In this document: piece after piece, positions 1 through 64,000 of the stretch
How positions within the stretch are numbered: position 1 is the stretch's first letter
Layout of the letters: every line of letters begins with the position of its first letter
Origin: Alphaproteobacteria bacterium MarineAlpha12_Bin1
GTDB lineage: Bacteria > Pseudomonadota > Alphaproteobacteria > UBA6615
Direction: 5' to 3'
DNA length: 64,000 nucleotides
NCBI GenBank assembly: GCA_002937505.1
Contig: PTJY01000003.1
Span: 1 to 64,000 of the forward strand
The notes under the pieces: generated by a model
Seen by the model: only the letters and a program-made list of their open reading frames with translations
Database searches by the model: none
Told to the model about the DNA's origin: nothing
Position numbers and translations under genes: made by a program

Positions 1-1221
1 CTTCTTCCTATTATTTCTTTTTTATCAAACACCGCCTCAGCTAAAGAAGATATTCATGTTCTGACTTCAATAAAACCTGTGCATTCCCTAGTTTCTTTGG
101 TCATGAAAGGAGTAGGCAATCCACAGCTTATTGTCCCTGGTGCTGCCTCACCTCATGGTTTTTCACTCAAACCATCTCAGGCAAAACTTATGGAAAAAGC
201 TGATATCATTTTTTGGATTGGCCCTAATCTAGAGACATTTTTGGAAAAACCATTACAGGTGATTTCTAATAAAGCAACTAAAATTAAGCTTATTGAAACT
301 CCTAAGCTTGAGAAATTAATGTTTCGTGCCGGTGGAAAATTTGAAGAACATGATCATGATCATGGAAAGCACGAAGATGAAAAGCATGATGATCATGGAA
401 AGCACAAAGATGAAAAGCATGATGATCATGGAAAGCACAAAGATGAAAAGCATGATGATCATGGAAAGCACGAAGATGAAAAGCATGATGATCATGGAAA
501 GCACGAAGATGAAAAGCATGATGATCATGGAAAGCACAAAGATGAAAAGCATGATGATCATGGAAAGCACAAAGATGAAAAGCATGATGATCATGGAAAG
601 CACAAAGATGAAAAGCATGATGATCATGGAAAGCACAAAGATGAAAAGCATGATGATCATGGAAAGCACGAAGATGAAAAGCATGATGATCATGGACATG
701 TAGGAAGTGGTTTTGATCCACATATTTGGCTTGATCCAACAAATGCCAAATTGATGTTAGAATACATTTCTCATGAACTGGAAGAAATTGATCCAGCTAA
801 CGCACGCACCTATGAGAAAAATTCTAAGGAAGCAAAACGAAAGATAGATGAAGTATCTTTAACAATTAAAAATGCCCTCACACCCTATAAAGAAAATGGG
901 TTCATCGTCTTTCATGATGCTTATCAATACTTCGAGAAACACTTCGACTTACAGGCATCAGGAGCCATTTCAATTCATCCTGAAACAGTGCCTGGAGCAC
1001 AAAGAATGAACGAAATCAGGCAAGCTCTGAACAACTCTTCTGTAAAATGTGTTTTTACAGAACCACAATTTGAATCTAAAGTTGTGAGAGCAATAATTGA
1101 AGGCACTGGAAAAAAATCAGTTGAAATTGATCCTATTGGTGCAAATTTAAAACCTGAAAAAAATCTCTACTTTAATCTTATTTCAGATATGGGTGAAGCA
1201 TTCGTTAAATGTCTCAGATAA
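1..1221 (+). CDS. znuA: Zinc ABC transporter substrate-binding protein ZnuA (5' end outside window)
   Basis: Periplasmic zinc-capture protein that delivers Zn2+ to a ZnuBC-type ABC importer. The ORF track starts it at GTG 79, but the same frame is open to base 1 and encodes the end of a signal peptide (…SNTASA, then KEDIHVLTSIKPVHSL), so the true start lies upstream of the window. Family zinc ligands are recognisable: PHGFSLKPSQ, DPHIWLDP and FHDAYQYF correspond to the three conserved histidine sites of ZnuA. Between the first and second sites is an unusually long His/Asp/Lys/Glu-rich loop of roughly 120 residues, built from ten 11-residue repeats; such charged loops in ZnuA proteins bind extra metal or act as chaperone segments. 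The znuB/znuC partners are not in the window. Identity is secure; only the N-terminus is missing. Confidence 0.93.
   Translation, partial: LLPIISFLSNTASAKEDIHVLTSIKPVHSLVSLVMKGVGNPQLIVPGAASPHGFSLKPSQAKLMEKADIIFWIGPNLETFLEKPLQVISNKATKIKLIETPKLEKLMFRAGGKFEEHDHDHGKHEDEKHDDHGKHKDEKHDDHGKHKDEKHDDHGKHEDEKHDDHGKHEDEKHDDHGKHKDEKHDDHGKHKDEKHDDHGKHKDEKHDDHGKHKDEKHDDHGKHEDEKHDDHGHVGSGFDPHIWLDPTNAKLMLEYISHELEEIDPANARTYEKNSKEAKRKIDEVSLTIKNALTPYKENGFIVFHDAYQYFEKHFDLQASGAISIHPETVPGAQRMNEIRQALNNSSVKCVFTEPQFESKVVRAIIEGTGKKSVEIDPIGANLKPEKNLYFNLISDMGEAFVKCLR
361..690 (+). repeat. Ten tandem 33-bp units inside znuA (His-rich loop minisatellite)
   Basis: Ten consecutive 33-bp units beginning catggaaagcac and ending catgatgat, with no spacer between them. 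Each encodes HGKH(E/K)DEKHDD. By eye the only variation is one G/A change that switches GAA to AAA, giving the order E K K E E K K K K E. The unit is a multiple of three, so copy number can change without a frameshift. Near-identity at DNA level points to recent expansion by slippage or unequal exchange. Confidence 0.97.
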
Positions 1222-1273
1222 TATTGGCTATGAGGGATAAAGAATTATAACAAGGCTAAGACATCATAATTAA

Positions 1274-2158
1274 TTAGAGAGCTTCACCCGACTGGGCTGA
1301 AAATATCGAACTATAGCCATCTGACCAATCTGGAGGAATTTGACAGGGCCTTGGATCATGTTCAGCCCATTTCACTGAGTTACCCCTAATAAGTTCATAT
1401 GCATGAGCTGAGGGATCTGGGTGCGGCGTATACGGTTTAGCGTCTGCGGAAGTGTAGCAATTTAAAAGAAGCGGCCTAGCAGAGATAGATTTGCTTTTAG
1501 GAGAAAAGTGAAGACATCTGCAATTGTGAATAGTTATAGATCCAGCAGGACCAAATAAATATTCTGTTTTCGACATATCAATCTTTGAGGAATCATTTTC
1601 GTTAAGACACCCCAACCATTGTCCATTTTCTCCATACTGATCATATAGCTGACCTAAATGGCTGTCAGGCATAACAGCAAGAGGTCCATTATCCATGTTT
1701 GTATCTTCTAAATAACAACCAATAGTAAAGACATTATAGTTGGTATGCGGGAAGAACTGCGCGTCTTGGTGCCACTTTACTGAATCACCTCCACCTGACC
1801 ATTTAAAGTTTAACTTCGAATGGTGAAAAACAACATTAGGACCAGCAAGATCAGAGGCTATGTCCGCTAATATACCACTTGCAAGATTCCAATACACTTC
1901 ATGCTTTTCATCTGGCCTTTTCAAACGACGCAACATAGGCCTTTCAGCTTTATGATCTGGGCCCAAATCATAGTCAGCACCAGATACGTTTATACCTTTG
2001 CTAGCTTCTATAAACTGATTTGTAACTTTAAGTAAATCCCTTAACAATCTGTTATCTATAACATTCTTAACTAAAATAAAACCATGAGAAAAATAGTGTT
2101 CACGCTGTTCTTGCGTGAGAATCTTTGCCTTACATCTAAGAATCTCATCGGGTGTCAT
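1274..2158 (-). CDS. Phytanoyl-CoA dioxygenase (PhyH) family protein
   Basis: Predicted non-heme Fe(II)/2-oxoglutarate-dependent oxygenase of the PhyH superfamily, 294 residues, cytoplasmic, no signal peptide. The iron-binding H-x-D is visible in VKWHQDAQFFPH in the middle of the protein, with a distal histidine in the ITIHNCRCLHFS stretch near the C-terminus; a PLAVMPDSH segment between them is typical of the fold. It ends facing znuA (convergent) and lies 43 bp downstream of the quinone reductase gene on the same strand, so the two may be co-transcribed. The substrate cannot be read from sequence: PhyH proteins hydroxylate fatty acyl-CoAs, amino acids and many small metabolites. The ATG start matches the ORF track. 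Confidence 0.85.
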   Translation of the reverse strand: MTPDEILRCKAKILTQEQREHYFSHGFILVKNVIDNRLLRDLLKVTNQFIEASKGINVSGADYDLGPDHKAERPMLRRLKRPDEKHEVYWNLASGILADIASDLAGPNVVFHHSKLNFKWSGGGDSVKWHQDAQFFPHTNYNVFTIGCYLEDTNMDNGPLAVMPDSHLGQLYDQYGENGQWLGCLNENDSSKIDMSKTEYLFGPAGSITIHNCRCLHFSPKSKSISARPLLLNCYTSADAKPYTPHPDPSAHAYELIRGNSVKWAEHDPRPCQIPPDWSDGYSSIFSAQSGEAL

Positions 2159-2201
2159 ATAGAAAGCTCTTTGTAAAAATTAATGTTTATCGAGTTTATT
2201 C

Positions 2202-3176
2202 TTAAAAAGTTAGAATGACCGTGCCATTTGTTTTTCTATTTGAAATATCCTCATGAGCTTTACCAATCTCTTCAAGGTTATACTCATGTGTAATGTTCGC
2301 CTTTATAAAACCTCCAATTATCATCTCATTTACCTCTGTAATCATTCGATTGTTTTCCTCCTGAGTGCTATTGAAATCCTTTAATGAGGCTTTTGTAAAG
2401 ACAAGAGATTTGGAATTTAACTCCATAGCATCTATTGACGGAAGGAATCCTGATGAATGGCCATAATTGATAAACCATCCACGAGGCGCCAAAACCTTTA
2501 AATTGTTTTTGTATGCTGACAGTCCCACAGAATCATAAACAACCGGAACACCTTTATTATTGGTGATATCAAGAACTACATCAGAAAAATTATCTTGGTT
2601 ATAATTGATAACATAGTCACAACCATTTAGTTCTGCAACTTTAACCTTTTCTTTACTACCTACCGTTCCTATTACGATTACCCCTAAGTGCTTCGCCCAC
2701 TGTGTTAGGATACCGCCCATCCCTCCTGCTGCGGCATGTATTAATACTATATCTTCTGGCTTTAGAGGGTAGAGTTGTCGTAAGAGATATTGAGCCGTCA
2801 AACCACGAGTGCCAATTGCAACAGAGACTCTTGCATCTATTTCATTTGGTAATTTTTGTAGATGATGAGTATCGATAACTCTTTTCTCGGAATAACTACC
2901 AAGACTAAATCTATAAGATACTGTTTCACCAACTTTAAAATCATTAACCCCCGGACCAAGTTCCTCTATAATTCCTGCGCCTTCAATCCCCAATACAGCT
3001 GGGAGTTCTGGTTTATAGTAGTAAAGGCCTTCCCTCATTAACGGATCAGCTAAGTGTATAGCAGATGCTTGATGTCTAAGAACAACCTGTCTTGCACCTG
3101 GTTTCTCAAGTGTAACCTCTTCTACAGAAATTACTTCAGGCCCCCCAAATCTTCTAATTATAGCTGCTTTAGACAT
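2202..3176 (-). CDS. Quinone oxidoreductase, zinc-free medium-chain reductase (Qor-like)
   Basis: NADPH-dependent medium-chain dehydrogenase/reductase, 324 residues, close in layout to Qor: an N-terminal GroES-like domain with GIEGAGIIEELGPGV, then a Rossmann domain with IHAAAGGMGGILTQ as the nucleotide-binding loop. The structural-zinc cysteines of classical alcohol dehydrogenases are absent, as expected for quinone reductases. Likely reaction is reduction of quinones or enones with NADPH in the cytoplasm. It is divergent from the PhyH gene beginning near 3306 and upstream of a second PhyH gene on its own strand, suggesting a small oxidative metabolism cluster. Family assignment is firm; substrate is unknown. 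Confidence 0.88.
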   Translation of the reverse strand: MSKAAIIRRFGGPEVISVEEVTLEKPGARQVVLRHQASAIHLADPLMREGLYYYKPELPAVLGIEGAGIIEELGPGVNDFKVGETVSYRFSLGSYSEKRVIDTHHLQKLPNEIDARVSVAIGTRGLTAQYLLRQLYPLKPEDIVLIHAAAGGMGGILTQWAKHLGVIVIGTVGSKEKVKVAELNGCDYVINYNQDNFSDVVLDITNNKGVPVVYDSVGLSAYKNNLKVLAPRGWFINYGHSSGFLPSIDAMELNSKSLVFTKASLKDFNSTQEENNRMITEVNEMIIGGFIKANITHEYNLEEIGKAHEDISNRKTNGTVILTF

Positions 3177-3305
3177 GATGAACTCTTTAATTATTCATAG
3201 TCATCGTATTATAAATATAAATAATTATCCAAAAATATATTTATGATATCCAACATTACGAAAACAGAGTTAATAATATTACATCTATTAATCAAAGGAT
3301 GGGCT

Positions 3306-4106
3306 GTGCTCAAAAAAAATAAATTTCTGACGTCTGAACAAAGCCAACGCTATGAGCTAGATGGATTTGTTTTTCCTATAAAGGTAATGGAGATTGAAGA
3401 AGCAAATAACTATGGTCGAAAGCTTCATAGTTATTGGAAAGACCCTTCTCAATTTATAAAGGGCAATAAACTGCAAAAAATACATCTTTTCACTCTCTGG
3501 ATGTCTGAAATTATAAGGCATAAAAAAATCCTTGATGCTGTTGAAGATGTATTAGGGCCAAACATTCTGTGCTGGACGACAACTCTATTTGTTAAGAAAC
3601 CAAAAGACCCAGGTTTTGTATCTTGGCACCAAGACGGAGAATACTGGGGATTGAACTCTCACAATGTAGTCACTGCTTGGTTAGCTCTCAGTCCAGCAAC
3701 AAGTAAAAATGGCTGTATGAAAATGATGCCAGGCTCACACAAATGGCCAGAAATCAGGCACATTGATACATTCGATGATAATAACCTGCTCTCTCGAGGT
3801 CAGGTCATTGATTGCAATATAGAAGAAGAGAAATCCGTAAAAATACAAATGAAGCCAGGTCAAATTTCTTTGCATCACGTAAATATAGCCCACTGTTCCG
3901 CCCCAAACACCACCAATCAACTAAGAATGGGGATCGCTATCAGATACATATGCCCTACGGTTAAGCAAATTAAGCATAAAAAGGATAGCGCAACATTGGT
4001 CCGCGGTGTAGATACGGAAGGCAATTTTGAACTAGAGCCAACACCTAAATCTAATTATTCACCTTCTGCGCTTAAACTCCATGAACGTGTTACCAATAAA
4101 TCGTAA
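3306..4106 (+). CDS. Second phytanoyl-CoA dioxygenase family protein
   Basis: PhyH-superfamily Fe(II)/2-oxoglutarate oxygenase. Iron ligands are visible in VSWHQDGEYW (H-x-D) and in AHCSAPN (distal His), followed by LRMGIAIRY, where an arginine commonly binds 2-oxoglutarate. The track opens the frame at ATG 3243, but the extra 21 residues (ISNITKTELIILHLL…) do not resemble the family, whereas GTG 3306 follows AAGGA at a good distance and gives MLKKNKFLTSEQ, a normal PhyH N-terminus; I prefer 3306, giving 266 residues. It is not a close copy of the PhyH protein at 1274-2158, so a recent tandem duplication is unlikely. Substrate unknown. Confidence 0.82.
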   Translation: MLKKNKFLTSEQSQRYELDGFVFPIKVMEIEEANNYGRKLHSYWKDPSQFIKGNKLQKIHLFTLWMSEIIRHKKILDAVEDVLGPNILCWTTTLFVKKPKDPGFVSWHQDGEYWGLNSHNVVTAWLALSPATSKNGCMKMMPGSHKWPEIRHIDTFDDNNLLSRGQVIDCNIEEEKSVKIQMKPGQISLHHVNIAHCSAPNTTNQLRMGIAIRYICPTVKQIKHKKDSATLVRGVDTEGNFELEPTPKSNYSPSALKLHERVTNKS

Positions 4107-4125
4107 AACTCTCTTTAAGCAACTA

Positions 4126-4147
4126 ACGCCGACCTAAAAGTCGGCGT
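4126..4147. terminator. Hairpin between PhyH gene and tRNA-Lys
   Basis: ACGCCGAC and GTCGGCGT form a perfect 8-bp GC-rich stem with a 6-base loop. It lies between the convergent PhyH gene and tRNA-Lys. Neither strand has a long T run directly after it, so it may be a weak or bidirectional terminator. Confidence 0.5.
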
Positions 4148-4159
4148 CAGAAGTTTAAA

Positions 4160-4236
4160 TGGTGAGCCCGCCAGGTTTCGAACCTGGGACCTACTGATTA
4201 AAAGTCAGTTGCTCTACCTGCTGAGCTACGGGCCCT
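4160..4236 (-). tRNA. tRNA-Lys (TTT), with an 8-base anticodon loop
   Basis: The minus strand reads GGGCCCG (acceptor), a normal D arm GCTC…GAGC, an anticodon stem ACTGA/TCAGT, a T arm CCAGG-TTCGAAA-CCTGG, acceptor CGGGCTC, discriminator A and an encoded CCA. The anticodon is TTT. The anticodon loop reads CTTTTTAA, eight bases, where lysine tRNAs have CTTTTAA, seven; total length is therefore 77 rather than 76. This single extra T in a homopolymer is either a sequencing or assembly error or a real insertion (see findings). It lies downstream of the cyclophilin gene on the same strand. Confidence 0.93.
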
Positions 4237-4290
4237 TAAAATGGGTTGATTTAGAATGAATTTAATATAGTTAGCCTTCATAAATTAATA

Positions 4291-4851
4291 TTACTGATCT
4301 GCATCTTGGGCAATCTGCATTTTTATTATGGAATCAGGGTCACTAACAGCTCCTCCCGACCCACTTCCTTTTTTTATCGCGTCAACATGCTCCATGCCTT
4401 CGGTTACTTTCCCCCAAACAGTATATTGGTTATCTAACCAGGGAGCATCCTTATAAACTATGAAGAATTGACTATCAGCACTATTGGGGTTTTGAGCGCG
4501 TGCCATGGAAACGACACCTCTCAGATGTTTTTCAGAAGAAAACTCTGCGTCAATGTTTTTGCCAGAACCCCCACTTCCCGTTCCAGTAGGATCACCCGTT
4601 TGTGCCATGAAGCCTTCTATAACTCTATGAAAAACAATACCATCATAGAACCCCTCTCTAACCAACTCCTTGATGCGTGTGACATGATTAGGTGCTAAAT
4701 CTGGTCTCATTTCTATGACAACACGCCCATCTTGCAAATCCATATATAACGTGTTTTCCATATCTAAATCCTTTTTTGACTGTGATTCAACGGGAGCAGT
4801 GAATATAAACGCTGTTACTACAAGAGCCTTAATAAACCATATGATCTTCAT
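4291..4851 (-). CDS. Peptidyl-prolyl cis-trans isomerase, cyclophilin type, exported
   Basis: Cyclophilin, 186 residues, catalysing proline cis-trans isomerisation during protein folding. Active-site signatures are present: FHRVIEGFMAQTGDP with the catalytic arginine, then GTGSGG and a WLDNQYTVWGKV segment. The first ~25 residues (MKIIWFIKALVVTAFIFTAP…) form a positively charged, hydrophobic signal peptide, so the enzyme is predicted to be periplasmic. It is the last protein gene of the minus-strand run ssb-gyrA-coaD-ppi, an arrangement found in many Alphaproteobacteria. It could be called PpiA by location or PpiB by similarity, so no symbol is given. Confidence 0.92.
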   Translation of the reverse strand: MKIIWFIKALVVTAFIFTAPVESQSKKDLDMENTLYMDLQDGRVVIEMRPDLAPNHVTRIKELVREGFYDGIVFHRVIEGFMAQTGDPTGTGSGGSGKNIDAEFSSEKHLRGVVSMARAQNPNSADSQFFIVYKDAPWLDNQYTVWGKVTEGMEHVDAIKKGSGSGGAVSDPDSIIKMQIAQDADQ

Positions 4852-4887
4852 TACACACCTATTACACCAAGAAACAAAATTTATCTA

Positions 4888-5406
4888 TTACCTTCGACCA
4901 GACAGCACCTTTTCATACCGTTCAGAAACTCGTTCAGCGACCCGTGAGGAAACAAAGGTTGATATATCCCCGCCTAATGCAGCAATTTCTTTAACTAATC
5001 GAGAAGCAATGAATTGATGATTTTCAGAAGCCATTAGAAATATGGTTTCAATATCAGGCTTTAAGCGTGAATTCATTCCCACCATTTGAAACTCATATTC
5101 AAAATCAGAGACAGCCCTAAGCCCACGAATTATAAAGCTTGCATCATGATCAGCAGCAAAATGAACTAGCAAAGAGTCAAAAGGCCTAACCGAAACTCTG
5201 TCCGATATGCCCATATTCTTTATTTCATCACTAACCATTTCGGCTCTTTCTTCAAGAGAAAACAAAGGACCTTTTCCAGCATTAATGGCCACACCTACAA
5301 CCAGCTTATCCACCGTTTTAGACGCTCTACCTATAATGTCTATATGACCATTAGTTATTGGATCAAAAGTTCCTGGATAAACACCTATTCGTTCGAGTTT
5401 ACTCAT
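4888..5406 (-). CDS. coaD: Phosphopantetheine adenylyltransferase CoaD
   Basis: Transfers AMP from ATP to 4'-phosphopantetheine, giving dephospho-CoA, the penultimate step of coenzyme A synthesis. The nucleotidyltransferase motif [10 protein letters not shown] is at residues 12-21 and the [14 protein letters not shown] substrate segment follows. The ORF track extends the frame to 213 residues, but the first 41 ([12 protein letters not shown]…) are gyrA sequence read in another frame; the ATG at 5406 ([12 protein letters not shown]) gives the usual ~170-residue enzyme. That start lies within the gyrA stop region, an 8-base overlap indicating translational coupling. Confidence 0.95.
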
Positions 5407-8194
5407 CCACCTCCTCCAATGCATCATCAGAACTTGGCAAAGTTTCACCCTCTTCATCTTTATCATGACTATCGATGCTCGTATCGTCGTGCATCGGCGT
5501 AACTGTAACCACATTTTCATCTGTAGCAATACGAAACAAAGTCACACCCCTAGTGCTTCTCCCAGCAATTCTAATTTCCGATACGCCAGTACGTATTAAT
5601 TGGCCTCCATCTGTCATCATTACTAATTCAGTACCTGATTCAACAGGAAAAGATGAAACAACAGAATTTCCTTCAATTTTAGCTAAATCAATATTAGCTA
5701 TTCCCTGCCCACCTCTACCGGCAACTCGATATTCATAAGCAGAACTCCTCTTTCCAAATCCTTTTGCCGTAACAGTCAGAACAAATTGCTCCCGTAGAGC
5801 CATTTCTTTATAAAGGTCGTCAGATAGGGTTAGCTCCCCATCATTAAAGTTTTGATCATCTTCAACAAATCTTTCTGAATCAGCCACCTCTTCAGTGACA
5901 CCAAGCTCCAACCTTTCAACACGGCTCCTCTTTAGATAAGCAGCTCTCTCGGTCGTGCTATAGTCAGTATGATTGAGTAAAGACATAGAAATTACCTTAA
6001 CTCCTTTGGGTAATTTAATTCCCCTCACACCCGTAGAATTTCTTCCTTGAAAAACTCTCACATCTGTAAGCTTAAAACGAATACATTTTGCGCCCGTCGT
6101 GGCCAGTAATATATCATCTTTCTCATCACAGGTTGCTACCCCAATCAGATGATCATCTGAGCCAAGTTTCATAGCGATTTTGCCATTCGCTTTTACTTGA
6201 ACAAAGTCTGACAGCCTATTACGCCTGACATTTCCACTTGAAGTGGCAAACATAACAAAAAGGTCATTCCAACTCTCTTCATCTTCGGGCAATGGCATTA
6301 AAGTTGTTATCGTTTCTCCTTCCTCCAATGGCAGTAAATTAACCATAGCTTTCCCGCGACCTGTCGGGGAACCAATAGGCAGCTTATAAACTTTCATTTT
6401 ATAAACCATACCTTTTGAAGAAAAAAACAAAACAGGTGTATGCGTATTCAGGACAAATACCTGGCTAACAAAATCATCATCGCGAGTTGCCATTCCCGCT
6501 CGACCCTTGCCTCCCCTGCGTTGAGCCCTATAATTGGATAATGGAACCCTTTTAATATACCCTCCGTGAGTTACAGTAACGACCATATCTTCCCGTTGAA
6601 TTAAATCTTCAAGATCATGCTCAAACTCCGCATCAATGATTTCTGTTCTTCGGCTATCCGCAAATTCCTCACGCATTTCTAACAGTTCAGATTTCATTAT
6701 CCCAAAGAGTTTTTGTCGACTTTCTAGAACACTCAAATATTCACGTATTTCATCCACTAATGATGATAAGTCTTTGGCAATTTTATCTCTTTCTAGGCCA
6801 GTCAGCCTATGTAAACGAAGTTCTAGAATAGCCTTGGCTTGTTCATCAGAAAGAACATAATTATTTTCTTCGTCAACCCCTCTGCCCGGTTCATCTATCA
6901 ATTCTATAAGTGGAGTAACTTCTAGTGCTGGCCATTTTTTTGATTTAAGTACAGCACGAGCTGTTACTGCATCTTTGGCAGAACGGATAATTGAAATAGC
7001 ATCATCTAAGTTAGCTATAGCAACGGCCAGTCCAACCAAAACATGAGCTCTATCTCTTGCTTTACTCAACTCATATATCGTTCGACGCGTTATTACCTCT
7101 TCGCGAAACTCTACAAAGGCAGAAATAATTCTTTTGATATCTAAGAGTTCAGGTTGACCTCCATTCAGCGCTAACATATTGACGCCAAATGTTGTTTGAA
7201 GAGGGGTGTATCTAAATAATTGGGCTAGAACCACTTCTGGTTCACTATCCTTTTTTAACTCGACAACAACCCTTAGACCTTGCCTATCTGATTCATCCCT
7301 AAGGTCACTAATGCCTTCAACGGTTTTATCATTAGCAATCTCTGCTATTCTTTCTATCATTCTAGATTTATTGACCTGGTAGGGTATTTCCGTAATCACA
7401 ACAGCCTTTCGACCATTTACAATATCTTCGAAATGTGTTCTCGCTCGCATTAAAACTGAGCCTCGTCCAGTATGAAATGCTGAACGAACACCATTAGAAC
7501 CTATAATAAGTCCCCCTGTGGGAAAATCTGGGCCCTTCATATATTGCATCAAATCATCTATAGACAAATTAGGATCATCTATATAAGCACAGCAAGCATC
7601 AATAACCTCACCAAGATTGTGTGGCGGTATGTTCGTTGCCATTCCAACAGCAATTCCACCTGCTCCGTTAACAAGCAAATTTGGGTATTGGGCTGGCAAT
7701 ACCACCGGCTCTTGACGACTTTCATCATAGGTTGGCTGAAAATCGACTGTATCTCGATCGATGTCTTCAATTAGAGCGTGGGCCGCTTTAGACATACGAG
7801 ATTCTGTATATCTCATGGCAGCAGGTGGATCGCCATCCATAGAACCAAAATTTCCCTGTCCATCTATTAACTCTAAACGCAAAGAAAAATACTGGGCCAT
7901 GCGAACCATTGCATCGTAAATTGCAGAATCACCATGCGGATGATATTTTCCCATTACCTCACCAACAGTCTGTGCTGACTTACGATAAGGCCTGTTATAT
8001 TCGTAGCCGCCTACCTTCATGGCGTATAATATTCGTCGATGAACTGGCTTTAATCCGTCTCGAACGTCGGGAAGCGCGCGAGAAACAATCACACTCATCG
8101 CATAAGATAAATACGAAGAGCGCATTTCATCTTCAATTGTCACCGGGGACACATCATTATCAGGAGGAATCGATGATTCTATTTGATCGGTCAA
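5399..8194 (-). CDS. gyrA: DNA gyrase subunit A
   Basis: ATP-dependent negative supercoiling of DNA together with GyrB; this subunit breaks and rejoins the strands. Full length at 931 residues. The catalytic tyrosine is Y129 in AMRYTESRM. The quinolone-determining region reads [10 protein letters not shown], keeping Ser90 and Asp94 (E. coli S83 and D87), the sensitive-type residues. The GyrA box QRRGGKGR starts the C-terminal beta-pinwheel that wraps DNA. Within the pinwheel is an acidic insertion ([17 protein letters not shown]), common in alphaproteobacterial GyrA. Neighbours are ssb upstream and coaD overlapping downstream; gyrB is elsewhere. Confidence 0.98.
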
Positions 8195-8240
8195 TGTATT
8201 AATTCAATATTTTAAGTCTATTCAGGATTCTAAATACTAA

Positions 8241-8253
8241 CACCGAGTCGGTG
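8241..8253. other. 13-bp palindrome between ssb and gyrA
   Basis: CACCGAGTCGGTG is a perfect inverted repeat with a single central base, in the 181-bp gap between the ssb stop and the gyrA start. It could be an operator half-site pair or a short hairpin in the gyrA leader. No T run follows on either strand, so a terminator is unlikely. Function unknown. Confidence 0.35.
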
Positions 8254-8375
8254 ATATTATTAGTCTATACAATAGAGGATAATGGCGAATCTAACAAGGA
8301 AATCCAGTGATTTTGAAAAATCAAAACGTAATATATACAGACTACGGATAGATCAAATTATTGATAAAATAATAA

Positions 8376-8858
8376 TTAGAACGGAATTTCATCATCCAAA
8401 TCGTTAACAGATTTACTACCATCACTTGAGGTGTTTTTGCTTGTCTGATCCAGAGAAGTAGAAGCGTCATCACCAAAATGATTTATTTCTGAATCGCTAC
8501 CACCCCCCCTAGAATCTAGCATGGTTAACTCTCCACGAAAGCGTTGTAATACAACTTCGGTAGAATATTTCTCAATGCCTTGTTGATCCGTCCATTTTCG
8601 AGTTTGAAGTTGCCCTTCTATGTATAATTTTGAACCTTTTTTTACATATTTCTCACAAACATCAACTAATCTCTGATCAAAAACGACCACACGGTGCCAC
8701 TCAGTGCGCTCCTGCCGCTCCCCAGTATTTTTATCATTCCAAGTCTCAGAGGTTGCCAAAGACAGGTTACATACTTTATCCCCTGAATTCATGGATCTTA
8801 CCTCAGGGTCTCGTCCAATATTTCCTACTAAAATAACCTTGTTTACACTGCCAGCCAT
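8376..8858 (-). CDS. ssb: Single-stranded DNA-binding protein
   Basis: Coats and protects single-stranded DNA in replication, recombination and repair and recruits partner proteins. 160 residues: an N-terminal OB fold ([16 protein letters not shown]…, [19 protein letters not shown]) of about 110 residues, a low-complexity Ser/Gly/Asp linker and the acidic tip DLDDEIPF that binds partner proteins. It is divergent from uvrA, a pairing widely conserved in Proteobacteria and often under SOS control. The ATG is the first codon of the conserved domain. Confidence 0.97.
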
Positions 8859-8990
8859 CTCTATTTCCCCTAATTATTGGAGTTTATAAGAAAAACGAGT
8901 AATCCAAACGGTGGATCACTAAACTTACATATGATGTTATATTCCAACAAGCGGAGCTTCGCCCACTTAATTAAATTTATGTTATTATAT

Positions 8991-9005
8991 ATTCTTGTTT
9001 TGTTC
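8991..9005. promoter_or_regulatory. Possible LexA (SOS) box between ssb and uvrA
   Basis: ATTCTTGTTTTGTTC fits the alphaproteobacterial LexA operator GTTC-N7-GTTC with one mismatch (A for G at position 1). It sits 112 bp before the uvrA ATG and 133 bp before the ssb ATG, in the divergent region where SOS boxes are known in many relatives. In AT-rich DNA such a match could arise by chance. Confidence 0.4.
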
Positions 9006-9116
9006 TAACATCAAGAAGTTCATTTTAATCAAACTTTTTTCTTATAGATACACAGTGATAATGGTAAATAATATTTATGTATAGAAAAAATCAATTCTTC
9101 GTCCATTAAATTGAAA

Positions 9117-11948
9117 ATGCACAAAAAAATAATTGTTCGCGGAGCCCGTGAACACAATCTAAAAAATGTAGACATAGAACTGCCTAGAGATAGTTTAGTT
9201 GTAATAACAGGATTGTCCGGATCAGGAAAATCATCATTAGCTTTTGATACCATCTATGCTGAGGGACAGCGTCGTTATGTTGAGAGTCTGTCTGCCTATG
9301 CCCGCCAATTTTTAGAACTTATGCAAAAACCAAACGTAGACTCCATAGAGGGCCTGTCTCCAGCTATATCAATAGAACAAAAAACGTCAAGCCGAAATCC
9401 AAGATCAACTGTTGGAACAGTAACAGAGATCTATGATTACCTTAGACTGCTTTATGCTCGAATTGGGGTTCCTTATTCTCCAGCTACAGGATTACCAATA
9501 GAAGCACAGTCAGTAAGCCAGATGGTCGATTCCGTTATGGAGTTACATGAAGGTACACGTCTTTATATACTTTCACCAATAGCTAGACGTAGAAAAGGAG
9601 AGTTTCGCAAAGAATTAGAAATGCTACAAAAACGAGGATTCCAGAGAGTAAAAATAAATGACGAGATGTTTGAAATAGATCAAGCACCTAAACTTGATAA
9701 AAATTATTGGCACGATATAGAGGCAGTGGTTGATAGAATCGTTATAAGACCAGGCCTCGAATCACGATTAGCAGATTCTTTTGAAACCGCTCTTCAACTC
9801 TCAGATGGACTTGCAATCACAGAGAACGCTGACAACTCTAAACAAAAAATTTATTCAGCTAAATTTGCGTGTCCAGTTTCGGGTTTTACAATTGAAGAAA
9901 TAGAGCCAAGATTATTTTCATTTAATAACCCTCATGGAGCTTGTCCTGAATGTGACGGGCTAGGAAGTAAAGTAGTTATAGATGCTGAGCTCGTGGTGCC
10001 AGACAAAAATCTAAGTTTAAACAATGGTGCTATTGTTCCATGGTCCAAATCATCCAGCCCATATTACTTACAAACTCTTAATTCAATTGTTGAACACTAC
10101 AATTCTTCCATGGACAAACCTTGGAAACAGTTAAAAAAAGAAGTCCAAAAATCAATCCTATACGGCTCTGGCGAAACCCCTATTCTCATCAAATACAATG
10201 ATGGTACAAATATTTATGAAACTGAGAAACCATTCGAAGGTGTGATAAGCAACTTAGAAAGGCGATTGAGAGAAACAGATAGATCTTGGATACGTGAAGA
10301 AATTGTAAAGTACCAAACAACATCTATTTGTCAGGTTTGTGAAGGTAGTCGACTGAAACCTGAGGCTTTAGCTGTAAAAGTAAACAACTTGGAAATAAGC
10401 AAACTAACAGAAATGTCTATTTCTGATGCAGCTGAATGGTTTCAATTACTTCCCTCAAAATTATCAAGCAAGCAAAATGAAATCGGAGAAAGAATATTAA
10501 GAGAAGTAATTGATCGACTAAAATTTCTTAATGATGTTGGACTTGAATACCTAACTTTAGATCGGTCTGCTGGAACGTTGTCAGGAGGAGAAAGTCAAAG
10601 AATTCGGCTGGCTTCCCAAATTGGCTCGGGGTTAACTGGTGTATTGTATGTTCTTGATGAGCCATCAATAGGTCTACACCAACGTGATAATGAGCGGTTA
10701 CTTAATACGTTAAAGCGACTGAGAGATTTAGGAAACACGGTTATAGTAGTAGAGCACGATGAAGAGGCTATAAGAAGCGCTGATTACTTAATCGATATGG
10801 GTCCTGGTGCTGGAGTAAATGGGGGGGAGATTGTAGCAAATGGCACCCCAGAAAAGGTGATCAAACAAACCAAAAAGAGTCTAACTGCTAAGTATTTATC
10901 TGGAATTAAAAAGATACCAACCCCAAACAAGAGGAGATCTGCTAAATCAAATCAATTCCTAAAGATAGACGGAGCAGAAGGTAACAATCTAAGAAAAGTT
11001 AATGTCAAAATACCCCTTGGTACGTTCACCTGTGTTACTGGTGTTTCAGGCAGTGGCAAGTCATCTCTTATAATTGAGACACTCTTTAAATCTGCTGCGC
11101 GGCAACTAATGAAATCGCGATACAATCCAAGTCCCTACAAAACGATAAATGGATTGGATAACCTAGACAAAGTAATAGATATCAACCAATCTCCTATAGG
11201 CCGAACGCCTAGGTCAAATCCCGCAACTTATACTGGTGCATTTTCACCAATTCGTGACTGGTTTACTAATTTACCAGAGGCAAGAGCAAGAGGTTATAAA
11301 CCTGGGAGGTTTTCTTTTAATGTTAAAGGGGGTCGCTGCGAAACCTGTCAGGGTGATGGAGTTATAAAAATAGAAATGCACTTTTTACCAGATATCTATG
11401 TCGAATGTGAGGTCTGTCGGGGCAAAAGATATAATAGAGAAACCTTAGAAGTTGTGTACCGTGATAAATCAATTGCGGATATTCTCAATATGACGGTAGA
11501 GGAAGGCTGCATATTTTTTAAAGCAGTTCCTTCAATAAAAACAAAATTAGACTCACTAATGCAGGTGGGACTTGGATACGTCAAAATTGGACAACCAGCC
11601 ACCACTTTATCAGGGGGGGAGGCTCAGAGAGTTAAATTAGCCAAAGAGCTGTCCAAAAGATCTACCGGAAGAACACTGTATATATTGGACGAACCAACAA
11701 CGGGACTTCACTATGAGGATGTTAGAAAACTTCTAGACGTATTACACACCTTAGTAGATCAAGGAAATACAATTATTGTAATAGAACATAACTTAGAGGT
11801 GATAAAAACAGCAGATTGGATTATTGACATGGGACCTGAAGGTGGCCATCGAGGTGGAAAAATTATAGCCTCAGGAACACCAGAAAATTTAATTAAATCC
11901 AAAGCAAGCTATACAGGGCAGTATCTATCATCTTATTTAAAGCAATAA
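9117..11948 (+). CDS. uvrA: Excinuclease ABC subunit A
   Basis: Damage-sensing ATPase of nucleotide excision repair, acting as a dimer that loads UvrB at lesions. About 943 residues with two ABC-type ATPase units: Walker [10 protein letters not shown] near residue 33 and GVSGSGKSS in the second half; signature motifs LSGGESQR and LSGGEAQR; zinc-finger cysteine pairs (CPVSG…[22 protein letters not shown]…CEVCRG). The track begins at TTG 9111; ATG 9117 ([15 protein letters not shown]) is the more natural start, two codons later. Divergent from ssb. Confidence 0.98.
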
Positions 11949-12014
11949 ATAATAGAGAAATAGATTATTATTATCATAGTAACTCGGGGCCCAAATTCTT
12001 AGATTAGTGCCTCC

Positions 12015-13529
12015 TTATTTATTATACACTCCATCTAAATGGTATCCATCTAAGGCAGCCTTAACCAAGTCATCTCCACTTTTAAAGTCATACGCTTGAT
12101 ACATTCGAGACTTAGCAACAAAGGGGGGGCCCGCATAAAATTTTTCATACTGTTCATGTCTTCCAGCGAATTCCGAACCTATAATATCCCATGCAAGCTT
12201 AAGTAGTTTTACTTTTTCTTCACTAGTGTATTCAGATGATTTTATATATCTATCTATATCAGATCTGATTTCAGGGTTCTTAAAATCCAGACTGCTAGAT
12301 GGAAGTTGAATTACACCTCCACCGCAAAGCTCTCTCATCCAATTTAAAATTTTGGGATACACCTCAGCTTGCAAAACGATTGCCGCATAAAGGGCCTGTC
12401 TACCTGGCTCGACAACTCCTTCACTAATTTCAGTACTGGTAGCTATTTGAGCCTCTACTAATCCCTCTAACATCGCAGCGTAACTAGCCATCTCGCCCAA
12501 CAAGGAACTCACTGCAGGAACGTTAATCACGCCATTCATTTCAGCTATTCTTTTTGATAAACCCATTAAAAACTTTAATTTAACGCAAAGTCTGATTTGT
12601 GCTTGATGATTACCCATTGAATGAGCACTAGTTTTCCACCATTGATCTCTACAGATTTTAATATTTTTAAATACAAAAACCTGCTCCCAAGGCACAAAGA
12701 CTTCATCAAAAACCACCAATGAATCTGATTCATCGAATCTAGATGCGAGTGGATAATCAAAAACACTGCTGCCAGATAAAGCATATGATTTCCGAGAATA
12801 AATTTTTAAACCTGGTGCATTACAGGGAACAACCACATTAATGGCATGTTTTTCATCGCCTGGACTTAAAGGTGTTATTTGACTTAGACATAAATAATCT
12901 GAAAGAGCAGTTCCTGTACCCAACATTTGAGCACCATGTATGATTACACCATCTGAGGTTTCTTCTGTTACCCCGGCATAAAGATTATTTGGCTCCTGTT
13001 GATGCATTGATTTAGAACGATCAATCTGAGGAGGAATGATTGTGTAGGTTATATATTTGTCATTATCTCTCGCAAATTCAAAAAACTTCAAAAGGTTGGC
13101 AGCCATCTGGTTGTTTTCATCGATTTCGAACACTTTAGGATTAGATGCCCAACCCACAAAAAACCCAGCCACATGATCAGGGCTACGCCCCATAAGTCCA
13201 AACGTTTCTTGTGCCCACCTTTCGATAGCAAGCTTTCTTAAGTACATGTCGTCAATATTTTTTGGTATCTGCCATATACGATTAACCGGAAGGTCAGAAC
13301 CGGGAGATGTGAAAGTCATTAATTTTCTATTATCGGGATCACTCGATATATCATATAATGTCGCAATGGATCTTACTGCCTCACAAAAAGAAGGATGAGT
13401 AGTAACATCGTTGACCTGTTCCCCATTAATAAAAACACGCCTACCGTCATTTTTAATGTCGTCGATATATTGTTCACCAGTTCTTAGCCCGTTGGCAAAC
13501 CGCTTATCGGCCATATAACTTAAAGCCAT
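12015..13529 (-). CDS. 4-hydroxyphenylacetate 3-hydroxylase (HpaB/PvcC) family monooxygenase
   Basis: FADH2-dependent aromatic hydroxylase family, 504 residues. Family hallmarks include the N-terminal RTGEQYIDDIKNDGRRVFINGE, the central VVVPCNAPGLKIYSR and FDYPLASRFDESD region that contacts flavin, and FVPWEQVFVF. Such enzymes ortho-hydroxylate phenolic substrates with reduced flavin supplied by a separate reductase (HpaC). No HpaC-like gene is present nearby, so reductant must come from elsewhere in the genome. A strong AGGAGG precedes the ATG. The gene converges on uvrA and is divergent from the DUF1330 gene. The true substrate is not known. Confidence 0.88.
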   Translation of the reverse strand: MALSYMADKRFANGLRTGEQYIDDIKNDGRRVFINGEQVNDVTTHPSFCEAVRSIATLYDISSDPDNRKLMTFTSPGSDLPVNRIWQIPKNIDDMYLRKLAIERWAQETFGLMGRSPDHVAGFFVGWASNPKVFEIDENNQMAANLLKFFEFARDNDKYITYTIIPPQIDRSKSMHQQEPNNLYAGVTEETSDGVIIHGAQMLGTGTALSDYLCLSQITPLSPGDEKHAINVVVPCNAPGLKIYSRKSYALSGSSVFDYPLASRFDESDSLVVFDEVFVPWEQVFVFKNIKICRDQWWKTSAHSMGNHQAQIRLCVKLKFLMGLSKRIAEMNGVINVPAVSSLLGEMASYAAMLEGLVEAQIATSTEISEGVVEPGRQALYAAIVLQAEVYPKILNWMRELCGGGVIQLPSSSLDFKNPEIRSDIDRYIKSSEYTSEEKVKLLKLAWDIIGSEFAGRHEQYEKFYAGPPFVAKSRMYQAYDFKSGDDLVKAALDGYHLDGVYNK

Positions 13530-13642
13530 TGCGATTTTTCCTCCTAGATAACTTTTAAATACACCATTTATTCTAGTGTCTTTTACATAGAAAGTTTATT
13601 CTGTGATATTAAAATAGTCTTAACAATTGAAAGGAAAGTAAC

Positions 13643-13927
13643 ATGGCCACATACATGATTGTAGATAGCAAAGTAAACAATCCAGAATCAATGAAAGAGT
13701 ATTCAGATAACGTCGCAGCAACGATCAGGCAACATGGGGGAGAAGTATTAATTGGAAGTAAATCAATAAACTTAATAGAAGGTGACTGGAATCCTGAAAG
13801 GATAGTTATTGTTAAATTTGAAGACGATGCCGCCTTTAAAGGTTGGTATAATTCTCCTGAATACCAAAAAATACTGCCAGCACGACTAAGATCCGCCAGT
13901 GATAATATAATTACAGTAGAAAATTAG
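13643..13927 (+). CDS. DUF1330 family protein
   Basis: Small cytoplasmic protein, 94 residues, of the DUF1330 family (dimeric alpha-beta-barrel fold). Typical signs are the N-terminal [17 protein letters not shown] strand-helix and the EFPD-like segment [18 protein letters not shown] followed by [11 protein letters not shown]. No enzymatic role is established for the family. A good ribosome site (GAAAGGAAAG) precedes the ATG. It ends only 4 bases before the trmFO start, so the two are probably translated from one message. Confidence 0.88.
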
Positions 13928-13931
13928 TTTT

Positions 13932-15332
13932 GTGGTTAGAAAAATTAATATAACAAAAAAAAGTATACAGCCGGTGCATATAATCGGCGGAGGGCTTGCT
14001 GGCTCCGAAGCCGCCTGGCAACTAGCCGAATCAAACATACCTGTTGTCTTACATGAAATGCGTCCTGTCCGTAAGACGGATGCTCATCAAAGTGACAAAC
14101 TAGCAGAACTTGTTTGTTCAAATTCATTCCGTTCAGATGACGCAAGTTTTAACGCTGTAGGCTTACTGCACGAAGAAATGAGACGTCTAGGGTCATTAAT
14201 CATAAAGACAGCTGATAACAATAAGATACCAGCGGGTGGAGCCTTGGCTGTTGACCGGGAAAACTTTTCCAATGAAGTGAGTGAAGCCATAGAAAAACAT
14301 CCATTCATAAGCATTAAACGAGAAGAAATCATTTCTCTAAAAAATAATGATTGGAAACATGTTATACTTGCCACAGGCCCTTTAACATCAAAATCAATTT
14401 CAAACGAAATAATTCAATTGTCAGGTCAGGATAATCTTGCCTTCTTTGATGCAATTGCACCCATTCTGTATGCCGAATCAATCGACTATAATAAAGCCTG
14501 GTTTCAGTCTCGATATGATAAGGTTGGACCTGGGGGAAATGGTAAAGATTACATTAACTGCCCACTAAGCAGAGAACAATTTGAGAATTTTGTTGATGAT
14601 CTATTAGACGCAGATAAGACTGAGTTTCATGAGTGGGAAAAAACAACTCCATATTTTGAAGGCTGTTTACCCATTGAAGTAATTGCTAGCCGTGGACGAG
14701 AGAGTTTAAGGTTTGGCCCAATGAAACCTGTGGGCCTCACTGATCCAAGAACCGGTCAAAGAGCTCATGCTGTTGTACAATTAAGACAAGATAACAAACT
14801 AGGCACATTGTATAATATGGTCGGATTTCAAACTAAACTTAAGTATTCGTTCCAAGAAACTATTTTTAGGTCAATACCTGGCCTCTCTAATGCCGAATTT
14901 GCACGCTTTGGTGGCATTCATCGAAATACATTTGTAAACAGTCCAAGGATATTAGACTCCCAATTAAGTCTAAAACAAATGCCTCACGTTCGCTTCGCAG
15001 GTCAAATTACTGGTGTAGAGGGTTACGTTGAAAGTGCTGCTACTGGTTTACTCGCTGGTATTTTTACAGCAGCTCACTGCCTAAATAGACCATTAATAAA
15101 TCCTCCTTTTACCACAGCACATGGAGCGCTTCTAAGCCATATCACAGGGGGAGCAAAAGCTGACATGTTCCAGCCAATGAATATTAATTTTGGACTTTTT
15201 CCTCCCCTTTCAAGTGAGACGAAAAAAAGTAAAAAAGTAAAAAGCAGAAAAAGAGAGAGAAGAGAAGCTGTTTCTAAACGAGCCTTGATTGATCTTGACG
15301 CATGGCTCAATACGATTAGCCTAGCTGCTTAA
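13932..15332 (+). CDS. trmFO: Methylenetetrahydrofolate-tRNA-(uracil-5-)-methyltransferase TrmFO
   Basis: Flavin- and folate-dependent enzyme that makes 5-methyluridine at position 54 of tRNA T loops. 466 residues. FAD-binding motif [14 protein letters not shown] is at 16-29; the conserved [11 protein letters not shown] (Cys62) and NCPLSREQF cysteines match the two functional cysteines known in the Bacillus enzyme; [11 protein letters not shown] and [12 protein letters not shown] are further family blocks. The C-terminus ends in a basic tail ([14 protein letters not shown]). The GTG start has no strong ribosome site and is probably reached by coupling from DUF1330. Confidence 0.96.
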
Positions 15333-15378
15333 AGGTTAAGAAACCACTTAAATAAAATAGCTCAGCTAGGATTGATCA

Positions 15379-15810
15379 ATGAAAGAAACAGTTCCATTTA
15401 AAATTAAAGGCATAGACCACGTCGTCTTGCGAGTTAAAAACCTTAAATCAATGATGTCATTTTACTGTGATGTTCTGGGCTGTAAAATTGATGATGAGAA
15501 CAAAGAATTAGGACTTTATCAGCTTCGCGCTGGGTCCCAGCTTATTGATCTGATTCCCATTGACGAATTACTAGGCAGCCAAGGAGGCCCTGCCCCAAGC
15601 TCTGATGGACACAATATGGACCATTTTGCCCTACAAATATCTCCATATGACGATGAGTCTATTCGAGAATATCTATCTAAATTTGGAGTAAAACTTGGAG
15701 AAACAAGAGTCCGTCGCGGTGCAGAAGGAAAAGGGCTAAGCATACAAATTAGAGACCCAGAAGGAAATTGTGTTGAGCTCAAAGGCCCACAGAACAGTCA
15801 TATAAAATAA
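15379..15810 (+). CDS. VOC (glyoxalase/bleomycin resistance/dioxygenase) family protein
   Basis: Single vicinal-oxygen-chelate module, 143 residues. It starts with IDHVVLRVKNLKSMMSFYCDVLG, the classic VOC opening carrying the first metal-ligand histidine, has MDHFALQISPYD as the central ligand block and ends IRDPEGNCVELKGP with the C-terminal glutamate. The fold uses a divalent metal for isomerase, dioxygenase or fosfomycin-type reactions; which one applies here cannot be told. It is the last gene of the plus-strand group with DUF1330 and trmFO and converges on the squalene-synthase-like gene with a 9-bp gap. Confidence 0.88.
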   Translation: MKETVPFKIKGIDHVVLRVKNLKSMMSFYCDVLGCKIDDENKELGLYQLRAGSQLIDLIPIDELLGSQGGPAPSSDGHNMDHFALQISPYDDESIREYLSKFGVKLGETRVRRGAEGKGLSIQIRDPEGNCVELKGPQNSHIK

Positions 15811-15819
15811 TTTACCCTT

Positions 15820-16650
15820 CTAATAACTACCAAAAGAATTTCGAATAGTTAATTTTAAAGCCTTTAAGTTAGAAGATTGTACAGAAACCGTAGGATCGAA
15901 TCTCTCATTTTTTAAGAGAGATATGTAACTATCTGCAATAGCGGCTAGTAGAAGAACAGAGTTGGCGCCTTTCGGAATATCATTTTTTAAATCACGCGCT
16001 TCGACGATTTTTTCCTCAGCCTTACAAACCACTTCTTTTATTGCTTCCTTTAACTGTCCAACTGAAGAAGGGTTCAGCAAATTGGTTTTGCTTAAATTAT
16101 AATTCATTATAAGGCTCTCTGGTATGTAAACTCGTTTGTTTTGAGCGTGAAACCCTACTGATCGCATAAGCCCAATCAAAGCCCAAGCAGTGCCGATTAG
16201 GTTTGCAGCCTTAATGGGTGCACCCTTAGAATAGCCTAAAACATTCATTGCTAATCTTGATAAAACTCCGGATGTATTAAGTGCGTAAGCCTCAAGTTCA
16301 TCAATGTTTTCAAGTGGGGAATCATTAAGATCAAAACTACGCGCCTTAATTAAATCATAAAAAGGTTTAGAAACAAGCTCAAACTTTTTTATTGCTTTAG
16401 CCAGCTCCATAACAACAGGATGATTTATTGTTTCTCCTTCATAGATACTAGAGATTGTCTCATCCCACCATTTTAAACGAATCTGACCAAGAATTGGCTC
16501 ACTTACCAATTCTCTGGTCCGCGCAATATCTGAATTAAAAGCGTAAAGAGAGAATATAGCTTCACGATAACCTTTAGGTGCAAATAATGCTGTTAAATAC
16601 CTGTCAGGATCATAAGCTTTTACTTCGCTTGCACAGTAGGATATTTTCAT
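15820..16650 (-). CDS. Squalene/phytoene synthase family protein, NDUFAF6-like
   Basis: 276-residue trans-isoprenyl-diphosphate synthase fold. It reads FNSDIARTRELVSEPILG followed by IRLKWWDE where true squalene/phytoene synthases carry the first aspartate-rich DxxxD motif, and LMRSVGFHAQ…VYIPESL where they carry the second (…LRD…ED…YLP). The metal-binding aspartates therefore look lost, while the helical scaffold is retained. This is the pattern of the alphaproteobacterial/mitochondrial branch represented by NDUFAF6, a complex I assembly factor. I infer an assembly or quinone-related role rather than terpene synthesis. No carotenoid or hopanoid gene is nearby, which agrees. Confidence 0.82.
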   Translation of the reverse strand: MKISYCASEVKAYDPDRYLTALFAPKGYREAIFSLYAFNSDIARTRELVSEPILGQIRLKWWDETISSIYEGETINHPVVMELAKAIKKFELVSKPFYDLIKARSFDLNDSPLENIDELEAYALNTSGVLSRLAMNVLGYSKGAPIKAANLIGTAWALIGLMRSVGFHAQNKRVYIPESLIMNYNLSKTNLLNPSSVGQLKEAIKEVVCKAEEKIVEARDLKNDIPKGANSVLLLAAIADSYISLLKNERFDPTVSVQSSNLKALKLTIRNSFGSY

Positions 16651-16748
16651 GTCTGAATTAGTTTATATTTGAAAAAACTATACTGCAAAATAATATGTTT
16701 AATTTAAACGTAAATTTTTTACGAACAATAGGATGAAAAGAAAATATC

Positions 16749-16757
16749 TGCTATAAT
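16749..16757 (+). promoter_or_regulatory. Extended -10 promoter for the small peptide/PuuD-like pair
   Basis: TGCTATAAT is a perfect TGnTATAAT extended -10 element, 34 bp before the ATG of the 31-codon gene. There is no good -35 hexamer at 17 bp, which is usual for extended -10 promoters. A second possible promoter, TTGAAA-16 bp-TAATAT, lies at 16669-16696. Confidence 0.6.
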
Positions 16758-16791
16758 GTGATTCGTTTCATTTAACGGGGAGAGCTCATAC

Positions 16792-16887
16792 ATGAAAAAC
16801 CCATTGGAATCATTACACACCACCGTTGTCTTAGGAGTAGTCATGACAGTTATTATGGTACTGGTTGCTCTTGGCATTGGTTCTTAA
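16792..16887 (+). CDS. 31-residue single-pass membrane peptide
   Basis: Below the ORF-track size limit. The ATG at 16792 is preceded by GGGGAGAG and encodes MKNPLESLHTTVV, then a strongly hydrophobic stretch (LGVVMTVIMVLVALGIGS) and a stop. The composition predicts one transmembrane helix with a short polar N-terminus. It lies 35 bp downstream of an extended -10 promoter and 19 bp upstream of the PuuD-like membrane protein gene, which has its own AGGAGG. Position, ribosome site and clean hydrophobicity support a real gene, perhaps a small partner of the next protein. I do not recognise a named family. Confidence 0.68.
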   Translation: MKNPLESLHTTVVLGVVMTVIMVLVALGIGS

Positions 16888-16906
16888 ACGCTAGGAGGAA
16901 ATAATA

Positions 16907-17407
16907 ATGGAATTCGCTGAACATCTCATTCGTTGGTTCCACGTCCTCAGTGGCGTTATGTGGATAGGTCTTTTGTGGTATCTAAATTTTGTACAGGTGC
17001 CAACAATGCCAAAAATTCCGGATGATCTAAAACCTGCAATTGGAAAACATATTGCTCCGGCCGTATTATTTTGGTTTCGCTGGAGTGCAGCATCAACTGT
17101 TCTCTGGGGACTGATCCTTGCCTGGATGGAAGGGTATTTAGGCGCAGTTCTTTCCATAGGACTTACTGATGGAAGCACCACGAGCGCCTTATTAGGCATT
17201 GCTATGTGGTTCGGTCTAATTATGGCATTTAATGTCTGGTTCGTTATATGGCCAAACCAAAAAATTGCCTTGGGTTTAATTGAGGTAGCTGATGAATCTT
17301 CTAAACCTAAAGCTGCAAGAAAAGCTATGCTTTTCTCACGAACAAACACTTTATTATCAATTCCTATGCTTTATGGAATGGTTGCTTTCCAAAATCCTCC
17401 ATTTTAA
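16907..17407 (+). CDS. PuuD-like (urate hydroxylase N-terminal domain) integral membrane protein
   Basis: 166 residues with about four transmembrane helices. It matches the membrane part of PuuD-type proteins (FHVLSGVMWIGLLWYLNFVQ, VPTMPKIPDDLKPAIGKHIAP, FWFRWSAA). Full-length PuuD urate hydroxylases are about 400 residues and end in a cytochrome c domain; here there is no CxxCH motif and the protein stops after the fourth helix. Conserved histidines near helices 1 and 2 could bind heme. No other purine catabolism gene is present, so urate oxidation is not assured. The start follows a near-perfect CTAGGAGGAAATAATA. Confidence 0.78.
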   Translation: MEFAEHLIRWFHVLSGVMWIGLLWYLNFVQVPTMPKIPDDLKPAIGKHIAPAVLFWFRWSAASTVLWGLILAWMEGYLGAVLSIGLTDGSTTSALLGIAMWFGLIMAFNVWFVIWPNQKIALGLIEVADESSKPKAARKAMLFSRTNTLLSIPMLYGMVAFQNPPF

Positions 17408-17431
17408 TAAGCTTTAGACTATACAAGAAAG

Positions 17432-17462
17432 ATAACGGGGTTTTATACCCCGTTATTTTTTT
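17432..17462 (+). terminator. Rho-independent terminator after the PuuD-like gene
   Basis: ATAACGGGG and CCCCGTTAT form a perfect 9-bp stem with a 7-base loop, followed directly by a run of T. It lies 25 bp after the PuuD-like stop and closes the two-gene unit that starts at the extended -10 promoter. Confidence 0.93.
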
Positions 17463-17494
17463 GAGAAGATAGAAGACCAAATTTAAAAAATTAT

Positions 17495-18430
17495 CTAATC
17501 CGGAGATTTTTCCTGCTCTAATTCCGCACTGAAAGATTCTCTTGATAACTTAAGTAACATTAATGCCGGAACAGCAATAAAGATCGATGAATATGTACCA
17601 ATTAAAACTCCCCAGATCATGGCTAATGCGAAGTCTCTAATAATAGCGCCGCCAAATATTGTCAGAGCAAGTAATGCGATAAGAGTTGTAACACTAGTCA
17701 AAAAAGTACGTGACAAAGTTCTGTTCAAAGCTAGGTTAAATAAATCTGGCATTGCCAGTTTTTTGTAACGCCTAAGTTCTTCTCTAACACGATCATAAAT
17801 TACGACCGTATCATTTATGGAATAACCAGCAATAGTAAGTATTGCTGCTACTGTGGCCAAGTTAAATTCTAATTGGGTCAAAGCAAAAAGCCCTATGGTG
17901 CTAATAACATCATGGCTCAGGGCTATTACAGCTCCGACACCAAATTGCCATTCAAAACGAAACCAAATATATATAAGTATAGCGGCTAGAGCCAGAGATA
18001 CAGCCAGTACCGCCGCCCTTATTAGCTCTGCCCCAACTGTGGGTCCAACAGATTCAGTTCTCCTGTATTCCTGAACAAGTCCGTCTAAAGAATTCTTTAC
18101 AATGGATATAGCTTTTTGTTGAGCATCTTCTCCTCCATCTTGTTGCTGAACTCTAATTAGGACATCTCGTGGATCGCCAAATTTTTGCACCTGGACCTCA
18201 CCTAGGCCTAAAGCACCAAGCTTAAGACGAAGTTGTTCAATATTTGCTATCTTTTGAGTTTTAATTTCAATCAATATACCTCCCCGAAAATCAATTCCGA
18301 GATTTAGTCCCTGATATATATATGCACCTAGAGAAACAAGAATTAGAAAAATTGAAAAAACAAAAGCAACTTTTCTTTTGCTTATAAAGTTAATAGAAGT
18401 ATCGGGCGGAATTATTGTAAGTAAGCGCAT
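17495..18430 (-). CDS. secF: Protein translocase subunit SecF
   Basis: Inner-membrane partner of SecD that uses proton motive force to help pull proteins through SecYEG. 311 residues with six transmembrane helices: one at residues ~20-40, a periplasmic domain opening GIDFRGGILIEI, then five helices. The family signature AGYSINDTVVIYDRVRE follows helix 4. It lies 9 bp downstream of secD in the same reading direction, in the standard yajC-secD-secF order. The C-terminus ends in a short charged cytoplasmic tail. Confidence 0.97.
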   Translation of the reverse strand: MRLLTIIPPDTSINFISKRKVAFVFSIFLILVSLGAYIYQGLNLGIDFRGGILIEIKTQKIANIEQLRLKLGALGLGEVQVQKFGDPRDVLIRVQQQDGGEDAQQKAISIVKNSLDGLVQEYRRTESVGPTVGAELIRAAVLAVSLALAAILIYIWFRFEWQFGVGAVIALSHDVISTIGLFALTQLEFNLATVAAILTIAGYSINDTVVIYDRVREELRRYKKLAMPDLFNLALNRTLSRTFLTSVTTLIALLALTIFGGAIIRDFALAMIWGVLIGTYSSIFIAVPALMLLKLSRESFSAELEQEKSPD

Positions 18431-18439
18431 AATGTATTC

Positions 18440-19999
18440 CTAGATAGGTAGCTCTGATGGCTTTTTTCGCCGCAACCAAATTACTACTAACAATCTGGTC
18501 AACATTATAGCAGTAAACATAGAACTAATTATTCCCATAGAAAGAGTTACAGCAAACCCTTTAATAGGACCTGTTCCAAAATTGAAAAGTAATAAAGCAG
18601 CTATCAATGTAGTAATATTAGAGTCCAAAATAGTTGTTAGAGCTCTTTTATAGCCTGAATCGATAGATGAAATGGGCGTTCTTCCATTCCTGGATTCTTC
18701 TTTAATTCTTTCTAAAATCAAGACATTGGCATCTACAGCCATCCCAATAGTTAGCACAATACCAGCAATTCCAGGCAAAGTTAGTGTAGCACCAAGGACT
18801 GATAACAAAGCAAAAATCAAGGCTAGATTAATCACTAACGCAAGAGAAGCCATGAAACCGAAAAGCCCATAACTAGCTACCATAAAAACAACTACAGCTA
18901 CAAATCCAACCAAGCTTGCTATTTTTCCCGCAGAAATTGAATCAGCTCCCAATCCAGGTCCAACGGTACGCTCTTCAAGTATTGTTAATGGAGCAGGCAA
19001 TGCCCCTGCTCTTAGGACAAGAGCTAAATCTACGGTCTGTTGAACTGTGAACCTGCCAGTGATTATGCCGCTACCACCAAGTATCGGCGATTGGATGTTA
19101 GGAGCACTCACCACCTTGTTATCTAAAACAATTGCAAGCCTTCGATTTACATTTTCTGTAGTCACTTTGCCAAAGGTTTTGCCGCCCTGCGCATCAAACC
19201 TAAAGGAGACTATCGGTTGTCCATCTTGAAAACTCGCTTGTGCATCTACTAATCTTTCACCGGTAACTACAATTTCCTTGCGAACAACGTATGGAACTTT
19301 TACCTCTTTATCATCCTCATATAGAAGCAAGGAACCTGAAGGCAAAACACCCTTGTTTACTGCAGCACTGACATCAGCCTCTTCATTAACCAGGTGAAAA
19401 TTCAGTTTTGCTGTCTGTCCTAGCAAGCGTTTAATTCTTTCTGGATCTTTAATTCCAGGCATTTGTACTATTATACGCTCTGAACCCTGCTGTTGTATGA
19501 TTGGTTCTGAGACACCTGTTTCATCAACACGCCTCCTAACCACTTCAATGGATTGCTCTATAGCTCTTTGACGTCTTGTTTTAAGCGCTTCCTCAGTAAA
19601 TCTTACTACAATATTATTTCCGCTAGCAGCAACACTTAAATCTCTATCAATAGTCGTTAACCTTTTTAAGGCAGTCTCTTTCTGGTCCTTTTTTACGCCT
19701 CGAACAATAATATCTGTTCCCTCTACCCTTATGCCTCCGGTGTAATTAATGCGGGGCTTACGTCGGCGTAATTCTCGGCGCACCTCTGACTCAAATGATT
19801 CCAGTGTAGTTTTTATTACCTCATCAACTTCAACTTCAAGAAGTAGATGGGCACCACCTTGTAAATCTAAACCTAGTTTTACCTTAGATTGAGGAAGAAC
19901 CCCAATTTGTGATGAAAAAAAGTTAGGTATTGAGAACAGTAAGCCCCATACACAAACCAAAATTGTAATAGCGATAGTCCAACGGGGATAATTAATCAT
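18440..19999 (-). CDS. secD: Protein translocase subunit SecD
   Basis: RND-type export motor subunit, 519 residues. An N-terminal helix (WTIAITILVCVWGLLF) precedes LGLDLQGGAHLLLEV, the D1 motif, and the large periplasmic P1 region with head domain (RRVDETGVSEPIIQQQG). The C-terminal half holds five helices with GIVLTIGMAVDANVLILERIKEE, the proton-pathway motif. Length is typical for alphaproteobacterial SecD. Located between yajC and secF on the minus strand; all three are presumably one transcript. Confidence 0.97.
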   Translation of the reverse strand: MINYPRWTIAITILVCVWGLLFSIPNFFSSQIGVLPQSKVKLGLDLQGGAHLLLEVEVDEVIKTTLESFESEVRRELRRRKPRINYTGGIRVEGTDIIVRGVKKDQKETALKRLTTIDRDLSVAASGNNIVVRFTEEALKTRRQRAIEQSIEVVRRRVDETGVSEPIIQQQGSERIIVQMPGIKDPERIKRLLGQTAKLNFHLVNEEADVSAAVNKGVLPSGSLLLYEDDKEVKVPYVVRKEIVVTGERLVDAQASFQDGQPIVSFRFDAQGGKTFGKVTTENVNRRLAIVLDNKVVSAPNIQSPILGGSGIITGRFTVQQTVDLALVLRAGALPAPLTILEERTVGPGLGADSISAGKIASLVGFVAVVVFMVASYGLFGFMASLALVINLALIFALLSVLGATLTLPGIAGIVLTIGMAVDANVLILERIKEESRNGRTPISSIDSGYKRALTTILDSNITTLIAALLLFNFGTGPIKGFAVTLSMGIISSMFTAIMLTRLLVVIWLRRKKPSELPI

Positions 20000-20020
20000 T
20001 CTCTGCCATTTGGTAGTTTA

Positions 20021-20458
20021 TTACTTCCGTGGCCCTAGGCCACCGAAAAGTCCGCCTAACAAACCACCAGACTTATTCTCTGATGGTCCTACGACTGTAG
20101 GCCCACTGGATGACTGAGAACCTCCTGAACTGGAGGACGGATCAGAGCGATTTAAAACATCAGACAAAGTACTACGTAAAACATTAACCTTGACGCCATC
20201 AGCAACTTCAATAACCAACTCATCATTTTCCTTGATTCTAGTTACTGTGCCAATTATTCCGCCTCCAGTTAAAACTCTATCACCGCGCTTAACCATATTA
20301 AGCATTTCTCGATGCTGTTTAACCTTCTTTTGTTGTGGACGGATTAGTAAAAAATAAAAAACAACAAATATTAAAATAATTGGAAGGAAAGCGCCTAGGC
20401 CACCACCGCCTTCTGCACCACCTAAGAAACTTTGTGCATGTGCCAGTGAAATAAACAT
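20021..20458 (-). CDS. yajC: Preprotein translocase subunit YajC
   Basis: Small single-span membrane protein associated with SecDF. The core FLPIILIFVVFYFLLIRPQQKK and the following KQHREMLNMVKRGDRVLTGGGIIGTV block are diagnostic. The C-terminal third is a Ser/Gly-rich low-complexity tail (SSSGGSQSS…GGLLGGLFGG). The track begins 18 codons earlier at 20512, but ATG 20458 follows GGAGG at a suitable distance and gives MFISLAHAQSFLGG; I use that start (145 residues). First gene of yajC-secD-secF. Confidence 0.94.
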   Translation of the reverse strand: MFISLAHAQSFLGGAEGGGGLGAFLPIILIFVVFYFLLIRPQQKKVKQHREMLNMVKRGDRVLTGGGIIGTVTRIKENDELVIEVADGVKVNVLRSTLSDVLNRSDPSSSSGGSQSSSGPTVVGPSENKSGGLLGGLFGGLGPRK

Positions 20459-20541
20459 TATGAGGCCTCCATTTTTAAAATTAAAAAACCCTAAGTTAGC
20501 GCTAGCTAACACAATAGCTGAAAAACAATCTCTTGAATTCA

Positions 20542-20563
20542 GTTTATATATATATATATAAAC
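20542..20563. repeat. (TA)n palindrome upstream of yajC
   Basis: GTTTATATATATATATATAAAC is a perfect 22-bp palindrome with a TA dinucleotide core, 84 bp upstream of the yajC ATG. It is an easily melted sequence in the yajC promoter region and prone to slippage. Confidence 0.7.
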
Positions 20564-20654
20564 AAGATAACACTAGTTTATACTGTCTTACCGACCAGCA
20601 GTCTTTCCGTCAATCCGCTACTGTACCCAATCTTTAAATCTATAACATACATTG

Positions 20655-20680
20655 ACCTAGACTAGCATGGAGGTCTAGGT
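20655..20680. other. 8-bp inverted repeat in the yajC/DUF815 divergent region
   Basis: ACCTAGAC and GTCTAGGT are separated by 10 bases, 44 bp upstream of the DUF815 ATG. The spacing and symmetry would suit a dimeric regulator or a leader hairpin. No T run follows. Confidence 0.4.
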
Positions 20681-20724
20681 TCAAAAACAAACTACCAGGT
20701 AACAACATTTATAGTGATTGATTA

Positions 20725-21597
20725 ATGAAAGACCAGGATTTAAGCCCATTTCTGAAGCGTATTGCTGACGCGTTGGAGAGAGTGGCTCCAAAAGATAAAA
20801 AGAACTCTGACTTAAATACGTCGGATGCGTTTGTTTGGCATGCCGATCAGGAAAACAAAAATGGTTGGCTGGAGCCAGTAGAAAAGGTGAATAGACTTCC
20901 ATTGAATCTACTTCAAGGAATAGATCGCCAAGCAGATTTGCTATTAGACAACACGAAAAGGTTTGCGGACGGATTACCAGCCAATAATGCTCTTTTATGG
21001 GGTGCTCGAGGAACAGGTAAATCTAGTTTAGTGAAGTCAGTGCATGCATTGATTAATGAGAAAAACCCTAGCAAACTTGGCCTCGTGGAAATTCACCGTG
21101 AAGACATCCACTCACTTCCAACATTGTTAACAATATTAAGAAGACATGATCGTCGAATAATTTTATTCTGCGATGACCTTAGTTTCGACGATGCTGACAC
21201 GAGCTATAAATCCCTAAAAGCAGTACTTGAAGGAGGAATAGAAGGGCGCCCAGAGAATGTTCTTTTTTATGCAACCTCGAACCGCCGACACCTATTGCCT
21301 CGTGACATGATAGAAAACGAACGTTCGACAGCGATAAACCCCTCTGAAGCAGTAGAAGAAAAAGTTTCACTTTCAGATCGCTTTGGACTTTGGTTGGGAT
21401 TTCATCATACAGACCAAGAAACTTATTTCTCAATGGTAGACGCCTACGCTATTCATTTTGGATTGGAAGTTGATCAAGAAGTGTTGCATTCTGAAGCAAA
21501 AGAATGGTCGGTTACAAGAGGGGCTAGATCAGGAAGGGTTGCTTGGCAATACATACAAGACCTCGCGGGACGCCTCGAAAAAAAATTAAAACCATGA
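20725..21597 (+). CDS. DUF815 family AAA ATPase
   Basis: 290-residue P-loop ATPase of the DUF815 family. Walker A WGARGTGKSSLVK is at about residues 91-103 and the Walker B-like LFCDDLSFDDAD follows at about 150. A sensor-type ATSNRRHLLPRDM and the DRFGLWLGFH segment are typical of this family. The cellular role is not established; gene position beside yajC-secDF recurs in Alphaproteobacteria, but this is only context. It is divergent from yajC and convergent with the nlpD-like gene. Confidence 0.88.
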   Translation: MKDQDLSPFLKRIADALERVAPKDKKNSDLNTSDAFVWHADQENKNGWLEPVEKVNRLPLNLLQGIDRQADLLLDNTKRFADGLPANNALLWGARGTGKSSLVKSVHALINEKNPSKLGLVEIHREDIHSLPTLLTILRRHDRRIILFCDDLSFDDADTSYKSLKAVLEGGIEGRPENVLFYATSNRRHLLPRDMIENERSTAINPSEAVEEKVSLSDRFGLWLGFHHTDQETYFSMVDAYAIHFGLEVDQEVLHSEAKEWSVTRGARSGRVAWQYIQDLAGRLEKKLKP

Positions 21598-21654
21598 TAT
21601 TGTCACTTATATAATCATAAAGAATGGTTCACTTTCACGATTCATTACAAGTTA

Positions 21655-22656
21655 TCAACTAGGCAGAAACTTGCGTGGATCAACTGCTTCACTACCGCGC
21701 CGGATTTCAAAATGCAACTGAGGCACATCTATACCACCGGTCTTTCCTACTCGCGCTACGACTTGTCCACGAGTAACTAAATCTCCTCGACCAACTAGAA
21801 GCTTATTTGCGTGTGCATATGCAGTTATCAAGCCTCCAGAATGCTTGATTAGCAATAGGTTTCCAAACCCTCTTATTTGATTTCCAGCGTAAGCTACTAC
21901 TCCATTATCAGCTGCTAGCACAGGAGCTCCAATAGGAGCCGCTATATTTAAACCATCATTTTGAAGAGCAGAACCTTTGCTTCCAAATTTAGAAAGAATT
22001 CTACCATCCACAGGCCAAATAAAGCCTTTATTATCTCTCTTAGGAGGATTCAGGCCCATTTTCAATTCTGGTTTTGGAATAGGAAAAGCTCTAACAGATG
22101 GATGCTCATTTATATCTTCACCGTAAGCTTCTAACTGATCGATCGTTACGCCCGTTTTATCAACGATCTGTTTCTCTCTGGTTTTATGTAAAAACTTATT
22201 TCTTGAATCGTATGGTAAGTAGAGCTTTTGTCCAACAAAAATAGTATATGGGGGCCTAAATTTGTTTACTCTCGCCAATGATGACATATCCACCCCATAC
22301 ATTCGTGAAATAGCATATAAGGTGTCCCCTGACCTCACTATATGTGCTTTTTCATTTGGCAAATAAATCACCTGCCCACGTGAAAGAACGTAGGGAGGAC
22401 GAATTCTATTGATCTCAATTATTTTTCTCAAGGGCACATTATACTTTTCAGAAATTTCGTAGAGTGTTTCGTTCGCTTGGACTGTATAAATTTTTGATCT
22501 GCTGAAGCTTTTACCGCTTTTACCATAACTTTTGTCACTTACATGTACCGGGCCTTGATAAGAGCTACAAGAAGCAACTAATAAAAAACAAAAGAATACA
22601 CAGACAAATAATAATTTATCAAAAATGACTTCCTGATTATATTTGCATATGCGCAT
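21655..22656 (-). CDS. NlpD-like LysM/M23 lipoprotein, murein hydrolase activator
   Basis: Predicted lipoprotein, 333 residues: an N-terminal hydrophobic segment ends in the lipobox LLVASC; two LysM peptidoglycan-binding repeats follow (YTVQANETLYEISEKY, HIVRSGDTLYAISRMY); the C-terminal third is an M23/LytM domain. In that domain the catalytic HxGxD position reads DGLNIA and the last motif is LHFE, so the zinc ligands are incomplete, as in E. coli NlpD, which activates amidases rather than cutting itself. Its start overlaps the pcm stop (TAATG). The order surE-pcm-nlpD is the same as in E. coli. Confidence 0.92.
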   Translation of the reverse strand: MRICKYNQEVIFDKLLFVCVFFCFLLVASCSSYQGPVHVSDKSYGKSGKSFSRSKIYTVQANETLYEISEKYNVPLRKIIEINRIRPPYVLSRGQVIYLPNEKAHIVRSGDTLYAISRMYGVDMSSLARVNKFRPPYTIFVGQKLYLPYDSRNKFLHKTREKQIVDKTGVTIDQLEAYGEDINEHPSVRAFPIPKPELKMGLNPPKRDNKGFIWPVDGRILSKFGSKGSALQNDGLNIAAPIGAPVLAADNGVVAYAGNQIRGFGNLLLIKHSGGLITAYAHANKLLVGRGDLVTRGQVVARVGKTGGIDVPQLHFEIRRGSEAVDPRKFLPS

Positions 22657-23303
22657 TAGGCGCTCTTATCTCTAGCCAATCCAGGTAAAAGGGGAACAAA
22701 ACGCACCTCAATTAAATCCTGTGTTTCAAAACCACTATCTGTACGTGATATTTTCTTCAAGACTTGTTTCCTATCAACTCCACTAACAGGAAGTATCATA
22801 ATGCCTCCTATAGCCAGTTGCTCCAATAAATTTTGTGGAATTTCACTTGAGGCAGCGGAAACACTTATCCGATCGAATGGTGCCTGTTCAGGCCAACCTT
22901 TCATCCCATCTCCTGCTCGGGTGCTAATGTTATGTAATTGTAGCTCACTAAATTTTTGTTCTGCATTAGCTAAAAGAGGACGATGTCGTTCAACTGTATA
23001 AACCCTTCTGCAAAGATACGATAAAACAGAACAATGATAGCCTGAACCGGTTCCAATCTCTAAAACCTTCAAGGTTTTATTTAGCTCAAGTGACGCCACC
23101 ATAAATGCCACAATATAAGGTTGGCTTAATGTCTGCCCATAACCAATTGGCAGAGCAGTGTCCTCATATGATTGATCTCTGAATGGTTCAGGTACAAATA
23201 GTTCACGTGGGACTCTTTCAACTGCAGACAACACAGAAATATCAGTAATCCCTGCACTTCGAAGTGATAAAATTAAGCGTGCTCTATTAGCCGGTGTTGT
23301 CAT
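22656..23303 (-). CDS. pcm: Protein-L-isoaspartate O-methyltransferase
   Basis: SAM-dependent methyltransferase that repairs damaged proteins by methylating L-isoaspartyl residues. 215 residues; the SAM-binding motif LEIGTGSGYHCSVL is near residue 80 and the family sequence SYEDTALPIGYGQTLSQPYIVA precedes it, with ERVPRELFVPE at the N-terminus. It overlaps the end of surE by 17 bases and the start of the nlpD-like gene by one, so translation is probably coupled along the set. Confidence 0.95.
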   Translation of the reverse strand: MTTPANRARLILSLRSAGITDISVLSAVERVPRELFVPEPFRDQSYEDTALPIGYGQTLSQPYIVAFMVASLELNKTLKVLEIGTGSGYHCSVLSYLCRRVYTVERHRPLLANAEQKFSELQLHNISTRAGDGMKGWPEQAPFDRISVSAASSEIPQNLLEQLAIGGIMILPVSGVDRKQVLKKISRTDSGFETQDLIEVRFVPLLPGLARDKSA

Positions 23304-24102
23304 AAGTCTTTTGATTGAATATCGCAGCCAGCGACTTCATTGCACTATAATTTGTAAAATCTAAATCTATTGGAGTTACAGAAATTTTTCCATTTTCGAC
23401 TGCAGAAATATCCGTACCCTTTTTTCCTGGTTGCTGCTCAGGTAAACTACCAATCCAGTAATATCTACCACCTAATGGATGCACCTGTTCAACTAAAGAA
23501 TCTCCCATATTTCTTTGCCCCATGCTAGTTACCTCAATACCTTTAACATCATTTGGTTCAAGATTTGGTAGATTTACATTAATGAACGTTCTCTTCGGCC
23601 AACCTTTTCTCAATAAACCACGCAAAATATTAGGTATGTAAAACTCTGACGTTGACCAAGGTACATCCTTCTTTTGAATGTTAATTTGCTGGCTAACTGC
23701 AATCGCGGGTACTCCCAAAAGCGTCGCCTCCATCGCAGCTGCACACGTTCCAGAGTAAGATACAAACTCCCCTAGATTACTTCCACGGTTTACTCCTGAA
23801 AGGACTATATCTGGTTTATGTTTTTTCAATAATTGATGAATCCCCATAAGCACACTATCCGAAGGCGTACCCTCCACCGCATAACGACGACTTGATATTT
23901 TCTTCAGCCAGAGAGGTTCTCTTAACGATAATGAATGACCAGATCCGCTTTGTTCGGTCATCGGCGCACATATCCATACATCTGAAGATATCTCTTTAGC
24001 TATGCGTTGCATTATTTTAATACCTGGAGCGCTTACACCATCATCATTAGAAATTAATATACGTAATTTATCCAATCGCTCAGGAAACTTATACATTGCC
24101 AT
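23287..24102 (-). CDS. surE: 5'/3'-nucleotidase SurE
   Basis: Metal-dependent phosphatase acting on nucleoside 5'- and 3'-monophosphates, associated with stress survival. The metal-binding RILISNDDGVSAPG lies near the N-terminus and SGVNRGSNLGEFVSYSGTCAAAMEA is the family core. The track starts at TTG 24105; the next codon, ATG 24102, lies 6 bases after AGAGG and is preferred. It overlaps the 3' end of serS by about 14 bases and the 5' end of pcm by 17. Confidence 0.95.
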   Translation of the reverse strand: MAMYKFPERLDKLRILISNDDGVSAPGIKIMQRIAKEISSDVWICAPMTEQSGSGHSLSLREPLWLKKISSRRYAVEGTPSDSVLMGIHQLLKKHKPDIVLSGVNRGSNLGEFVSYSGTCAAAMEATLLGVPAIAVSQQINIQKKDVPWSTSEFYIPNILRGLLRKGWPKRTFINVNLPNLEPNDVKGIEVTSMGQRNMGDSLVEQVHPLGGRYYWIGSLPEQQPGKKGTDISAVENGKISVTPIDLDFTNYSAMKSLAAIFNQKTYDNTG

Positions 24103-25375
24103 CAATTACCTCTAAACCATTCATATAAGGGCGCAGTGCGCTTGGTATAATTACTGTGCCATCTTCACATTGATAGTTTTCAAGAATAGCTATTAAAGCC
24201 CGACCGATTGCTACGCCAGACCCATTTAGAGTATGAACATGCTCTAAACCCTTTTTGTCTCCGTCTATACGAAAACGGGTCTTCATTCTTCTCGCTTGAA
24301 ATTCACCCGTGTTAGAACAGCTAGAAATCTCACGGTACTTGTTTTCACCTGGCAACCAAACTTCTATATCATAAGTCTTAGTTGAAGCAAAACCAGTGTC
24401 ACCACTACACAATAACATAACCCTATAGGGTAACTCGAGACGTTGCATCACCGATTCTGCACAATTTGTCATACGTTCAAGTTCGTCAGCTGATTTTTCT
24501 GGATGAACTATAGAGACGAGTTCCACTTTATAAAATTGATGCTGGCGAAGCATTCCCCGCGTATCTCTGCCAGACGCGCCTGCCTCTGATCTAAAGCAAG
24601 AGGTATGTGCTGTAACCCTTATAGGCAACTCTGAATCAGAAAGAATATTGTTAGAAAAGATATTAGTTAGTGGGACTTCTGCTGTTGGAATCAACCAATA
24701 ATCTTCATCAGTCCTAAATAAGTCCTCAGAAAACTTTGGTAATTGGCCTGTCCCGTATAAGGCTCCATCCCTAACAAGCAATGGAGGGCTTACCTCAGTA
24801 TAACCTCCATCATTTACGTGGATATCAAGCATAAATTGAGCCAATGCTCTTTCTAATCGAGCTAACAATCCTTTTAGAATAACAAATCGTGATCCGCTTA
24901 TTTTTGAAGCACTATCAAAATCCATCATACTCAAGTTTTCACCTATTTCGAAGTGTTGCAAAGGTTTGTAAGAAAATTCAGGTAGAGCACCCCAAGTACG
25001 TAATTCTACGTTACTATGTTCTGAATTACCTTCCGGAATATCAGAAGATAGCACATTAGGTAGCACTTCTAGCAAAGATTGTAATTTCGCAGACAAGTCA
25101 CGTTCTAACTGTTCCATATCCTGTATTTTATTTTTTAAAAGCCCAATTTCATCTTTTAAGGCCTCCGCTTCATTATCTAAACCATTGGAAATTGCCTCTC
25201 CAATCTTTTTAGAAGCTTCATTTCTACGACCCTGGGATTCTTGTAACTCTGTCTGTAAAGCTCTGCGCTCTAAATCAATTTCTATAATTTTAGCTGACGC
25301 GCGAGCAATTCCTCTTTTAGAAAGGCTATCATCCAGTAAACTCGGGTTTTCTCTAATCCATTTAAGATCAAACAT
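24089..25375 (-). CDS. serS: Seryl-tRNA synthetase
   Basis: Class II aminoacyl-tRNA synthetase, 428 residues, charging serine (and tRNA-Sec where present). The N-terminal ~110 residues are the two-helix coiled-coil arm that grips the tRNA long variable arm. The catalytic part shows motif 2, FRSEAGASGRDTRGMLRQHQF, and motif 3, GSGVAIGRALIAILENYQ, plus TAEVPLTN for serine recognition. Placed between tatC and surE, as in many Alphaproteobacteria. Confidence 0.97.
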   Translation of the reverse strand: MFDLKWIRENPSLLDDSLSKRGIARASAKIIEIDLERRALQTELQESQGRRNEASKKIGEAISNGLDNEAEALKDEIGLLKNKIQDMEQLERDLSAKLQSLLEVLPNVLSSDIPEGNSEHSNVELRTWGALPEFSYKPLQHFEIGENLSMMDFDSASKISGSRFVILKGLLARLERALAQFMLDIHVNDGGYTEVSPPLLVRDGALYGTGQLPKFSEDLFRTDEDYWLIPTAEVPLTNIFSNNILSDSELPIRVTAHTSCFRSEAGASGRDTRGMLRQHQFYKVELVSIVHPEKSADELERMTNCAESVMQRLELPYRVMLLCSGDTGFASTKTYDIEVWLPGENKYREISSCSNTGEFQARRMKTRFRIDGDKKGLEHVHTLNGSGVAIGRALIAILENYQCEDGTVIIPSALRPYMNGLEVIDGNV

Positions 25376-25462
25376 ATTTCTTCGTGTCGCTTTTATAAGA
25401 AAACGTTATAGAAATGATTTCGAATAGCGTCCAGTAATAGTTAACTAAAAAAACACTTAATT

Positions 25463-26272
25463 TCACGTTTCTTCAGCTTCTTCGGTTTGAATACTCTTCA
25501 TCATCTTAGAGGCAATGAAAATTGAGGCTTCATAAAGCATGATGATTGGCAGTGCTAAGGCGAGCTGGCTCAAAGGGTCAGGAGGAGTGAGTATCGCCGC
25601 CGCAACAAAAGCAACAACTATGGCATAGCGTCTTTTTTTTCTCAGACCATCAGGACTCGTTATGCCAACTTTGACTAATATAAGAAGAACTATAGGTAGT
25701 TCAAAACTAAGACCAAAAGCAAATATCAGCCTCATAACCAAAGAGAGGTATTCGTTCACTTTTGGCACTAGAGAAATTGCCATTGATCCCTCACCGGCAA
25801 GTTGTTCAAAACTAGCAAAAAACTCCCATGCTACCGGCAAAAGAATATAATAAACAAAAACTCCTCCAGCAAAAAAAAGTACTGGTGTTGCTATTAGAAA
25901 CGGAAGAAAAGCTTTCTTCTCCTTCTTAAATAAGCCGGGAGCAACAAAAAACCATATCTGGGTAGCAAAAACAGGAAAAGCTAGAAACGCAGCAGCAAAA
26001 AACGCGACCTTTATCTCGGTAAAGAATTTTTCAGTAAGAGCCGTATAAATAAGTTGCCTGCCTGCTTGACCGTCCCATACAGCAGCTAATGGCTCGACCA
26101 AAAAATTAAAAAAAACGCCGGCAAAATAAAAACAAACAAAGAATAAGATCAGAAAAGCTATGACAGACCACAGTAATCTTTTACGTAGCTCCGTCAAATG
26201 ATCAACAAGAGGCATACGACTCTTCTCTATATCATCATTCTCAGGAATTTCATCTGCTACTTCATCAACCAT
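25463..26272 (-). CDS. tatC: Sec-independent translocase subunit TatC
   Basis: Polytopic membrane receptor that recognises twin-arginine signal peptides of folded proteins. 269 residues with six helices. The N-terminal MPLVDHLTELRKRLLWSV is the TatC signature, and FVAPGLFKKEKKAFLPF precedes helix 3. The ATG overlaps the tatB stop (TAATG). The order tatA-tatB-tatC is complete on the minus strand. Confidence 0.97.
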   Translation of the reverse strand: MVDEVADEIPENDDIEKSRMPLVDHLTELRKRLLWSVIAFLILFFVCFYFAGVFFNFLVEPLAAVWDGQAGRQLIYTALTEKFFTEIKVAFFAAAFLAFPVFATQIWFFVAPGLFKKEKKAFLPFLIATPVLFFAGGVFVYYILLPVAWEFFASFEQLAGEGSMAISLVPKVNEYLSLVMRLIFAFGLSFELPIVLLILVKVGITSPDGLRKKRRYAIVVAFVAAAILTPPDPLSQLALALPIIMLYEASIFIASKMMKSIQTEEAEET

Positions 26273-26697
26273 TAGTTTGCACCAGGCGTGGTGTTAGCAG
26301 AATTGTTTGTCTGACCTTCATTTTCAGAGATATTATCAACGTTATCCGTTTCTTGTATTTCCTCAGAATCTAGTTCTGATGCATCTGGATCGTTTTCTAG
26401 TTTCAGAGACTGTTCAACTGGATCTAGAATAAAATCACCAGATTCCATTTCCTTTATATTGTCTAAAGCAGCCTTTGGATCATAGCTAATAATATCATCA
26501 ACACTTTTCTTAGCCTCATCAATGCCAGATTCTCTAGCTATACTTTCGAGGCCATCCTGAAATTCTGAAGCAAGTCCTCTCATTTTTCGGATAATTGTTG
26601 TCACTGTTCGAATAGCTGCGGGCAAGTCTTTTGGACCAATAACTATCAAACCCACTACCATGATCAGCATTAATTCCGGCCAACCTATATCGAACAT
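26272..26697 (-). CDS. tatB: Sec-independent translocase subunit TatB
   Basis: Single-span membrane protein forming the substrate receptor with TatC. Starts MFDIGWPELMLIMVVGLIVIGPKDLPAAIRT, with the glutamate in the membrane segment and GPKDLP hinge of TatB, followed by an amphipathic helix and an acidic, low-complexity cytoplasmic tail to residue 141. It lies 67 bp after tatA. Confidence 0.95.
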   Translation of the reverse strand: MFDIGWPELMLIMVVGLIVIGPKDLPAAIRTVTTIIRKMRGLASEFQDGLESIARESGIDEAKKSVDDIISYDPKAALDNIKEMESGDFILDPVEQSLKLENDPDASELDSEEIQETDNVDNISENEGQTNNSANTTPGAN

Positions 26698-26764
26698 ATC
26701 TTCTAGGCCCGGTTATAATTGAAAACGGAGTCCACCGGCTAATCCATAAATAGGCTTATGAAAT

Positions 26765-26998
26765 TTAGCTTTTGGCTGCTGTCTGGTCGTCTTTAGCGAC
26801 CGAGTCCGCAGGAGCAGAATCAGCCTCAATTTTTGTAGAATCATCTGAAGTGTCACCCTGTTCTTTCATATTGGACTTAAAGGACTTTATGCCTTTCGCA
26901 ACATCACCCATTAACGAAGGAATTTTACCCCTACCCCCAAAGAGAACTAGAACAACAACCAGTACGATTATCCAGTGCCATATCGAAAAAGTACCCAT
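26765..26998 (-). CDS. tatA: Sec-independent translocase subunit TatA
   Basis: Pore-forming subunit of the Tat system, 77 residues: [40 protein letters not shown] shows the membrane helix, the FG hinge and the amphipathic helix, then an acidic tail. First of tatABC. A 251-bp AT-rich gap separates it from scpB and is the likely place for a tatABC promoter. Confidence 0.96.
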
Positions 26999-27249
26999 TG
27001 CTCAGACGCTCCAATTAATCGAAATCCAGTGTTAAAACAATATTGTAACAGTATTACAGAAAGAATTCCCAACCGCAACTTTCGAAGTTCTGCACTATAT
27101 CAAACAATATGTGCCATTTGGCAACCATTTAAAAAAACAACTTTAAAATAAACATAACCGATATTTATAAATTTATTTTTTTTAAATTACAATTTTATTA
27201 TTTTACCCTATACCTTCTATAAGAGTTTGTATAATCAACGAGTATCAAA

Positions 27250-27906
27250 TCACAACGGCTCTAGTTTGTCCTCATATTCCTCCGCCGACTCCTCTAAGGA
27301 CAAATAAGGTATGTCTTCTTGTTGAGATCGGGATGCATACACATCTACTGCTGGTCTAGTATCTAATACTCCAGCAGCCTTAAGTTCCTGTATTTCGGGC
27401 AGGTCCTGTATACTTTCTAAACCAAAATAGGAAAGAAAGTGATCACTTGTTTGCCAGGTGGTTGGCCTTCCCGGTGTGTTTCTTCTTCGTCCAGGTTTTA
27501 TCCAGCCTGCCTCTAATAGCACATCTAGGGTCCCTCTATTAACTGTAACACCTCTTATGCTTTCTATATCAGCTCGCGTTACCGGCTGATTATACGCAAT
27601 TATAGCCAAAGTCTCTTGAGCCGCCCTGGACAAACGCTTTTCTGAATTCCTTATTATCTCCAGACTGTCTGCTAAGTCAGGTGCTGTACGAAAAGTCCAT
27701 TTGTTACCTACCTTTACTAGATTCACACCTCTGGAAGAATACTGTTCGGACAACAAATGGATTAATTTTTTAAAATTAGCATCTTCCGGTAAGCGATCCG
27801 ATAATATGGACTCATCTATAGGCTCATTCGAGGCAAATATGATTGCTTCAAGTACCCTCAAATGTTCCTGGTCTTTTAAGTCTGTTAATTTAGGAGTTTC
27901 TTGCAC
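27250..27906 (-). CDS. scpB: Segregation and condensation protein B
   Basis: Winged-helix kleisin-interacting subunit of the SMC-ScpA-ScpB condensin, needed for chromosome compaction and segregation. 218 residues, with LRVLEAIIFASNEPI at the N-terminus and the conserved AQETLAIIAYNQPVTRADIESIRGV in the centre, then RRNTPGRPTTWQTSDHFLSYFGL. The GTG start is preceded by GGAGG. It lies 22 bp after scpA. Confidence 0.95.
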   Translation of the reverse strand: MQETPKLTDLKDQEHLRVLEAIIFASNEPIDESILSDRLPEDANFKKLIHLLSEQYSSRGVNLVKVGNKWTFRTAPDLADSLEIIRNSEKRLSRAAQETLAIIAYNQPVTRADIESIRGVTVNRGTLDVLLEAGWIKPGRRRNTPGRPTTWQTSDHFLSYFGLESIQDLPEIQELKAAGVLDTRPAVDVYASRSQQEDIPYLSLEESAEEYEDKLEPL

Positions 27907-27928
27907 GCACTGCCTCCAATCGGTTTAA

Positions 27929-28753
27929 TTATGATTCATTCAAATTTGATAACTTTACTTCTTCCCGGCCTCTAAAGAAAATTGGACCAAAAGATTGTTC
28001 TTGTCTCATTTCTGCTTTGCCACTTTTTACCAGCTCAAGACTTGCCGAAAATGTTGCAGCTATTGCTGATCTTCTAACCAAGTCATCTTTTAACCCTGAT
28101 GGAAGAAAGCTTGATAAATCGGACCACTCGAACAAGCTTCCCAGCATTGTTGACAGCCTGCTCAAAGCCTCGTCCATAGAATAGAGTTTAATTTCTTCAA
28201 TTTTAAGAGGAGATGGTCTATGACGCCTTTGCGTTACGCCATACGCATTAAGAATCTCATATAATGTTGCTGTATATGAAGAGTTAGTTTTAACGCGTAA
28301 TACTTCAGGGTTCCCTCGATTAAACGTGTCTCTTCCCAATAACGACCTCTCAAATAATGACACCGCAACCCTTCTTATCGATTCCAGACGTTGTAATTGG
28401 TAAGTAAGTGCTTCAGCTAATTGCTCTCCAGTTGGTTCATCATTACTTTCGATTTCTGGGAGCAACAATCGAGACTTAAGATATGCTAACCAGGCTGCCA
28501 TCACTAGATAATCTGCAGCTATTTCTAGCTTCATTTTTTTTGCTTCATCAATGAAGGTTAGGTACTGCTCAGCAAGACCAAGTATCGAAATCTTAGTAAG
28601 GTCAACCTTTTGTTCACGAGCCAAAGCTAACAACAAATCGATTGGCCCTTCGAAACCATCTAATTGAACGATTAGTTCAGAATTATAAGATTCTGACTCT
28701 GGCATCCTATAATCAGGTATCGGTTGTTCAAAATTATCAACTCTTTCGTTCAT
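27929..28753 (-). CDS. scpA: Segregation and condensation protein A
   Basis: Kleisin subunit bridging the SMC heads. 274 residues, with the N-terminal VQLDGFEGPIDLLLALAREQKVDLTKI characteristic of ScpA and AADYLVMAAWLAYLKSRLLLPE following; the C-terminal winged helix is visible as RRSAIAATFSASLELVKSGKAEMRQEQSFGPI. Its ATG overlaps the stop of the upstream site-2 protease gene by four bases (ATGA type), a sign of coupled translation. Confidence 0.95.
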   Translation of the reverse strand: MNERVDNFEQPIPDYRMPESESYNSELIVQLDGFEGPIDLLLALAREQKVDLTKISILGLAEQYLTFIDEAKKMKLEIAADYLVMAAWLAYLKSRLLLPEIESNDEPTGEQLAEALTYQLQRLESIRRVAVSLFERSLLGRDTFNRGNPEVLRVKTNSSYTATLYEILNAYGVTQRRHRPSPLKIEEIKLYSMDEALSRLSTMLGSLFEWSDLSSFLPSGLKDDLVRRSAIAATFSASLELVKSGKAEMRQEQSFGPIFFRGREEVKLSNLNES

Positions 28754-29424
28754 ATAATACCTACAAAGTTATATATAATACCCGTTACGAACTTCCTTGG
28801 GGAGACGACTAACCAATCAAATGGGTCAATCCCCAGACCCATCTCTTCAGTTACTCTAGGTACAATAAAGATCAGTCCAACGATAATAAACAAGCCAAAT
28901 GGTTCTAATTTTGAAAACCTTCTAGCAAACCTTAATGGTAGCAAGCCTGTGACTACTCTCCCACCATCTAATGGCGGCAAAGGTAACATATTAAATATTG
29001 CTAATAACATATTGATTTCAATAGATATTATCAACACAATGGACAATGTGTTTAACTCAAATAATTGAGCTAATACTAATACGATCGTTGACAAGGCAGC
29101 TAATATTAAATTGGCTGCAGGACCTGCCCCAGCGACCATGATCATGTCCCTCCGAGGCGATCCGAGTCGCCCAAAATTGACAGGAACAGGCTTAGCCCAA
29201 CCAAAAATGAAGCCCACACCAGACAGCACTAAAAGTGCTGGCACCAATATAGTTCCGATAAAGTCAATATGTCGAATTGGATTGAAACTAACTCGTCCCA
29301 AACTGTAAGCAGTGTTATCACCTAATTTCCAGGCAACCCAACCATGAGCTGCTTCATGAAAGGTAATAGCAACTAATATAAGAATAGCTATAAGAACATA
29401 ATTCAAGACACTTAAATCAACCAC
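28750..29424 (-). CDS. Site-2 protease (M50) family membrane metalloprotease
   Basis: 224-residue compact intramembrane zinc protease. Active-site HEAAH is at residues 23-27 inside the first hydrophobic segment, and PLPPLDGGRV, the second zinc-ligand motif, is near residue 150. There is no PDZ domain, so it belongs to the short SpoIVFB/YwhC-like class, not RseP. Starts at GTG with AAGGA upstream. The gene overlaps scpA and follows nagZ by 31 bp. The substrate is unknown. Confidence 0.9.
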   Translation of the reverse strand: MVDLSVLNYVLIAILILVAITFHEAAHGWVAWKLGDNTAYSLGRVSFNPIRHIDFIGTILVPALLVLSGVGFIFGWAKPVPVNFGRLGSPRRDMIMVAGAGPAANLILAALSTIVLVLAQLFELNTLSIVLIISIEINMLLAIFNMLPLPPLDGGRVVTGLLPLRFARRFSKLEPFGLFIIVGLIFIVPRVTEEMGLGIDPFDWLVVSPRKFVTGIIYNFVGII

Positions 29425-29455
29425 ACTAAGGATCCTTTTTTATGTTTAAGTTATC

Positions 29456-30484
29456 TTAATTAAGTAATTTTTCTAACTTAGTTCTAAACTCGGAGATACT
29501 ACCACTTTTTTTATAACCAGATATTGAATTTAGAGCGGTATTCCATCGACTCTCACATTCTAGACTGATAGAAGGAATAAATGTTTTTATTAAAGACATT
29601 TCGTTTATATTCCCGGAACAATGTAACACTACATCACAGCCAGCATTAAGCGCATTTTCGCAGCGACTAGTCAGGTTACCTTTCAAAGCCCCCATGCAAA
29701 TATCATCACTAAACAGAAGACCATCAAAACCAATTTCCTGACGAATAATATTTTGGATAATATAGCTAGAATTTGTAGCTACATTATTAGAATCCAAAGA
29801 TTCATACATCACATGTGCAGTCATACCGAGCGGTGCGCTAGAGAAAGCCTTAAACGCATTAAAATCACTATTCGTTAAATCATGGTGAGATGCTCGGACT
29901 TTTGGAACATCTATGTGAGAATCAGACTTAGCACGTCCATGCCCAGGCATATGTTTAATCACAGGCAATATTCCTCCTTCACACAACCCGGAATAAAAAG
30001 CTTTCGCAATGTTAATAATAACTGAGGGATCTGATGAGTAAGTACGTCCAGCTAACGCCTTCGTCGTCGATTCAAAAAAAACATCAAGAACCGGAGCACA
30101 ATTTACAGAGATTTCCAATGTAGCCAACTCTGAAGCTATTAAGCGACCTGCCGTATAACTCGTTTCTAATCCCCTCTTATTATTTACGTCGTAAATCAAA
30201 CCCAATAACTCTGCTGAAGGTATATTATTCCAGTGTGGAGGTTTCAGACGCTGCACATTGCCTCCTTCTTGATCAATTAATACAGGCGCATCCTCTCGTT
30301 TTACGGAATCACGTAGAGACCTAACCAATTCAACAACCTGTCCTGGAGATTTACAATTTCTTTCAAAAAGTATAAATCCGAAAGGATTTAGTTCCTTGAA
30401 TAAATCTAATTCTTCATCAGACAATTCTGTATTAGCACAGCCAAGCACTACAGCAGCTGGTAGATTATTACGGACCGACAACAA
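29456..30484 (-). CDS. nagZ: Beta-N-acetylhexosaminidase NagZ
   Basis: Glycoside hydrolase family 3 enzyme that removes GlcNAc from anhydromuropeptides in cell wall recycling. 342 residues. The flexible loop KHMPGHGRAKSDSHIDVP supplies the catalytic His/Asp pair and FSDDICMGAL holds the nucleophile aspartate. The ORF begins TTG-TTG; no ATG or GTG fits before the conserved PAAVVLGCA, so a TTG start with AGGA upstream is likely. It overlaps the SPOR gene by 17 bases. Confidence 0.93.
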   Translation of the reverse strand: MLSVRNNLPAAVVLGCANTELSDEELDLFKELNPFGFILFERNCKSPGQVVELVRSLRDSVKREDAPVLIDQEGGNVQRLKPPHWNNIPSAELLGLIYDVNNKRGLETSYTAGRLIASELATLEISVNCAPVLDVFFESTTKALAGRTYSSDPSVIINIAKAFYSGLCEGGILPVIKHMPGHGRAKSDSHIDVPKVRASHHDLTNSDFNAFKAFSSAPLGMTAHVMYESLDSNNVATNSSYIIQNIIRQEIGFDGLLFSDDICMGALKGNLTSRCENALNAGCDVVLHCSGNINEMSLIKTFIPSISLECESRWNTALNSISGYKKSGSISEFRTKLEKLLN

Positions 30485-31268
30485 AACAATCCTGTCTTCT
30501 AGCCTTAAGTCTAGAGCATAAAGACTTTGCCTCAGAGTTAGTTACTATAGGACCGACCTGTAATCTATAAAATGTACCATTTACGAGTTTTACAGTACTA
30601 ACCTGGTAAGATAAATCTTTCAGAATATCACTATTAGATTTTTTTATCTTCTTCCAGAGAGTTAGTGCGTCTTTTTGTTTAGCAAGAGAGCCCAACTGCA
30701 ACTTCCAGGTTTTGCTACCAGGTAATTTATGTTCAGACACATCAATCTTGGATTGAATGACTGGTTTTTTTCGACCTCGATCAATTGTTGGGCTTTTTAT
30801 GCTTAAATCATTCGAAATCGATTTCTGTATTTTATTGGTTGAATTAAATTTGTTAAGTTGAATTTTTGAATCTTCATGACTCAAGATTCCGCCTTCTTCA
30901 CGGGTAGAGTTAGGTTGAAAAACTTTATTTTCATGTTGGGACAAATTCTTTTGTAACTGCAATGACGATTCTTGTTTATTGCGTAATAATACACCTTCAA
31001 CAGGTTCTTCTGGTGGCGGTAATAATCGCTCCACAATATTTTCAGATACACTAGACCCACGATCAAAAATACTTCTATCTTGATTGAGAACCTCTCTACC
31101 TCCAGGATCCACAGGTTTATGCTTAACCTTATTCTTATCAATTGCCTTAATGACTGGGGGTTTATCGAGGACCCCTGAATTATAACCCTCTTGATCTATG
31201 TTAAGCCAAGCAAACCATCCCAGTCCTGTAAGAACGCAAATAGCACCAATCGCTATTAATATTTTCAT
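30468..31268 (-). CDS. SPOR domain-containing membrane protein
   Basis: Bitopic protein: a membrane helix at the start (MKILIAIGAICVLTGLGWFAWL), a long low-complexity periplasmic linker, and a C-terminal SPOR domain (WKLQLGSLAKQKDALTLWKKI … YRLQVGPIVTNSEAKSLCSRL) that binds denuded glycan strands at the division site. The ORF track starts six codons earlier at TTG 31286; ATG 31268 after AAGAGGG is the better start. Sits between argS and nagZ, the usual alphaproteobacterial position. Confidence 0.9.
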   Translation of the reverse strand: MKILIAIGAICVLTGLGWFAWLNIDQEGYNSGVLDKPPVIKAIDKNKVKHKPVDPGGREVLNQDRSIFDRGSSVSENIVERLLPPPEEPVEGVLLRNKQESSLQLQKNLSQHENKVFQPNSTREEGGILSHEDSKIQLNKFNSTNKIQKSISNDLSIKSPTIDRGRKKPVIQSKIDVSEHKLPGSKTWKLQLGSLAKQKDALTLWKKIKKSNSDILKDLSYQVSTVKLVNGTFYRLQVGPIVTNSEAKSLCSRLKARRQDCFVVGP

Positions 31269-31339
31269 TGAGCCCTCTTCAGCCAAAAAGCTTTTACAAG
31301 AGACTATTAGATTCGCGTATTCAATTCATAAAAAAAATT

Positions 31340-33097
31340 TCAGCCGCGTAATTCCTCTACGGGCTCGACACCTAAAACCTTTAAACCCGAAGAGATAACG
31401 GTCCTTAACCCACAAACTAGAGATAATCTAGCTTGTGTCAGTTCTAGGTCATCAGTGACAACAAATCGAAACGACTCATCTTCACGCACCTTGCTCCAGA
31501 GAGAATGAAAAGAGGAGGCTAGATCATTTAAATAAAATGCTATCCTATGAGGTTCTTGGGCTTCCGATGCCATTTCCACAACGCGCGGCCATAAGGCGAT
31601 CAATTTAATAAGGGCCAACTCATCAAATCCACTCAAAAGAGATAAGTCACTTTTTTGTAGACTTTTATAATCAAAACTTTGGTCATTAAAAGCATCTTTT
31701 GCCATACGCACCACAGAACAACTTCGCGCATGAGCATACTGAACATAAAAAACAGGGTTATCTCTGCTTTGCTCTTGGGCTTTGATAATATCAAAATCAA
31801 GTTGCGCATCGTTCTTCCTGGTTAACATTATAAATCGAACGACATCCCTACCTACACTATCGACTAATTCACTGATAGTAACATACGTGCCCGCCCTTTT
31901 AGACATTTTTGCGGCCTCACCATTTTCCAATAACCGAACTAACTGGCAAAGTTTTACGTCGAGTTTAACATTCCCTTCGGTAAGTGCGCTAACTCCTGCC
32001 TGAACTCGTTTTATATATCCGCCATGATCTGCGCCCCACACGTTTACCAAATTAGTAAAACCCCTTTTGTATTTATCTAAGTGATAGGCAAGATCACTCG
32101 CAAAATAAGTCCATGAATCATCAGATTTTTTGAGAGGTCGGTCTATATCGTCACCAAAGGCAGTTGATCTAAAAAGCGTCTGAGGTCTTTCTTCCCAATT
32201 CTCGGGTTTCATACCTTTTGGTGGATCAAGAACACCTGTATAAATTAGCCCATTTTCACTTAACATATTTAAAACAGTCTCGACCATTCCGCTTTCGACA
32301 ATACTTTTCTCAGATATAAATGTAGACTGCTCAACTCCTAAATCTGACAGATCCTGCCGAATAAGTTTCATCATCTCATCAACAGCATAGCTGCTCAATT
32401 TAGGCAACCACTCACTTTCAGACTTATCTAACCAGTGTTTTTGATCTTTAATTACAAGTTTAGCCGCAAGGTCAACAAGATACTCTCCAGGATAAAATCC
32501 GTCTGGTTTCTCATAATTTTCTTGACCTAACTTTTCACAATATCGCCAATAAAGTGATCGAGCTAAAATATCTATCTGGGCGCCAGCATCATTAATATAA
32601 TATTCTCTCGTTACTGAATAACCTGTCTTTGCTAACAATGACGACAACACATCCCCAAAAACTGCTCCCCTTGCATGACCAACATGCAAGGGCCCTGTTG
32701 GGTTGGCAGAAACATATTCTACATTTATTGACTTTCCTCTTCCTATTTCAGAGTCACCAAAACTTTCACCAGCAATTAAAACTTTACGCAGCTGGTCATG
32801 CCAGACTGTTCTCTTCAAGGTAATATTAAGAAAACCCGGCCCCGCAATATCAACTTTTTCAACATCAGGATGAGATATAATCCTTTCAGAAAGTACCTTT
32901 GCTATGCTTATAGGATCCTGCTTTAACTTTTTAGCTAACACCATAGCTGCGTTACAGGCTAAATCTCCGTGAGTAGTTTGTCTGGGTGGATCTACGGATA
33001 TATTATCAATTAAGGAGTCTGGTGGTAGCTTATCAATTGACTGTAACTCTTCAATCACAGTTTTAATAAATGCGTTAAAATCATTATATATATTCAT
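31340..33097 (-). CDS. argS: Arginyl-tRNA synthetase
   Basis: Class I synthetase, 585 residues. The N-terminal additive domain covers about residues 1-110, the HIGH-type motif is PTGPLHVGHARG, and the KMSKS motif is AAKMSKRAGTYV. The DALR anticodon-binding domain follows, with VQYAHARSCSV at its beginning. The ATG overlaps the dgt stop (TAATG), so argS is probably translated by coupling from dgt. Confidence 0.97.
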   Translation of the reverse strand: MNIYNDFNAFIKTVIEELQSIDKLPPDSLIDNISVDPPRQTTHGDLACNAAMVLAKKLKQDPISIAKVLSERIISHPDVEKVDIAGPGFLNITLKRTVWHDQLRKVLIAGESFGDSEIGRGKSINVEYVSANPTGPLHVGHARGAVFGDVLSSLLAKTGYSVTREYYINDAGAQIDILARSLYWRYCEKLGQENYEKPDGFYPGEYLVDLAAKLVIKDQKHWLDKSESEWLPKLSSYAVDEMMKLIRQDLSDLGVEQSTFISEKSIVESGMVETVLNMLSENGLIYTGVLDPPKGMKPENWEERPQTLFRSTAFGDDIDRPLKKSDDSWTYFASDLAYHLDKYKRGFTNLVNVWGADHGGYIKRVQAGVSALTEGNVKLDVKLCQLVRLLENGEAAKMSKRAGTYVTISELVDSVGRDVVRFIMLTRKNDAQLDFDIIKAQEQSRDNPVFYVQYAHARSCSVVRMAKDAFNDQSFDYKSLQKSDLSLLSGFDELALIKLIALWPRVVEMASEAQEPHRIAFYLNDLASSFHSLWSKVREDESFRFVVTDDLELTQARLSLVCGLRTVISSGLKVLGVEPVEELRG

Positions 33098-34323
33098 TAA
33101 AGAACATCCGAATCAAAATATTTTCGATGCATATTTAAAGCGTATCTATCCGTCATTCCTGCAATATAGTCAGCAATAATCCTAGCCTTAATAGAGTCTT
33201 CACTTGCTACGGCCCGGTCCCGCCATTCATGAGGTAGATATTCAGGGTTATCAAATAATAGAGAAAAAACCTCTTTTATAACTCGACGCGCCTTAGAGGT
33301 CATTTTATTAACTTTTTGATGACGATACATCCTTTCCAATAAAAACTTTTTAAGCGCTCGGTCTGATTCAGACAAATCTTCTGAAAAACAAACTAAAGGA
33401 AATTTTAGCTCACGAACATCGTCTACACTCTTAATATTATTTTTGGAAATTTTATTTCTTGTTTCAGATAATAAATCTTCGACCATAAGACCAATTATAT
33501 GGCTAATAGTCACATGTATAAAACGAGGACGTTCAATTTCTCCATGGAGATCACCCATCTTAGAAAATGCTTCCCCCACCATTGGTAAGTCACTTAAATC
33601 CGAAATATCAAATAACCCTGCTCGAAGACCATCATCTATATCATGACAATTATAAGCAATATCATCCGCCATGGCTGCCACCTGTGCCTCTCCAGAGGCA
33701 AAAGTTCCCAATTCCAAATCATGTTCGAAAACATAATCAGATATAACCCTAGGAATCGGCTTATCTGTTCTAGCAAGAGAACCAATTAACGGACCATTAT
33801 GCTTGACGAGTCCTTCTAAGGTCTCCCATGACAAGTTCAAGCCATCAAATTTTGGATAACGCCTTTCAAGTTTAGTTACTATTTTTAGTGTTTGCGCGTT
33901 ATGATCAAACCCACCGAAGGGCTGCATTAAGTCGTTCAAAGCGTCTTCACCAGCATGACCGAAAGGCGTATGACCAAAATCATGAGCTAAAGCCAATGCT
34001 TCAGCCAAATCTTCATTAAGTCCCAATGCTCTGCTTGCCGTACGAGCTATTTGTGCAACCTCCAATGAATGAGTCAGTCTTGTTCTATAATAATCACCTT
34101 CGTGGTAAACAAACACTTGTGTCTTATGTTTCAACCGTCGAAAAGCACTACAATGAATTATCCTGTCCCGATCACGTTGGTAAATGCTTCTGTATGTGCT
34201 TTCATTCTCAATAAACAACCTTCCTCTACTTTTATGTGGATCACACGCATAATCAGCAAGAATCTGTCCATATAAAGCAGTCTTGGAATCTTTCATATAG
34301 CCGTGAGTCTTATTTAGAGGCAT
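33097..34323 (-). CDS. dgt: Deoxyguanosinetriphosphate triphosphohydrolase-like protein
   Basis: HD-domain dNTP triphosphohydrolase, cutting dGTP or other dNTPs to the nucleoside and triphosphate. The HD metal site is spread over RTRLTHSLEV, LALAHDFGHTPFGHAGE and ADDIAYNCHDIDDGLRAG. The track starts at TTG 34362; ATG 34323 (MPLNKTHGYMKDS) or ATG 34296 (MKDSKTALYG) is more likely, and neither has a clear ribosome site. I use 34323. The protein is the short alphaproteobacterial type of about 400 residues. Divergent from erpA. Confidence 0.92.
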   Translation of the reverse strand: MPLNKTHGYMKDSKTALYGQILADYACDPHKSRGRLFIENESTYRSIYQRDRDRIIHCSAFRRLKHKTQVFVYHEGDYYRTRLTHSLEVAQIARTASRALGLNEDLAEALALAHDFGHTPFGHAGEDALNDLMQPFGGFDHNAQTLKIVTKLERRYPKFDGLNLSWETLEGLVKHNGPLIGSLARTDKPIPRVISDYVFEHDLELGTFASGEAQVAAMADDIAYNCHDIDDGLRAGLFDISDLSDLPMVGEAFSKMGDLHGEIERPRFIHVTISHIIGLMVEDLLSETRNKISKNNIKSVDDVRELKFPLVCFSEDLSESDRALKKFLLERMYRHQKVNKMTSKARRVIKEVFSLLFDNPEYLPHEWRDRAVASEDSIKARIIADYIAGMTDRYALNMHRKYFDSDVL

Positions 34324-34436
34324 AATAAAGAAACTAAACTCGTTTATGTCTATTGCAAACAAAAATTGACAATAATTTAATAATTCTTAATTTATGATAT
34401 AAATTATTTTAAAACATGATTTACGGTAAAATATAA

Positions 34437-34808
34437 ATGACAGAAATAACCAAAGATCCAGTAGATCAAAATGATACATTACCTCGCGTTATAACCCTAA
34501 GTGAAAGCGCTATAAAACGATTAACTGAATTATTCGAGTCAGAAAATAGCAAAAAAATGTTGAGGGTATATGTGAATGGAGGGGGATGCTCAGGGTTCAC
34601 ATATGGATTCTCTTTTGATGACAAATTAAGTGACGGAGACCACTTGTTTGAAATAGAGGGAATAAAAGTTATTTCTGATGATGCTTCATTAGACCTAATA
34701 GGAGGTAGCAGGCTCGACTGGGTCGAAAGCTTGGGAGGAGCATCATTTCAGTTAATAAACCCGAACGCAAAAGCACAATGTGGTTGTGGAGCAAGTTTTT
34801 CAGTTTAG
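34437..34808 (+). CDS. erpA: Iron-sulfur cluster insertion protein ErpA
   Basis: A-type carrier that hands Fe-S clusters to apo-proteins. 123 residues. The three cluster cysteines are present: GGGCSGFTYGFSF in the middle and AQCGCGASF at the C-terminus. NPNAKAQCGCG is the typical ErpA ending. No clear Shine-Dalgarno precedes the ATG; the upstream region is very AT rich. Divergent from dgt, followed by xthA after 31 bp. Confidence 0.94.
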   Translation: MTEITKDPVDQNDTLPRVITLSESAIKRLTELFESENSKKMLRVYVNGGGCSGFTYGFSFDDKLSDGDHLFEIEGIKVISDDASLDLIGGSRLDWVESLGGASFQLINPNAKAQCGCGASFSV

Positions 34809-34839
34809 TCGAATTAATATCTGGTCAAAACAGTAAAAT

Positions 34840-35625
34840 ATGAAAATTGCCACCTGGAATGTTAACTCTGTTAAAGCTCGTCTGCCCAATATAATTGAAT
34901 GGCTAAGATTAGCTCAGCCAGATGTTCTACTTCTTCAAGAAATCAAAGTTATTGACGAAAATTTTCCATCTTTTGATTTTCAAAGTATTGGATATAGTTC
35001 AGCTGTACATGGACAAAAAGCCTACAATGGAGTCGCAATCTTATCTAAGAAGCCCATAACAGAAATAAGGATCGGGCTCCCTGGCGATGAAAAGGATGAA
35101 CAGTCAAGATACATAGAATGCTGCATAAATTTGAGTAAAAACATTAACCTTCGTGTAGCATCAATTTATTTACCCAACGGTAACCCCGTAGAAACAGATA
35201 AATTTAGTTATAAAATTAGGTGGATGGAACGACTAATCTCCCACGCTAAGACTTTACTAGAGAAAGAAGAGCTTATCATATTAGGAGGAGATTATAATGT
35301 TATACCCTCCGATTATGACTGCTATGATCCAATCATATGGAAAGATGATGCTTTGGGAAGACCTGAGATTAGATCGAGATTTCGTACGCTTATTAATTTG
35401 GGTTTAACTGAAGCATGGCGTTCGCTGCATAGAGAAACTCATGTTTATTCATTCTGGGATTATCAAGCGGGCGCTTGGCAAAAGGACAATGGAGTACGCA
35501 TTGATCACCTATTACTCTCTCCTCAAGCAGCAGACCTTCTCGAGAATTGTGAAATTGATAAAAATCCTAGAGGTCAAAAAAAAGCCTCAGATCACACCCC
35601 AGTTTGGTGCGAACTGAGACTATAG
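34840..35625 (+). CDS. xthA: Exodeoxyribonuclease III
   Basis: AP endonuclease and 3'-5' exonuclease of base excision repair. 261 residues. Metal and catalytic residues are visible in IATWNVNSVKAR, LLLQEIK, GGDYNVIPSDYD and the terminal SDHTPVWCEL. The erpA-xthA pairing is common in Alphaproteobacteria. Convergent with ilvD. Confidence 0.95.
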   Translation: MKIATWNVNSVKARLPNIIEWLRLAQPDVLLLQEIKVIDENFPSFDFQSIGYSSAVHGQKAYNGVAILSKKPITEIRIGLPGDEKDEQSRYIECCINLSKNINLRVASIYLPNGNPVETDKFSYKIRWMERLISHAKTLLEKEELIILGGDYNVIPSDYDCYDPIIWKDDALGRPEIRSRFRTLINLGLTEAWRSLHRETHVYSFWDYQAGAWQKDNGVRIDHLLLSPQAADLLENCEIDKNPRGQKKASDHTPVWCELRL

Positions 35626-35682
35626 ACTCTATCTCTTTTATTTGAATCAACACCCATTATCAGTTAACAAAGATTCATTAAG

Positions 35683-35704
35683 ATAAATTCATATATGAAT
35701 TTAT
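35683..35704. other. 22-bp perfect palindrome at the xthA/ilvD junction
   Basis: ATAAATTCATATATGAATTTAT reads the same on both strands and overlaps the ilvD stop codon. It lies where two genes converge. It could form a weak AT hairpin that helps end transcription or be a chance AT palindrome. Confidence 0.5.
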
Positions 35705-37440
35705 AAATCAGCATATATATGGGTTTCTTTTTTGGCACCAGGATGTGTAATTGCACCGTAGCGCGCATCACCTACTGTCTGAGCATATTTCCACAAGGTA
35801 CCAGCTTGGTAATTATTATTTACTGGCTTCCAATTCTTGGCTCTTTCGTCCAGCACATCTTCGGATAGCTCAACACTCAAGCTACCTTCATCAGCATCAA
35901 TTACAATAATATCTCCATCCTGAACTAACCCAATTGGTCCACCCGATGCCGCCTCTGGGCCTACATGTCCTATACAAAAGCCTCTCGTGCCCCCAGAAAA
36001 CCTGCCATCAGTAATAAGAGCAACTTTTTCACCCATATCTTGGCCATACAAAGCACCTGTTGTAGACAACATTTCACGCATGCCTGGGCCACCTTTTGGT
36101 CCTTCATTACGTATTACTAATACATCTCCTTCTTTAAAATCTCGATTTAATACTGCTTGAAGACAATCTTCTTCTCTTTCAAATACACGAGCCGGTCCAC
36201 GAAACTTTGTATTTTTAAGACCAGCAATTTTCACTATAGCCCCTTGTGGAGCAAGGTTACCTTTTAATCCAACAACACCTCCGGTTTCGGAGATAGGATG
36301 ATTAACGTCTCTCACAACATCCTGATTAGTTGGAAAATCAACACTTGAATAATTCTCCGCTAATGTCTTACCAGTGACCGTAAGACATTCACCATGCATA
36401 AAACCGCCCTCCAATAGTTGTTGTATGACTATCCCCACTCCACCAACTTCATAGAGGTCTTTTGCAACATAACGTCCACCTGGCTTAAGATCAGCCAAAT
36501 ATGGGGTCCTTCTCATAACTTCACACACATCAAATAAATCAAAATTGATACCAGCTTCACTTGCCATTGCAGGTAAATGAAGACCAGCGTTAGTAGAACC
36601 GCCAGTAGCTGCAACAACTGCTGCCGCATTTTCAAAAGACTTTCGAGTGACTATATCCCTCGGACGAAGCTGGCTTTTAATCAGCTCCATTACAGCCTTA
36701 CCGCTAGCTAAAGCATATTCATCTCTATTCTCATAGGGCGCTGGCGCACCTGCTGAGCCTGGCAAAGCAAGTCCAATTGCCTCTGAAACACATGCCATTG
36801 TATTAGCGGTAAATTGCCCCCCACATGCGCCTGCAGACGGGCAAGCGACACACTCTAGCTCATGAAGCTCATCATCTGTCATTGTACCGGCTGCATTCGC
36901 TCCAACACCTTCGAAAACATCAATAATAGTTACATCTTTGTTTTGAAAGTTACCGGGAAGGATTGAACCTCCATACATAAAAACTGATGGAACATTCAAC
37001 CTCAACATTGCCATCATTAGTCCTGGCAGTGACTTATCACAACCTGCTAAGCCAACAATCGCATCATAGCTGTGCCCCCTTACCGTAAGTTCCGTTGAAT
37101 CTGCTATAACCTCTCTACTTATGAGAGAAGAGCGCATACCATCATGCCCCATAGCTATTCCGTCAGTTACGGTTATTGTGGTGAATTCTCGAGGAGTACC
37201 ACCAGATTCAGAAACTCCTTGTTTGGCAGCTTGGGCCTGCCTCGATAGTGCTATATTGCATGGAGCAGCTTCATTCCAGGTAGTTACTACGCCTACAAAG
37301 GGCTGTTTTATCTGTTCTTCCGTCATACCCATCGCATAATAAAACGCCCTGTGAGGCGCACTGGTGTTGCCTATAGAGACATGTCGGCTGGGTAATCTTG
37401 ATTTATCCCAGTTATGATTCAATGATCCACTTCCTTCCAT
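35701..37440 (-). CDS. ilvD: Dihydroxy-acid dehydratase
   Basis: Fe-S dehydratase of isoleucine, valine and pantothenate synthesis, converting 2,3-dihydroxy-acids to 2-oxo-acids. About 579 residues. Cluster cysteines appear in GCDKSLPG and CPSAGACGGQFTANTM; the active-site region is RFSGGTRGFCIGHVGPEA. The track begins at TTG 37443; ATG 37440 is preceded by GGGAGG five bases upstream. Follows valS by 38 bp, but the good ribosome site suggests independent translation. Confidence 0.97.
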   Translation of the reverse strand: MEGSGSLNHNWDKSRLPSRHVSIGNTSAPHRAFYYAMGMTEEQIKQPFVGVVTTWNEAAPCNIALSRQAQAAKQGVSESGGTPREFTTITVTDGIAMGHDGMRSSLISREVIADSTELTVRGHSYDAIVGLAGCDKSLPGLMMAMLRLNVPSVFMYGGSILPGNFQNKDVTIIDVFEGVGANAAGTMTDDELHELECVACPSAGACGGQFTANTMACVSEAIGLALPGSAGAPAPYENRDEYALASGKAVMELIKSQLRPRDIVTRKSFENAAAVVAATGGSTNAGLHLPAMASEAGINFDLFDVCEVMRRTPYLADLKPGGRYVAKDLYEVGGVGIVIQQLLEGGFMHGECLTVTGKTLAENYSSVDFPTNQDVVRDVNHPISETGGVVGLKGNLAPQGAIVKIAGLKNTKFRGPARVFEREEDCLQAVLNRDFKEGDVLVIRNEGPKGGPGMREMLSTTGALYGQDMGEKVALITDGRFSGGTRGFCIGHVGPEAASGGPIGLVQDGDIIVIDADEGSLSVELSEDVLDERAKNWKPVNNNYQAGTLWKYAQTVGDARYGAITHPGAKKETHIYADL

Positions 37441-37477
37441 CAAAACCTCCCAAAAGTTATAAAAAACTATTTCACAC

Positions 37478-40171
37478 TTAATTAGAAATTCTAGACAAAG
37501 CCTTCATCAGCTTTTTTCTAGCAACCTCAGAGACTGAACGTCTCTCTTTTTGCAATTCAATGACATTTTCAGGAGCCTTACTCATAAAATTATCATCACT
37601 AAGTTTCTTGTCCAGGCTAGCGATGTTTAATTCATGTTTATCTATTTCTTTTCTAAGTCTTTCTTTTTCTTGGCTAAAATCAATAAGACCTGAAACATTT
37701 ACAAACGCGGTAGCCTCTTGAATTACAAATTGCACACACTCTTTAGCTACAAACTCTGAATTATCTTGATCAGACACCAAAGTCACGGCTGTCTCCAGAT
37801 TGGCCAATCGAGTAATTTGATTTAAATTTTTATTTAGCTCATCCAAATGCTTATCATTCAAGTCAACCATGTAAACAGGTACTTTTGCTGCTGGTGGAAC
37901 ATTAAGCTCACTCCTAACTGTTCTTATTTCAGTGATCAAATCAATAACCCACTCCATTTCTGAAGCTGCAGAATCATAATGGAACAATAAATCTTCAGGC
38001 CAATCAGAAGTAATTAGTAGCTCACCATTTCCAAAATGCTCCCACAACTCTTCTGTAATAAATGGCATTATTGGATGAAGAAGTCTGAGAATTATATTCA
38101 AAACCCAGGCTGTAGTAGTTCGTGTTTCAAGTTTGTCTTGTTCAGTATCCCCTTGAAGAACTGATTTAGCAAACTCAAGATACCAATCACAGAAAGTATG
38201 CCAAACAAAATGGTACAAGCTGTTCGCGGCTTGATCAAACTTATAAGCTTCAAGAGAGTTTGTAGTTAGTTGTGCAGTTTTAGAAACTTCTGCAATAATC
38301 CATTTATTGATTGTTAAATCACAGGATAGGGGATCAAAACTTTCATTTGAGAGAACGCAGCCATTAATTTCACAAAACCTCGATGCGTTCCAAAGCTTCG
38401 TTCCAAAATTTCGATAACCAGCAACCCTCTGCTCTGAAAGCTTTATGTCTCGCCCCATCGCTGCCATAGCTGTTAGAGTAAATCGCAAAGCATCAGCTCC
38501 ATATTCATCGACTAATTCTAAGGGATCAATAACATTACCCTTAGACTTAGACATTTTTTGTCCTTTTTCATCTCGAACAAGTGCGTGAATATAAACTGTG
38601 TGGAATGGCACCTCGCCCATAAATTCAAGCCCCATCATCATCATTCTCGCCACCCAAAAAAAGATAATGTCAAAACCTGTAACAAGAACATCTGTTGGGT
38701 AGTACCTTGTTAGCTCAGGTGTGTTCTCAGGCCACCCTAAGGTTGAAAATGGCCACAAAGCAGATGAGAACCAAGTGTCAAGTACGTCTTCATCTCTCAC
38801 TAAAGATACGTATTTACCATACTTGGTTTTTGCAGCTTCTAAAGCATCCTCTTCGTTCAACTCTACATAAATTTCGCCTTCAGGCCCATACCAAGCAGGA
38901 ATTTGGTGTCCCCACCAGAGTTGACGAGATATACACCAAGGTTGAATATTTCTAAGCCACTCAAAATATGTCTTGGACCAGCTTTCAGGAACAAACTTAG
39001 TTTTACCCTGTTCAACAGCCTCTATTGCTGGTTTTGCAAGTGTTGCTGCATCAACATACCATTGGTCTGTTAACCATGGCTCGATTACTACGTCTGAACG
39101 ATCTCCATAAGGTACAGTATGTTCATAAGCATCAATTTTTTCTAATAAACCTAGTGCATCAATATCTGAAACAATTCTTTTTCTGGCCTCAAAACGATCC
39201 ATGCCTCTATAAATTTCTGGTGCGTTATCATTAATTCTACCACTCGCATCAAAGATATTAATCTGTTCAAGGTTATGACGACGACCCACTTCAAAATCAT
39301 TAAAATCATGAGCGGGAGTTATTTTAACTGCACCAGATCCTTGCTCTGGATCTGCATACTCATCTGCCACTATTTTAATTGTGCGACCGACTAAAGGTAA
39401 AACAACATTTTTACCAACTAGATCAAAATATCGTTTATCATCTGGATGCACTGCAACACCTGTATCACCCAACATTGTCTCAGGACGAGTTGTTGCAACA
39501 GTTACAAATCTATCAGGTTGATCTTCTATTGGGTAACGAAAATACCACAAATTCCCATCGATTGATTTCTGTACTACCTCTAAGTCTGAAACAGCAGTAT
39601 GTAATTTAGGATCCCAGTTTACTAATCGTTGATCCTTATAGATTAATCCTTTTTTATATAGGTCAACAAATACTTTTAGAACAGCCTTTGAAAGGCCTTC
39701 ATCCATCGTAAACCTTTCTCGACTCCAATCACAAGAAGAACCAAGACGCTTTAACTGCTCAATAATAGTACCACCAGATTCCTCTTTCCACTCCCAAACC
39801 TTCTCTAGAAACTCAGCTCTACCAAGTTTTGGGTTATCTGTTTCAATATTATCTATTCTTCTTTCTAGTTCGATCCCTTTATCTGAAAGCTGTCGTTCGA
39901 CAACCATTTGCGTCGCAATACCAGCATGATCTGTTCCAGGCTGCCATAGAACATCAAGACCACGCATTCGTTTATAGCGAATCAGGACATCTTGCAGTGT
40001 GTTATTTAAGGCATGCCCCATATGTAAGCTGCCCGTCACATTTGGTGGAGGAATAACAATGGCATAGGATTCCTGATCTGGACGTCTGCCAGCAGAAAAA
40101 GATTTGCTCGATTCCCAAAGATCGTAATGCTTTGATTCGATTTTAGCCGGCTGATAGGTCTTTTCAAACAT
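37478..40171 (-). CDS. valS: Valyl-tRNA synthetase
   Basis: Class I synthetase, 897 residues. HIGH motif PNVTGSLHMGHAL near residue 40, editing domain in the middle (TTRPETMLGDTGVAVHP), KMSKS motif QKMSKSKGNV near residue 520, and a C-terminal coiled coil (KERLRKEIDKHELNIASLDKKL) that touches the tRNA corner. Complete and unremarkable. It follows popZ at 123 bp. Confidence 0.98.
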   Translation of the reverse strand: MFEKTYQPAKIESKHYDLWESSKSFSAGRRPDQESYAIVIPPPNVTGSLHMGHALNNTLQDVLIRYKRMRGLDVLWQPGTDHAGIATQMVVERQLSDKGIELERRIDNIETDNPKLGRAEFLEKVWEWKEESGGTIIEQLKRLGSSCDWSRERFTMDEGLSKAVLKVFVDLYKKGLIYKDQRLVNWDPKLHTAVSDLEVVQKSIDGNLWYFRYPIEDQPDRFVTVATTRPETMLGDTGVAVHPDDKRYFDLVGKNVVLPLVGRTIKIVADEYADPEQGSGAVKITPAHDFNDFEVGRRHNLEQINIFDASGRINDNAPEIYRGMDRFEARKRIVSDIDALGLLEKIDAYEHTVPYGDRSDVVIEPWLTDQWYVDAATLAKPAIEAVEQGKTKFVPESWSKTYFEWLRNIQPWCISRQLWWGHQIPAWYGPEGEIYVELNEEDALEAAKTKYGKYVSLVRDEDVLDTWFSSALWPFSTLGWPENTPELTRYYPTDVLVTGFDIIFFWVARMMMMGLEFMGEVPFHTVYIHALVRDEKGQKMSKSKGNVIDPLELVDEYGADALRFTLTAMAAMGRDIKLSEQRVAGYRNFGTKLWNASRFCEINGCVLSNESFDPLSCDLTINKWIIAEVSKTAQLTTNSLEAYKFDQAANSLYHFVWHTFCDWYLEFAKSVLQGDTEQDKLETRTTTAWVLNIILRLLHPIMPFITEELWEHFGNGELLITSDWPEDLLFHYDSAASEMEWVIDLITEIRTVRSELNVPPAAKVPVYMVDLNDKHLDELNKNLNQITRLANLETAVTLVSDQDNSEFVAKECVQFVIQEATAFVNVSGLIDFSQEKERLRKEIDKHELNIASLDKKLSDDNFMSKAPENVIELQKERRSVSEVARKKLMKALSRISN

Positions 40172-40294
40172 TTCACATCACATCAAAAAAGTTATTACGT
40201 TCTCTATAAATATTAAGACATAAAAAATAGAGGCTAGGTTTTACTGAATTCATTTATTAAATTGAATAATAAAAATGGCAGAGATTACAATCTT

Positions 40295-40819
40295 TTACTT
40301 AGATGATACAGTAGTTAAGCGTTTAATTTCATCACGCACCATTTGATCTACAATAGTGGGCAAATTATTATCTAGCCACTCTTTTACCAGTGGTCTCAAC
40401 AATTTAATGGTTAACGAATCCAACTTTTGATTGAAGGCATTCGCTTCTAAATCATTTAAATTTGTAAGCAATGCAGTAATAGAATCGTTGCTTCGCTTTA
40501 GGATCTCGTTAGATAAAAACGTTTCTTCATTTTCAAAACCTAAATCACGATCAGTTGTTTCTTTATTAATATTAATTCCATCTTCAATCGACTTTGCTTC
40601 ATTTGGGGTACTTGCAACCTGATCTAAAACGGTCTTCTGATCTATTAATTGAGTTAGAACCAACACCTCATCTTCATTAGCATCGCCATCCGTGTTTGTT
40701 TCTGGTTCTTCTATAGTAGTGTCTGATCTACTTACTCCATCTTCTGAAATAATTTTGCGAATTGATGAAAGTATTTCATCCATTGATTGTTCTTGTAAGT
40801 CAGTCTTTCTATCGCTCAT
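40295..40819 (-). CDS. PopZ-like polar organising protein (DUF2497)
   Basis: 174 residues in three parts as in PopZ: an N-terminal helix SMDEILSSIRKIISEDG, a long acidic linker rich in Glu/Asp/Thr, and C-terminal helices LRPLVKEWLDNNLPTIVDQMVRDEIKRLT that drive self-assembly. In Caulobacter, PopZ forms a polar hub anchoring the ParB-parS complex. The location between tolC and valS is conserved in Alphaproteobacteria and supports the call. Confidence 0.9.
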   Translation of the reverse strand: MSDRKTDLQEQSMDEILSSIRKIISEDGVSRSDTTIEEPETNTDGDANEDEVLVLTQLIDQKTVLDQVASTPNEAKSIEDGININKETTDRDLGFENEETFLSNEILKRSNDSITALLTNLNDLEANAFNQKLDSLTIKLLRPLVKEWLDNNLPTIVDQMVRDEIKRLTTVSSK

Positions 40820-40872
40820 TAGATTACTTATTACAGTTGAATTAGTTTAGGGCTTAACTATTAAAGTTTTGT

Positions 40873-42252
40873 CTACTCAATAAATATAGTTCTGCCAAAG
40901 AGCTTATTCCTAATTTTTTCTAGGTGCTCAGAAGGATCATATATATCTACCCCTAGTCCCAAGTCATCGGCGGTCAACTTACCGGTGACTGACAAAATAG
41001 AAAAGCCACTTACAATCAACACTCTCTTGGCATTCTCTAGTTTTACTCTAGAGTCCAATAATTCCTGTTCAGCATCTAGAACGTCTAAAACTGTCCGGGA
41101 ACCAACTTTAGATTCCTGCTCAACACCTTCAAAAGCTACTTCTTGGGCCCTAACCGCGGCCTCAAATGAAGTAATTCTTGCCTGCGCAACCATAAAGTTT
41201 TCCCAGGCGTCACGTGCCTTGTTTTCGATAAAACGTCTGGAAACAGCTAACTCTGACAGCCTTCTGCTTGCCGTCTGTTTCGCTTCTCGAATAAATGAAT
41301 ATTCTGCGCCTGATTGAAAAATAGGAACAGAAAACCTTGCTCTCAAAGTCGATTTTGTATCTTGGTTCCCCGAACTTATTATGTCTTTTTCTCTAGCTAA
41401 AATCGCATCAACTGCTACGGTTGGCAGTAAATGTCCTTTAGCAACTTTTATGGCATCTCTGGCTGCACGCTCATTAAACTCTGCTGTCACAATTTGAGGA
41501 TTATTATTTAAAGCTAATGCCACGGTGTCAGAAACAGATCTCGGCAGGTTATCTGGTAATGTAGGCTGGTTAAGTGACAAAGGACTACTTCCCGTTAACT
41601 TATGTAATGCAGCTCTAGATTTCCGAACATTCGCAAACGCTGAAGCCTTATCAGCTATTGCTCTGGCCAACCGGCTTTCACCTTGTGCTACGTCTGTACG
41701 AGTCAACTCCCCCACCTCAAAACGATCTCGTACTGCTTGCAATTGCTGCTTTATAACAACTACATTCTTATTTTGTAGATCCAAAACTGCGTCATCACGA
41801 AGTACCGTTACAAAAGTATCCACCACTTCCAGGAATAGGCTTTGTTCAGTATCAATTAAACCACTACGTGCCGCGGCCACCTTACTCTCAGCTATATTAA
41901 GTTCAGCTTGAGTTCGAAAACCTCGAAAAAGATTCTGCGAAATGGCCAAGTCAATGCTCTGTGGGCGGTTACTGATGTCTGTAGAAGCACCAGAGCCGTA
42001 CTTACGGCTTATTTTTCTATGCCCATAATTTCCGCTAACTCTAATTTCTGGACGCCATTTGGCCATTGCTTGAGAAACCTTTTCGTCGATAGCTCGAACT
42101 TTTGATCTCTCTGCAATTAATTTAGGGTTACTATTGTATGCCTTCACTAGAGATTCATTAAGGGTTTCAGCTAAAACTCTATCAACCAAACCTCCTATAA
42201 GTGAGACTGAGGATATGAGACTAAAAATCAGAATAATTCTGCTTATTATCAT
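40873..42252 (-). CDS. tolC: TolC family outer membrane efflux protein
   Basis: Outer membrane channel of type I secretion and drug efflux. Two OEP repeats of about 200 residues each are seen (LNESLVKAYNSNPKL…; then SVSDTVALALNNNPQIV…), with RTVLDVLDAEQELLDSRVKLENAKR as the family end motif. The N-terminal hydrophobic segment MIISRIILIFSLISSVSLIGG is a signal peptide. The track starts at GTG 42267; ATG 42252 gives a cleaner signal peptide. No inner membrane partner is adjacent. Confidence 0.93.
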   Translation of the reverse strand: MIISRIILIFSLISSVSLIGGLVDRVLAETLNESLVKAYNSNPKLIAERSKVRAIDEKVSQAMAKWRPEIRVSGNYGHRKISRKYGSGASTDISNRPQSIDLAISQNLFRGFRTQAELNIAESKVAAARSGLIDTEQSLFLEVVDTFVTVLRDDAVLDLQNKNVVVIKQQLQAVRDRFEVGELTRTDVAQGESRLARAIADKASAFANVRKSRAALHKLTGSSPLSLNQPTLPDNLPRSVSDTVALALNNNPQIVTAEFNERAARDAIKVAKGHLLPTVAVDAILAREKDIISSGNQDTKSTLRARFSVPIFQSGAEYSFIREAKQTASRRLSELAVSRRFIENKARDAWENFMVAQARITSFEAAVRAQEVAFEGVEQESKVGSRTVLDVLDAEQELLDSRVKLENAKRVLIVSGFSILSVTGKLTADDLGLGVDIYDPSEHLEKIRNKLFGRTIFIE

Positions 42253-42331
42253 TTTAAGGTTATCCACTCATAAATTTACCAAATAGGTAGAACAATACAC
42301 TCTAATTACTCTAAATATACTTACTTGTTTC

Positions 42332-42994
42332 TCAAAATGTAAAAGTTTCTTCTTTTTCAAGGCCTGGAAGCATTTGTGTCCCTGCATCAAAAAGAGGTCG
42401 ACTAGACAGTATACCATCTCCACGAACAAATATGTATGCTCTGCCCAAAACACCCACATCACTATTGCCTATAACAGCTGCAAGCTTACCATCTAAAATA
42501 AGCTCATTTGCTATTTTAGGTGGAACCTCAGAAATTGCACCACTTATTAATATAGCATCATAAGGTGACTCAGCTGTATACCCCTCATCAAGTGGGGCCT
42601 CTACAACAGCAACATTATCGATTGCCAACTCATTAATAGCATCCGAAGCAAATGTTATCAAAGCAGGATCGCTCTCAATGGCTACCACCGAACCAACCAG
42701 CTTACCGAGGAGAGCAGCATCATAACCAGTAGCACAACCTACGTTTAGAACAGAGTTTTTAGAGCTGAGATCTAATTCCTGCAATAATCGGGCTAAAACT
42801 ATAGGTTCCATAAGAAACCTTCCAGGAGAGACTTCTATATCTTCATCTATGTAAGCCATTGCCTTTTTATTTTCTGGGACAAAACGTTCTCGTGGAATAA
42901 CCGACATAGCCTCCAATATAAATTGGTCAGTCACTCGGGTGGGTCTGAGCTGATTGTCTACCATATTGCGTCTTGCAGAACTGAATTCACTCAT
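42332..42994 (-). CDS. Pcm-like SAM methyltransferase upstream of tolC
   Basis: 220-residue relative of protein-L-isoaspartate methyltransferase: RRNMVDNQLRPTRVTDQFILEAM and PRERFVPENKKAMAYIDEDI match the N-terminal block of the Pcm family, and LNVGCATGYDAALLGKLVG is the SAM-binding loop. The SPGRFLMEPIVLARLLQELDL block replaces the TLSQPYIVA of true Pcm, so activity on isoaspartate is uncertain. The position before tolC is typical of Alphaproteobacteria. It is clearly distinct from the pcm at 22656. Confidence 0.88.
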   Translation of the reverse strand: MSEFSSARRNMVDNQLRPTRVTDQFILEAMSVIPRERFVPENKKAMAYIDEDIEVSPGRFLMEPIVLARLLQELDLSSKNSVLNVGCATGYDAALLGKLVGSVVAIESDPALITFASDAINELAIDNVAVVEAPLDEGYTAESPYDAILISGAISEVPPKIANELILDGKLAAVIGNSDVGVLGRAYIFVRGDGILSSRPLFDAGTQMLPGLEKEETFTF

Positions 42995-43229
42995 ATTATT
43001 GAACCTTTTAATCGATCAACATAAAGTTTTACTATAAATAGATAAAATTATGAATTTATAGAGATAGGCCTAACTAATAACAATTGGTTATCTTTTATTT
43101 ATAATTAACGTATTGGACTATAAAGCATTAAGTAGTTTGACGCTTCTTACTAATGAAAAATAAATATAACCGATATAAACTTTTTAAATCCAATAAAATG
43201 CAAAAAATTTTATCGGCTAGGAAAATATT

Positions 43230-45026
43230 ATGAATAAATTGTCTAATGAAGACTCCAATTCAATTTCAAAGGGAGATTCCCAACACAGAATTGAAAAACG
43301 AGAAAATATGGTTATTGAGTGGAATGTACCGATAGAAATGGACGACGGAATAATATTGCGCGCAAACGTCTACAGGCCTGATTCTGACGGACTCTTTCCA
43401 GTCATTATGAGCCATGGACCCTATGGCAAAGATCTCGCTTGGCAGGAAGGGTACAGCACTTCATGGGAAATATTCTCAACTTCCCATCCTGAAGCAGTTT
43501 CTGGCTCTTCTAATATTCACCAGAGCTGGGAAACTGTCGATCCTGAAAAATGGGTTCCAGACGGCTATGTATGCATAAGAGTCGACAGTCGTGGCGCAGG
43601 TCGGTCCCCTGGTGTAATCGACTGCCGTAGTAGTAGGGAAACTGCTGATTTTTGCAGCTGTATAGAATGGGCTGGAGAACAAATATGGTCTAACGGAAAG
43701 GTCGGACTAACGGGGATTTCCTATTACGCCATTAATCAGTGGCAAGTTGCTGCATTAAAACCAAAATACTTAGCTGCTATGTGCGTATGGGAAGGTTCTG
43801 TAGACTACTATCGTGATGGAACTCACCATGGTGGTATTTTAAACACATTCCAAAGTAACTGGTATGACATGCAGATTAAGTCTGTGCAGCATGGATTAGG
43901 AGAGAATGGGCCTAAAAGTCGAGTGCATGGAGAATTAGTATGTGGGCCAGAAACTCTTAGTGAAAACGAATTAGAAAACAACAGAGTTGACCTAGGAGAT
44001 CGCCTGCAGACTCAAGAACTTATCAATGAATGGTATAATGAAAGAACGGCAGACTTATCCAAAGTAGAAACACCTCTTCTTTCTGCTGCAAGTTGGGGTG
44101 GGCAAGGGTTACACCCTAGAGGAAACTATATGGGCTTTTTGAATTCAAAATCAAAACACAAATGGCTGGAATGCCATGGTCTGGAGCATTGGACAGAATT
44201 CTATACTCCCTATGGCGTTGAGTTACAAAAAAAGTTTTTTGGACATTTTCTTAAAGGAGACGACACTGGATGGGTCAACCAGCCAACTGTACAGCTGAAA
44301 GTTAGACATTTAGATGAAAAATTTATAGTCCGTGGAGAAGATGAATGGCCAATAGCACGAACAGAATGGACTAAAGTTTATCTTGACCCTAATACGCTTT
44401 GCTTATCACATTCACCTTTAATTAAAAACTCATCTATAACATATAATGGTCTAAGTGATGGGATTACTTTCCTTCTTCCCCCTTGGAAGAAGGAAACTGA
44501 AATAACTGGCCCCTTGGCTGCAAAACTATTTGTGTCCTCTTCAACAATAGATGCTGATATATTTCTAGTTGTCCGATTGTTTTCACCCGACATGAAAGAA
44601 ATCGTTTTTCAAGGAACTTTAGATCCACATACACCTATAGCCAACGGTTGGTTGAGGGCATCTCATAGAAAACTTGATCCAGAAAAGTCGACTTTCTGGC
44701 AGCCTTATCACACACATGATGAAAAACAACCGTTAGCAGGTGGAAATATCTACGAGTTAGATATTGAAATATGGCCTACATGCATCGTAGTCCCTAGCGG
44801 TTATAGAATTGCGTTAAGTGTTAGAGGAAAAGACTACGTATATCCTTGCAGTACAAACCACCGACTATCCAATATGCGAAACAACTTTACTGGAGTTGGT
44901 CCTTTTCTACATGACGACCCAACTGACCGGCCCGAAGAGATTTTTAATGGAAAGGTGACCCTTCATTGTGGTCCTGATTTTCCTTCATCATTACTATTGC
45001 CCATAATACCCCAAAAAAATAGTTAA
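43230..45026 (+). CDS. CocE/NonD family serine hydrolase
   Basis: 598-residue Xaa-Pro dipeptidyl-peptidase-like hydrolase. The N-terminal alpha/beta domain has RANVYRPDSDGLFPVIMSHGPYGK, then RVDSRGAGRSPGV and the nucleophile elbow VGLTGISYYAINQW (Ser in GISY). A histidine block HGLEHWTEFY follows and the last 200 residues form the jelly-roll C-terminal domain (FLPPWKKETEITGPLAAKLFVSS). Substrates in this family range from acyl peptides to esters such as cocaine. It is followed by an MFS permease, suggesting an uptake-and-hydrolysis pair. Confidence 0.88.
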   Translation: MNKLSNEDSNSISKGDSQHRIEKRENMVIEWNVPIEMDDGIILRANVYRPDSDGLFPVIMSHGPYGKDLAWQEGYSTSWEIFSTSHPEAVSGSSNIHQSWETVDPEKWVPDGYVCIRVDSRGAGRSPGVIDCRSSRETADFCSCIEWAGEQIWSNGKVGLTGISYYAINQWQVAALKPKYLAAMCVWEGSVDYYRDGTHHGGILNTFQSNWYDMQIKSVQHGLGENGPKSRVHGELVCGPETLSENELENNRVDLGDRLQTQELINEWYNERTADLSKVETPLLSAASWGGQGLHPRGNYMGFLNSKSKHKWLECHGLEHWTEFYTPYGVELQKKFFGHFLKGDDTGWVNQPTVQLKVRHLDEKFIVRGEDEWPIARTEWTKVYLDPNTLCLSHSPLIKNSSITYNGLSDGITFLLPPWKKETEITGPLAAKLFVSSSTIDADIFLVVRLFSPDMKEIVFQGTLDPHTPIANGWLRASHRKLDPEKSTFWQPYHTHDEKQPLAGGNIYELDIEIWPTCIVVPSGYRIALSVRGKDYVYPCSTNHRLSNMRNNFTGVGPFLHDDPTDRPEEIFNGKVTLHCGPDFPSSLLLPIIPQKNS

Positions 45027-45058
45027 CATAGTTTAATAGACATAAAAAGGATTCTGCT

Positions 45059-46207
45059 ATTTTTCCTTACTCGTTACGCTATTCCACGTTTTATGGTGCT
45101 TTCTTTCTGACTGCGGGAATTTTGATGCCCTTTTGGCCTCTGTGGTTGGAGAATAGGGGCCTAGATTCTCTGCAAATAGGATTATTATTAGCATTAGGTC
45201 CATGGGTGCGCACTATAACCAACCCAGTCATAGCTAACATCTCAGATCGTAGTGGTAAATCTAAAAAAGTACTTATGATTCTATCAATTCTAAGTATCTG
45301 CGCGTTTTTATGTTTCTTTTTAGCACAAACTTTCTGGACAATTTTATTTATCAGTATTTTCGCGGCTATTACTTTTCCTGTAATGCTTCCGATAGCCGAA
45401 AGCCGAGTTATGACTTCTGTTCTAAATCAGCATCTTGACTATGGAAGAATACGACTTTGGGGTTCAATCACCTTCATATTAGGAACCATATTAACAGGGC
45501 AATTACTCGATTACTTCAATCCAAATTTAATTTTAATATTAGTTATGGCAGCTCTATTAATAACATTTTCATCAATTACAATTCTCCCAACAGAAAAAAA
45601 AGAAAAGTCAAAGTACGATTACAAGGATATTCCAAAATTATTGGTACAACCAAATTTTATGTTATTTGTGATATCTGCAAGTCTTCTACAAGCAAGTCAT
45701 GCAGTTTATAATGGTTTTTCAGCAATTCACTGGCTTTCATCGGGAATAAATGAATCAGTGATTGGTTTGCTTTGGGCCGAAGGTGTTTTGGCAGAGATTA
45801 TTCTTTTTTCATTAAGCGGTTTTTTTATAGCTCGTATTGGCCCACTAGGACTAATCTGCTTAGCAGGATGTGTTGGCGTAATTAGGTGGGTAATGTTAGG
45901 CCTTACTACAGACGTAAACTATTTACTTTTGGCGCAAGTGTTCCATGCCATAACATTTGGGGCAGTACATCTGGGATCAATGCACTTTATAGCAAGAAAC
46001 TCTCCCCCTTCACTATCAGCAACAGCACAAGGGGTTTACGCTTCCTGCAGTGGACTGATGATGGGGCTAACAATGATTTTAGCAGGTAGCCTTTTCGAAA
46101 ACATTGGTGGAAAGTCGTTTTACGCAATGTCTGCAATTAGTGCTTTGGGAGCAGTACTCTCAATATTTTTAATACTAAAGAATAAAAAACTTACTTCAAC
46201 ACTTTGA
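45059..46207 (+). CDS. MFS permease with probable ATT start
   Basis: Major facilitator, about 382 residues and 11-12 helices, resembling the HcaT/LacY-like family. The track starts at TTG 45122 (MMPFWPLWLENRGLDSLQIGLL), which cuts helix 1. The frame stays open upstream to a TAG at 45029 and encodes FPYSLRYSTFYGAFFLTAGIL, the normal first helix, yet contains no ATG, GTG or TTG. ATT at 45059 has AAGGA seven bases upstream and gives a complete N-terminus. It follows the CocE gene by 32 bp. Confidence 0.8.
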   Translation: MFPYSLRYSTFYGAFFLTAGILMPFWPLWLENRGLDSLQIGLLLALGPWVRTITNPVIANISDRSGKSKKVLMILSILSICAFLCFFLAQTFWTILFISIFAAITFPVMLPIAESRVMTSVLNQHLDYGRIRLWGSITFILGTILTGQLLDYFNPNLILILVMAALLITFSSITILPTEKKEKSKYDYKDIPKLLVQPNFMLFVISASLLQASHAVYNGFSAIHWLSSGINESVIGLLWAEGVLAEIILFSLSGFFIARIGPLGLICLAGCVGVIRWVMLGLTTDVNYLLLAQVFHAITFGAVHLGSMHFIARNSPPSLSATAQGVYASCSGLMMGLTMILAGSLFENIGGKSFYAMSAISALGAVLSIFLILKNKKLTSTL

Positions 46208-46236
46208 TTGCAATTGACTTATGCTGGAATCTACTT

Positions 46237-46929
46237 CTATTCATCCAGCCAAGCTACTGCCCGGATTGGCGCACCAGTACCGCCTCGTATTTTAATCGGA
46301 AAACCAATAAATTTGAAACGCCCTTTGCCGACTAGTTTCTCTAAATTCACTAGTCCCTCAACATGAGTAAACCCTAGGTCACGGCAAACATGATGAACTT
46401 CAAAGTTATGTCTACCAGGTCTCCCTGGACTAACAGCCTCTACTCCGAACATGTTAATTTCTTTTTCACCAAGCCAAGTCGCAGATTCCTTAGTTAGGCC
46501 GGGAAAATCAGTTAAGTAACCGGGAGTTCCATAGCAACGATTATAAAAGTTCATATGCAATAAAACCATATCTTTCGGAAGTATCTCTACCTGCGCTGCT
46601 TCGACTGCCTCTTCCAAATCTTCTATAGAAATGTCTGATTTTAGAGGCTTAAATGACAAATCTAAACATACAGCTTCCGTAAAATAATTCTCCAGAGGAG
46701 TCTCATCTATCGATAATGCGTCAGGGCTGGCATCAAAATGACAAGGAGCGTCAACATGTGTACCAGCATGATCTCCGAGAGACAAATTTAGTGTTGCAGA
46801 GCTAAATTTATACCCATCTGCCTCTCTAACTTCATCATGATTACTAAACTCTGTAACTATTATAGAGGGGTGATTAACCAGTCTTGGCATTTTATGATAT
46901 ATATCACGGCTAAGATCTATCAATTGCAT
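46237..46929 (-). CDS. Cyclase family protein (kynurenine formamidase-like)
   Basis: 230-residue metal-dependent hydrolase of the cyclase/KynB family. The metal-binding motif DHAGTHVDAPCHFD (HxGTHxDxPxH) is clear near residue 53, and VSPGRPGRHNFEVHHVCRDLGFTHVEGL carries the C-terminal ligands. Family members cleave N-formylkynurenine, isatin or other amides and lactones. No tryptophan-pathway gene is adjacent, so kynurenine specificity is not supported. Convergent with the MFS gene at a 29-bp gap. Confidence 0.87.
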   Translation of the reverse strand: MQLIDLSRDIYHKMPRLVNHPSIIVTEFSNHDEVREADGYKFSSATLNLSLGDHAGTHVDAPCHFDASPDALSIDETPLENYFTEAVCLDLSFKPLKSDISIEDLEEAVEAAQVEILPKDMVLLHMNFYNRCYGTPGYLTDFPGLTKESATWLGEKEINMFGVEAVSPGRPGRHNFEVHHVCRDLGFTHVEGLVNLEKLVGKGRFKFIGFPIKIRGGTGAPIRAVAWLDE

Positions 46930-47177
46930 AGATTCCTCCCAAACTAGTAATTAAGTTAACTCAAAAAGATAAAAACATTAATACTATGGTTATACAACAA
47001 TCACTTCATCAGCCATAATTTAAATAACAAATTTATTGTATTATTTTTACAATATTTTAGCCACAAATAGTCAGACACTGACAAATAATATTAAATTACA
47101 AAACAATATGCCATTTACCGCATCAAACCAATCAAATATAAAACCCTCTTACTTTGTAACTAACTATTAACAAATGT

Positions 47178-47251
47178 GGCCCGGTGGCAGAGTGGTGATG
47201 TAGAGGACTGCAAATCCTTGTACGCCGGTTCGATTCCGGCCCGGGCCTCCA
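47178..47251 (+). tRNA. tRNA-Cys (GCA)
   Basis: GGCCCGG acceptor pairs with CCGGGCC; anticodon stem and loop AGGA-CTGCAAA-TCCT gives anticodon GCA; T arm GCCGG-TTCGATT-CCGGC; discriminator T and encoded CCA. 74 bases. All arms fold normally. It is followed by tRNA-Asn after 51 bases. Confidence 0.95.
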
Positions 47252-47302
47252 TTTAATGTATTGCGTGTAAGGTTATCTTTGTTATAAGTCTGTATATTGT
47301 AT

Positions 47303-47378
47303 TCCGGCGTAGCTCAGTTGGTAGAGCAAGCGACTGTTAATCGCTGGGTCGCAGGTTCGAGTCCTGCCGCCGGAGCCA
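47303..47378 (+). tRNA. tRNA-Asn (GTT)
   Basis: TCCGGCG acceptor pairs with CGCCGGA; D arm GCTC…GAGC; anticodon stem GCGA-CTGTTAA-TCGC gives anticodon GTT; T arm GCAGG-TTCGAGT-CCTGC; discriminator G and encoded CCA. 76 bases. Its loop has the normal seven bases, in contrast to the tRNA-Lys in this window. Confidence 0.96.
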
Positions 47379-47382
47379 TTCC

Positions 47383-47421
47383 AAAGAAAGCCGAGGAATT
47401 GAATTCCTTGGCTTTCTTTTG
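47383..47421 (+). terminator. Terminator after tRNA-Cys/tRNA-Asn
   Basis: AAAGAAAGCCGAGGAATT and AATTCCTTGGCTTTCTTT form an 18-bp stem with one G-U pair, followed by T residues, five bases after the tRNA-Asn CCA. It ends the two-tRNA transcript. Confidence 0.88.
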
Positions 47422-47671
47422 TTCTACATCAATAAAGAAAACCAGAATACAAAAAAAGTGTATCAAAATAATAAATTAGGAAGGTACAAAGAAATAACCG
47501 CAGATAAAATTAAACCAGAAAAAAATCTACATGCCAATTTCATCTTTCTCTCCCCTCCAAATATATATAAAGTTTTTAACACTTATAGTTTATATTCATA
47601 CCTATATGAACAAATTACAAGCTCTTAAGGCCAGATAGAGTAATGAATTGTATAATCTATCACTGAGATCT
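47422..47671. other. AT-rich intergenic stretch without recognisable gene
   Basis: Between the tRNA terminator and the NIPSNAP stop there is about 250 bp of AT-rich sequence. A 69-residue plus-strand frame crosses it, but it has biased Lys/Asn/Tyr composition and no ribosome site. I see no RNA gene, repeat or promoter that I can defend. Confidence 0.6.
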
Positions 47672-48307
47672 TCATATAAGAGGTGAAAAACTTGCCGGCC
47701 ACATTAACGTGGAATGCATCTCCTCAAGTAGATCAGAACTCCAGCCACTAAATTCTTGCCATGCAGACTCACCAGCAACCCCATCTCTCGCCTTCTTCCG
47801 TTGGGTAGTGTCTGTGTATGCCCACAAGTGGCAGACTTCATTTGGATCCGGAGATTCTGTAATCCAAGCACAAACGTTAGTCGAATATTTTTCTCTGGTC
47901 GGCATAACACCAATAAATTTATCCATCCACTTCCCTGCTGCCCCAGGTTTTAAACGATAGTTTCTAAATTCATAAAAATTTCCAGTAGTATCTGGGTAAC
48001 TAAAATCCCTTTGTGGATTCATAAACCTTAACTCTTGTTTAAGGATAAATGGCCTTATTTGAGGAAGATAATCCTTAACCCAACCATCAAGGCCAGCTAA
48101 CTGATTACGAAGTTGATTTCGTTCAGCCATATCGTTGTAGCTCCACAAATGTATCACTTGATTGAGTGGACCTATATCCGTATACCAATAACCCTCTAAT
48201 TTACCGTAATCGTCCCCGCGAACGGGGCGACCAACCTCTTCATTAGCCTTAAGTATTGTCTGTAGTGAACCTGGTTTTATTGTGTAAGTTCTTAACTCAT
48301 GAAGCAT
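47672..48307 (-). CDS. NIPSNAP family protein
   Basis: 211 residues formed of two NIPSNAP (dimeric ferredoxin-like) modules: MLHELRTYTIKPGSLQTIL with HLWSYNDMAERNQLRNQL, and FYEFRNYRLKPGAAGKWMDKF with HLWAYTDTTQRKKARD. The family has no settled biochemical role in bacteria; it is often found beside catabolic genes. ATG start with no clear competitor. Divergent from the LeuA-like gene at 48557. Confidence 0.88.
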   Translation of the reverse strand: MLHELRTYTIKPGSLQTILKANEEVGRPVRGDDYGKLEGYWYTDIGPLNQVIHLWSYNDMAERNQLRNQLAGLDGWVKDYLPQIRPFILKQELRFMNPQRDFSYPDTTGNFYEFRNYRLKPGAAGKWMDKFIGVMPTREKYSTNVCAWITESPDPNEVCHLWAYTDTTQRKKARDGVAGESAWQEFSGWSSDLLEEMHSTLMWPASFSPLI

Positions 48308-48439
48308 GCTTCATCCCCTAAATGTTTTAGCCTAGTAATAATTAGAATTATATCTTTAAAAGAACCTTGTAACTTTATATTTAAAAGCCCATCATAAGTC
48401 TATTTTATAGAATCTATGTTATTTATGATATTGAACTCG

Positions 48440-48468
48440 TTGACTTACGGCGATGTGTTTTCTACATT
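48440..48468 (+). promoter_or_regulatory. Sigma-70-type promoter for the LeuA-like gene
   Basis: TTGACT and TACATT are separated by exactly 17 bp, about 90 bp before the ATG at 48557. A small hairpin AGGGA-GTT-TCCCT (48484-48496) lies in the leader between promoter and gene. Confidence 0.55.
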
Positions 48469-48556
48469 CTTGCGCCTTAAATAAGGGAGTTTCCCTATCT
48501 AGTATAAATAGTTTATCAACCCGGCATTTGGTTTATTGCCGGTGGAGGAGTCACCA

Positions 48557-49783
48557 ATGACAGATACACCATGGAAAACAGAAGATTGGTTCACCAGTCC
48601 CTGGAACTTTGCACCAGAAGTAACCAAAGATTGGAAGTTCCCAGAAAAAATACAGATACATGACGTAACCCTACGCGATGGGGAACAACAGGCTGGTCTT
48701 GCTTTCAATTTTGATGATAAAATTCGTATAGCTGAGGCCCTAGCAGAGGCAGGTGTGCATCGAATTGAGGCAGGTATGCCGGTTGTTTCAAAAGACGATG
48801 CTAAAGTTGTTCAAGAATTAGCTAAGAGAGATTTTGGCCCAAAAGTTTATGCATTTGCTAGGTGCATGGTTGAAGATGTAAAGCGCGCTGTCGATTCTGG
48901 AGTAAAAGGCGTGATTATGGAAGTGCCTGCAAGCCCACACCTTATAGAGCTAGGTTATAGATGGGATTTAGATCGAGCTATAGATCTATCAATTGAATCA
49001 ACCATCTACGCACACGAACAAGGGCTAGAAGTAGTCTTTTTTCCAATAGATTTTACTAGATCGGACCTTGAATGGGTTATTGATTTAATTGATCGTGTAG
49101 GCACCGAAGGTCATATGGATGGGCTTGCCTTAGTGGACACAATGGGAGCGACCTCAATTCATGCCATGCAATATTTTGTTCGCTCAATGAAACAAAGGTT
49201 TCCTAATATACCCCTTGAGGCTCATTTTCATATGGACTATGGGATGGGAGTAGCTAACACTATCATGGCCCTTTCTGAAGGAGTTGAGGTAGTTCAATCA
49301 ACAGTCATGGGAGTTGGCGAGAGAGCTGGTAATGTGCCCATGGAAGAGACAGTTATGGCGCTGAAAACACTTTACAATATTGACATAGGAATAAAACTTG
49401 AAAACTTAAAAAGTTTAGCTGACCTTGTAAAAGACGTATCTGGAGTTACAGTTCCTAATAATAGGCCTGTTGTGGGTGATGATCTATTCAAAGTAGAGTC
49501 TGGAATAATTGCCACTTGGCTTCTTAACTGCGGTGAGGAACATCAGACTGAAGTCATGCCTTTCCGGCCAAGAATGGTAGGTCAAGAAGAGCCTGAGACA
49601 GTAATGGGTAAAGGCTCAGGGATAGATACTGTTAAAGAATGGTTAGCGAGAATACAAATTGTGGTTGATGATGAAAAATCAATGGAAGTATTAATGGCAG
49701 TAAAAGATTGGGGGCTTGTGCATAAACGTCTTATGACTTCAGATGAATTCCAAAGCCTAGCAAAAGACGTACTTGGTATGTAA
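48557..49783 (+). CDS. DRE-TIM metallolyase (LeuA/homocitrate synthase-like) of unknown specificity
   Basis: Acyl-CoA-dependent aldol-type enzyme family, 408 residues. The DRE-TIM hallmark is HDVTLRDGEQQAGLAF near residue 40, and the metal-binding HxH is EAHFHMDYGMGVAN, where isopropylmalate synthases usually read HCHND. The long LeuA regulatory domain is absent. GVGERAGNVPMEE matches the family. The track opens at TTG 48536, but ATG 48557 follows GGAGGAG. The gene has its own promoter and terminator. It could condense a 2-oxo-acid with an acyl-CoA, or be a lyase; the sequence does not decide. Confidence 0.83.
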   Translation: MTDTPWKTEDWFTSPWNFAPEVTKDWKFPEKIQIHDVTLRDGEQQAGLAFNFDDKIRIAEALAEAGVHRIEAGMPVVSKDDAKVVQELAKRDFGPKVYAFARCMVEDVKRAVDSGVKGVIMEVPASPHLIELGYRWDLDRAIDLSIESTIYAHEQGLEVVFFPIDFTRSDLEWVIDLIDRVGTEGHMDGLALVDTMGATSIHAMQYFVRSMKQRFPNIPLEAHFHMDYGMGVANTIMALSEGVEVVQSTVMGVGERAGNVPMEETVMALKTLYNIDIGIKLENLKSLADLVKDVSGVTVPNNRPVVGDDLFKVESGIIATWLLNCGEEHQTEVMPFRPRMVGQEEPETVMGKGSGIDTVKEWLARIQIVVDDEKSMEVLMAVKDWGLVHKRLMTSDEFQSLAKDVLGM

Positions 49784-49801
49784 CAAGACTTTTTGATTTG
49801 C

Positions 49802-49848
49802 AAAAAAGCCTAGTGCGATTTTAAATTATTGCGCTAGGCTTTTTTATT
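49802..49848 (+). terminator. Rho-independent terminator after the LeuA-like gene
   Basis: AAAAAAGCCTAGTGC pairs with GCGCTAGGCTTTTTT (one G-U pair) over a 14-base loop, followed by T-rich sequence, 19 bp after the stop. Confidence 0.9.
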
Positions 49849-49972
49849 TATAACAGTCAACTTTTCATTCTTTTTCCATAGACTAATATTAATTTAGACT
49901 CCTAAACTTATATCCGATTATCGCAAAGTGACATTCGATAGAATTTATCCCAAATCTAAAAGGAGCCTTAAA

Positions 49973-50755
49973 ATGAAATCAGGTAACAAAAAAGAGTCTC
50001 TTTTTAACTCTGGAGTTGCTTTAGTGGTTGGAGGAAGCGGTGGGTTAGGTAGAGCAATCTGTCAAAAGTTTGGAGAGCTTGGCAGCGATGTAGTAATCAC
50101 CTACAACGGAAATAAGGAAGCGGCAATAAGTCTATCCAACGAGCTAGAAAAATTGGGTAGATTATCCACAGCCCTACAAATGTCATTAGATGACCCGAAA
50201 ACAATAAATCAAATTGTAGGGGAAATTATTGATAAATATGGAAGCATTCACTCTTTAGTGTACACAGTGGGTCCAGATATTGGGCAACCCTATGTAAACG
50301 ATGTTAGTTACGAAGAATGGTTAAAAGTGATGTCAGTCGAGCCTATTGGATTCTTTAATATAGTAAAAGCTACTCTTCCATATCTGCGGATTAGCCGAGG
50401 CTCTATAGTATCGGTAACTTCCGCAGCCACCATGCGCTATGCTCCAAGAGACATACTTTCTGCAGGTCCAAAGGCATCTGTTAACATGTTAACAACAGCA
50501 ATTGCCAGAGAGGAAGGCAGATATGGGATACGAGCTAACATAGTCGCTCCTGGTTTTATATCTGCTGGACTTGGACAGCAATTACTAGAAAACGTAATTT
50601 CAGAAAAAGAAAAAATTGCAATCGAAAAGGCGTCAGCGTTAAAAAGAATTGGCACTGCGGAGGAGGTGGCCGAAGTAGTGTTATTTCTTGCTTCTAAAAA
50701 AGCTTCATTGGTTACTGGACAAATAATTGCCACTGATGCGGGCTATACTGCATAA
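49973..50755 (+). CDS. SDR family oxidoreductase lacking the catalytic tyrosine
   Basis: Short-chain dehydrogenase/reductase fold, about 260 residues. The cofactor motif VVGGSGGLGRAI is at the start, and IVSVTSAATMRYAP holds the active-site serine strand. At the YxxxK position the sequence is SAGPK: the lysine is kept but the tyrosine is Ser, and a FabI-type Y-x6-K is not present either. The track start at 49928 adds 15 residues; ATG 49973 follows AAAGGAG and is preferred. The fold is clear, but catalysis by the usual mechanism is doubtful. Confidence 0.85.
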   Translation: MKSGNKKESLFNSGVALVVGGSGGLGRAICQKFGELGSDVVITYNGNKEAAISLSNELEKLGRLSTALQMSLDDPKTINQIVGEIIDKYGSIHSLVYTVGPDIGQPYVNDVSYEEWLKVMSVEPIGFFNIVKATLPYLRISRGSIVSVTSAATMRYAPRDILSAGPKASVNMLTTAIAREEGRYGIRANIVAPGFISAGLGQQLLENVISEKEKIAIEKASALKRIGTAEEVAEVVLFLASKKASLVTGQIIATDAGYTA

Positions 50756-50800
50756 AAGTTTTAGCCACTTTGTTTAATTATATTTATCAGGACACTTATT

Positions 50801-51685
50801 TTATTTTGTATTCTGAGTTTTACGCTCACGGCCAACAACGTAAACGCCACTAGCGATTATTATAGCTGTACCAAGAAATGTAAATAAATCTGGAAAATCG
50901 TCAAAAAACATTAAACCTAGTAATGTAGCCCACACAATCTCCGTATAAGCAAACGGAGCTACTAGGCTTGTTTCACTCCTTTCATATGCGACAATAATTG
51001 CATAATGCCCAAGACCTCCAAGAAAACCAATCGCGATTAGCATCCCTAACTGTCTAAGGGATGGGGTAGTCCAGTCAAATGGAATAATTGCTGACGTAAC
51101 TAAAGCGCCAACAAGAGCAGTATAAAATAACATGCTTAATGGATCAGACTTATGACTCAAATGACGAGTAATTATTTGATATAAAGCATAAAAAAGCGCT
51201 ACAGCTACCGGCAATAAAGCTGCTATTTGAAACGTCCCTGCCCCTGGTCGAATTATAACAAGCATGCCTATGAAACCAAAAATCACAGCTCCCCACCTTC
51301 TAGGCCCTACAGACTCTCGAAGAAGAACTGCTGATAATGCAACTATTAACAAAGGACCTGCAAAAGTAATAGCGACTGCATCTGCTAATGGCATAAAACC
51401 TAAAGCAAAAAACATACAGCCAGTAGCAAGTAAAACTAATACTGATCTAGCAATCTGAAGCCATATGTTATCAGTAACAAACAACATTGGAACTTTGCGA
51501 GGAAACATCAATAAAATCAATGCGAAATGAAAAAAGTACCTACCCCATATGATGCCTGTTAGGGAGTACTCACTCCTTAATTCCTTGGTAAAAGTATTCA
51601 TAGCTGCAAAACAAAAAACAGCAAAACACATCATAAAGACGCCTCTAAATGGTGCGTCTATCGGGCGTTTAAACTCTACTTCCAT
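50801..51685 (-). CDS. EamA/DMT family transporter (first of three)
   Basis: Drug/metabolite transporter superfamily, 294 residues, ten hydrophobic helices in two EamA repeats. FCFAAMNTFTKELRSEYSLTGIIWGRYFFH opens the first repeat and IAALLPVAVALFYALYQIITRHLS the second. The family exports metabolites such as amino acids or purines, or imports solutes; the substrate is unknown. It faces the SDR gene convergently. It is more like the transporter at 54652 than the one at 53437. Confidence 0.88.
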   Translation of the reverse strand: MEVEFKRPIDAPFRGVFMMCFAVFCFAAMNTFTKELRSEYSLTGIIWGRYFFHFALILLMFPRKVPMLFVTDNIWLQIARSVLVLLATGCMFFALGFMPLADAVAITFAGPLLIVALSAVLLRESVGPRRWGAVIFGFIGMLVIIRPGAGTFQIAALLPVAVALFYALYQIITRHLSHKSDPLSMLFYTALVGALVTSAIIPFDWTTPSLRQLGMLIAIGFLGGLGHYAIIVAYERSETSLVAPFAYTEIVWATLLGLMFFDDFPDLFTFLGTAIIIASGVYVVGRERKTQNTK

Positions 51686-51803
51686 TGATTACACCAGCTG
51701 ATATAAAAAAAGAACTTCATAATTTGATGATAACTATGTTGATCCGAAGGATCAGAGATAACTAAGATTAATACAATTTAATTCTACATTATAGAGGATT
51801 ACC

Positions 51804-52148
51804 ATGACTAAAGACTATATAGCTATTTCTTCAGAACAGGATACTAGAGCCTCTAACCTTTTTCGAGGTCATACAGAGGTAATGAGGGCCCACAGGAAAA
51901 CTATGAAAGCAGCTCAAGAGCCTAAAGCTCTCACGCCACAAGTTACAGAGCTAATGGCTCTTGCCATTTCAATCACTCAACGCTGCGAAGGTTGCTTAGT
52001 TTACCACACCAAGGAGGCCCATCGGCAAGGAACAAGTCGTCAAGAACTTCTAGATACAATTGCTGTCGCAATAGAAATGGGGGGCGGACCAGCTACTGTT
52101 TATGGAGCAAGTGCTCTAGAAGCATTTGATCAGTTTGACAACAAATGA
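51804..52148 (+). CDS. Carboxymuconolactone decarboxylase/AhpD-like protein
   Basis: 114-residue all-helical CMD-domain protein. The AhpD redox motif CEGCLVYHTKEA (CxxCxxxH) is complete, so a thiol-dependent peroxidase or alkylhydroperoxidase role is more likely than true carboxymuconolactone decarboxylation. The C-terminal GGGPATVYGASALEAFDQF is typical of the family. Good ribosome site (GAGGAT). Alone between divergent EamA and a medium-chain reductase. Confidence 0.9.
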   Translation: MTKDYIAISSEQDTRASNLFRGHTEVMRAHRKTMKAAQEPKALTPQVTELMALAISITQRCEGCLVYHTKEAHRQGTSRQELLDTIAVAIEMGGGPATVYGASALEAFDQFDNK

Positions 52149-52309
52149 ACATTATACACTAATTAACAATCCATATTATCTGCCTCAAAACTGCGCTATT
52201 AAACCTAATAGAACATAGCAAATTTGGCACTTACCTCTGATTTAATAATCAATTTAAAGAACTTAATGCCAAAATATCCACAATAAATATTATCTTATAG
52301 AAGGCTAAA

Positions 52310-53338
52310 ATGACACAAGATAAAAACAGACGAGTTATTTTAACAACTCGAGCCACCGGACTGCCTACGCCAGAACTATTTACTATTATCGAAGATTCAA
52401 TACCAACAATAGAGGACGGTCAAATACTATTGAAAAACATCTACATCTCAGCTGATCCGGGGATGAAGGGTTGGATAAGTAAAGCAAAAAACTATGCTAG
52501 CGTTGAGACAGGATCAACTATGAGCTCTTTCGGTGTAGGTGTCGTAATAAAGTCTCAAAACTCAAATGTAAATGAAGGAGACTACTTTGTTGCTAATACA
52601 GGCTGGCAAGATTACTCGGTAATAACCCCCGATGATCCGGGTACTCGAAAGATTGACCCTAGCGTTGGGCCTCTATCTGCATTTCTTGGAGTGCTGGGAC
52701 ATAGTGCCCTTACAGCGTATTTTGGCCTTTTGGATATAGGACAACCGTCTGCCGGTGAAACTGTGCTTGTCTCCACTGCCGCGGGCTCAGTTGGTAGTGC
52801 TGTAGGTCAAATTGCGAACATCAAAGGATGCCGAACAATTGGTATTACTGGCGGAAAAGAAAAATCAAGATTATGTACTGAGGAATTTGGTTTTGATTCA
52901 GCTGTTGATTATAAATCTACTCAGGATTTAGAAAAAGAATTAAAAGATGCCTCCCCGAATGGTTATGACGTTTACTACGACAACGTTGGCGGCAAAACAT
53001 TGGATATAGTTACAGGATTAATGAATCAAAACGGCAGAATAGTAATCTGCGGCACAGCAGCCACGGAAGAATGGCTTCCCCCACCTACCGGCATGAGGCT
53101 TGAAAGACAAATCCTTATTAGTCGCCTACAAATCAAAGGGTTTATATTGTTTGACTTTAGAGAACGATATGAAGATGCATTATCAGATATTTATCAATGG
53201 TTTAAAAATGGTAAATTGAATTATAAGGAAGACATATCAGATGGGCTAGAAAAAGCACCTAGTGCATTAAGTGGTCTATATCGAGGAGAAAATACAGGTA
53301 GATGTCTAATTCGAGTTAACCCTGACCCAACTCTTTAA
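52310..53338 (+). CDS. NADP-dependent medium-chain reductase (CurA/leukotriene B4 dehydrogenase-like)
   Basis: 342 residues. The N-terminal block ATGLPTPELFTIIEDSIP and ISADPGMKGWIS match the prostaglandin reductase/CurA group. The nucleotide loop is STAAGSVGSAVGQIA, and YDVYYDNVGGKTLD is the family signature of the Rossmann half. These enzymes reduce activated double bonds of enones or alkenals with NADPH. AAGG precedes the ATG. Part of an accessory group of reductases and transporters. Confidence 0.9.
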   Translation: MTQDKNRRVILTTRATGLPTPELFTIIEDSIPTIEDGQILLKNIYISADPGMKGWISKAKNYASVETGSTMSSFGVGVVIKSQNSNVNEGDYFVANTGWQDYSVITPDDPGTRKIDPSVGPLSAFLGVLGHSALTAYFGLLDIGQPSAGETVLVSTAAGSVGSAVGQIANIKGCRTIGITGGKEKSRLCTEEFGFDSAVDYKSTQDLEKELKDASPNGYDVYYDNVGGKTLDIVTGLMNQNGRIVICGTAATEEWLPPPTGMRLERQILISRLQIKGFILFDFRERYEDALSDIYQWFKNGKLNYKEDISDGLEKAPSALSGLYRGENTGRCLIRVNPDPTL

Positions 53339-53436
53339 TCAGAGATCCGACTTAAACTCAACATCATTTTGTAACTGTCTAATAGAGACACACATAATCA
53401 TAAAATGACAAAAAAAATTATTATTAAGTAGCACTG

Positions 53437-54342
53437 ATGACACTGCTCTGGATTCCTCTAACTATTATCGCCGCGTTTCTACAAAACGTGCGATCAATGT
53501 TACAAAAACAATTGAAAGATCAGTTGGGCACTGTAGGAGCTGCATTTGTTAGATTTGGGTACGGTTTTCCTTTTGCATTATTATATCTGTTAGGTTTAAC
53601 CCTATTCACCAAATTGCCAGTTCCCTCCTTAAATGTTTCTTTTTTTGCTATAGTAATGATAGGAGGATTGGCACAAATCATAGGAACAACCCTCTTAGTT
53701 TCTTTGTTTGACAAACGTAATTTTGCCGTTGGCACGATATATTCAAAAACAGAAACAGTTCAAGCAGCTATTTTCGGCATTATTTTTTTAGGTGAGACTA
53801 TTTCTGCAAATGCAGCTTTAGGAATTATAATTAGTCTTTTAGGCGTTATTTCTATTTCTTTGGCACGAAATCCACTTACATTAATTACGATTGCCACTTC
53901 ATGGACTAAACGATCAGCCTTAATCGGGCTTGCCTCAGGTGCTTCATTTGGGATTGCGGCAGTTTCCTATAGAGCGGCATCTCTTTCACTTGGTGGCGAG
54001 GGATTCATAATCCAAGCTTCAATAACTCTAGCCTCAGCATTAATTTTCCAAACAATTGTCATGGGATCATACATGGCACTTCGTGAAAAAAAGGAACTTC
54101 GAGCTTGCCTTATCTCCTGGAAAACCTCTATTTGGGTAGGATTTGCTGGCGCCTTGGCATCTATCGGCTGGTTTACAGCTATGACTATTCAACAAGCTGC
54201 ATTAGTCAGAGCATTAGGTCAAATTGAACTAGTATTTACTATTGCCACAGCCACCTTAATATTCAAAGAACGTATCAACAAAATGGAATTTATTGGGATT
54301 TTCCTTATAGTAGCTGGAATAATTGTTTTAATCCTCAAATGA
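53437..54342 (+). CDS. EamA/DMT family transporter (second of three)
   Basis: 301 residues, ten helices. Begins MTLLWIPLTIIAAFLQNVRSMLQKQLKD, a subgroup of EamA proteins in which the first helix is followed by a basic loop; the second repeat includes GLASGASFGIAAVSYRAAS and ALVRALGQIELVFTIATATLIFKERI. Different in sequence from the other two EamA genes here, so not a recent copy. It is followed after 23 bp by a 76-codon gene that may be in the same transcript. Confidence 0.87.
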   Translation: MTLLWIPLTIIAAFLQNVRSMLQKQLKDQLGTVGAAFVRFGYGFPFALLYLLGLTLFTKLPVPSLNVSFFAIVMIGGLAQIIGTTLLVSLFDKRNFAVGTIYSKTETVQAAIFGIIFLGETISANAALGIIISLLGVISISLARNPLTLITIATSWTKRSALIGLASGASFGIAAVSYRAASLSLGGEGFIIQASITLASALIFQTIVMGSYMALREKKELRACLISWKTSIWVGFAGALASIGWFTAMTIQQAALVRALGQIELVFTIATATLIFKERINKMEFIGIFLIVAGIIVLILK

Positions 54343-54365
54343 CCAATAACAAAGAGTAAAACTAA

Positions 54366-54596
54366 ATGAACAATAAAAATGAAAACGTAGAATTTTTGCA
54401 AGCAATCTGTGATGCCTGCCAAACAGTCAGTGAAGAGTTAGATCTAACGGCCCATGAGTTAATAGTTGGAGTTGCTGCAAACCTAGGACGATTTGTAGCT
54501 GTAGCCAGCACAGAAAGTGATGAGGCATCATTGGACGACTTAAAAAAACTAGCTTTGGATGTATTTGAAGAAGGAATCAATGCAGAACCAGTATGA
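54366..54596 (+). CDS. Small conserved-looking hypothetical protein
   Basis: 76-residue acidic, mostly helical protein (MNNKNENVEFLQAICDACQTV … LTAHELIVGVAANLGRFVAVAS … LDVFEEGINAEP). Four predicted helices, no membrane segment, two cysteines spaced CDAC near residue 15. I do not recognise the family. Codon use and placement, 23 bp after an EamA gene and before a convergent gene, favour a real gene. Function unknown. Confidence 0.65.
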   Translation: MNNKNENVEFLQAICDACQTVSEELDLTAHELIVGVAANLGRFVAVASTESDEASLDDLKKLALDVFEEGINAEPV

Positions 54597-54651
54597 ATAA
54601 AATAATTTTTAAAACAAGGAGATAGCTCAGAGATTAACAAGTTAATTATTT

Positions 54652-55548
54652 TTATTCAGCTCTACTCTGTTCTTTGCGTTCACGTAAAGCAAGATATAAA
54701 GCACCTGTAAATATCATTGTACCGCCGATCCAGGTGAAAACATCTAACATTTCAGCAAACAAAAAATAACCTAATATCGAGGCCCAAACTAAACGAAAAA
54801 AATCGATCGGCATTACAACGGCAGTATCAGCAACTTTAAGCGCGTGTGCTGTTGTTAGCTGACCTACAGTTCCCATAATACCCATGATGAACATCAGCCC
54901 AATTTGTTCTGCCGTTGGCCAGACCCAAACAAATAGTGCTGGGATAAGTGAAAGCGGAGTCATAAAAGCAACCATGTAGAGAATTATCGTTCCAGGAGCA
55001 TCACTTCTCCCAAGCGATTTTATAACAACCAGTATTGACCCCCATATAAAAGAGGCAAAAAGAATTAGCAGTGGACCAAATTCCATAGGTATAAATCCAG
55101 GCCTCAAAATCACAAGTGTACCTGCAAAACCAAACAATAACGCTGCCCACCTTTGCCATTGGAAAACCTCACCTAGAAAGATCATTGCTAGGGCTGCAGC
55201 AAAAAGGGGAGCAGCAAAAGCAAGTGCATTCGTTGTGGCTAAAGGTGTGGTGGCTATCCCAGTAAAGAACATTAGCATTGCGACTACATGTCCCAAAGAC
55301 CGCACAACATGAGTACCCATTCGTTGTGTCCTTATTAGAGCCCACCCATATTTTCTAAGCAGAAACAAAACCACCGGAAAACCAAAAAAGTTCCGAAAAA
55401 AAGCTATTTCTACTGGAGGTAATTCTTGGGATAAGTCTCTTATAAATGTATGCATGGTAACAACTAAAATTGTTGTGAAAAACATCCAGACCATACCCTG
55501 GATATTTTTTGGTAATCTATCAATTAAATATAACCTTGAAAAATCCAA
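54652..55548 (-). CDS. EamA/DMT family transporter (third of three)
   Basis: 298 residues, ten helices: MVWMFFTTILVVTMHTFIRDLSQELPPVEIAFFRNFFGFPVV and LFGFAGTLVILRPGFIP are typical of the RhaT/EamA group close to the transporter at 50801. Opens with TTG, with GGAG eight bases upstream; a shorter start at the internal Met of QGMVWMFF is possible. Substrate unknown. Convergent with the small hypothetical gene. Confidence 0.87.
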   Translation of the reverse strand: MDFSRLYLIDRLPKNIQGMVWMFFTTILVVTMHTFIRDLSQELPPVEIAFFRNFFGFPVVLFLLRKYGWALIRTQRMGTHVVRSLGHVVAMLMFFTGIATTPLATTNALAFAAPLFAAALAMIFLGEVFQWQRWAALLFGFAGTLVILRPGFIPMEFGPLLILFASFIWGSILVVIKSLGRSDAPGTIILYMVAFMTPLSLIPALFVWVWPTAEQIGLMFIMGIMGTVGQLTTAHALKVADTAVVMPIDFFRLVWASILGYFLFAEMLDVFTWIGGTMIFTGALYLALRERKEQSRAE

Positions 55549-55648
55549 CTGATATACTCCAATGATTTAAAAAACTCTTTGTTTGATAGATTTTATAAGT
55601 CCAGCAAGTTAGATATAAAAAGAACAAATCACCAATCAAGGAAAATAA

Positions 55649-55969
55649 ATGATAACTGCAATCGTCAAGTTTAATGTTCCACATAATATTAAACGAACTG
55701 AAATAGAAACAAATATGAGGAAAATAGCCCCAAACTTCAAAGGTGTTAATGGATTGATAAGAAAAAATTTTATTATCGATGATAGTAATCAGATAGCTGG
55801 GGGTGTTTATACCTGGAAAAGTCTAAGAGAGGCTAATAAGTTTTACGCCCAAGGAGGAAAATGGAGGAAATCAATAAACGATTTATATGGAGCCGATCCT
55901 GAGATAGCTTTATTTGACACACCCATTTTGGTGGATAACTCAAGTGATGAGATTTTAGGTTCTAGTTAA
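55649..55969 (+). CDS. YdhR-like putative monooxygenase (dimeric alpha-beta barrel)
   Basis: 106 residues. The fold class shows in MITAIVKFNVPHN, then FKGVNGLIRKNFIIDDSNQIAGGVYTWKSLREANKFYAQG and EIALFDTPILVDN. YdhR-like proteins are small ABM-type monooxygenases or binding proteins, mostly uncharacterised. AAGGAAA precedes the ATG. The gene after it, 47 bp away, is a reductase on the same strand and may be co-transcribed. Confidence 0.85.
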   Translation: MITAIVKFNVPHNIKRTEIETNMRKIAPNFKGVNGLIRKNFIIDDSNQIAGGVYTWKSLREANKFYAQGGKWRKSINDLYGADPEIALFDTPILVDNSSDEILGSS

Positions 55970-56016
55970 TAAATCAATAATAATATGTAAATGCTTACAT
56001 CAAGCGGAGACTTTAA

Positions 56017-57018
56017 ATGGCTCAATATAAAAAAGCAGTTCAATTCTCTAGAACAGGAGAACCATCTGAAGTTGTTGAAGTGATTGATATGGAAACTTCT
56101 TCAGTAAAACCAGGTATGGCATTAATCGATATTGAAGCCGCGGCAATCAACCCCTCACATTTATTAACCTTATCGGGAGGTTACGGTGTTCAGCCAGATT
56201 TGCCCGCAATTCCCGGTGCAGAAGGTATAGGTATAGTTAAAGAAATAGGAAAAGGGGTAAGCAACGTAAAGGTGGGCGAAAGAGTCATGATACCTCCATA
56301 TACAGGAACATGGCGACAGCAAGCAGTTGTAGAAGCACGAAATATTTTCTTAAAATTCCCATCAGAAGGCAATCCAATTCAGATGGCTATGATTATGGCT
56401 AATCCACCTACCGCCTGGTTACTTCTTCGAAGTGTTATAAAATTAGAGGTTGGAGATTGGATAATACAAAACGCTGCAAACTCTGCTGTGGGTCAATACG
56501 TAATGCAATTAGCAAATATATACGGGCTCAAAACTGTAAACATAGTTAGACGGAAAGGATTTGATGAGCTGGTAACTGAGGCCAAAGGCAATATTTGTTT
56601 GATCGACGGCCCAGATCTCAAGGAGCGAGTCTTGGAGGCGATAAATGGATCTCCAATAAAACTTGGGATAGATGCTGTAGCCGGCGAGGCTACACAGCGA
56701 TTAGCAGACTGTTTAGACGAAAATGGCACGATAGCTAACTATGGCCTACTTTCAGGTGAACCTTGCTCCTTATCTCCTAACGATATTATTTTTAGAAACA
56801 TTAACCTCACCGGTGTCTGGTTAACAATGTGGCTGCGCGGCAGAGGGTCAACAGAAGAACAAAGAAAATCAGTTTATGAAGAACTCAGAGAATATATTAC
56901 TGATGGACGAATGCATGCAAAGGTGGAAGCAACATATAATCTTGATCAAATAAAAGACGCAGTAAAACACGCTATGAAGAAACGAAATGGAAAAATTGTT
57001 CTACTACCAAACGGCTAA
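56017..57018 (+). CDS. Medium-chain reductase, 2-enoyl thioester reductase (MECR)-like
   Basis: 333 residues. The GAEGIGIVKEIGKGVSNVKVGERVM and NAANSAVGQYVMQLANIYG blocks are characteristic of the MECR/ETR branch of medium-chain reductases, which reduce trans-2-enoyl thioesters with NADPH. No zinc site. GGAGA precedes the ATG. Its partner could be the YdhR-like gene just upstream. The role may be fatty acid or enone reduction; assignment to branch is by motif only. Confidence 0.85.
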   Translation: MAQYKKAVQFSRTGEPSEVVEVIDMETSSVKPGMALIDIEAAAINPSHLLTLSGGYGVQPDLPAIPGAEGIGIVKEIGKGVSNVKVGERVMIPPYTGTWRQQAVVEARNIFLKFPSEGNPIQMAMIMANPPTAWLLLRSVIKLEVGDWIIQNAANSAVGQYVMQLANIYGLKTVNIVRRKGFDELVTEAKGNICLIDGPDLKERVLEAINGSPIKLGIDAVAGEATQRLADCLDENGTIANYGLLSGEPCSLSPNDIIFRNINLTGVWLTMWLRGRGSTEEQRKSVYEELREYITDGRMHAKVEATYNLDQIKDAVKHAMKKRNGKIVLLPNG

Positions 57019-57091
57019 ATTGTTTTTTAAAATTTCTCTAAAGCATCAAACTAAACACCACTCCACCCTAAAGCCATTTGTTGTAAAAAAA

Positions 57092-57424
57092 TTAATCTTT
57101 ATTTTTTTTATATTTAACGAATAAATCGTCAATAGTATGGTCGAGTGCCATTATAATTGACGAAAAAGTTTTCAATATTACATTCAATGGCCGACCCCAT
57201 TTCAATTTTATAAAAAAAATCGAAAAAGGTAACAACGATAATGTTGATAAAATAAGAGTGTATTCTTTTGATTGGCTAACCAAAGTTGGCCACCACAAGC
57301 TGAAATGGATAAAGGCATAAACAAATAAACCTACTATCGCTGCTATAGTTAGGGCAAATACCGCTCCAATAAACCAACGGATAAAATAAAAAAAATAGAG
57401 CCTATAAATATTATAATTATTCAT
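57092..57424 (-). CDS. Hypothetical two-helix membrane protein
   Basis: 110 residues, with two predicted membrane helices (WFIGAVFALTIAAIVGLFVYAFIHF and LILSTLSLLPFSIFFIKL), and a polar, basic C-terminus (DHTIDDLFVKYKKNKD). I do not recognise a family. It begins 8 bases after the stop of the SDR gene on the same strand, so it is probably the last gene of that transcript. Confidence 0.6.
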   Translation of the reverse strand: MNNYNIYRLYFFYFIRWFIGAVFALTIAAIVGLFVYAFIHFSLWWPTLVSQSKEYTLILSTLSLLPFSIFFIKLKWGRPLNVILKTFSSIIMALDHTIDDLFVKYKKNKD

Positions 57425-57432
57425 ATTTGTTA

Positions 57433-58158
57433 TTAAAATTTTTCAACCCAAGGCCTTAATTCAACTTCCCATGTCCAAGCAGTACGGCTTTGTCGATGTA
57501 CGTTTAAATAAGTCGCGGCTATAGCATCTGGGTCTAAGAGCGAGTCTATGGGTTCACCAGAATGCCCGTCCGATAAGCTCCTTTTTTCTCTCGGATCGTC
57601 TGGACCTTTGCGTATTCCCCCATCAATAATGAAGTGCCCAACGTGAATATTTTTGGGAGATAACTCTCTTGCCATTGATTGGGCCAAGCCTCTTAATCCG
57701 AATTTACCCATAGCAAAAGACGAAGAATTCACATATCCTTTAGTACTAGCTGAGGCGCCAGTAAAAAATATTGAACCACCGCCGCGCTTTATCATTAATT
57801 TTGCAGCGTTTTGGCCAATCAAAAATCCTGCATAACAACTTACCATTATTGCATTTTTAACAGCTTCTCGATCTAACTCCTCAATGGGGCCGCGCGCCCT
57901 TGCTGCAGCGTTATAAATTACAATATTTGGTACACCTAAATCATTAACGACTTTATTAAATAGACTGTCTACCTGATCTCCATCAGCTGCATCACAGGAA
58001 TAAGATATGCAACCTGTCTGTTTACAGATATCCGATAACTTTGCAGTATCTCTTGCAGCGATAGCAACTTTCATTCCTTCTTTAGTAAATATTCGAGTTA
58101 AAGATGCACTAAGTCCTGGTCCAGCACCCACGACTAAAGCTATTTCGGTATCAGACAT
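57433..58158 (-). CDS. SDR family protein with Phe in place of the catalytic Tyr
   Basis: 241-residue short-chain dehydrogenase fold. ALVVGAGPGLSASLTRIF is the cofactor loop and IVIYNAAARARG the NNAG-type motif. At the catalytic YxxxK position it has FAMGK, so the tyrosine is phenylalanine; the lysine is kept. The following KFGLRGLAQSMARELSPKNIHVGHFIIDGGI matches a known SDR subgroup in which this Tyr is also absent. Either a non-classical mechanism or a non-enzymatic role is likely. Confidence 0.85.
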   Translation of the reverse strand: MSDTEIALVVGAGPGLSASLTRIFTKEGMKVAIAARDTAKLSDICKQTGCISYSCDAADGDQVDSLFNKVVNDLGVPNIVIYNAAARARGPIEELDREAVKNAIMVSCYAGFLIGQNAAKLMIKRGGGSIFFTGASASTKGYVNSSSFAMGKFGLRGLAQSMARELSPKNIHVGHFIIDGGIRKGPDDPREKRSLSDGHSGEPIDSLLDPDAIAATYLNVHRQSRTAWTWEVELRPWVEKF

Positions 58159-58327
58159 TCGTCCCTCCTAATTCTTACAAAGATTCACATCTAAAATGAT
58201 AACACATAAAACATGAGTTTTATCATCAAGAAAGCTTGTATTATTTATGCTTCATAAACTCAGTCACAAAAATTTCTTTTATTACGAGCTTGCATAAAAA
58301 CTCATTGGACCCCAGTTTATTAGTATT

Positions 58328-59752
58328 ATGTCGGACAACAATACAAATACTGGCTTTTTAATCCGTACTCGGGGCCTTCTTAGGAGAGCCTTGCAGGACG
58401 TTTTAAGGGCAGCTGGCAGAGACAGAACCGCGCCACTTAGGTCAGACTTGCCTGATGAGGACCTAGAGGTCATTAAAGAAATCATTGACTTTAGCCTATC
58501 AGGTAAAGGAGGCGAGGCTTCTGCTAGAGCCACTGCAGCAAAGCTAGGAAATCATTATATAGACCTTGATGAGGTTGGAAGATTAAGATTTTTTGTACTT
58601 CTCGCTGAAAATTATGGAGTCAATGTAAAAGAAGTGAGCAAGGCGATAGACGATTACAGGGCTCTAAAGGACAAAGATAACAATTTTGATACCACAATAA
58701 ATCAGTTGAGAGATAGTCTTATAACTCCTCGAATTAATTTATTCCGTCAATTTAATAGCTTAGACCATGGAATAAAATTCTTGGTAGACATGAGAGCTGA
58801 TCTACGTGAATTATTGAATAAAAACGAGCAGCTCAAACCTGTTGACACAGAACTTCGATCACTACTCCGAGGGTGGTTTGATGCTGGCTTTCTTGAGTTA
58901 CGTAATGTGACGTGGGAGGCGCCTGCTGATCTTTTAGAAAAATTAATGGCTTACGAGGCTGTGCACGAAATACAATCATGGGCTGACCTAAAAAATCGTC
59001 TTGAATCGGACCGTCGTTGTTATGCTTTTTTTCATCCAAGCATGCCAAATGAGCCTCTCATATTTGTCGAAGTCGCATTAGTAAACGGTATGGCAAATAA
59101 TATACAAGATTTGCTAGATGAGTCCGCACCAACCACGGACCCAGAATTGGCGGACACAGCAATATTTTATTCTATTTCAAATGCTCAAAAGGGTCTTTCC
59201 GGTGTTAGTTTTGGGGATTTTTTAATTAAAAAAGTTGTTGATCATTTATCGCATGAACTTCCTAACCTTAAAACTTTCGCTACATTGTCACCAATTCCTG
59301 GATTCAGTAAGTGGCTAGATATTAAGCTTCAATCAAACGATGAGGTTATCAGCACACAAAACAAAAAAGCATTAAGCGAATTATCGAGTAGTAAAATAGA
59401 TCAACTATCCTTAAAAAATTTACTTGATAGCCCCTTGTGGTATCAGGACAACAGCAAGACGGAAATTGCAGAGCCCATTCTAATTAAACTAGCTGCTAAA
59501 TATTTAATTGAAGAAAGACAGAAATCATCAGACAATGCTCTAGATGGTGTTGAGCATTTTCATTTAAGCAATGGAGCACGAGTGGAAAGAATAAATTGGT
59601 TGGCAGATATATCACCAAAAGGAATTAAACAGTCTGCGGGAATGATGGTTAACTACCTCTACCCATTAGATAAGATACTTGATAATCATGAGTCATATGT
59701 CACAAAAAGTGAGATACCAGCATCGAATGAAGTAAAGGGTCTTATTAAATGA
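58328..59752 (+). CDS. Malonyl-CoA decarboxylase
   Basis: Decarboxylates malonyl-CoA to acetyl-CoA. 474 residues with the helical N-terminal domain and the GNAT-like catalytic half. Family blocks include HPSMPNEPLIFVEVALVNGMA, FYSISNAQKGLSGVSFGDFLIK, LPNLKTFATLSPIPGF and the C-terminal HLSNGARVERINWLADISPKGI with the catalytic histidine/serine region. No mitochondrial-type targeting, so cytoplasmic. It begins a plus-strand series that continues to the end of the window. Confidence 0.94.
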   Translation: MSDNNTNTGFLIRTRGLLRRALQDVLRAAGRDRTAPLRSDLPDEDLEVIKEIIDFSLSGKGGEASARATAAKLGNHYIDLDEVGRLRFFVLLAENYGVNVKEVSKAIDDYRALKDKDNNFDTTINQLRDSLITPRINLFRQFNSLDHGIKFLVDMRADLRELLNKNEQLKPVDTELRSLLRGWFDAGFLELRNVTWEAPADLLEKLMAYEAVHEIQSWADLKNRLESDRRCYAFFHPSMPNEPLIFVEVALVNGMANNIQDLLDESAPTTDPELADTAIFYSISNAQKGLSGVSFGDFLIKKVVDHLSHELPNLKTFATLSPIPGFSKWLDIKLQSNDEVISTQNKKALSELSSSKIDQLSLKNLLDSPLWYQDNSKTEIAEPILIKLAAKYLIEERQKSSDNALDGVEHFHLSNGARVERINWLADISPKGIKQSAGMMVNYLYPLDKILDNHESYVTKSEIPASNEVKGLIK

Positions 59753-59774
59753 TAAAATGTGACGGAGGTTTTAA

Positions 59775-60344
59775 GTGAGAGTTTATGTAGCGAACTTATC
59801 GAAAATTATCGCGCTTTCTATATTTTTTATAGCTATCGTTCAAAGTAAAAACGTTGAAGCCCAGTTCAATAGGTTCGGGGGCATGCATGGTAAAGGTCAA
59901 TACGAACCGTATAAATACGACAAAAATCATCCCGCCTATAAAGGCATTCAAAAAGAACCTTCAAAAGGGAGAGATCACGTTAAAGACAAAGTTGATTACG
60001 GGACTCAATACCCTACTTCAGGTCCTCACTACCCCTACCCCACAGCCCCCGGCTTTTATAAAAAAATTCAACCACTCGAAAAACTAGTTCATTCACTGGA
60101 ACACGGGAATATTGTAATTTATTTTGATGAGCCTAGAAAAAGTGATATTGAAAAAATACGCAGCTGGGTAGATCGCTATACTGGAGATTTTGATGGCGTC
60201 ATAGCTGTTCCTTCTAAAGGCTTGGGAAAGAAATTAGTTTTAACAGCTTGGAGACATCGCTTAGAGTTACCACAATTAGATGCTAGAGCAGCATTCTTTA
60301 TCGATGCCTTTAGGGGCCGTGGACCAGAGAGACCTGTGAGATAA
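59775..60344 (+). CDS. DUF3105 family exported protein
   Basis: 189 residues: a signal peptide (MRVYVANLSKIIALSIFFIAIVQSKNVEA), a basic glycine/histidine-rich stretch, then the DUF3105 core, GTQYPTSGPHYPYPTAPGFY and LVHSLEHGNIVIYFDEP with conserved histidines that could bind metal. It ends LPQLDARAAFFIDAFRGRGPE. Role unknown. The GTG start has GGAGGT upstream. It is 22 bp after malonyl-CoA decarboxylase. Confidence 0.88.
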   Translation: MRVYVANLSKIIALSIFFIAIVQSKNVEAQFNRFGGMHGKGQYEPYKYDKNHPAYKGIQKEPSKGRDHVKDKVDYGTQYPTSGPHYPYPTAPGFYKKIQPLEKLVHSLEHGNIVIYFDEPRKSDIEKIRSWVDRYTGDFDGVIAVPSKGLGKKLVLTAWRHRLELPQLDARAAFFIDAFRGRGPERPVR

Positions 60345-60422
60345 CCCACTTGCAAGCTGCTATCTCGACATTTAGTCTACAAAAAATATCTGCTCTAATA
60401 AGTTAACAAAAAGGGATGAGAG

Positions 60423-61424
60423 ATGGATATCCGCTACGGGGTTGTAGGGACAATAGGAAACACCCCTCTAATTCGACTAAATGGCCCTTCAGAAACTACT
60501 GGCTGTGAAATTCTAGGCAAGGCAGAGTTCTTGAATCCAGCAGGTTCTGTAAAAGACAGGGCGGCTTGGGCGATAATAAAAGACGCAGAAGAAAATGGAA
60601 AATTGTTACCAGGTGGTACAATTGTAGAAGGAACAGCTGGCAACACAGGAATTGGCATAGCCCATGTGGCAAATGCCCGTGGCTACAAAACTGTAATAGT
60701 AATCCCTGAAACTCAAACTCAAGAGAAAAAGAATGCCCTAAAGCAGGCCGGGGCAAAGCTAATAGAAGTTCCAGCAGTACCATATAGTAATGAAAATAAT
60801 TATATAAAGTACTCGGGCCGTCTGGCTAAGGAATTAAACGAAAAGGAAGCTTATGGAGCCATCTGGGCTAATCAGTTTGACAATCTTGCAAATAGGCAAG
60901 GCCACTACGAAACCACCGGTCCAGAGATATGGAATCAAACGACAGGCACCATAGATGGATTTATCTGTGCTGTGGGAACCGGAGGAACACTGGCTGGCAC
61001 CAGCAAATACCTGAAAGAGCGATCAAAAAAAGTAAAAATAGGTCTGGCTGATCCTATGGGTGCTGCTCTTTATAACTATTATGTAAATGGAGAGCTAAAA
61101 TCTGAAGGATCCTCGATCACTGAAGGAATTGGACAAGGGCGAATTACCGCAAATCTTGAGGATCTATTGGTCGATATGCCATACCAAATCCCTGATGAGG
61201 AAATGTTGCCAATTCTTTTTGATCTAATTACACAAGAGGGGCTAAGTCTTGGCACATCAAGCGCAGTTAACGTCGCAGGCGCAATTAGGATGGCGAATGA
61301 TATGGGCCCAGGACATACGATCGTAACAATCTTATGTGATGGAGCACATCGTTACTCGTCAAAAATATTCAATATAGAATTTTTAAAAGAAAAAAACTTA
61401 CCCGTCCCTCCATGGGCTAATTAA
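60423..61424 (+). CDS. Cysteine synthase-like PLP enzyme (CysK family)
   Basis: 333 residues, fold-type II PLP enzyme. The PLP lysine is in NPAGSVKDRAAW and the substrate loop reads EGTAGNTGIG instead of the TSGNTG of E. coli CysK. AVGTGGTLAGTSKYLKE binds the cofactor phosphate. It may make cysteine from O-acetylserine and sulfide, or act in the reverse sense as a cysteine desulfhydrase; the next two genes, a mercaptopyruvate sulfurtransferase and cystathionine beta-lyase, favour sulfur amino acid turnover. AAGGGATGAGAG precedes the ATG. Confidence 0.9.
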   Translation: MDIRYGVVGTIGNTPLIRLNGPSETTGCEILGKAEFLNPAGSVKDRAAWAIIKDAEENGKLLPGGTIVEGTAGNTGIGIAHVANARGYKTVIVIPETQTQEKKNALKQAGAKLIEVPAVPYSNENNYIKYSGRLAKELNEKEAYGAIWANQFDNLANRQGHYETTGPEIWNQTTGTIDGFICAVGTGGTLAGTSKYLKERSKKVKIGLADPMGAALYNYYVNGELKSEGSSITEGIGQGRITANLEDLLVDMPYQIPDEEMLPILFDLITQEGLSLGTSSAVNVAGAIRMANDMGPGHTIVTILCDGAHRYSSKIFNIEFLKEKNLPVPPWAN

Positions 61425-61453
61425 ATATATCAATGACTTATAGTTGACTTCTT

Positions 61454-62305
61454 ATGACATACATTAATAATTCTGCGCTTGTTTCTACTTCTTGGTTGGC
61501 CCAAAATATTAAAAACCCAAATATACGAATTCTCGATGGATCATGGCATTTACCACCTACGGGACGCAGTGGCCTCAAAGAATTTAATTTACAGCATATA
61601 TCAGGGGCTAGGTTTTTTGATATAGATGAAATATCTGACAAAAATTCTTCCTTACCTCACATGTTGCCATCAGAAGAATATTTTTCTTCTTGTGTTGAGG
61701 GATTAGGAATTTCTAATAGCAATCAAGTCATTATATATGACTATGAAGGGTTGTTTTCCGCACCAAGAGTTTGGTGGATGTTTCGTGCTTTCGGCCACAA
61801 AAATGTGTCTATTTTATCAGGAGGGCTCAATTCATGGATAAAGGAGAATCGTCCAACCAGTAGCGAGTTGACCAAAATAGAACCTGGTACATTTAAAGCA
61901 AAACTGAATAAGCACTCAGTAGCCTCAAAACTTCAATTAAAAGAAAACTTAAAAACCAAAGAATCTTTAGTAATTGACGCTCGTTCGTCTCAAAGGTTCA
62001 ACGGTTCAGAGCCTGAATTTAGACCTGGAGTCAAATCAGGGCATATTCCAGGATCAAAAAACCTTCCCTTCGATGAAATTATCGACATAAACACTGGTTC
62101 ATTTGTTGATAATCAGAGCTTACAAAATACTTTTGACGCAATTGGTGCAACTGAGGATAGGCCTTTAATAACAAGCTGTGGCTCGGGTATTACAGCTTGT
62201 GTGCTCGCACTTGGGCTACATCTAATTGGACGCGACAATCATTCTATTTATGATGGGTCGTGGACTGAATGGGGTAGTAGCGATGATACTGCAATAGAGG
62301 TGTAG
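61454..62305 (+). CDS. sseA: 3-mercaptopyruvate sulfurtransferase (SseA type)
   Basis: Two rhodanese domains, 283 residues: an inactive N-terminal one (IRILDGSWHLPPTGR, ISGARFFDIDEIS) and an active C-terminal one with the catalytic cysteine in TSCGSGITACVLAL. The CGSGxT loop is typical of mercaptopyruvate sulfurtransferase, where thiosulfate sulfurtransferases have CRxGxR. Moves sulfane sulfur from 3-mercaptopyruvate to thiols. No clear ribosome site is seen. It ends 3 bases before metC. Confidence 0.92.
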   Translation: MTYINNSALVSTSWLAQNIKNPNIRILDGSWHLPPTGRSGLKEFNLQHISGARFFDIDEISDKNSSLPHMLPSEEYFSSCVEGLGISNSNQVIIYDYEGLFSAPRVWWMFRAFGHKNVSILSGGLNSWIKENRPTSSELTKIEPGTFKAKLNKHSVASKLQLKENLKTKESLVIDARSSQRFNGSEPEFRPGVKSGHIPGSKNLPFDEIIDINTGSFVDNQSLQNTFDAIGATEDRPLITSCGSGITACVLALGLHLIGRDNHSIYDGSWTEWGSSDDTAIEV

Positions 62306-62308
62306 AGA

Positions 62309-63490
62309 GTGACAAAAGAACACAAAACATATGATGAAACAAAACTCATTAGTGGAGGCCGTGACCCGGAATCAAACTTTGGAATTGTAAACCCTCCCGT
62401 CTACCATGCCTCTACAGTACTATCACCAACTTTATCTGACTGGCGGAACCGTGATCCTATGAAAGACATAGTTTATGGGCGCATGGGAACCCCAACTCAG
62501 AAATCACTTGAAAATGCTACTGCTTTATTAGAGGGGGGAGATAAAGCTTTTGCCACCTCATCAGGTTTAGGGGCCATCACGGTAGCACTAATGTCTTTCA
62601 CTAAAGCGGGCGATCACGTTTTAATGACTGATAGCGCTTATAATCCAGCTAGATCTTTTTGTCTAAACGTCCTTGCCAAATATGGTGTTGAAACCACCTT
62701 CTTCGACCCCACAATAGGCAAAAACATATCTAGTCTTATGAAAGAAAATACCAAAGTGGTCTATGCTGAAAGCCCCGGATCACTTAGCTTTGAAATGCAG
62801 GACATACCTGCAATTTCGGAGATAGCCCATGAACATGATGCTGTATTGATGCATGACAACACATGGGGAACACCTTTGTTCTTTAAATCTTTTGATATGG
62901 GAGTAGATGTATCTATTCACGCAGCCACTAAATATATAGTTGGACATTCTGATGCGATGTTAGGGATATTAGTAACCACAGATAAACACTACGAAAAAGT
63001 TTATCGTGGTTTCAGATCATCTGGTCAACACGCAGCGCCCGATGACTGCTATCTGGCTCTTAGAGGACTTCGCACTCTAGGAGTTCGCTTGAAACAGCAC
63101 CAAGAAAACGCATTGGTTGTCGCTCGCTGGCTAGAAAATAGAGAAGAGATCAGCCAAGTTCTTTATCCAGCCCTTGAAAGCCATCCGGGCCATGAATTAT
63201 GGAAGAGAGATTTCCTAGGCTCCACTGGTTTATTTTCTATTATTCTCAATAAACATTATGATGATACATCATTGGGGGCAATGCTAGATGAAATGGATTT
63301 ATTTGCCATGGGTGCCAGTTGGGGAGGTTATGAATCCTTGATCTTACCTGGCTCTCCTATAAGGTCAGCTACAAAATGGGATCCAGAAGGCACCTTATTA
63401 CGACTGCATATTGGTTTGGAACATGTCGAAAACCTAATATCTGATTTGGATGCTGGTTTAGCCAGACTCAAAGCAGCAAGTAAACCCTAA
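62309..63490 (+). CDS. metC: Cystathionine beta-lyase
   Basis: PLP-dependent Cys/Met metabolism enzyme, 393 residues, cleaving cystathionine to homocysteine, pyruvate and ammonia. The PLP lysine is in HAATKYIVGHSDAM; YGRMGTPTQKSLE and ALLEGGDKAFATSSGLGA bind cofactor and substrate. The C-terminal WGGYESLILPGSP is typical of cystathionine beta-lyase. Begins with GTG after AGAGGTG, 3 bases beyond the sseA stop, so the two are translationally linked. Confidence 0.93.
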   Translation: MTKEHKTYDETKLISGGRDPESNFGIVNPPVYHASTVLSPTLSDWRNRDPMKDIVYGRMGTPTQKSLENATALLEGGDKAFATSSGLGAITVALMSFTKAGDHVLMTDSAYNPARSFCLNVLAKYGVETTFFDPTIGKNISSLMKENTKVVYAESPGSLSFEMQDIPAISEIAHEHDAVLMHDNTWGTPLFFKSFDMGVDVSIHAATKYIVGHSDAMLGILVTTDKHYEKVYRGFRSSGQHAAPDDCYLALRGLRTLGVRLKQHQENALVVARWLENREEISQVLYPALESHPGHELWKRDFLGSTGLFSIILNKHYDDTSLGAMLDEMDLFAMGASWGGYESLILPGSPIRSATKWDPEGTLLRLHIGLEHVENLISDLDAGLARLKAASKP

Positions 63491-63508
63491 CAAGAGAGCT
63501 AGTAAAAT

Positions 63509-64000
63509 ATGTTTGAATATTTTCCAGACAATTATGCCTGGAGCCTCACTGCAGCCCCTCTCTTCGATGAAGTTGGAACTATAAGTGAGCCAGAAGAGGC
63601 ATTGAGAGAAGTTAGACATCTAGCTGGGGCCGATAAAGCAGTAGCTAATGAGGCTTGGCACGAATCATTTATAAAACTGGCCGAGAAACTTGAACGACTT
63701 GGCAGTATAGATTTAAATGAGGGACACCCTCTAACAGCTGCAAGAAAGCTTCATCGTTCTGGATTATATTTTCTTAGGGCTGAACGTTTTCTTCATCATG
63801 ATGACTCTCGAAAACTTAGAACCTATTTAAGAGGAATAAAAAATTTTCGAATGGCGCGGGAATTAGCAAAAGAACCCGTTGAATATATAGACGTACCATA
63901 TAAGGAGGGTGCCATACCCTGTATATTTGTAAAATCAAATGTAAGAGACCCTGCACCAACCATGATACACATACAAGGGTTTGACTCTGTGAAAGAATTC
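63509..64000 (+). CDS. Alpha/beta hydrolase (dienelactone/FrsA-like), 3' end outside window
   Basis: Not in the ORF track because no stop lies within the window. From ATG 63509 the frame is open for 164 codons: MFEYFPDNYAWSLTAAPLFDEVG, a helical N-terminal domain with HPLTAARKLHRSGLYFLRAERFL, then VEYIDVPYKEGAIPCIFVKS and MIHIQGFDSVKEF, the first strands of the hydrolase core. This resembles the alpha/beta hydrolases related to 2,6-dihydropseudooxynicotine hydrolase and FrsA. The catalytic part is cut off. It begins 18 bp after metC on the same strand. Confidence 0.8.
   Translation, partial: MFEYFPDNYAWSLTAAPLFDEVGTISEPEEALREVRHLAGADKAVANEAWHESFIKLAEKLERLGSIDLNEGHPLTAARKLHRSGLYFLRAERFLHHDDSRKLRTYLRGIKNFRMARELAKEPVEYIDVPYKEGAIPCIFVKSNVRDPAPTMIHIQGFDSVKEF

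Follow-up and report, generated by a model that had tools for sequence, protein, structure and literature searches.

A ten-unit in-frame minisatellite in the histidine-rich loop of a predicted marine alphaproteobacterial ZnuA

The window, the whole stretch of 64,000 nucleotides analyzed here from Alphaproteobacteria bacterium MarineAlpha12_Bin1, starts at base 1 of contig C6, and its first gene, znuA, is therefore cut at the 5' end (Table 1). Contig C3 has 77 bases in common with C6 and supplies the missing 27 bases (nine codons) of the gene; the break, with its 77-bp overlap (window 1–77; G000:C3:15064–15140), falls in the signal-peptide region of znuA, and the array described below lies ~280 bp further downstream. 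In divergent orientation to znuA, C3 carries an ABC ATPase gene, an ABC-3 permease gene (E = 2.5e-67) and a Fur-like ORF scoring 21.5 bits, slightly below its cut-off of 23.1. Judged by their sequences, these neighbors are the typical set of znuC, znuB and zur, which links the truncated ORF to a predicted zinc importer. The short intergenic region carries a partly conserved GTTATAGTATAAC-type palindrome that is plausibly a putative Zur site. The adjoining ABC ATPase gene znuC (L032:14138–14938, C3) and its congener copies encode a small His-rich tail of their own, YKHKHDHTHDTD; downstream of znuA (window 1274–4106), a gene for a zinc-type alcohol dehydrogenase (quinone oxidoreductase-like) lies between two phytanoyl-CoA-dioxygenase-family genes.

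Table 1. Features of the znuA gene in window coordinates.
Feature	Positions	Strand	Basis
znuA ORF, 5'-truncated by contig end, first 9 codons on contig C3	1–1221	+	5'-open ORF of 406 aa; PF01297; 77-bp contig overlap
His52 codon, predicted counterpart of metal ligand His60 of Citrobacter koseri ZnuA	154–156	+	alignment to 7rcj; invariant in 27 homologues; ligand list PMC8900738
His-rich loop, 126 residues, predicted disordered	337–714	+	composition count; AlphaFold2
Ten in-frame 33-bp units, HGKH(E/K)DEKHDD	361–690	+	exact matches; Tandem Repeats Finder
His241 codon, predicted counterpart of metal ligand His147 of C. koseri ZnuA, just past loop	721–723	+	alignment to 7rcj; 27 homologues; PMC8900738
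His305 codon, predicted counterpart of metal ligand His211 of C. koseri ZnuA	913–915	+	alignment to 7rcj; 27 homologues; PMC8900738

The ORF product matches Pfam family PF01297 across the entire profile (1–263 of 263; E = 9.8e-56; 189.6 bits against a cut-off of 29), and it matches solved ZnuA structures in sequence with E-values down to 1.9e-56. Its AlphaFold2 model (pTM 0.70; most of the core at pLDDT >90) shows the two-lobed fold of ZnuA, with a long linking helix (residues 265–296) and a loop ahead of the second His ligand; Foldseek searches with the model return ZnuA structures with E-values down to 4.5e-21 and TM-scores of 0.87–0.90 by target length, the best matches being 4bbp, 2ps3, 2xqv and 7rcj. 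The NCBIfam ZnuA equivalog NF007091 is the top-scoring NCBIfam model, yet its cut-off is not reached (243.6 bits vs. 268), perhaps owing to the missing first nine residues and the long insert. Sequence and model together identify the ORF as the periplasmic zinc-binding protein ZnuA of a predicted ZnuABC importer. The three predicted His ligands (His52, His241 and His305) are conserved in the alignment to 7rcj and in 27 homologues, and the predicted function is high-affinity zinc binding and transport.

Between His52 and His241, at the known site of the ZnuA His-rich loop, the protein carries a loop that is flanked by an R-A-G-G motif and D-P-H-I-W and consists mostly of the array. It contains 34 His, 32 Asp, 16 Glu, 27 Lys and 13 Gly residues, and residues 118–235 of the AlphaFold2 model have pLDDT values of ~40–46 and no secondary structure. 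The placement of the repeat in the His-rich loop of ZnuA, proposed in an earlier note made from the letters alone, is borne out by the Pfam match, the sequence matches to solved structures and the Foldseek results.

An exact-match scan finds exactly ten in-frame units, CATGGAAAGCAC[G/A]AAGATGAAAAGCATGATGAT, each encoding three His residues; a single G/A site, which switches Glu and Lys in the order E K K E E K K K K E, is the sole difference among them. Tandem Repeats Finder places the array at 356–696 (period 33, 10.3 copies, 98% match, score 654) and reports one other row in the window, with a score of 54. The earlier note was correct as to where the array lies, how many units it has, the sequence of Glu and Lys, and the His content. 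The array is real and is unusual in length and regularity, and its units are as nearly identical as those of a variable-number tandem repeat (VNTR). Across a 479-kb sample of the genome, the runner-up among tandem arrays scores 292; it lies at L192:5058–5224 (G000:C8), comprises 5.6 copies of a 30-bp unit and codes for a Lys/Ala/Pro-rich stretch.

The 33-bp unit was found nowhere else in the 2.34-Mb genome at up to three mismatches. A search of 384 further genomes of the same class, a sample that does not include the congener G002, likewise found no copy at up to two mismatches; a mobile or dispersed repeat is ruled out on these grounds. Two further candidates were set aside: the reverse-strand and other-frame ORFs over the array (146, 135 and 125 aa) are by-products of a periodic open frame, and a weak RDM3_C Pfam match over the array (23.3 bits vs. 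a cut-off of 35) is put down to composition.

Six pairs of contig ends in the genome share exactly 77 bases, which points to a k=77 de Bruijn assembly of short reads as the most probable origin of the sequence; assemblies from short reads are known to give wrong copy numbers for tandem repeats (PMC6868369). An assembly origin of the ten units, or of the three units of G002 described below, would fit the observation that 77-mers of the array recur up to four times and that its longest exact repeat is 131 bp. We nevertheless regard such an artifact as very improbable: the E/K pattern leaves no 150-mer repeated, so that ~150-bp reads could suffice to recover the unit order, with the run of four Lys units as the weak point; every unit keeps the reading frame; the congeners carry arrays at the corresponding position; and there are further ZnuA contigs that terminate within arrays of this kind. 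The count of ten is plausible but not proven, whereas the existence of the array is hardly in doubt.

The ZnuA of G002 is 97% identical to the window protein outside the loop, with 30 substitutions in 903 bases of flanking coding sequence, but its loop has 49 residues and three units; the HxxHxxH motif occurs twice there and nine times in the window loop. Comparison of copy number among relatives, as suggested in the earlier note, thus yields a difference between close relatives of the kind that defines a VNTR (10 vs. 3 units, assembly caveats applying to both counts). All ten window units use AAG and CAT, whereas all G002 units use AAA and the later two use CAC; because of these codon differences, the sequences indicate that the two arrays were separately homogenized and that their units turned over since the lineages split. 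In a second congener, G001, the array has an 11-residue unit of different sequence, HGKHKEHAEEG. Two G001 contigs with 99.55% identity span the locus: one stops within the array after at least four units, and the other, shorter contig has about three units, with ambiguous bases where the units differ. The shorter contig looks like a collapsed consensus, and the pair is for this reason weak evidence of length variation.

Our survey of 101 distinct ZnuA loops from the same class and beyond, which is biased to close matches of the query, indicates that repeat-built loops recur. In-frame tandem arrays with a Tandem Repeats Finder score of at least 100 are present in 21 of the 101, and every period is divisible by 3. 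Examples are the ZnuA proteins of a Rhodobiaceae MAG (L133) and of a same-class genome (L006), whose loops likewise consist of in-frame tandem units, with periods of 84 bp and 39 bp, respectively, but with other unit sequences and lower copy numbers than in the window. Contigs end inside ZnuA arrays at four loci (L008, L011, L063 and L068) and in one G001 contig, and because of this, His-rich tandem loops are probably under-represented or under-counted in metagenome assemblies. Among 83 intact loops, the window loop is the longest (anchor spacing of 189 residues vs. a median of 109; range 77–189). In the open-licence literature, judged mostly by title and abstract (except PMC6821194), no prior description of tandem repeats, VNTRs or intragenic repeats in ZnuA was found; as far as these searches went, the location of the array in a metal-binding loop is unusual.

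The wide spread of loop lengths in related genomes and the replacement of unit sequences between congeners are also what neutral drift would produce, if the array arose by slippage, with no consequence for zinc uptake, in a disordered loop that accepts any length in frame. Deletion of the loop of AdcA alone, which gave no significant growth defect (PMC7858048), points in the same direction. We consider this explanation unlikely, although it is the most serious of the alternatives: repeat-built loops recur with different units across lineages yet keep the same composition of His and acidic residues, which is not expected under drift and, at the level of sequence comparison, speaks for selection acting on composition.

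Length change within species was followed in a limited set of complete plasmids of Leisingera and Phaeobacter. Strains M602 and M597 of Leisingera aquaemixtae have loops whose lengths are 27 bp (three GDH units) apart; 40 of the 41 Phaeobacter inhibens copies are equal in length, the exception being M650, which lacks 51 bp in the loop; and among L. caerulea strains no change in loop length was seen. Within-species length change therefore exists but is uncommon, and these two differences show that irregular loops occasionally change length; a near-perfect array may change length faster than they do.

These observations bear on a further claim of the earlier note, the hypothesized rapid, reversible tuning of zinc scavenging by copy number. 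As a contingency locus, the array would change copy number fast and reversibly within populations and would be selected as a dial of zinc scavenging. Repeats this close to perfect would be expected to be unstable; congeners differ by 10 vs. 3 units despite their few flanking substitutions; and the two near-identical G001 contigs differ by at least one unit, which is suggestive only. Against this stand the collapsed appearance of the shorter G001 contig, the nearly fixed length of the irregular P. inhibens loops, and the step size of 11 residues, which implies graded rather than on/off effects, with a hypothetical benefit. We therefore hold a contingency locus to be distinctly improbable. Equally doubtful is the broader proposal that the ZnuA loop of marine Alphaproteobacteria is a hypervariable minisatellite that gains and loses units within populations, has long alleles that short-read assemblies routinely break or collapse, and sets by unit number how much zinc is held or captured in the periplasm.

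Under our preferred reading, which we judge somewhat better than an even bet, the loop is expanded and disordered, gathers zinc, and evolves in length through in-frame gain and loss of repeats under loose selection. A 33-bp segment would have been duplicated in frame, lengthening a His/Asp/Glu/Lys loop to about ten units; the additional units would provide extra weak, redundant zinc sites and raise local zinc capture beside the high-affinity site; units would be gained and lost via slippage or unequal recombination, a process allowed by the disorder of the loop, which would tolerate any multiple of 3 bp; and selection would act on composition (His and acidic residues), perhaps broadly on length, and not on exact copy number. 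This reading is supported by the ZnuA family and fold, the divergent znuC, znuB and Fur-like genes, the modeled disorder, the lineage-specific arrays of G002 and G001 and the in-frame periods of all 21 higher-scoring arrays. The sub-cut-off NF007091 score counts against it, as could a mis-assembled copy number, either here or in G002; so do the His-poor loops seen in some related ZnuA-like proteins, by comparison with which the units may be dispensable.

Published work on such loops also favors this reading. In C. koseri ZnuA, deletion of the loop leaves one bound zinc ion instead of at least three and eliminates two of three zinc sites (PMC8900738), and the loop of AdcA helps to recruit zinc under zinc restriction (PMC7858048). 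By chemistry and by analogy with these deletions, each unit would add about one weak zinc site, and copy number may tune the number of such sites.

The window ZnuA has the fold, the three His ligands and the position of the disordered His-rich loop in common with the cluster A-I ZnuA proteins of Escherichia coli, Salmonella enterica and C. koseri; it differs in having Pro at the position of their Glu59 and in its loop, which comprises 126 residues in near-perfect tandem, whereas theirs are short (20 residues, 124–143, deleted in C. koseri). Published ZnuA His-rich loops span 12–50 residues, the upper end being the likewise long His-rich loop of Haemophilus influenzae Pzp1/ZnuA (PMC4542158); the window loop is more than twice as long as the latter and is regular at the DNA level. 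The premise of the earlier note that ZnuA loops are usually short and irregular therefore holds for length, as the array loop far exceeds published lengths, but not for regularity, as tandem-built loops are not exceptional in our survey. Bacterial intragenic minisatellites (VNTRs) likewise consist of in-frame units that differ in number between related genomes; they are usually proven by variability within populations, whereas the variation of the window array is known here from comparison between genomes. The natural alleles, with three and ten near-same units in near-identical proteins, constitute a dose series with which zinc gathering by the ZnuA loop can be tested.
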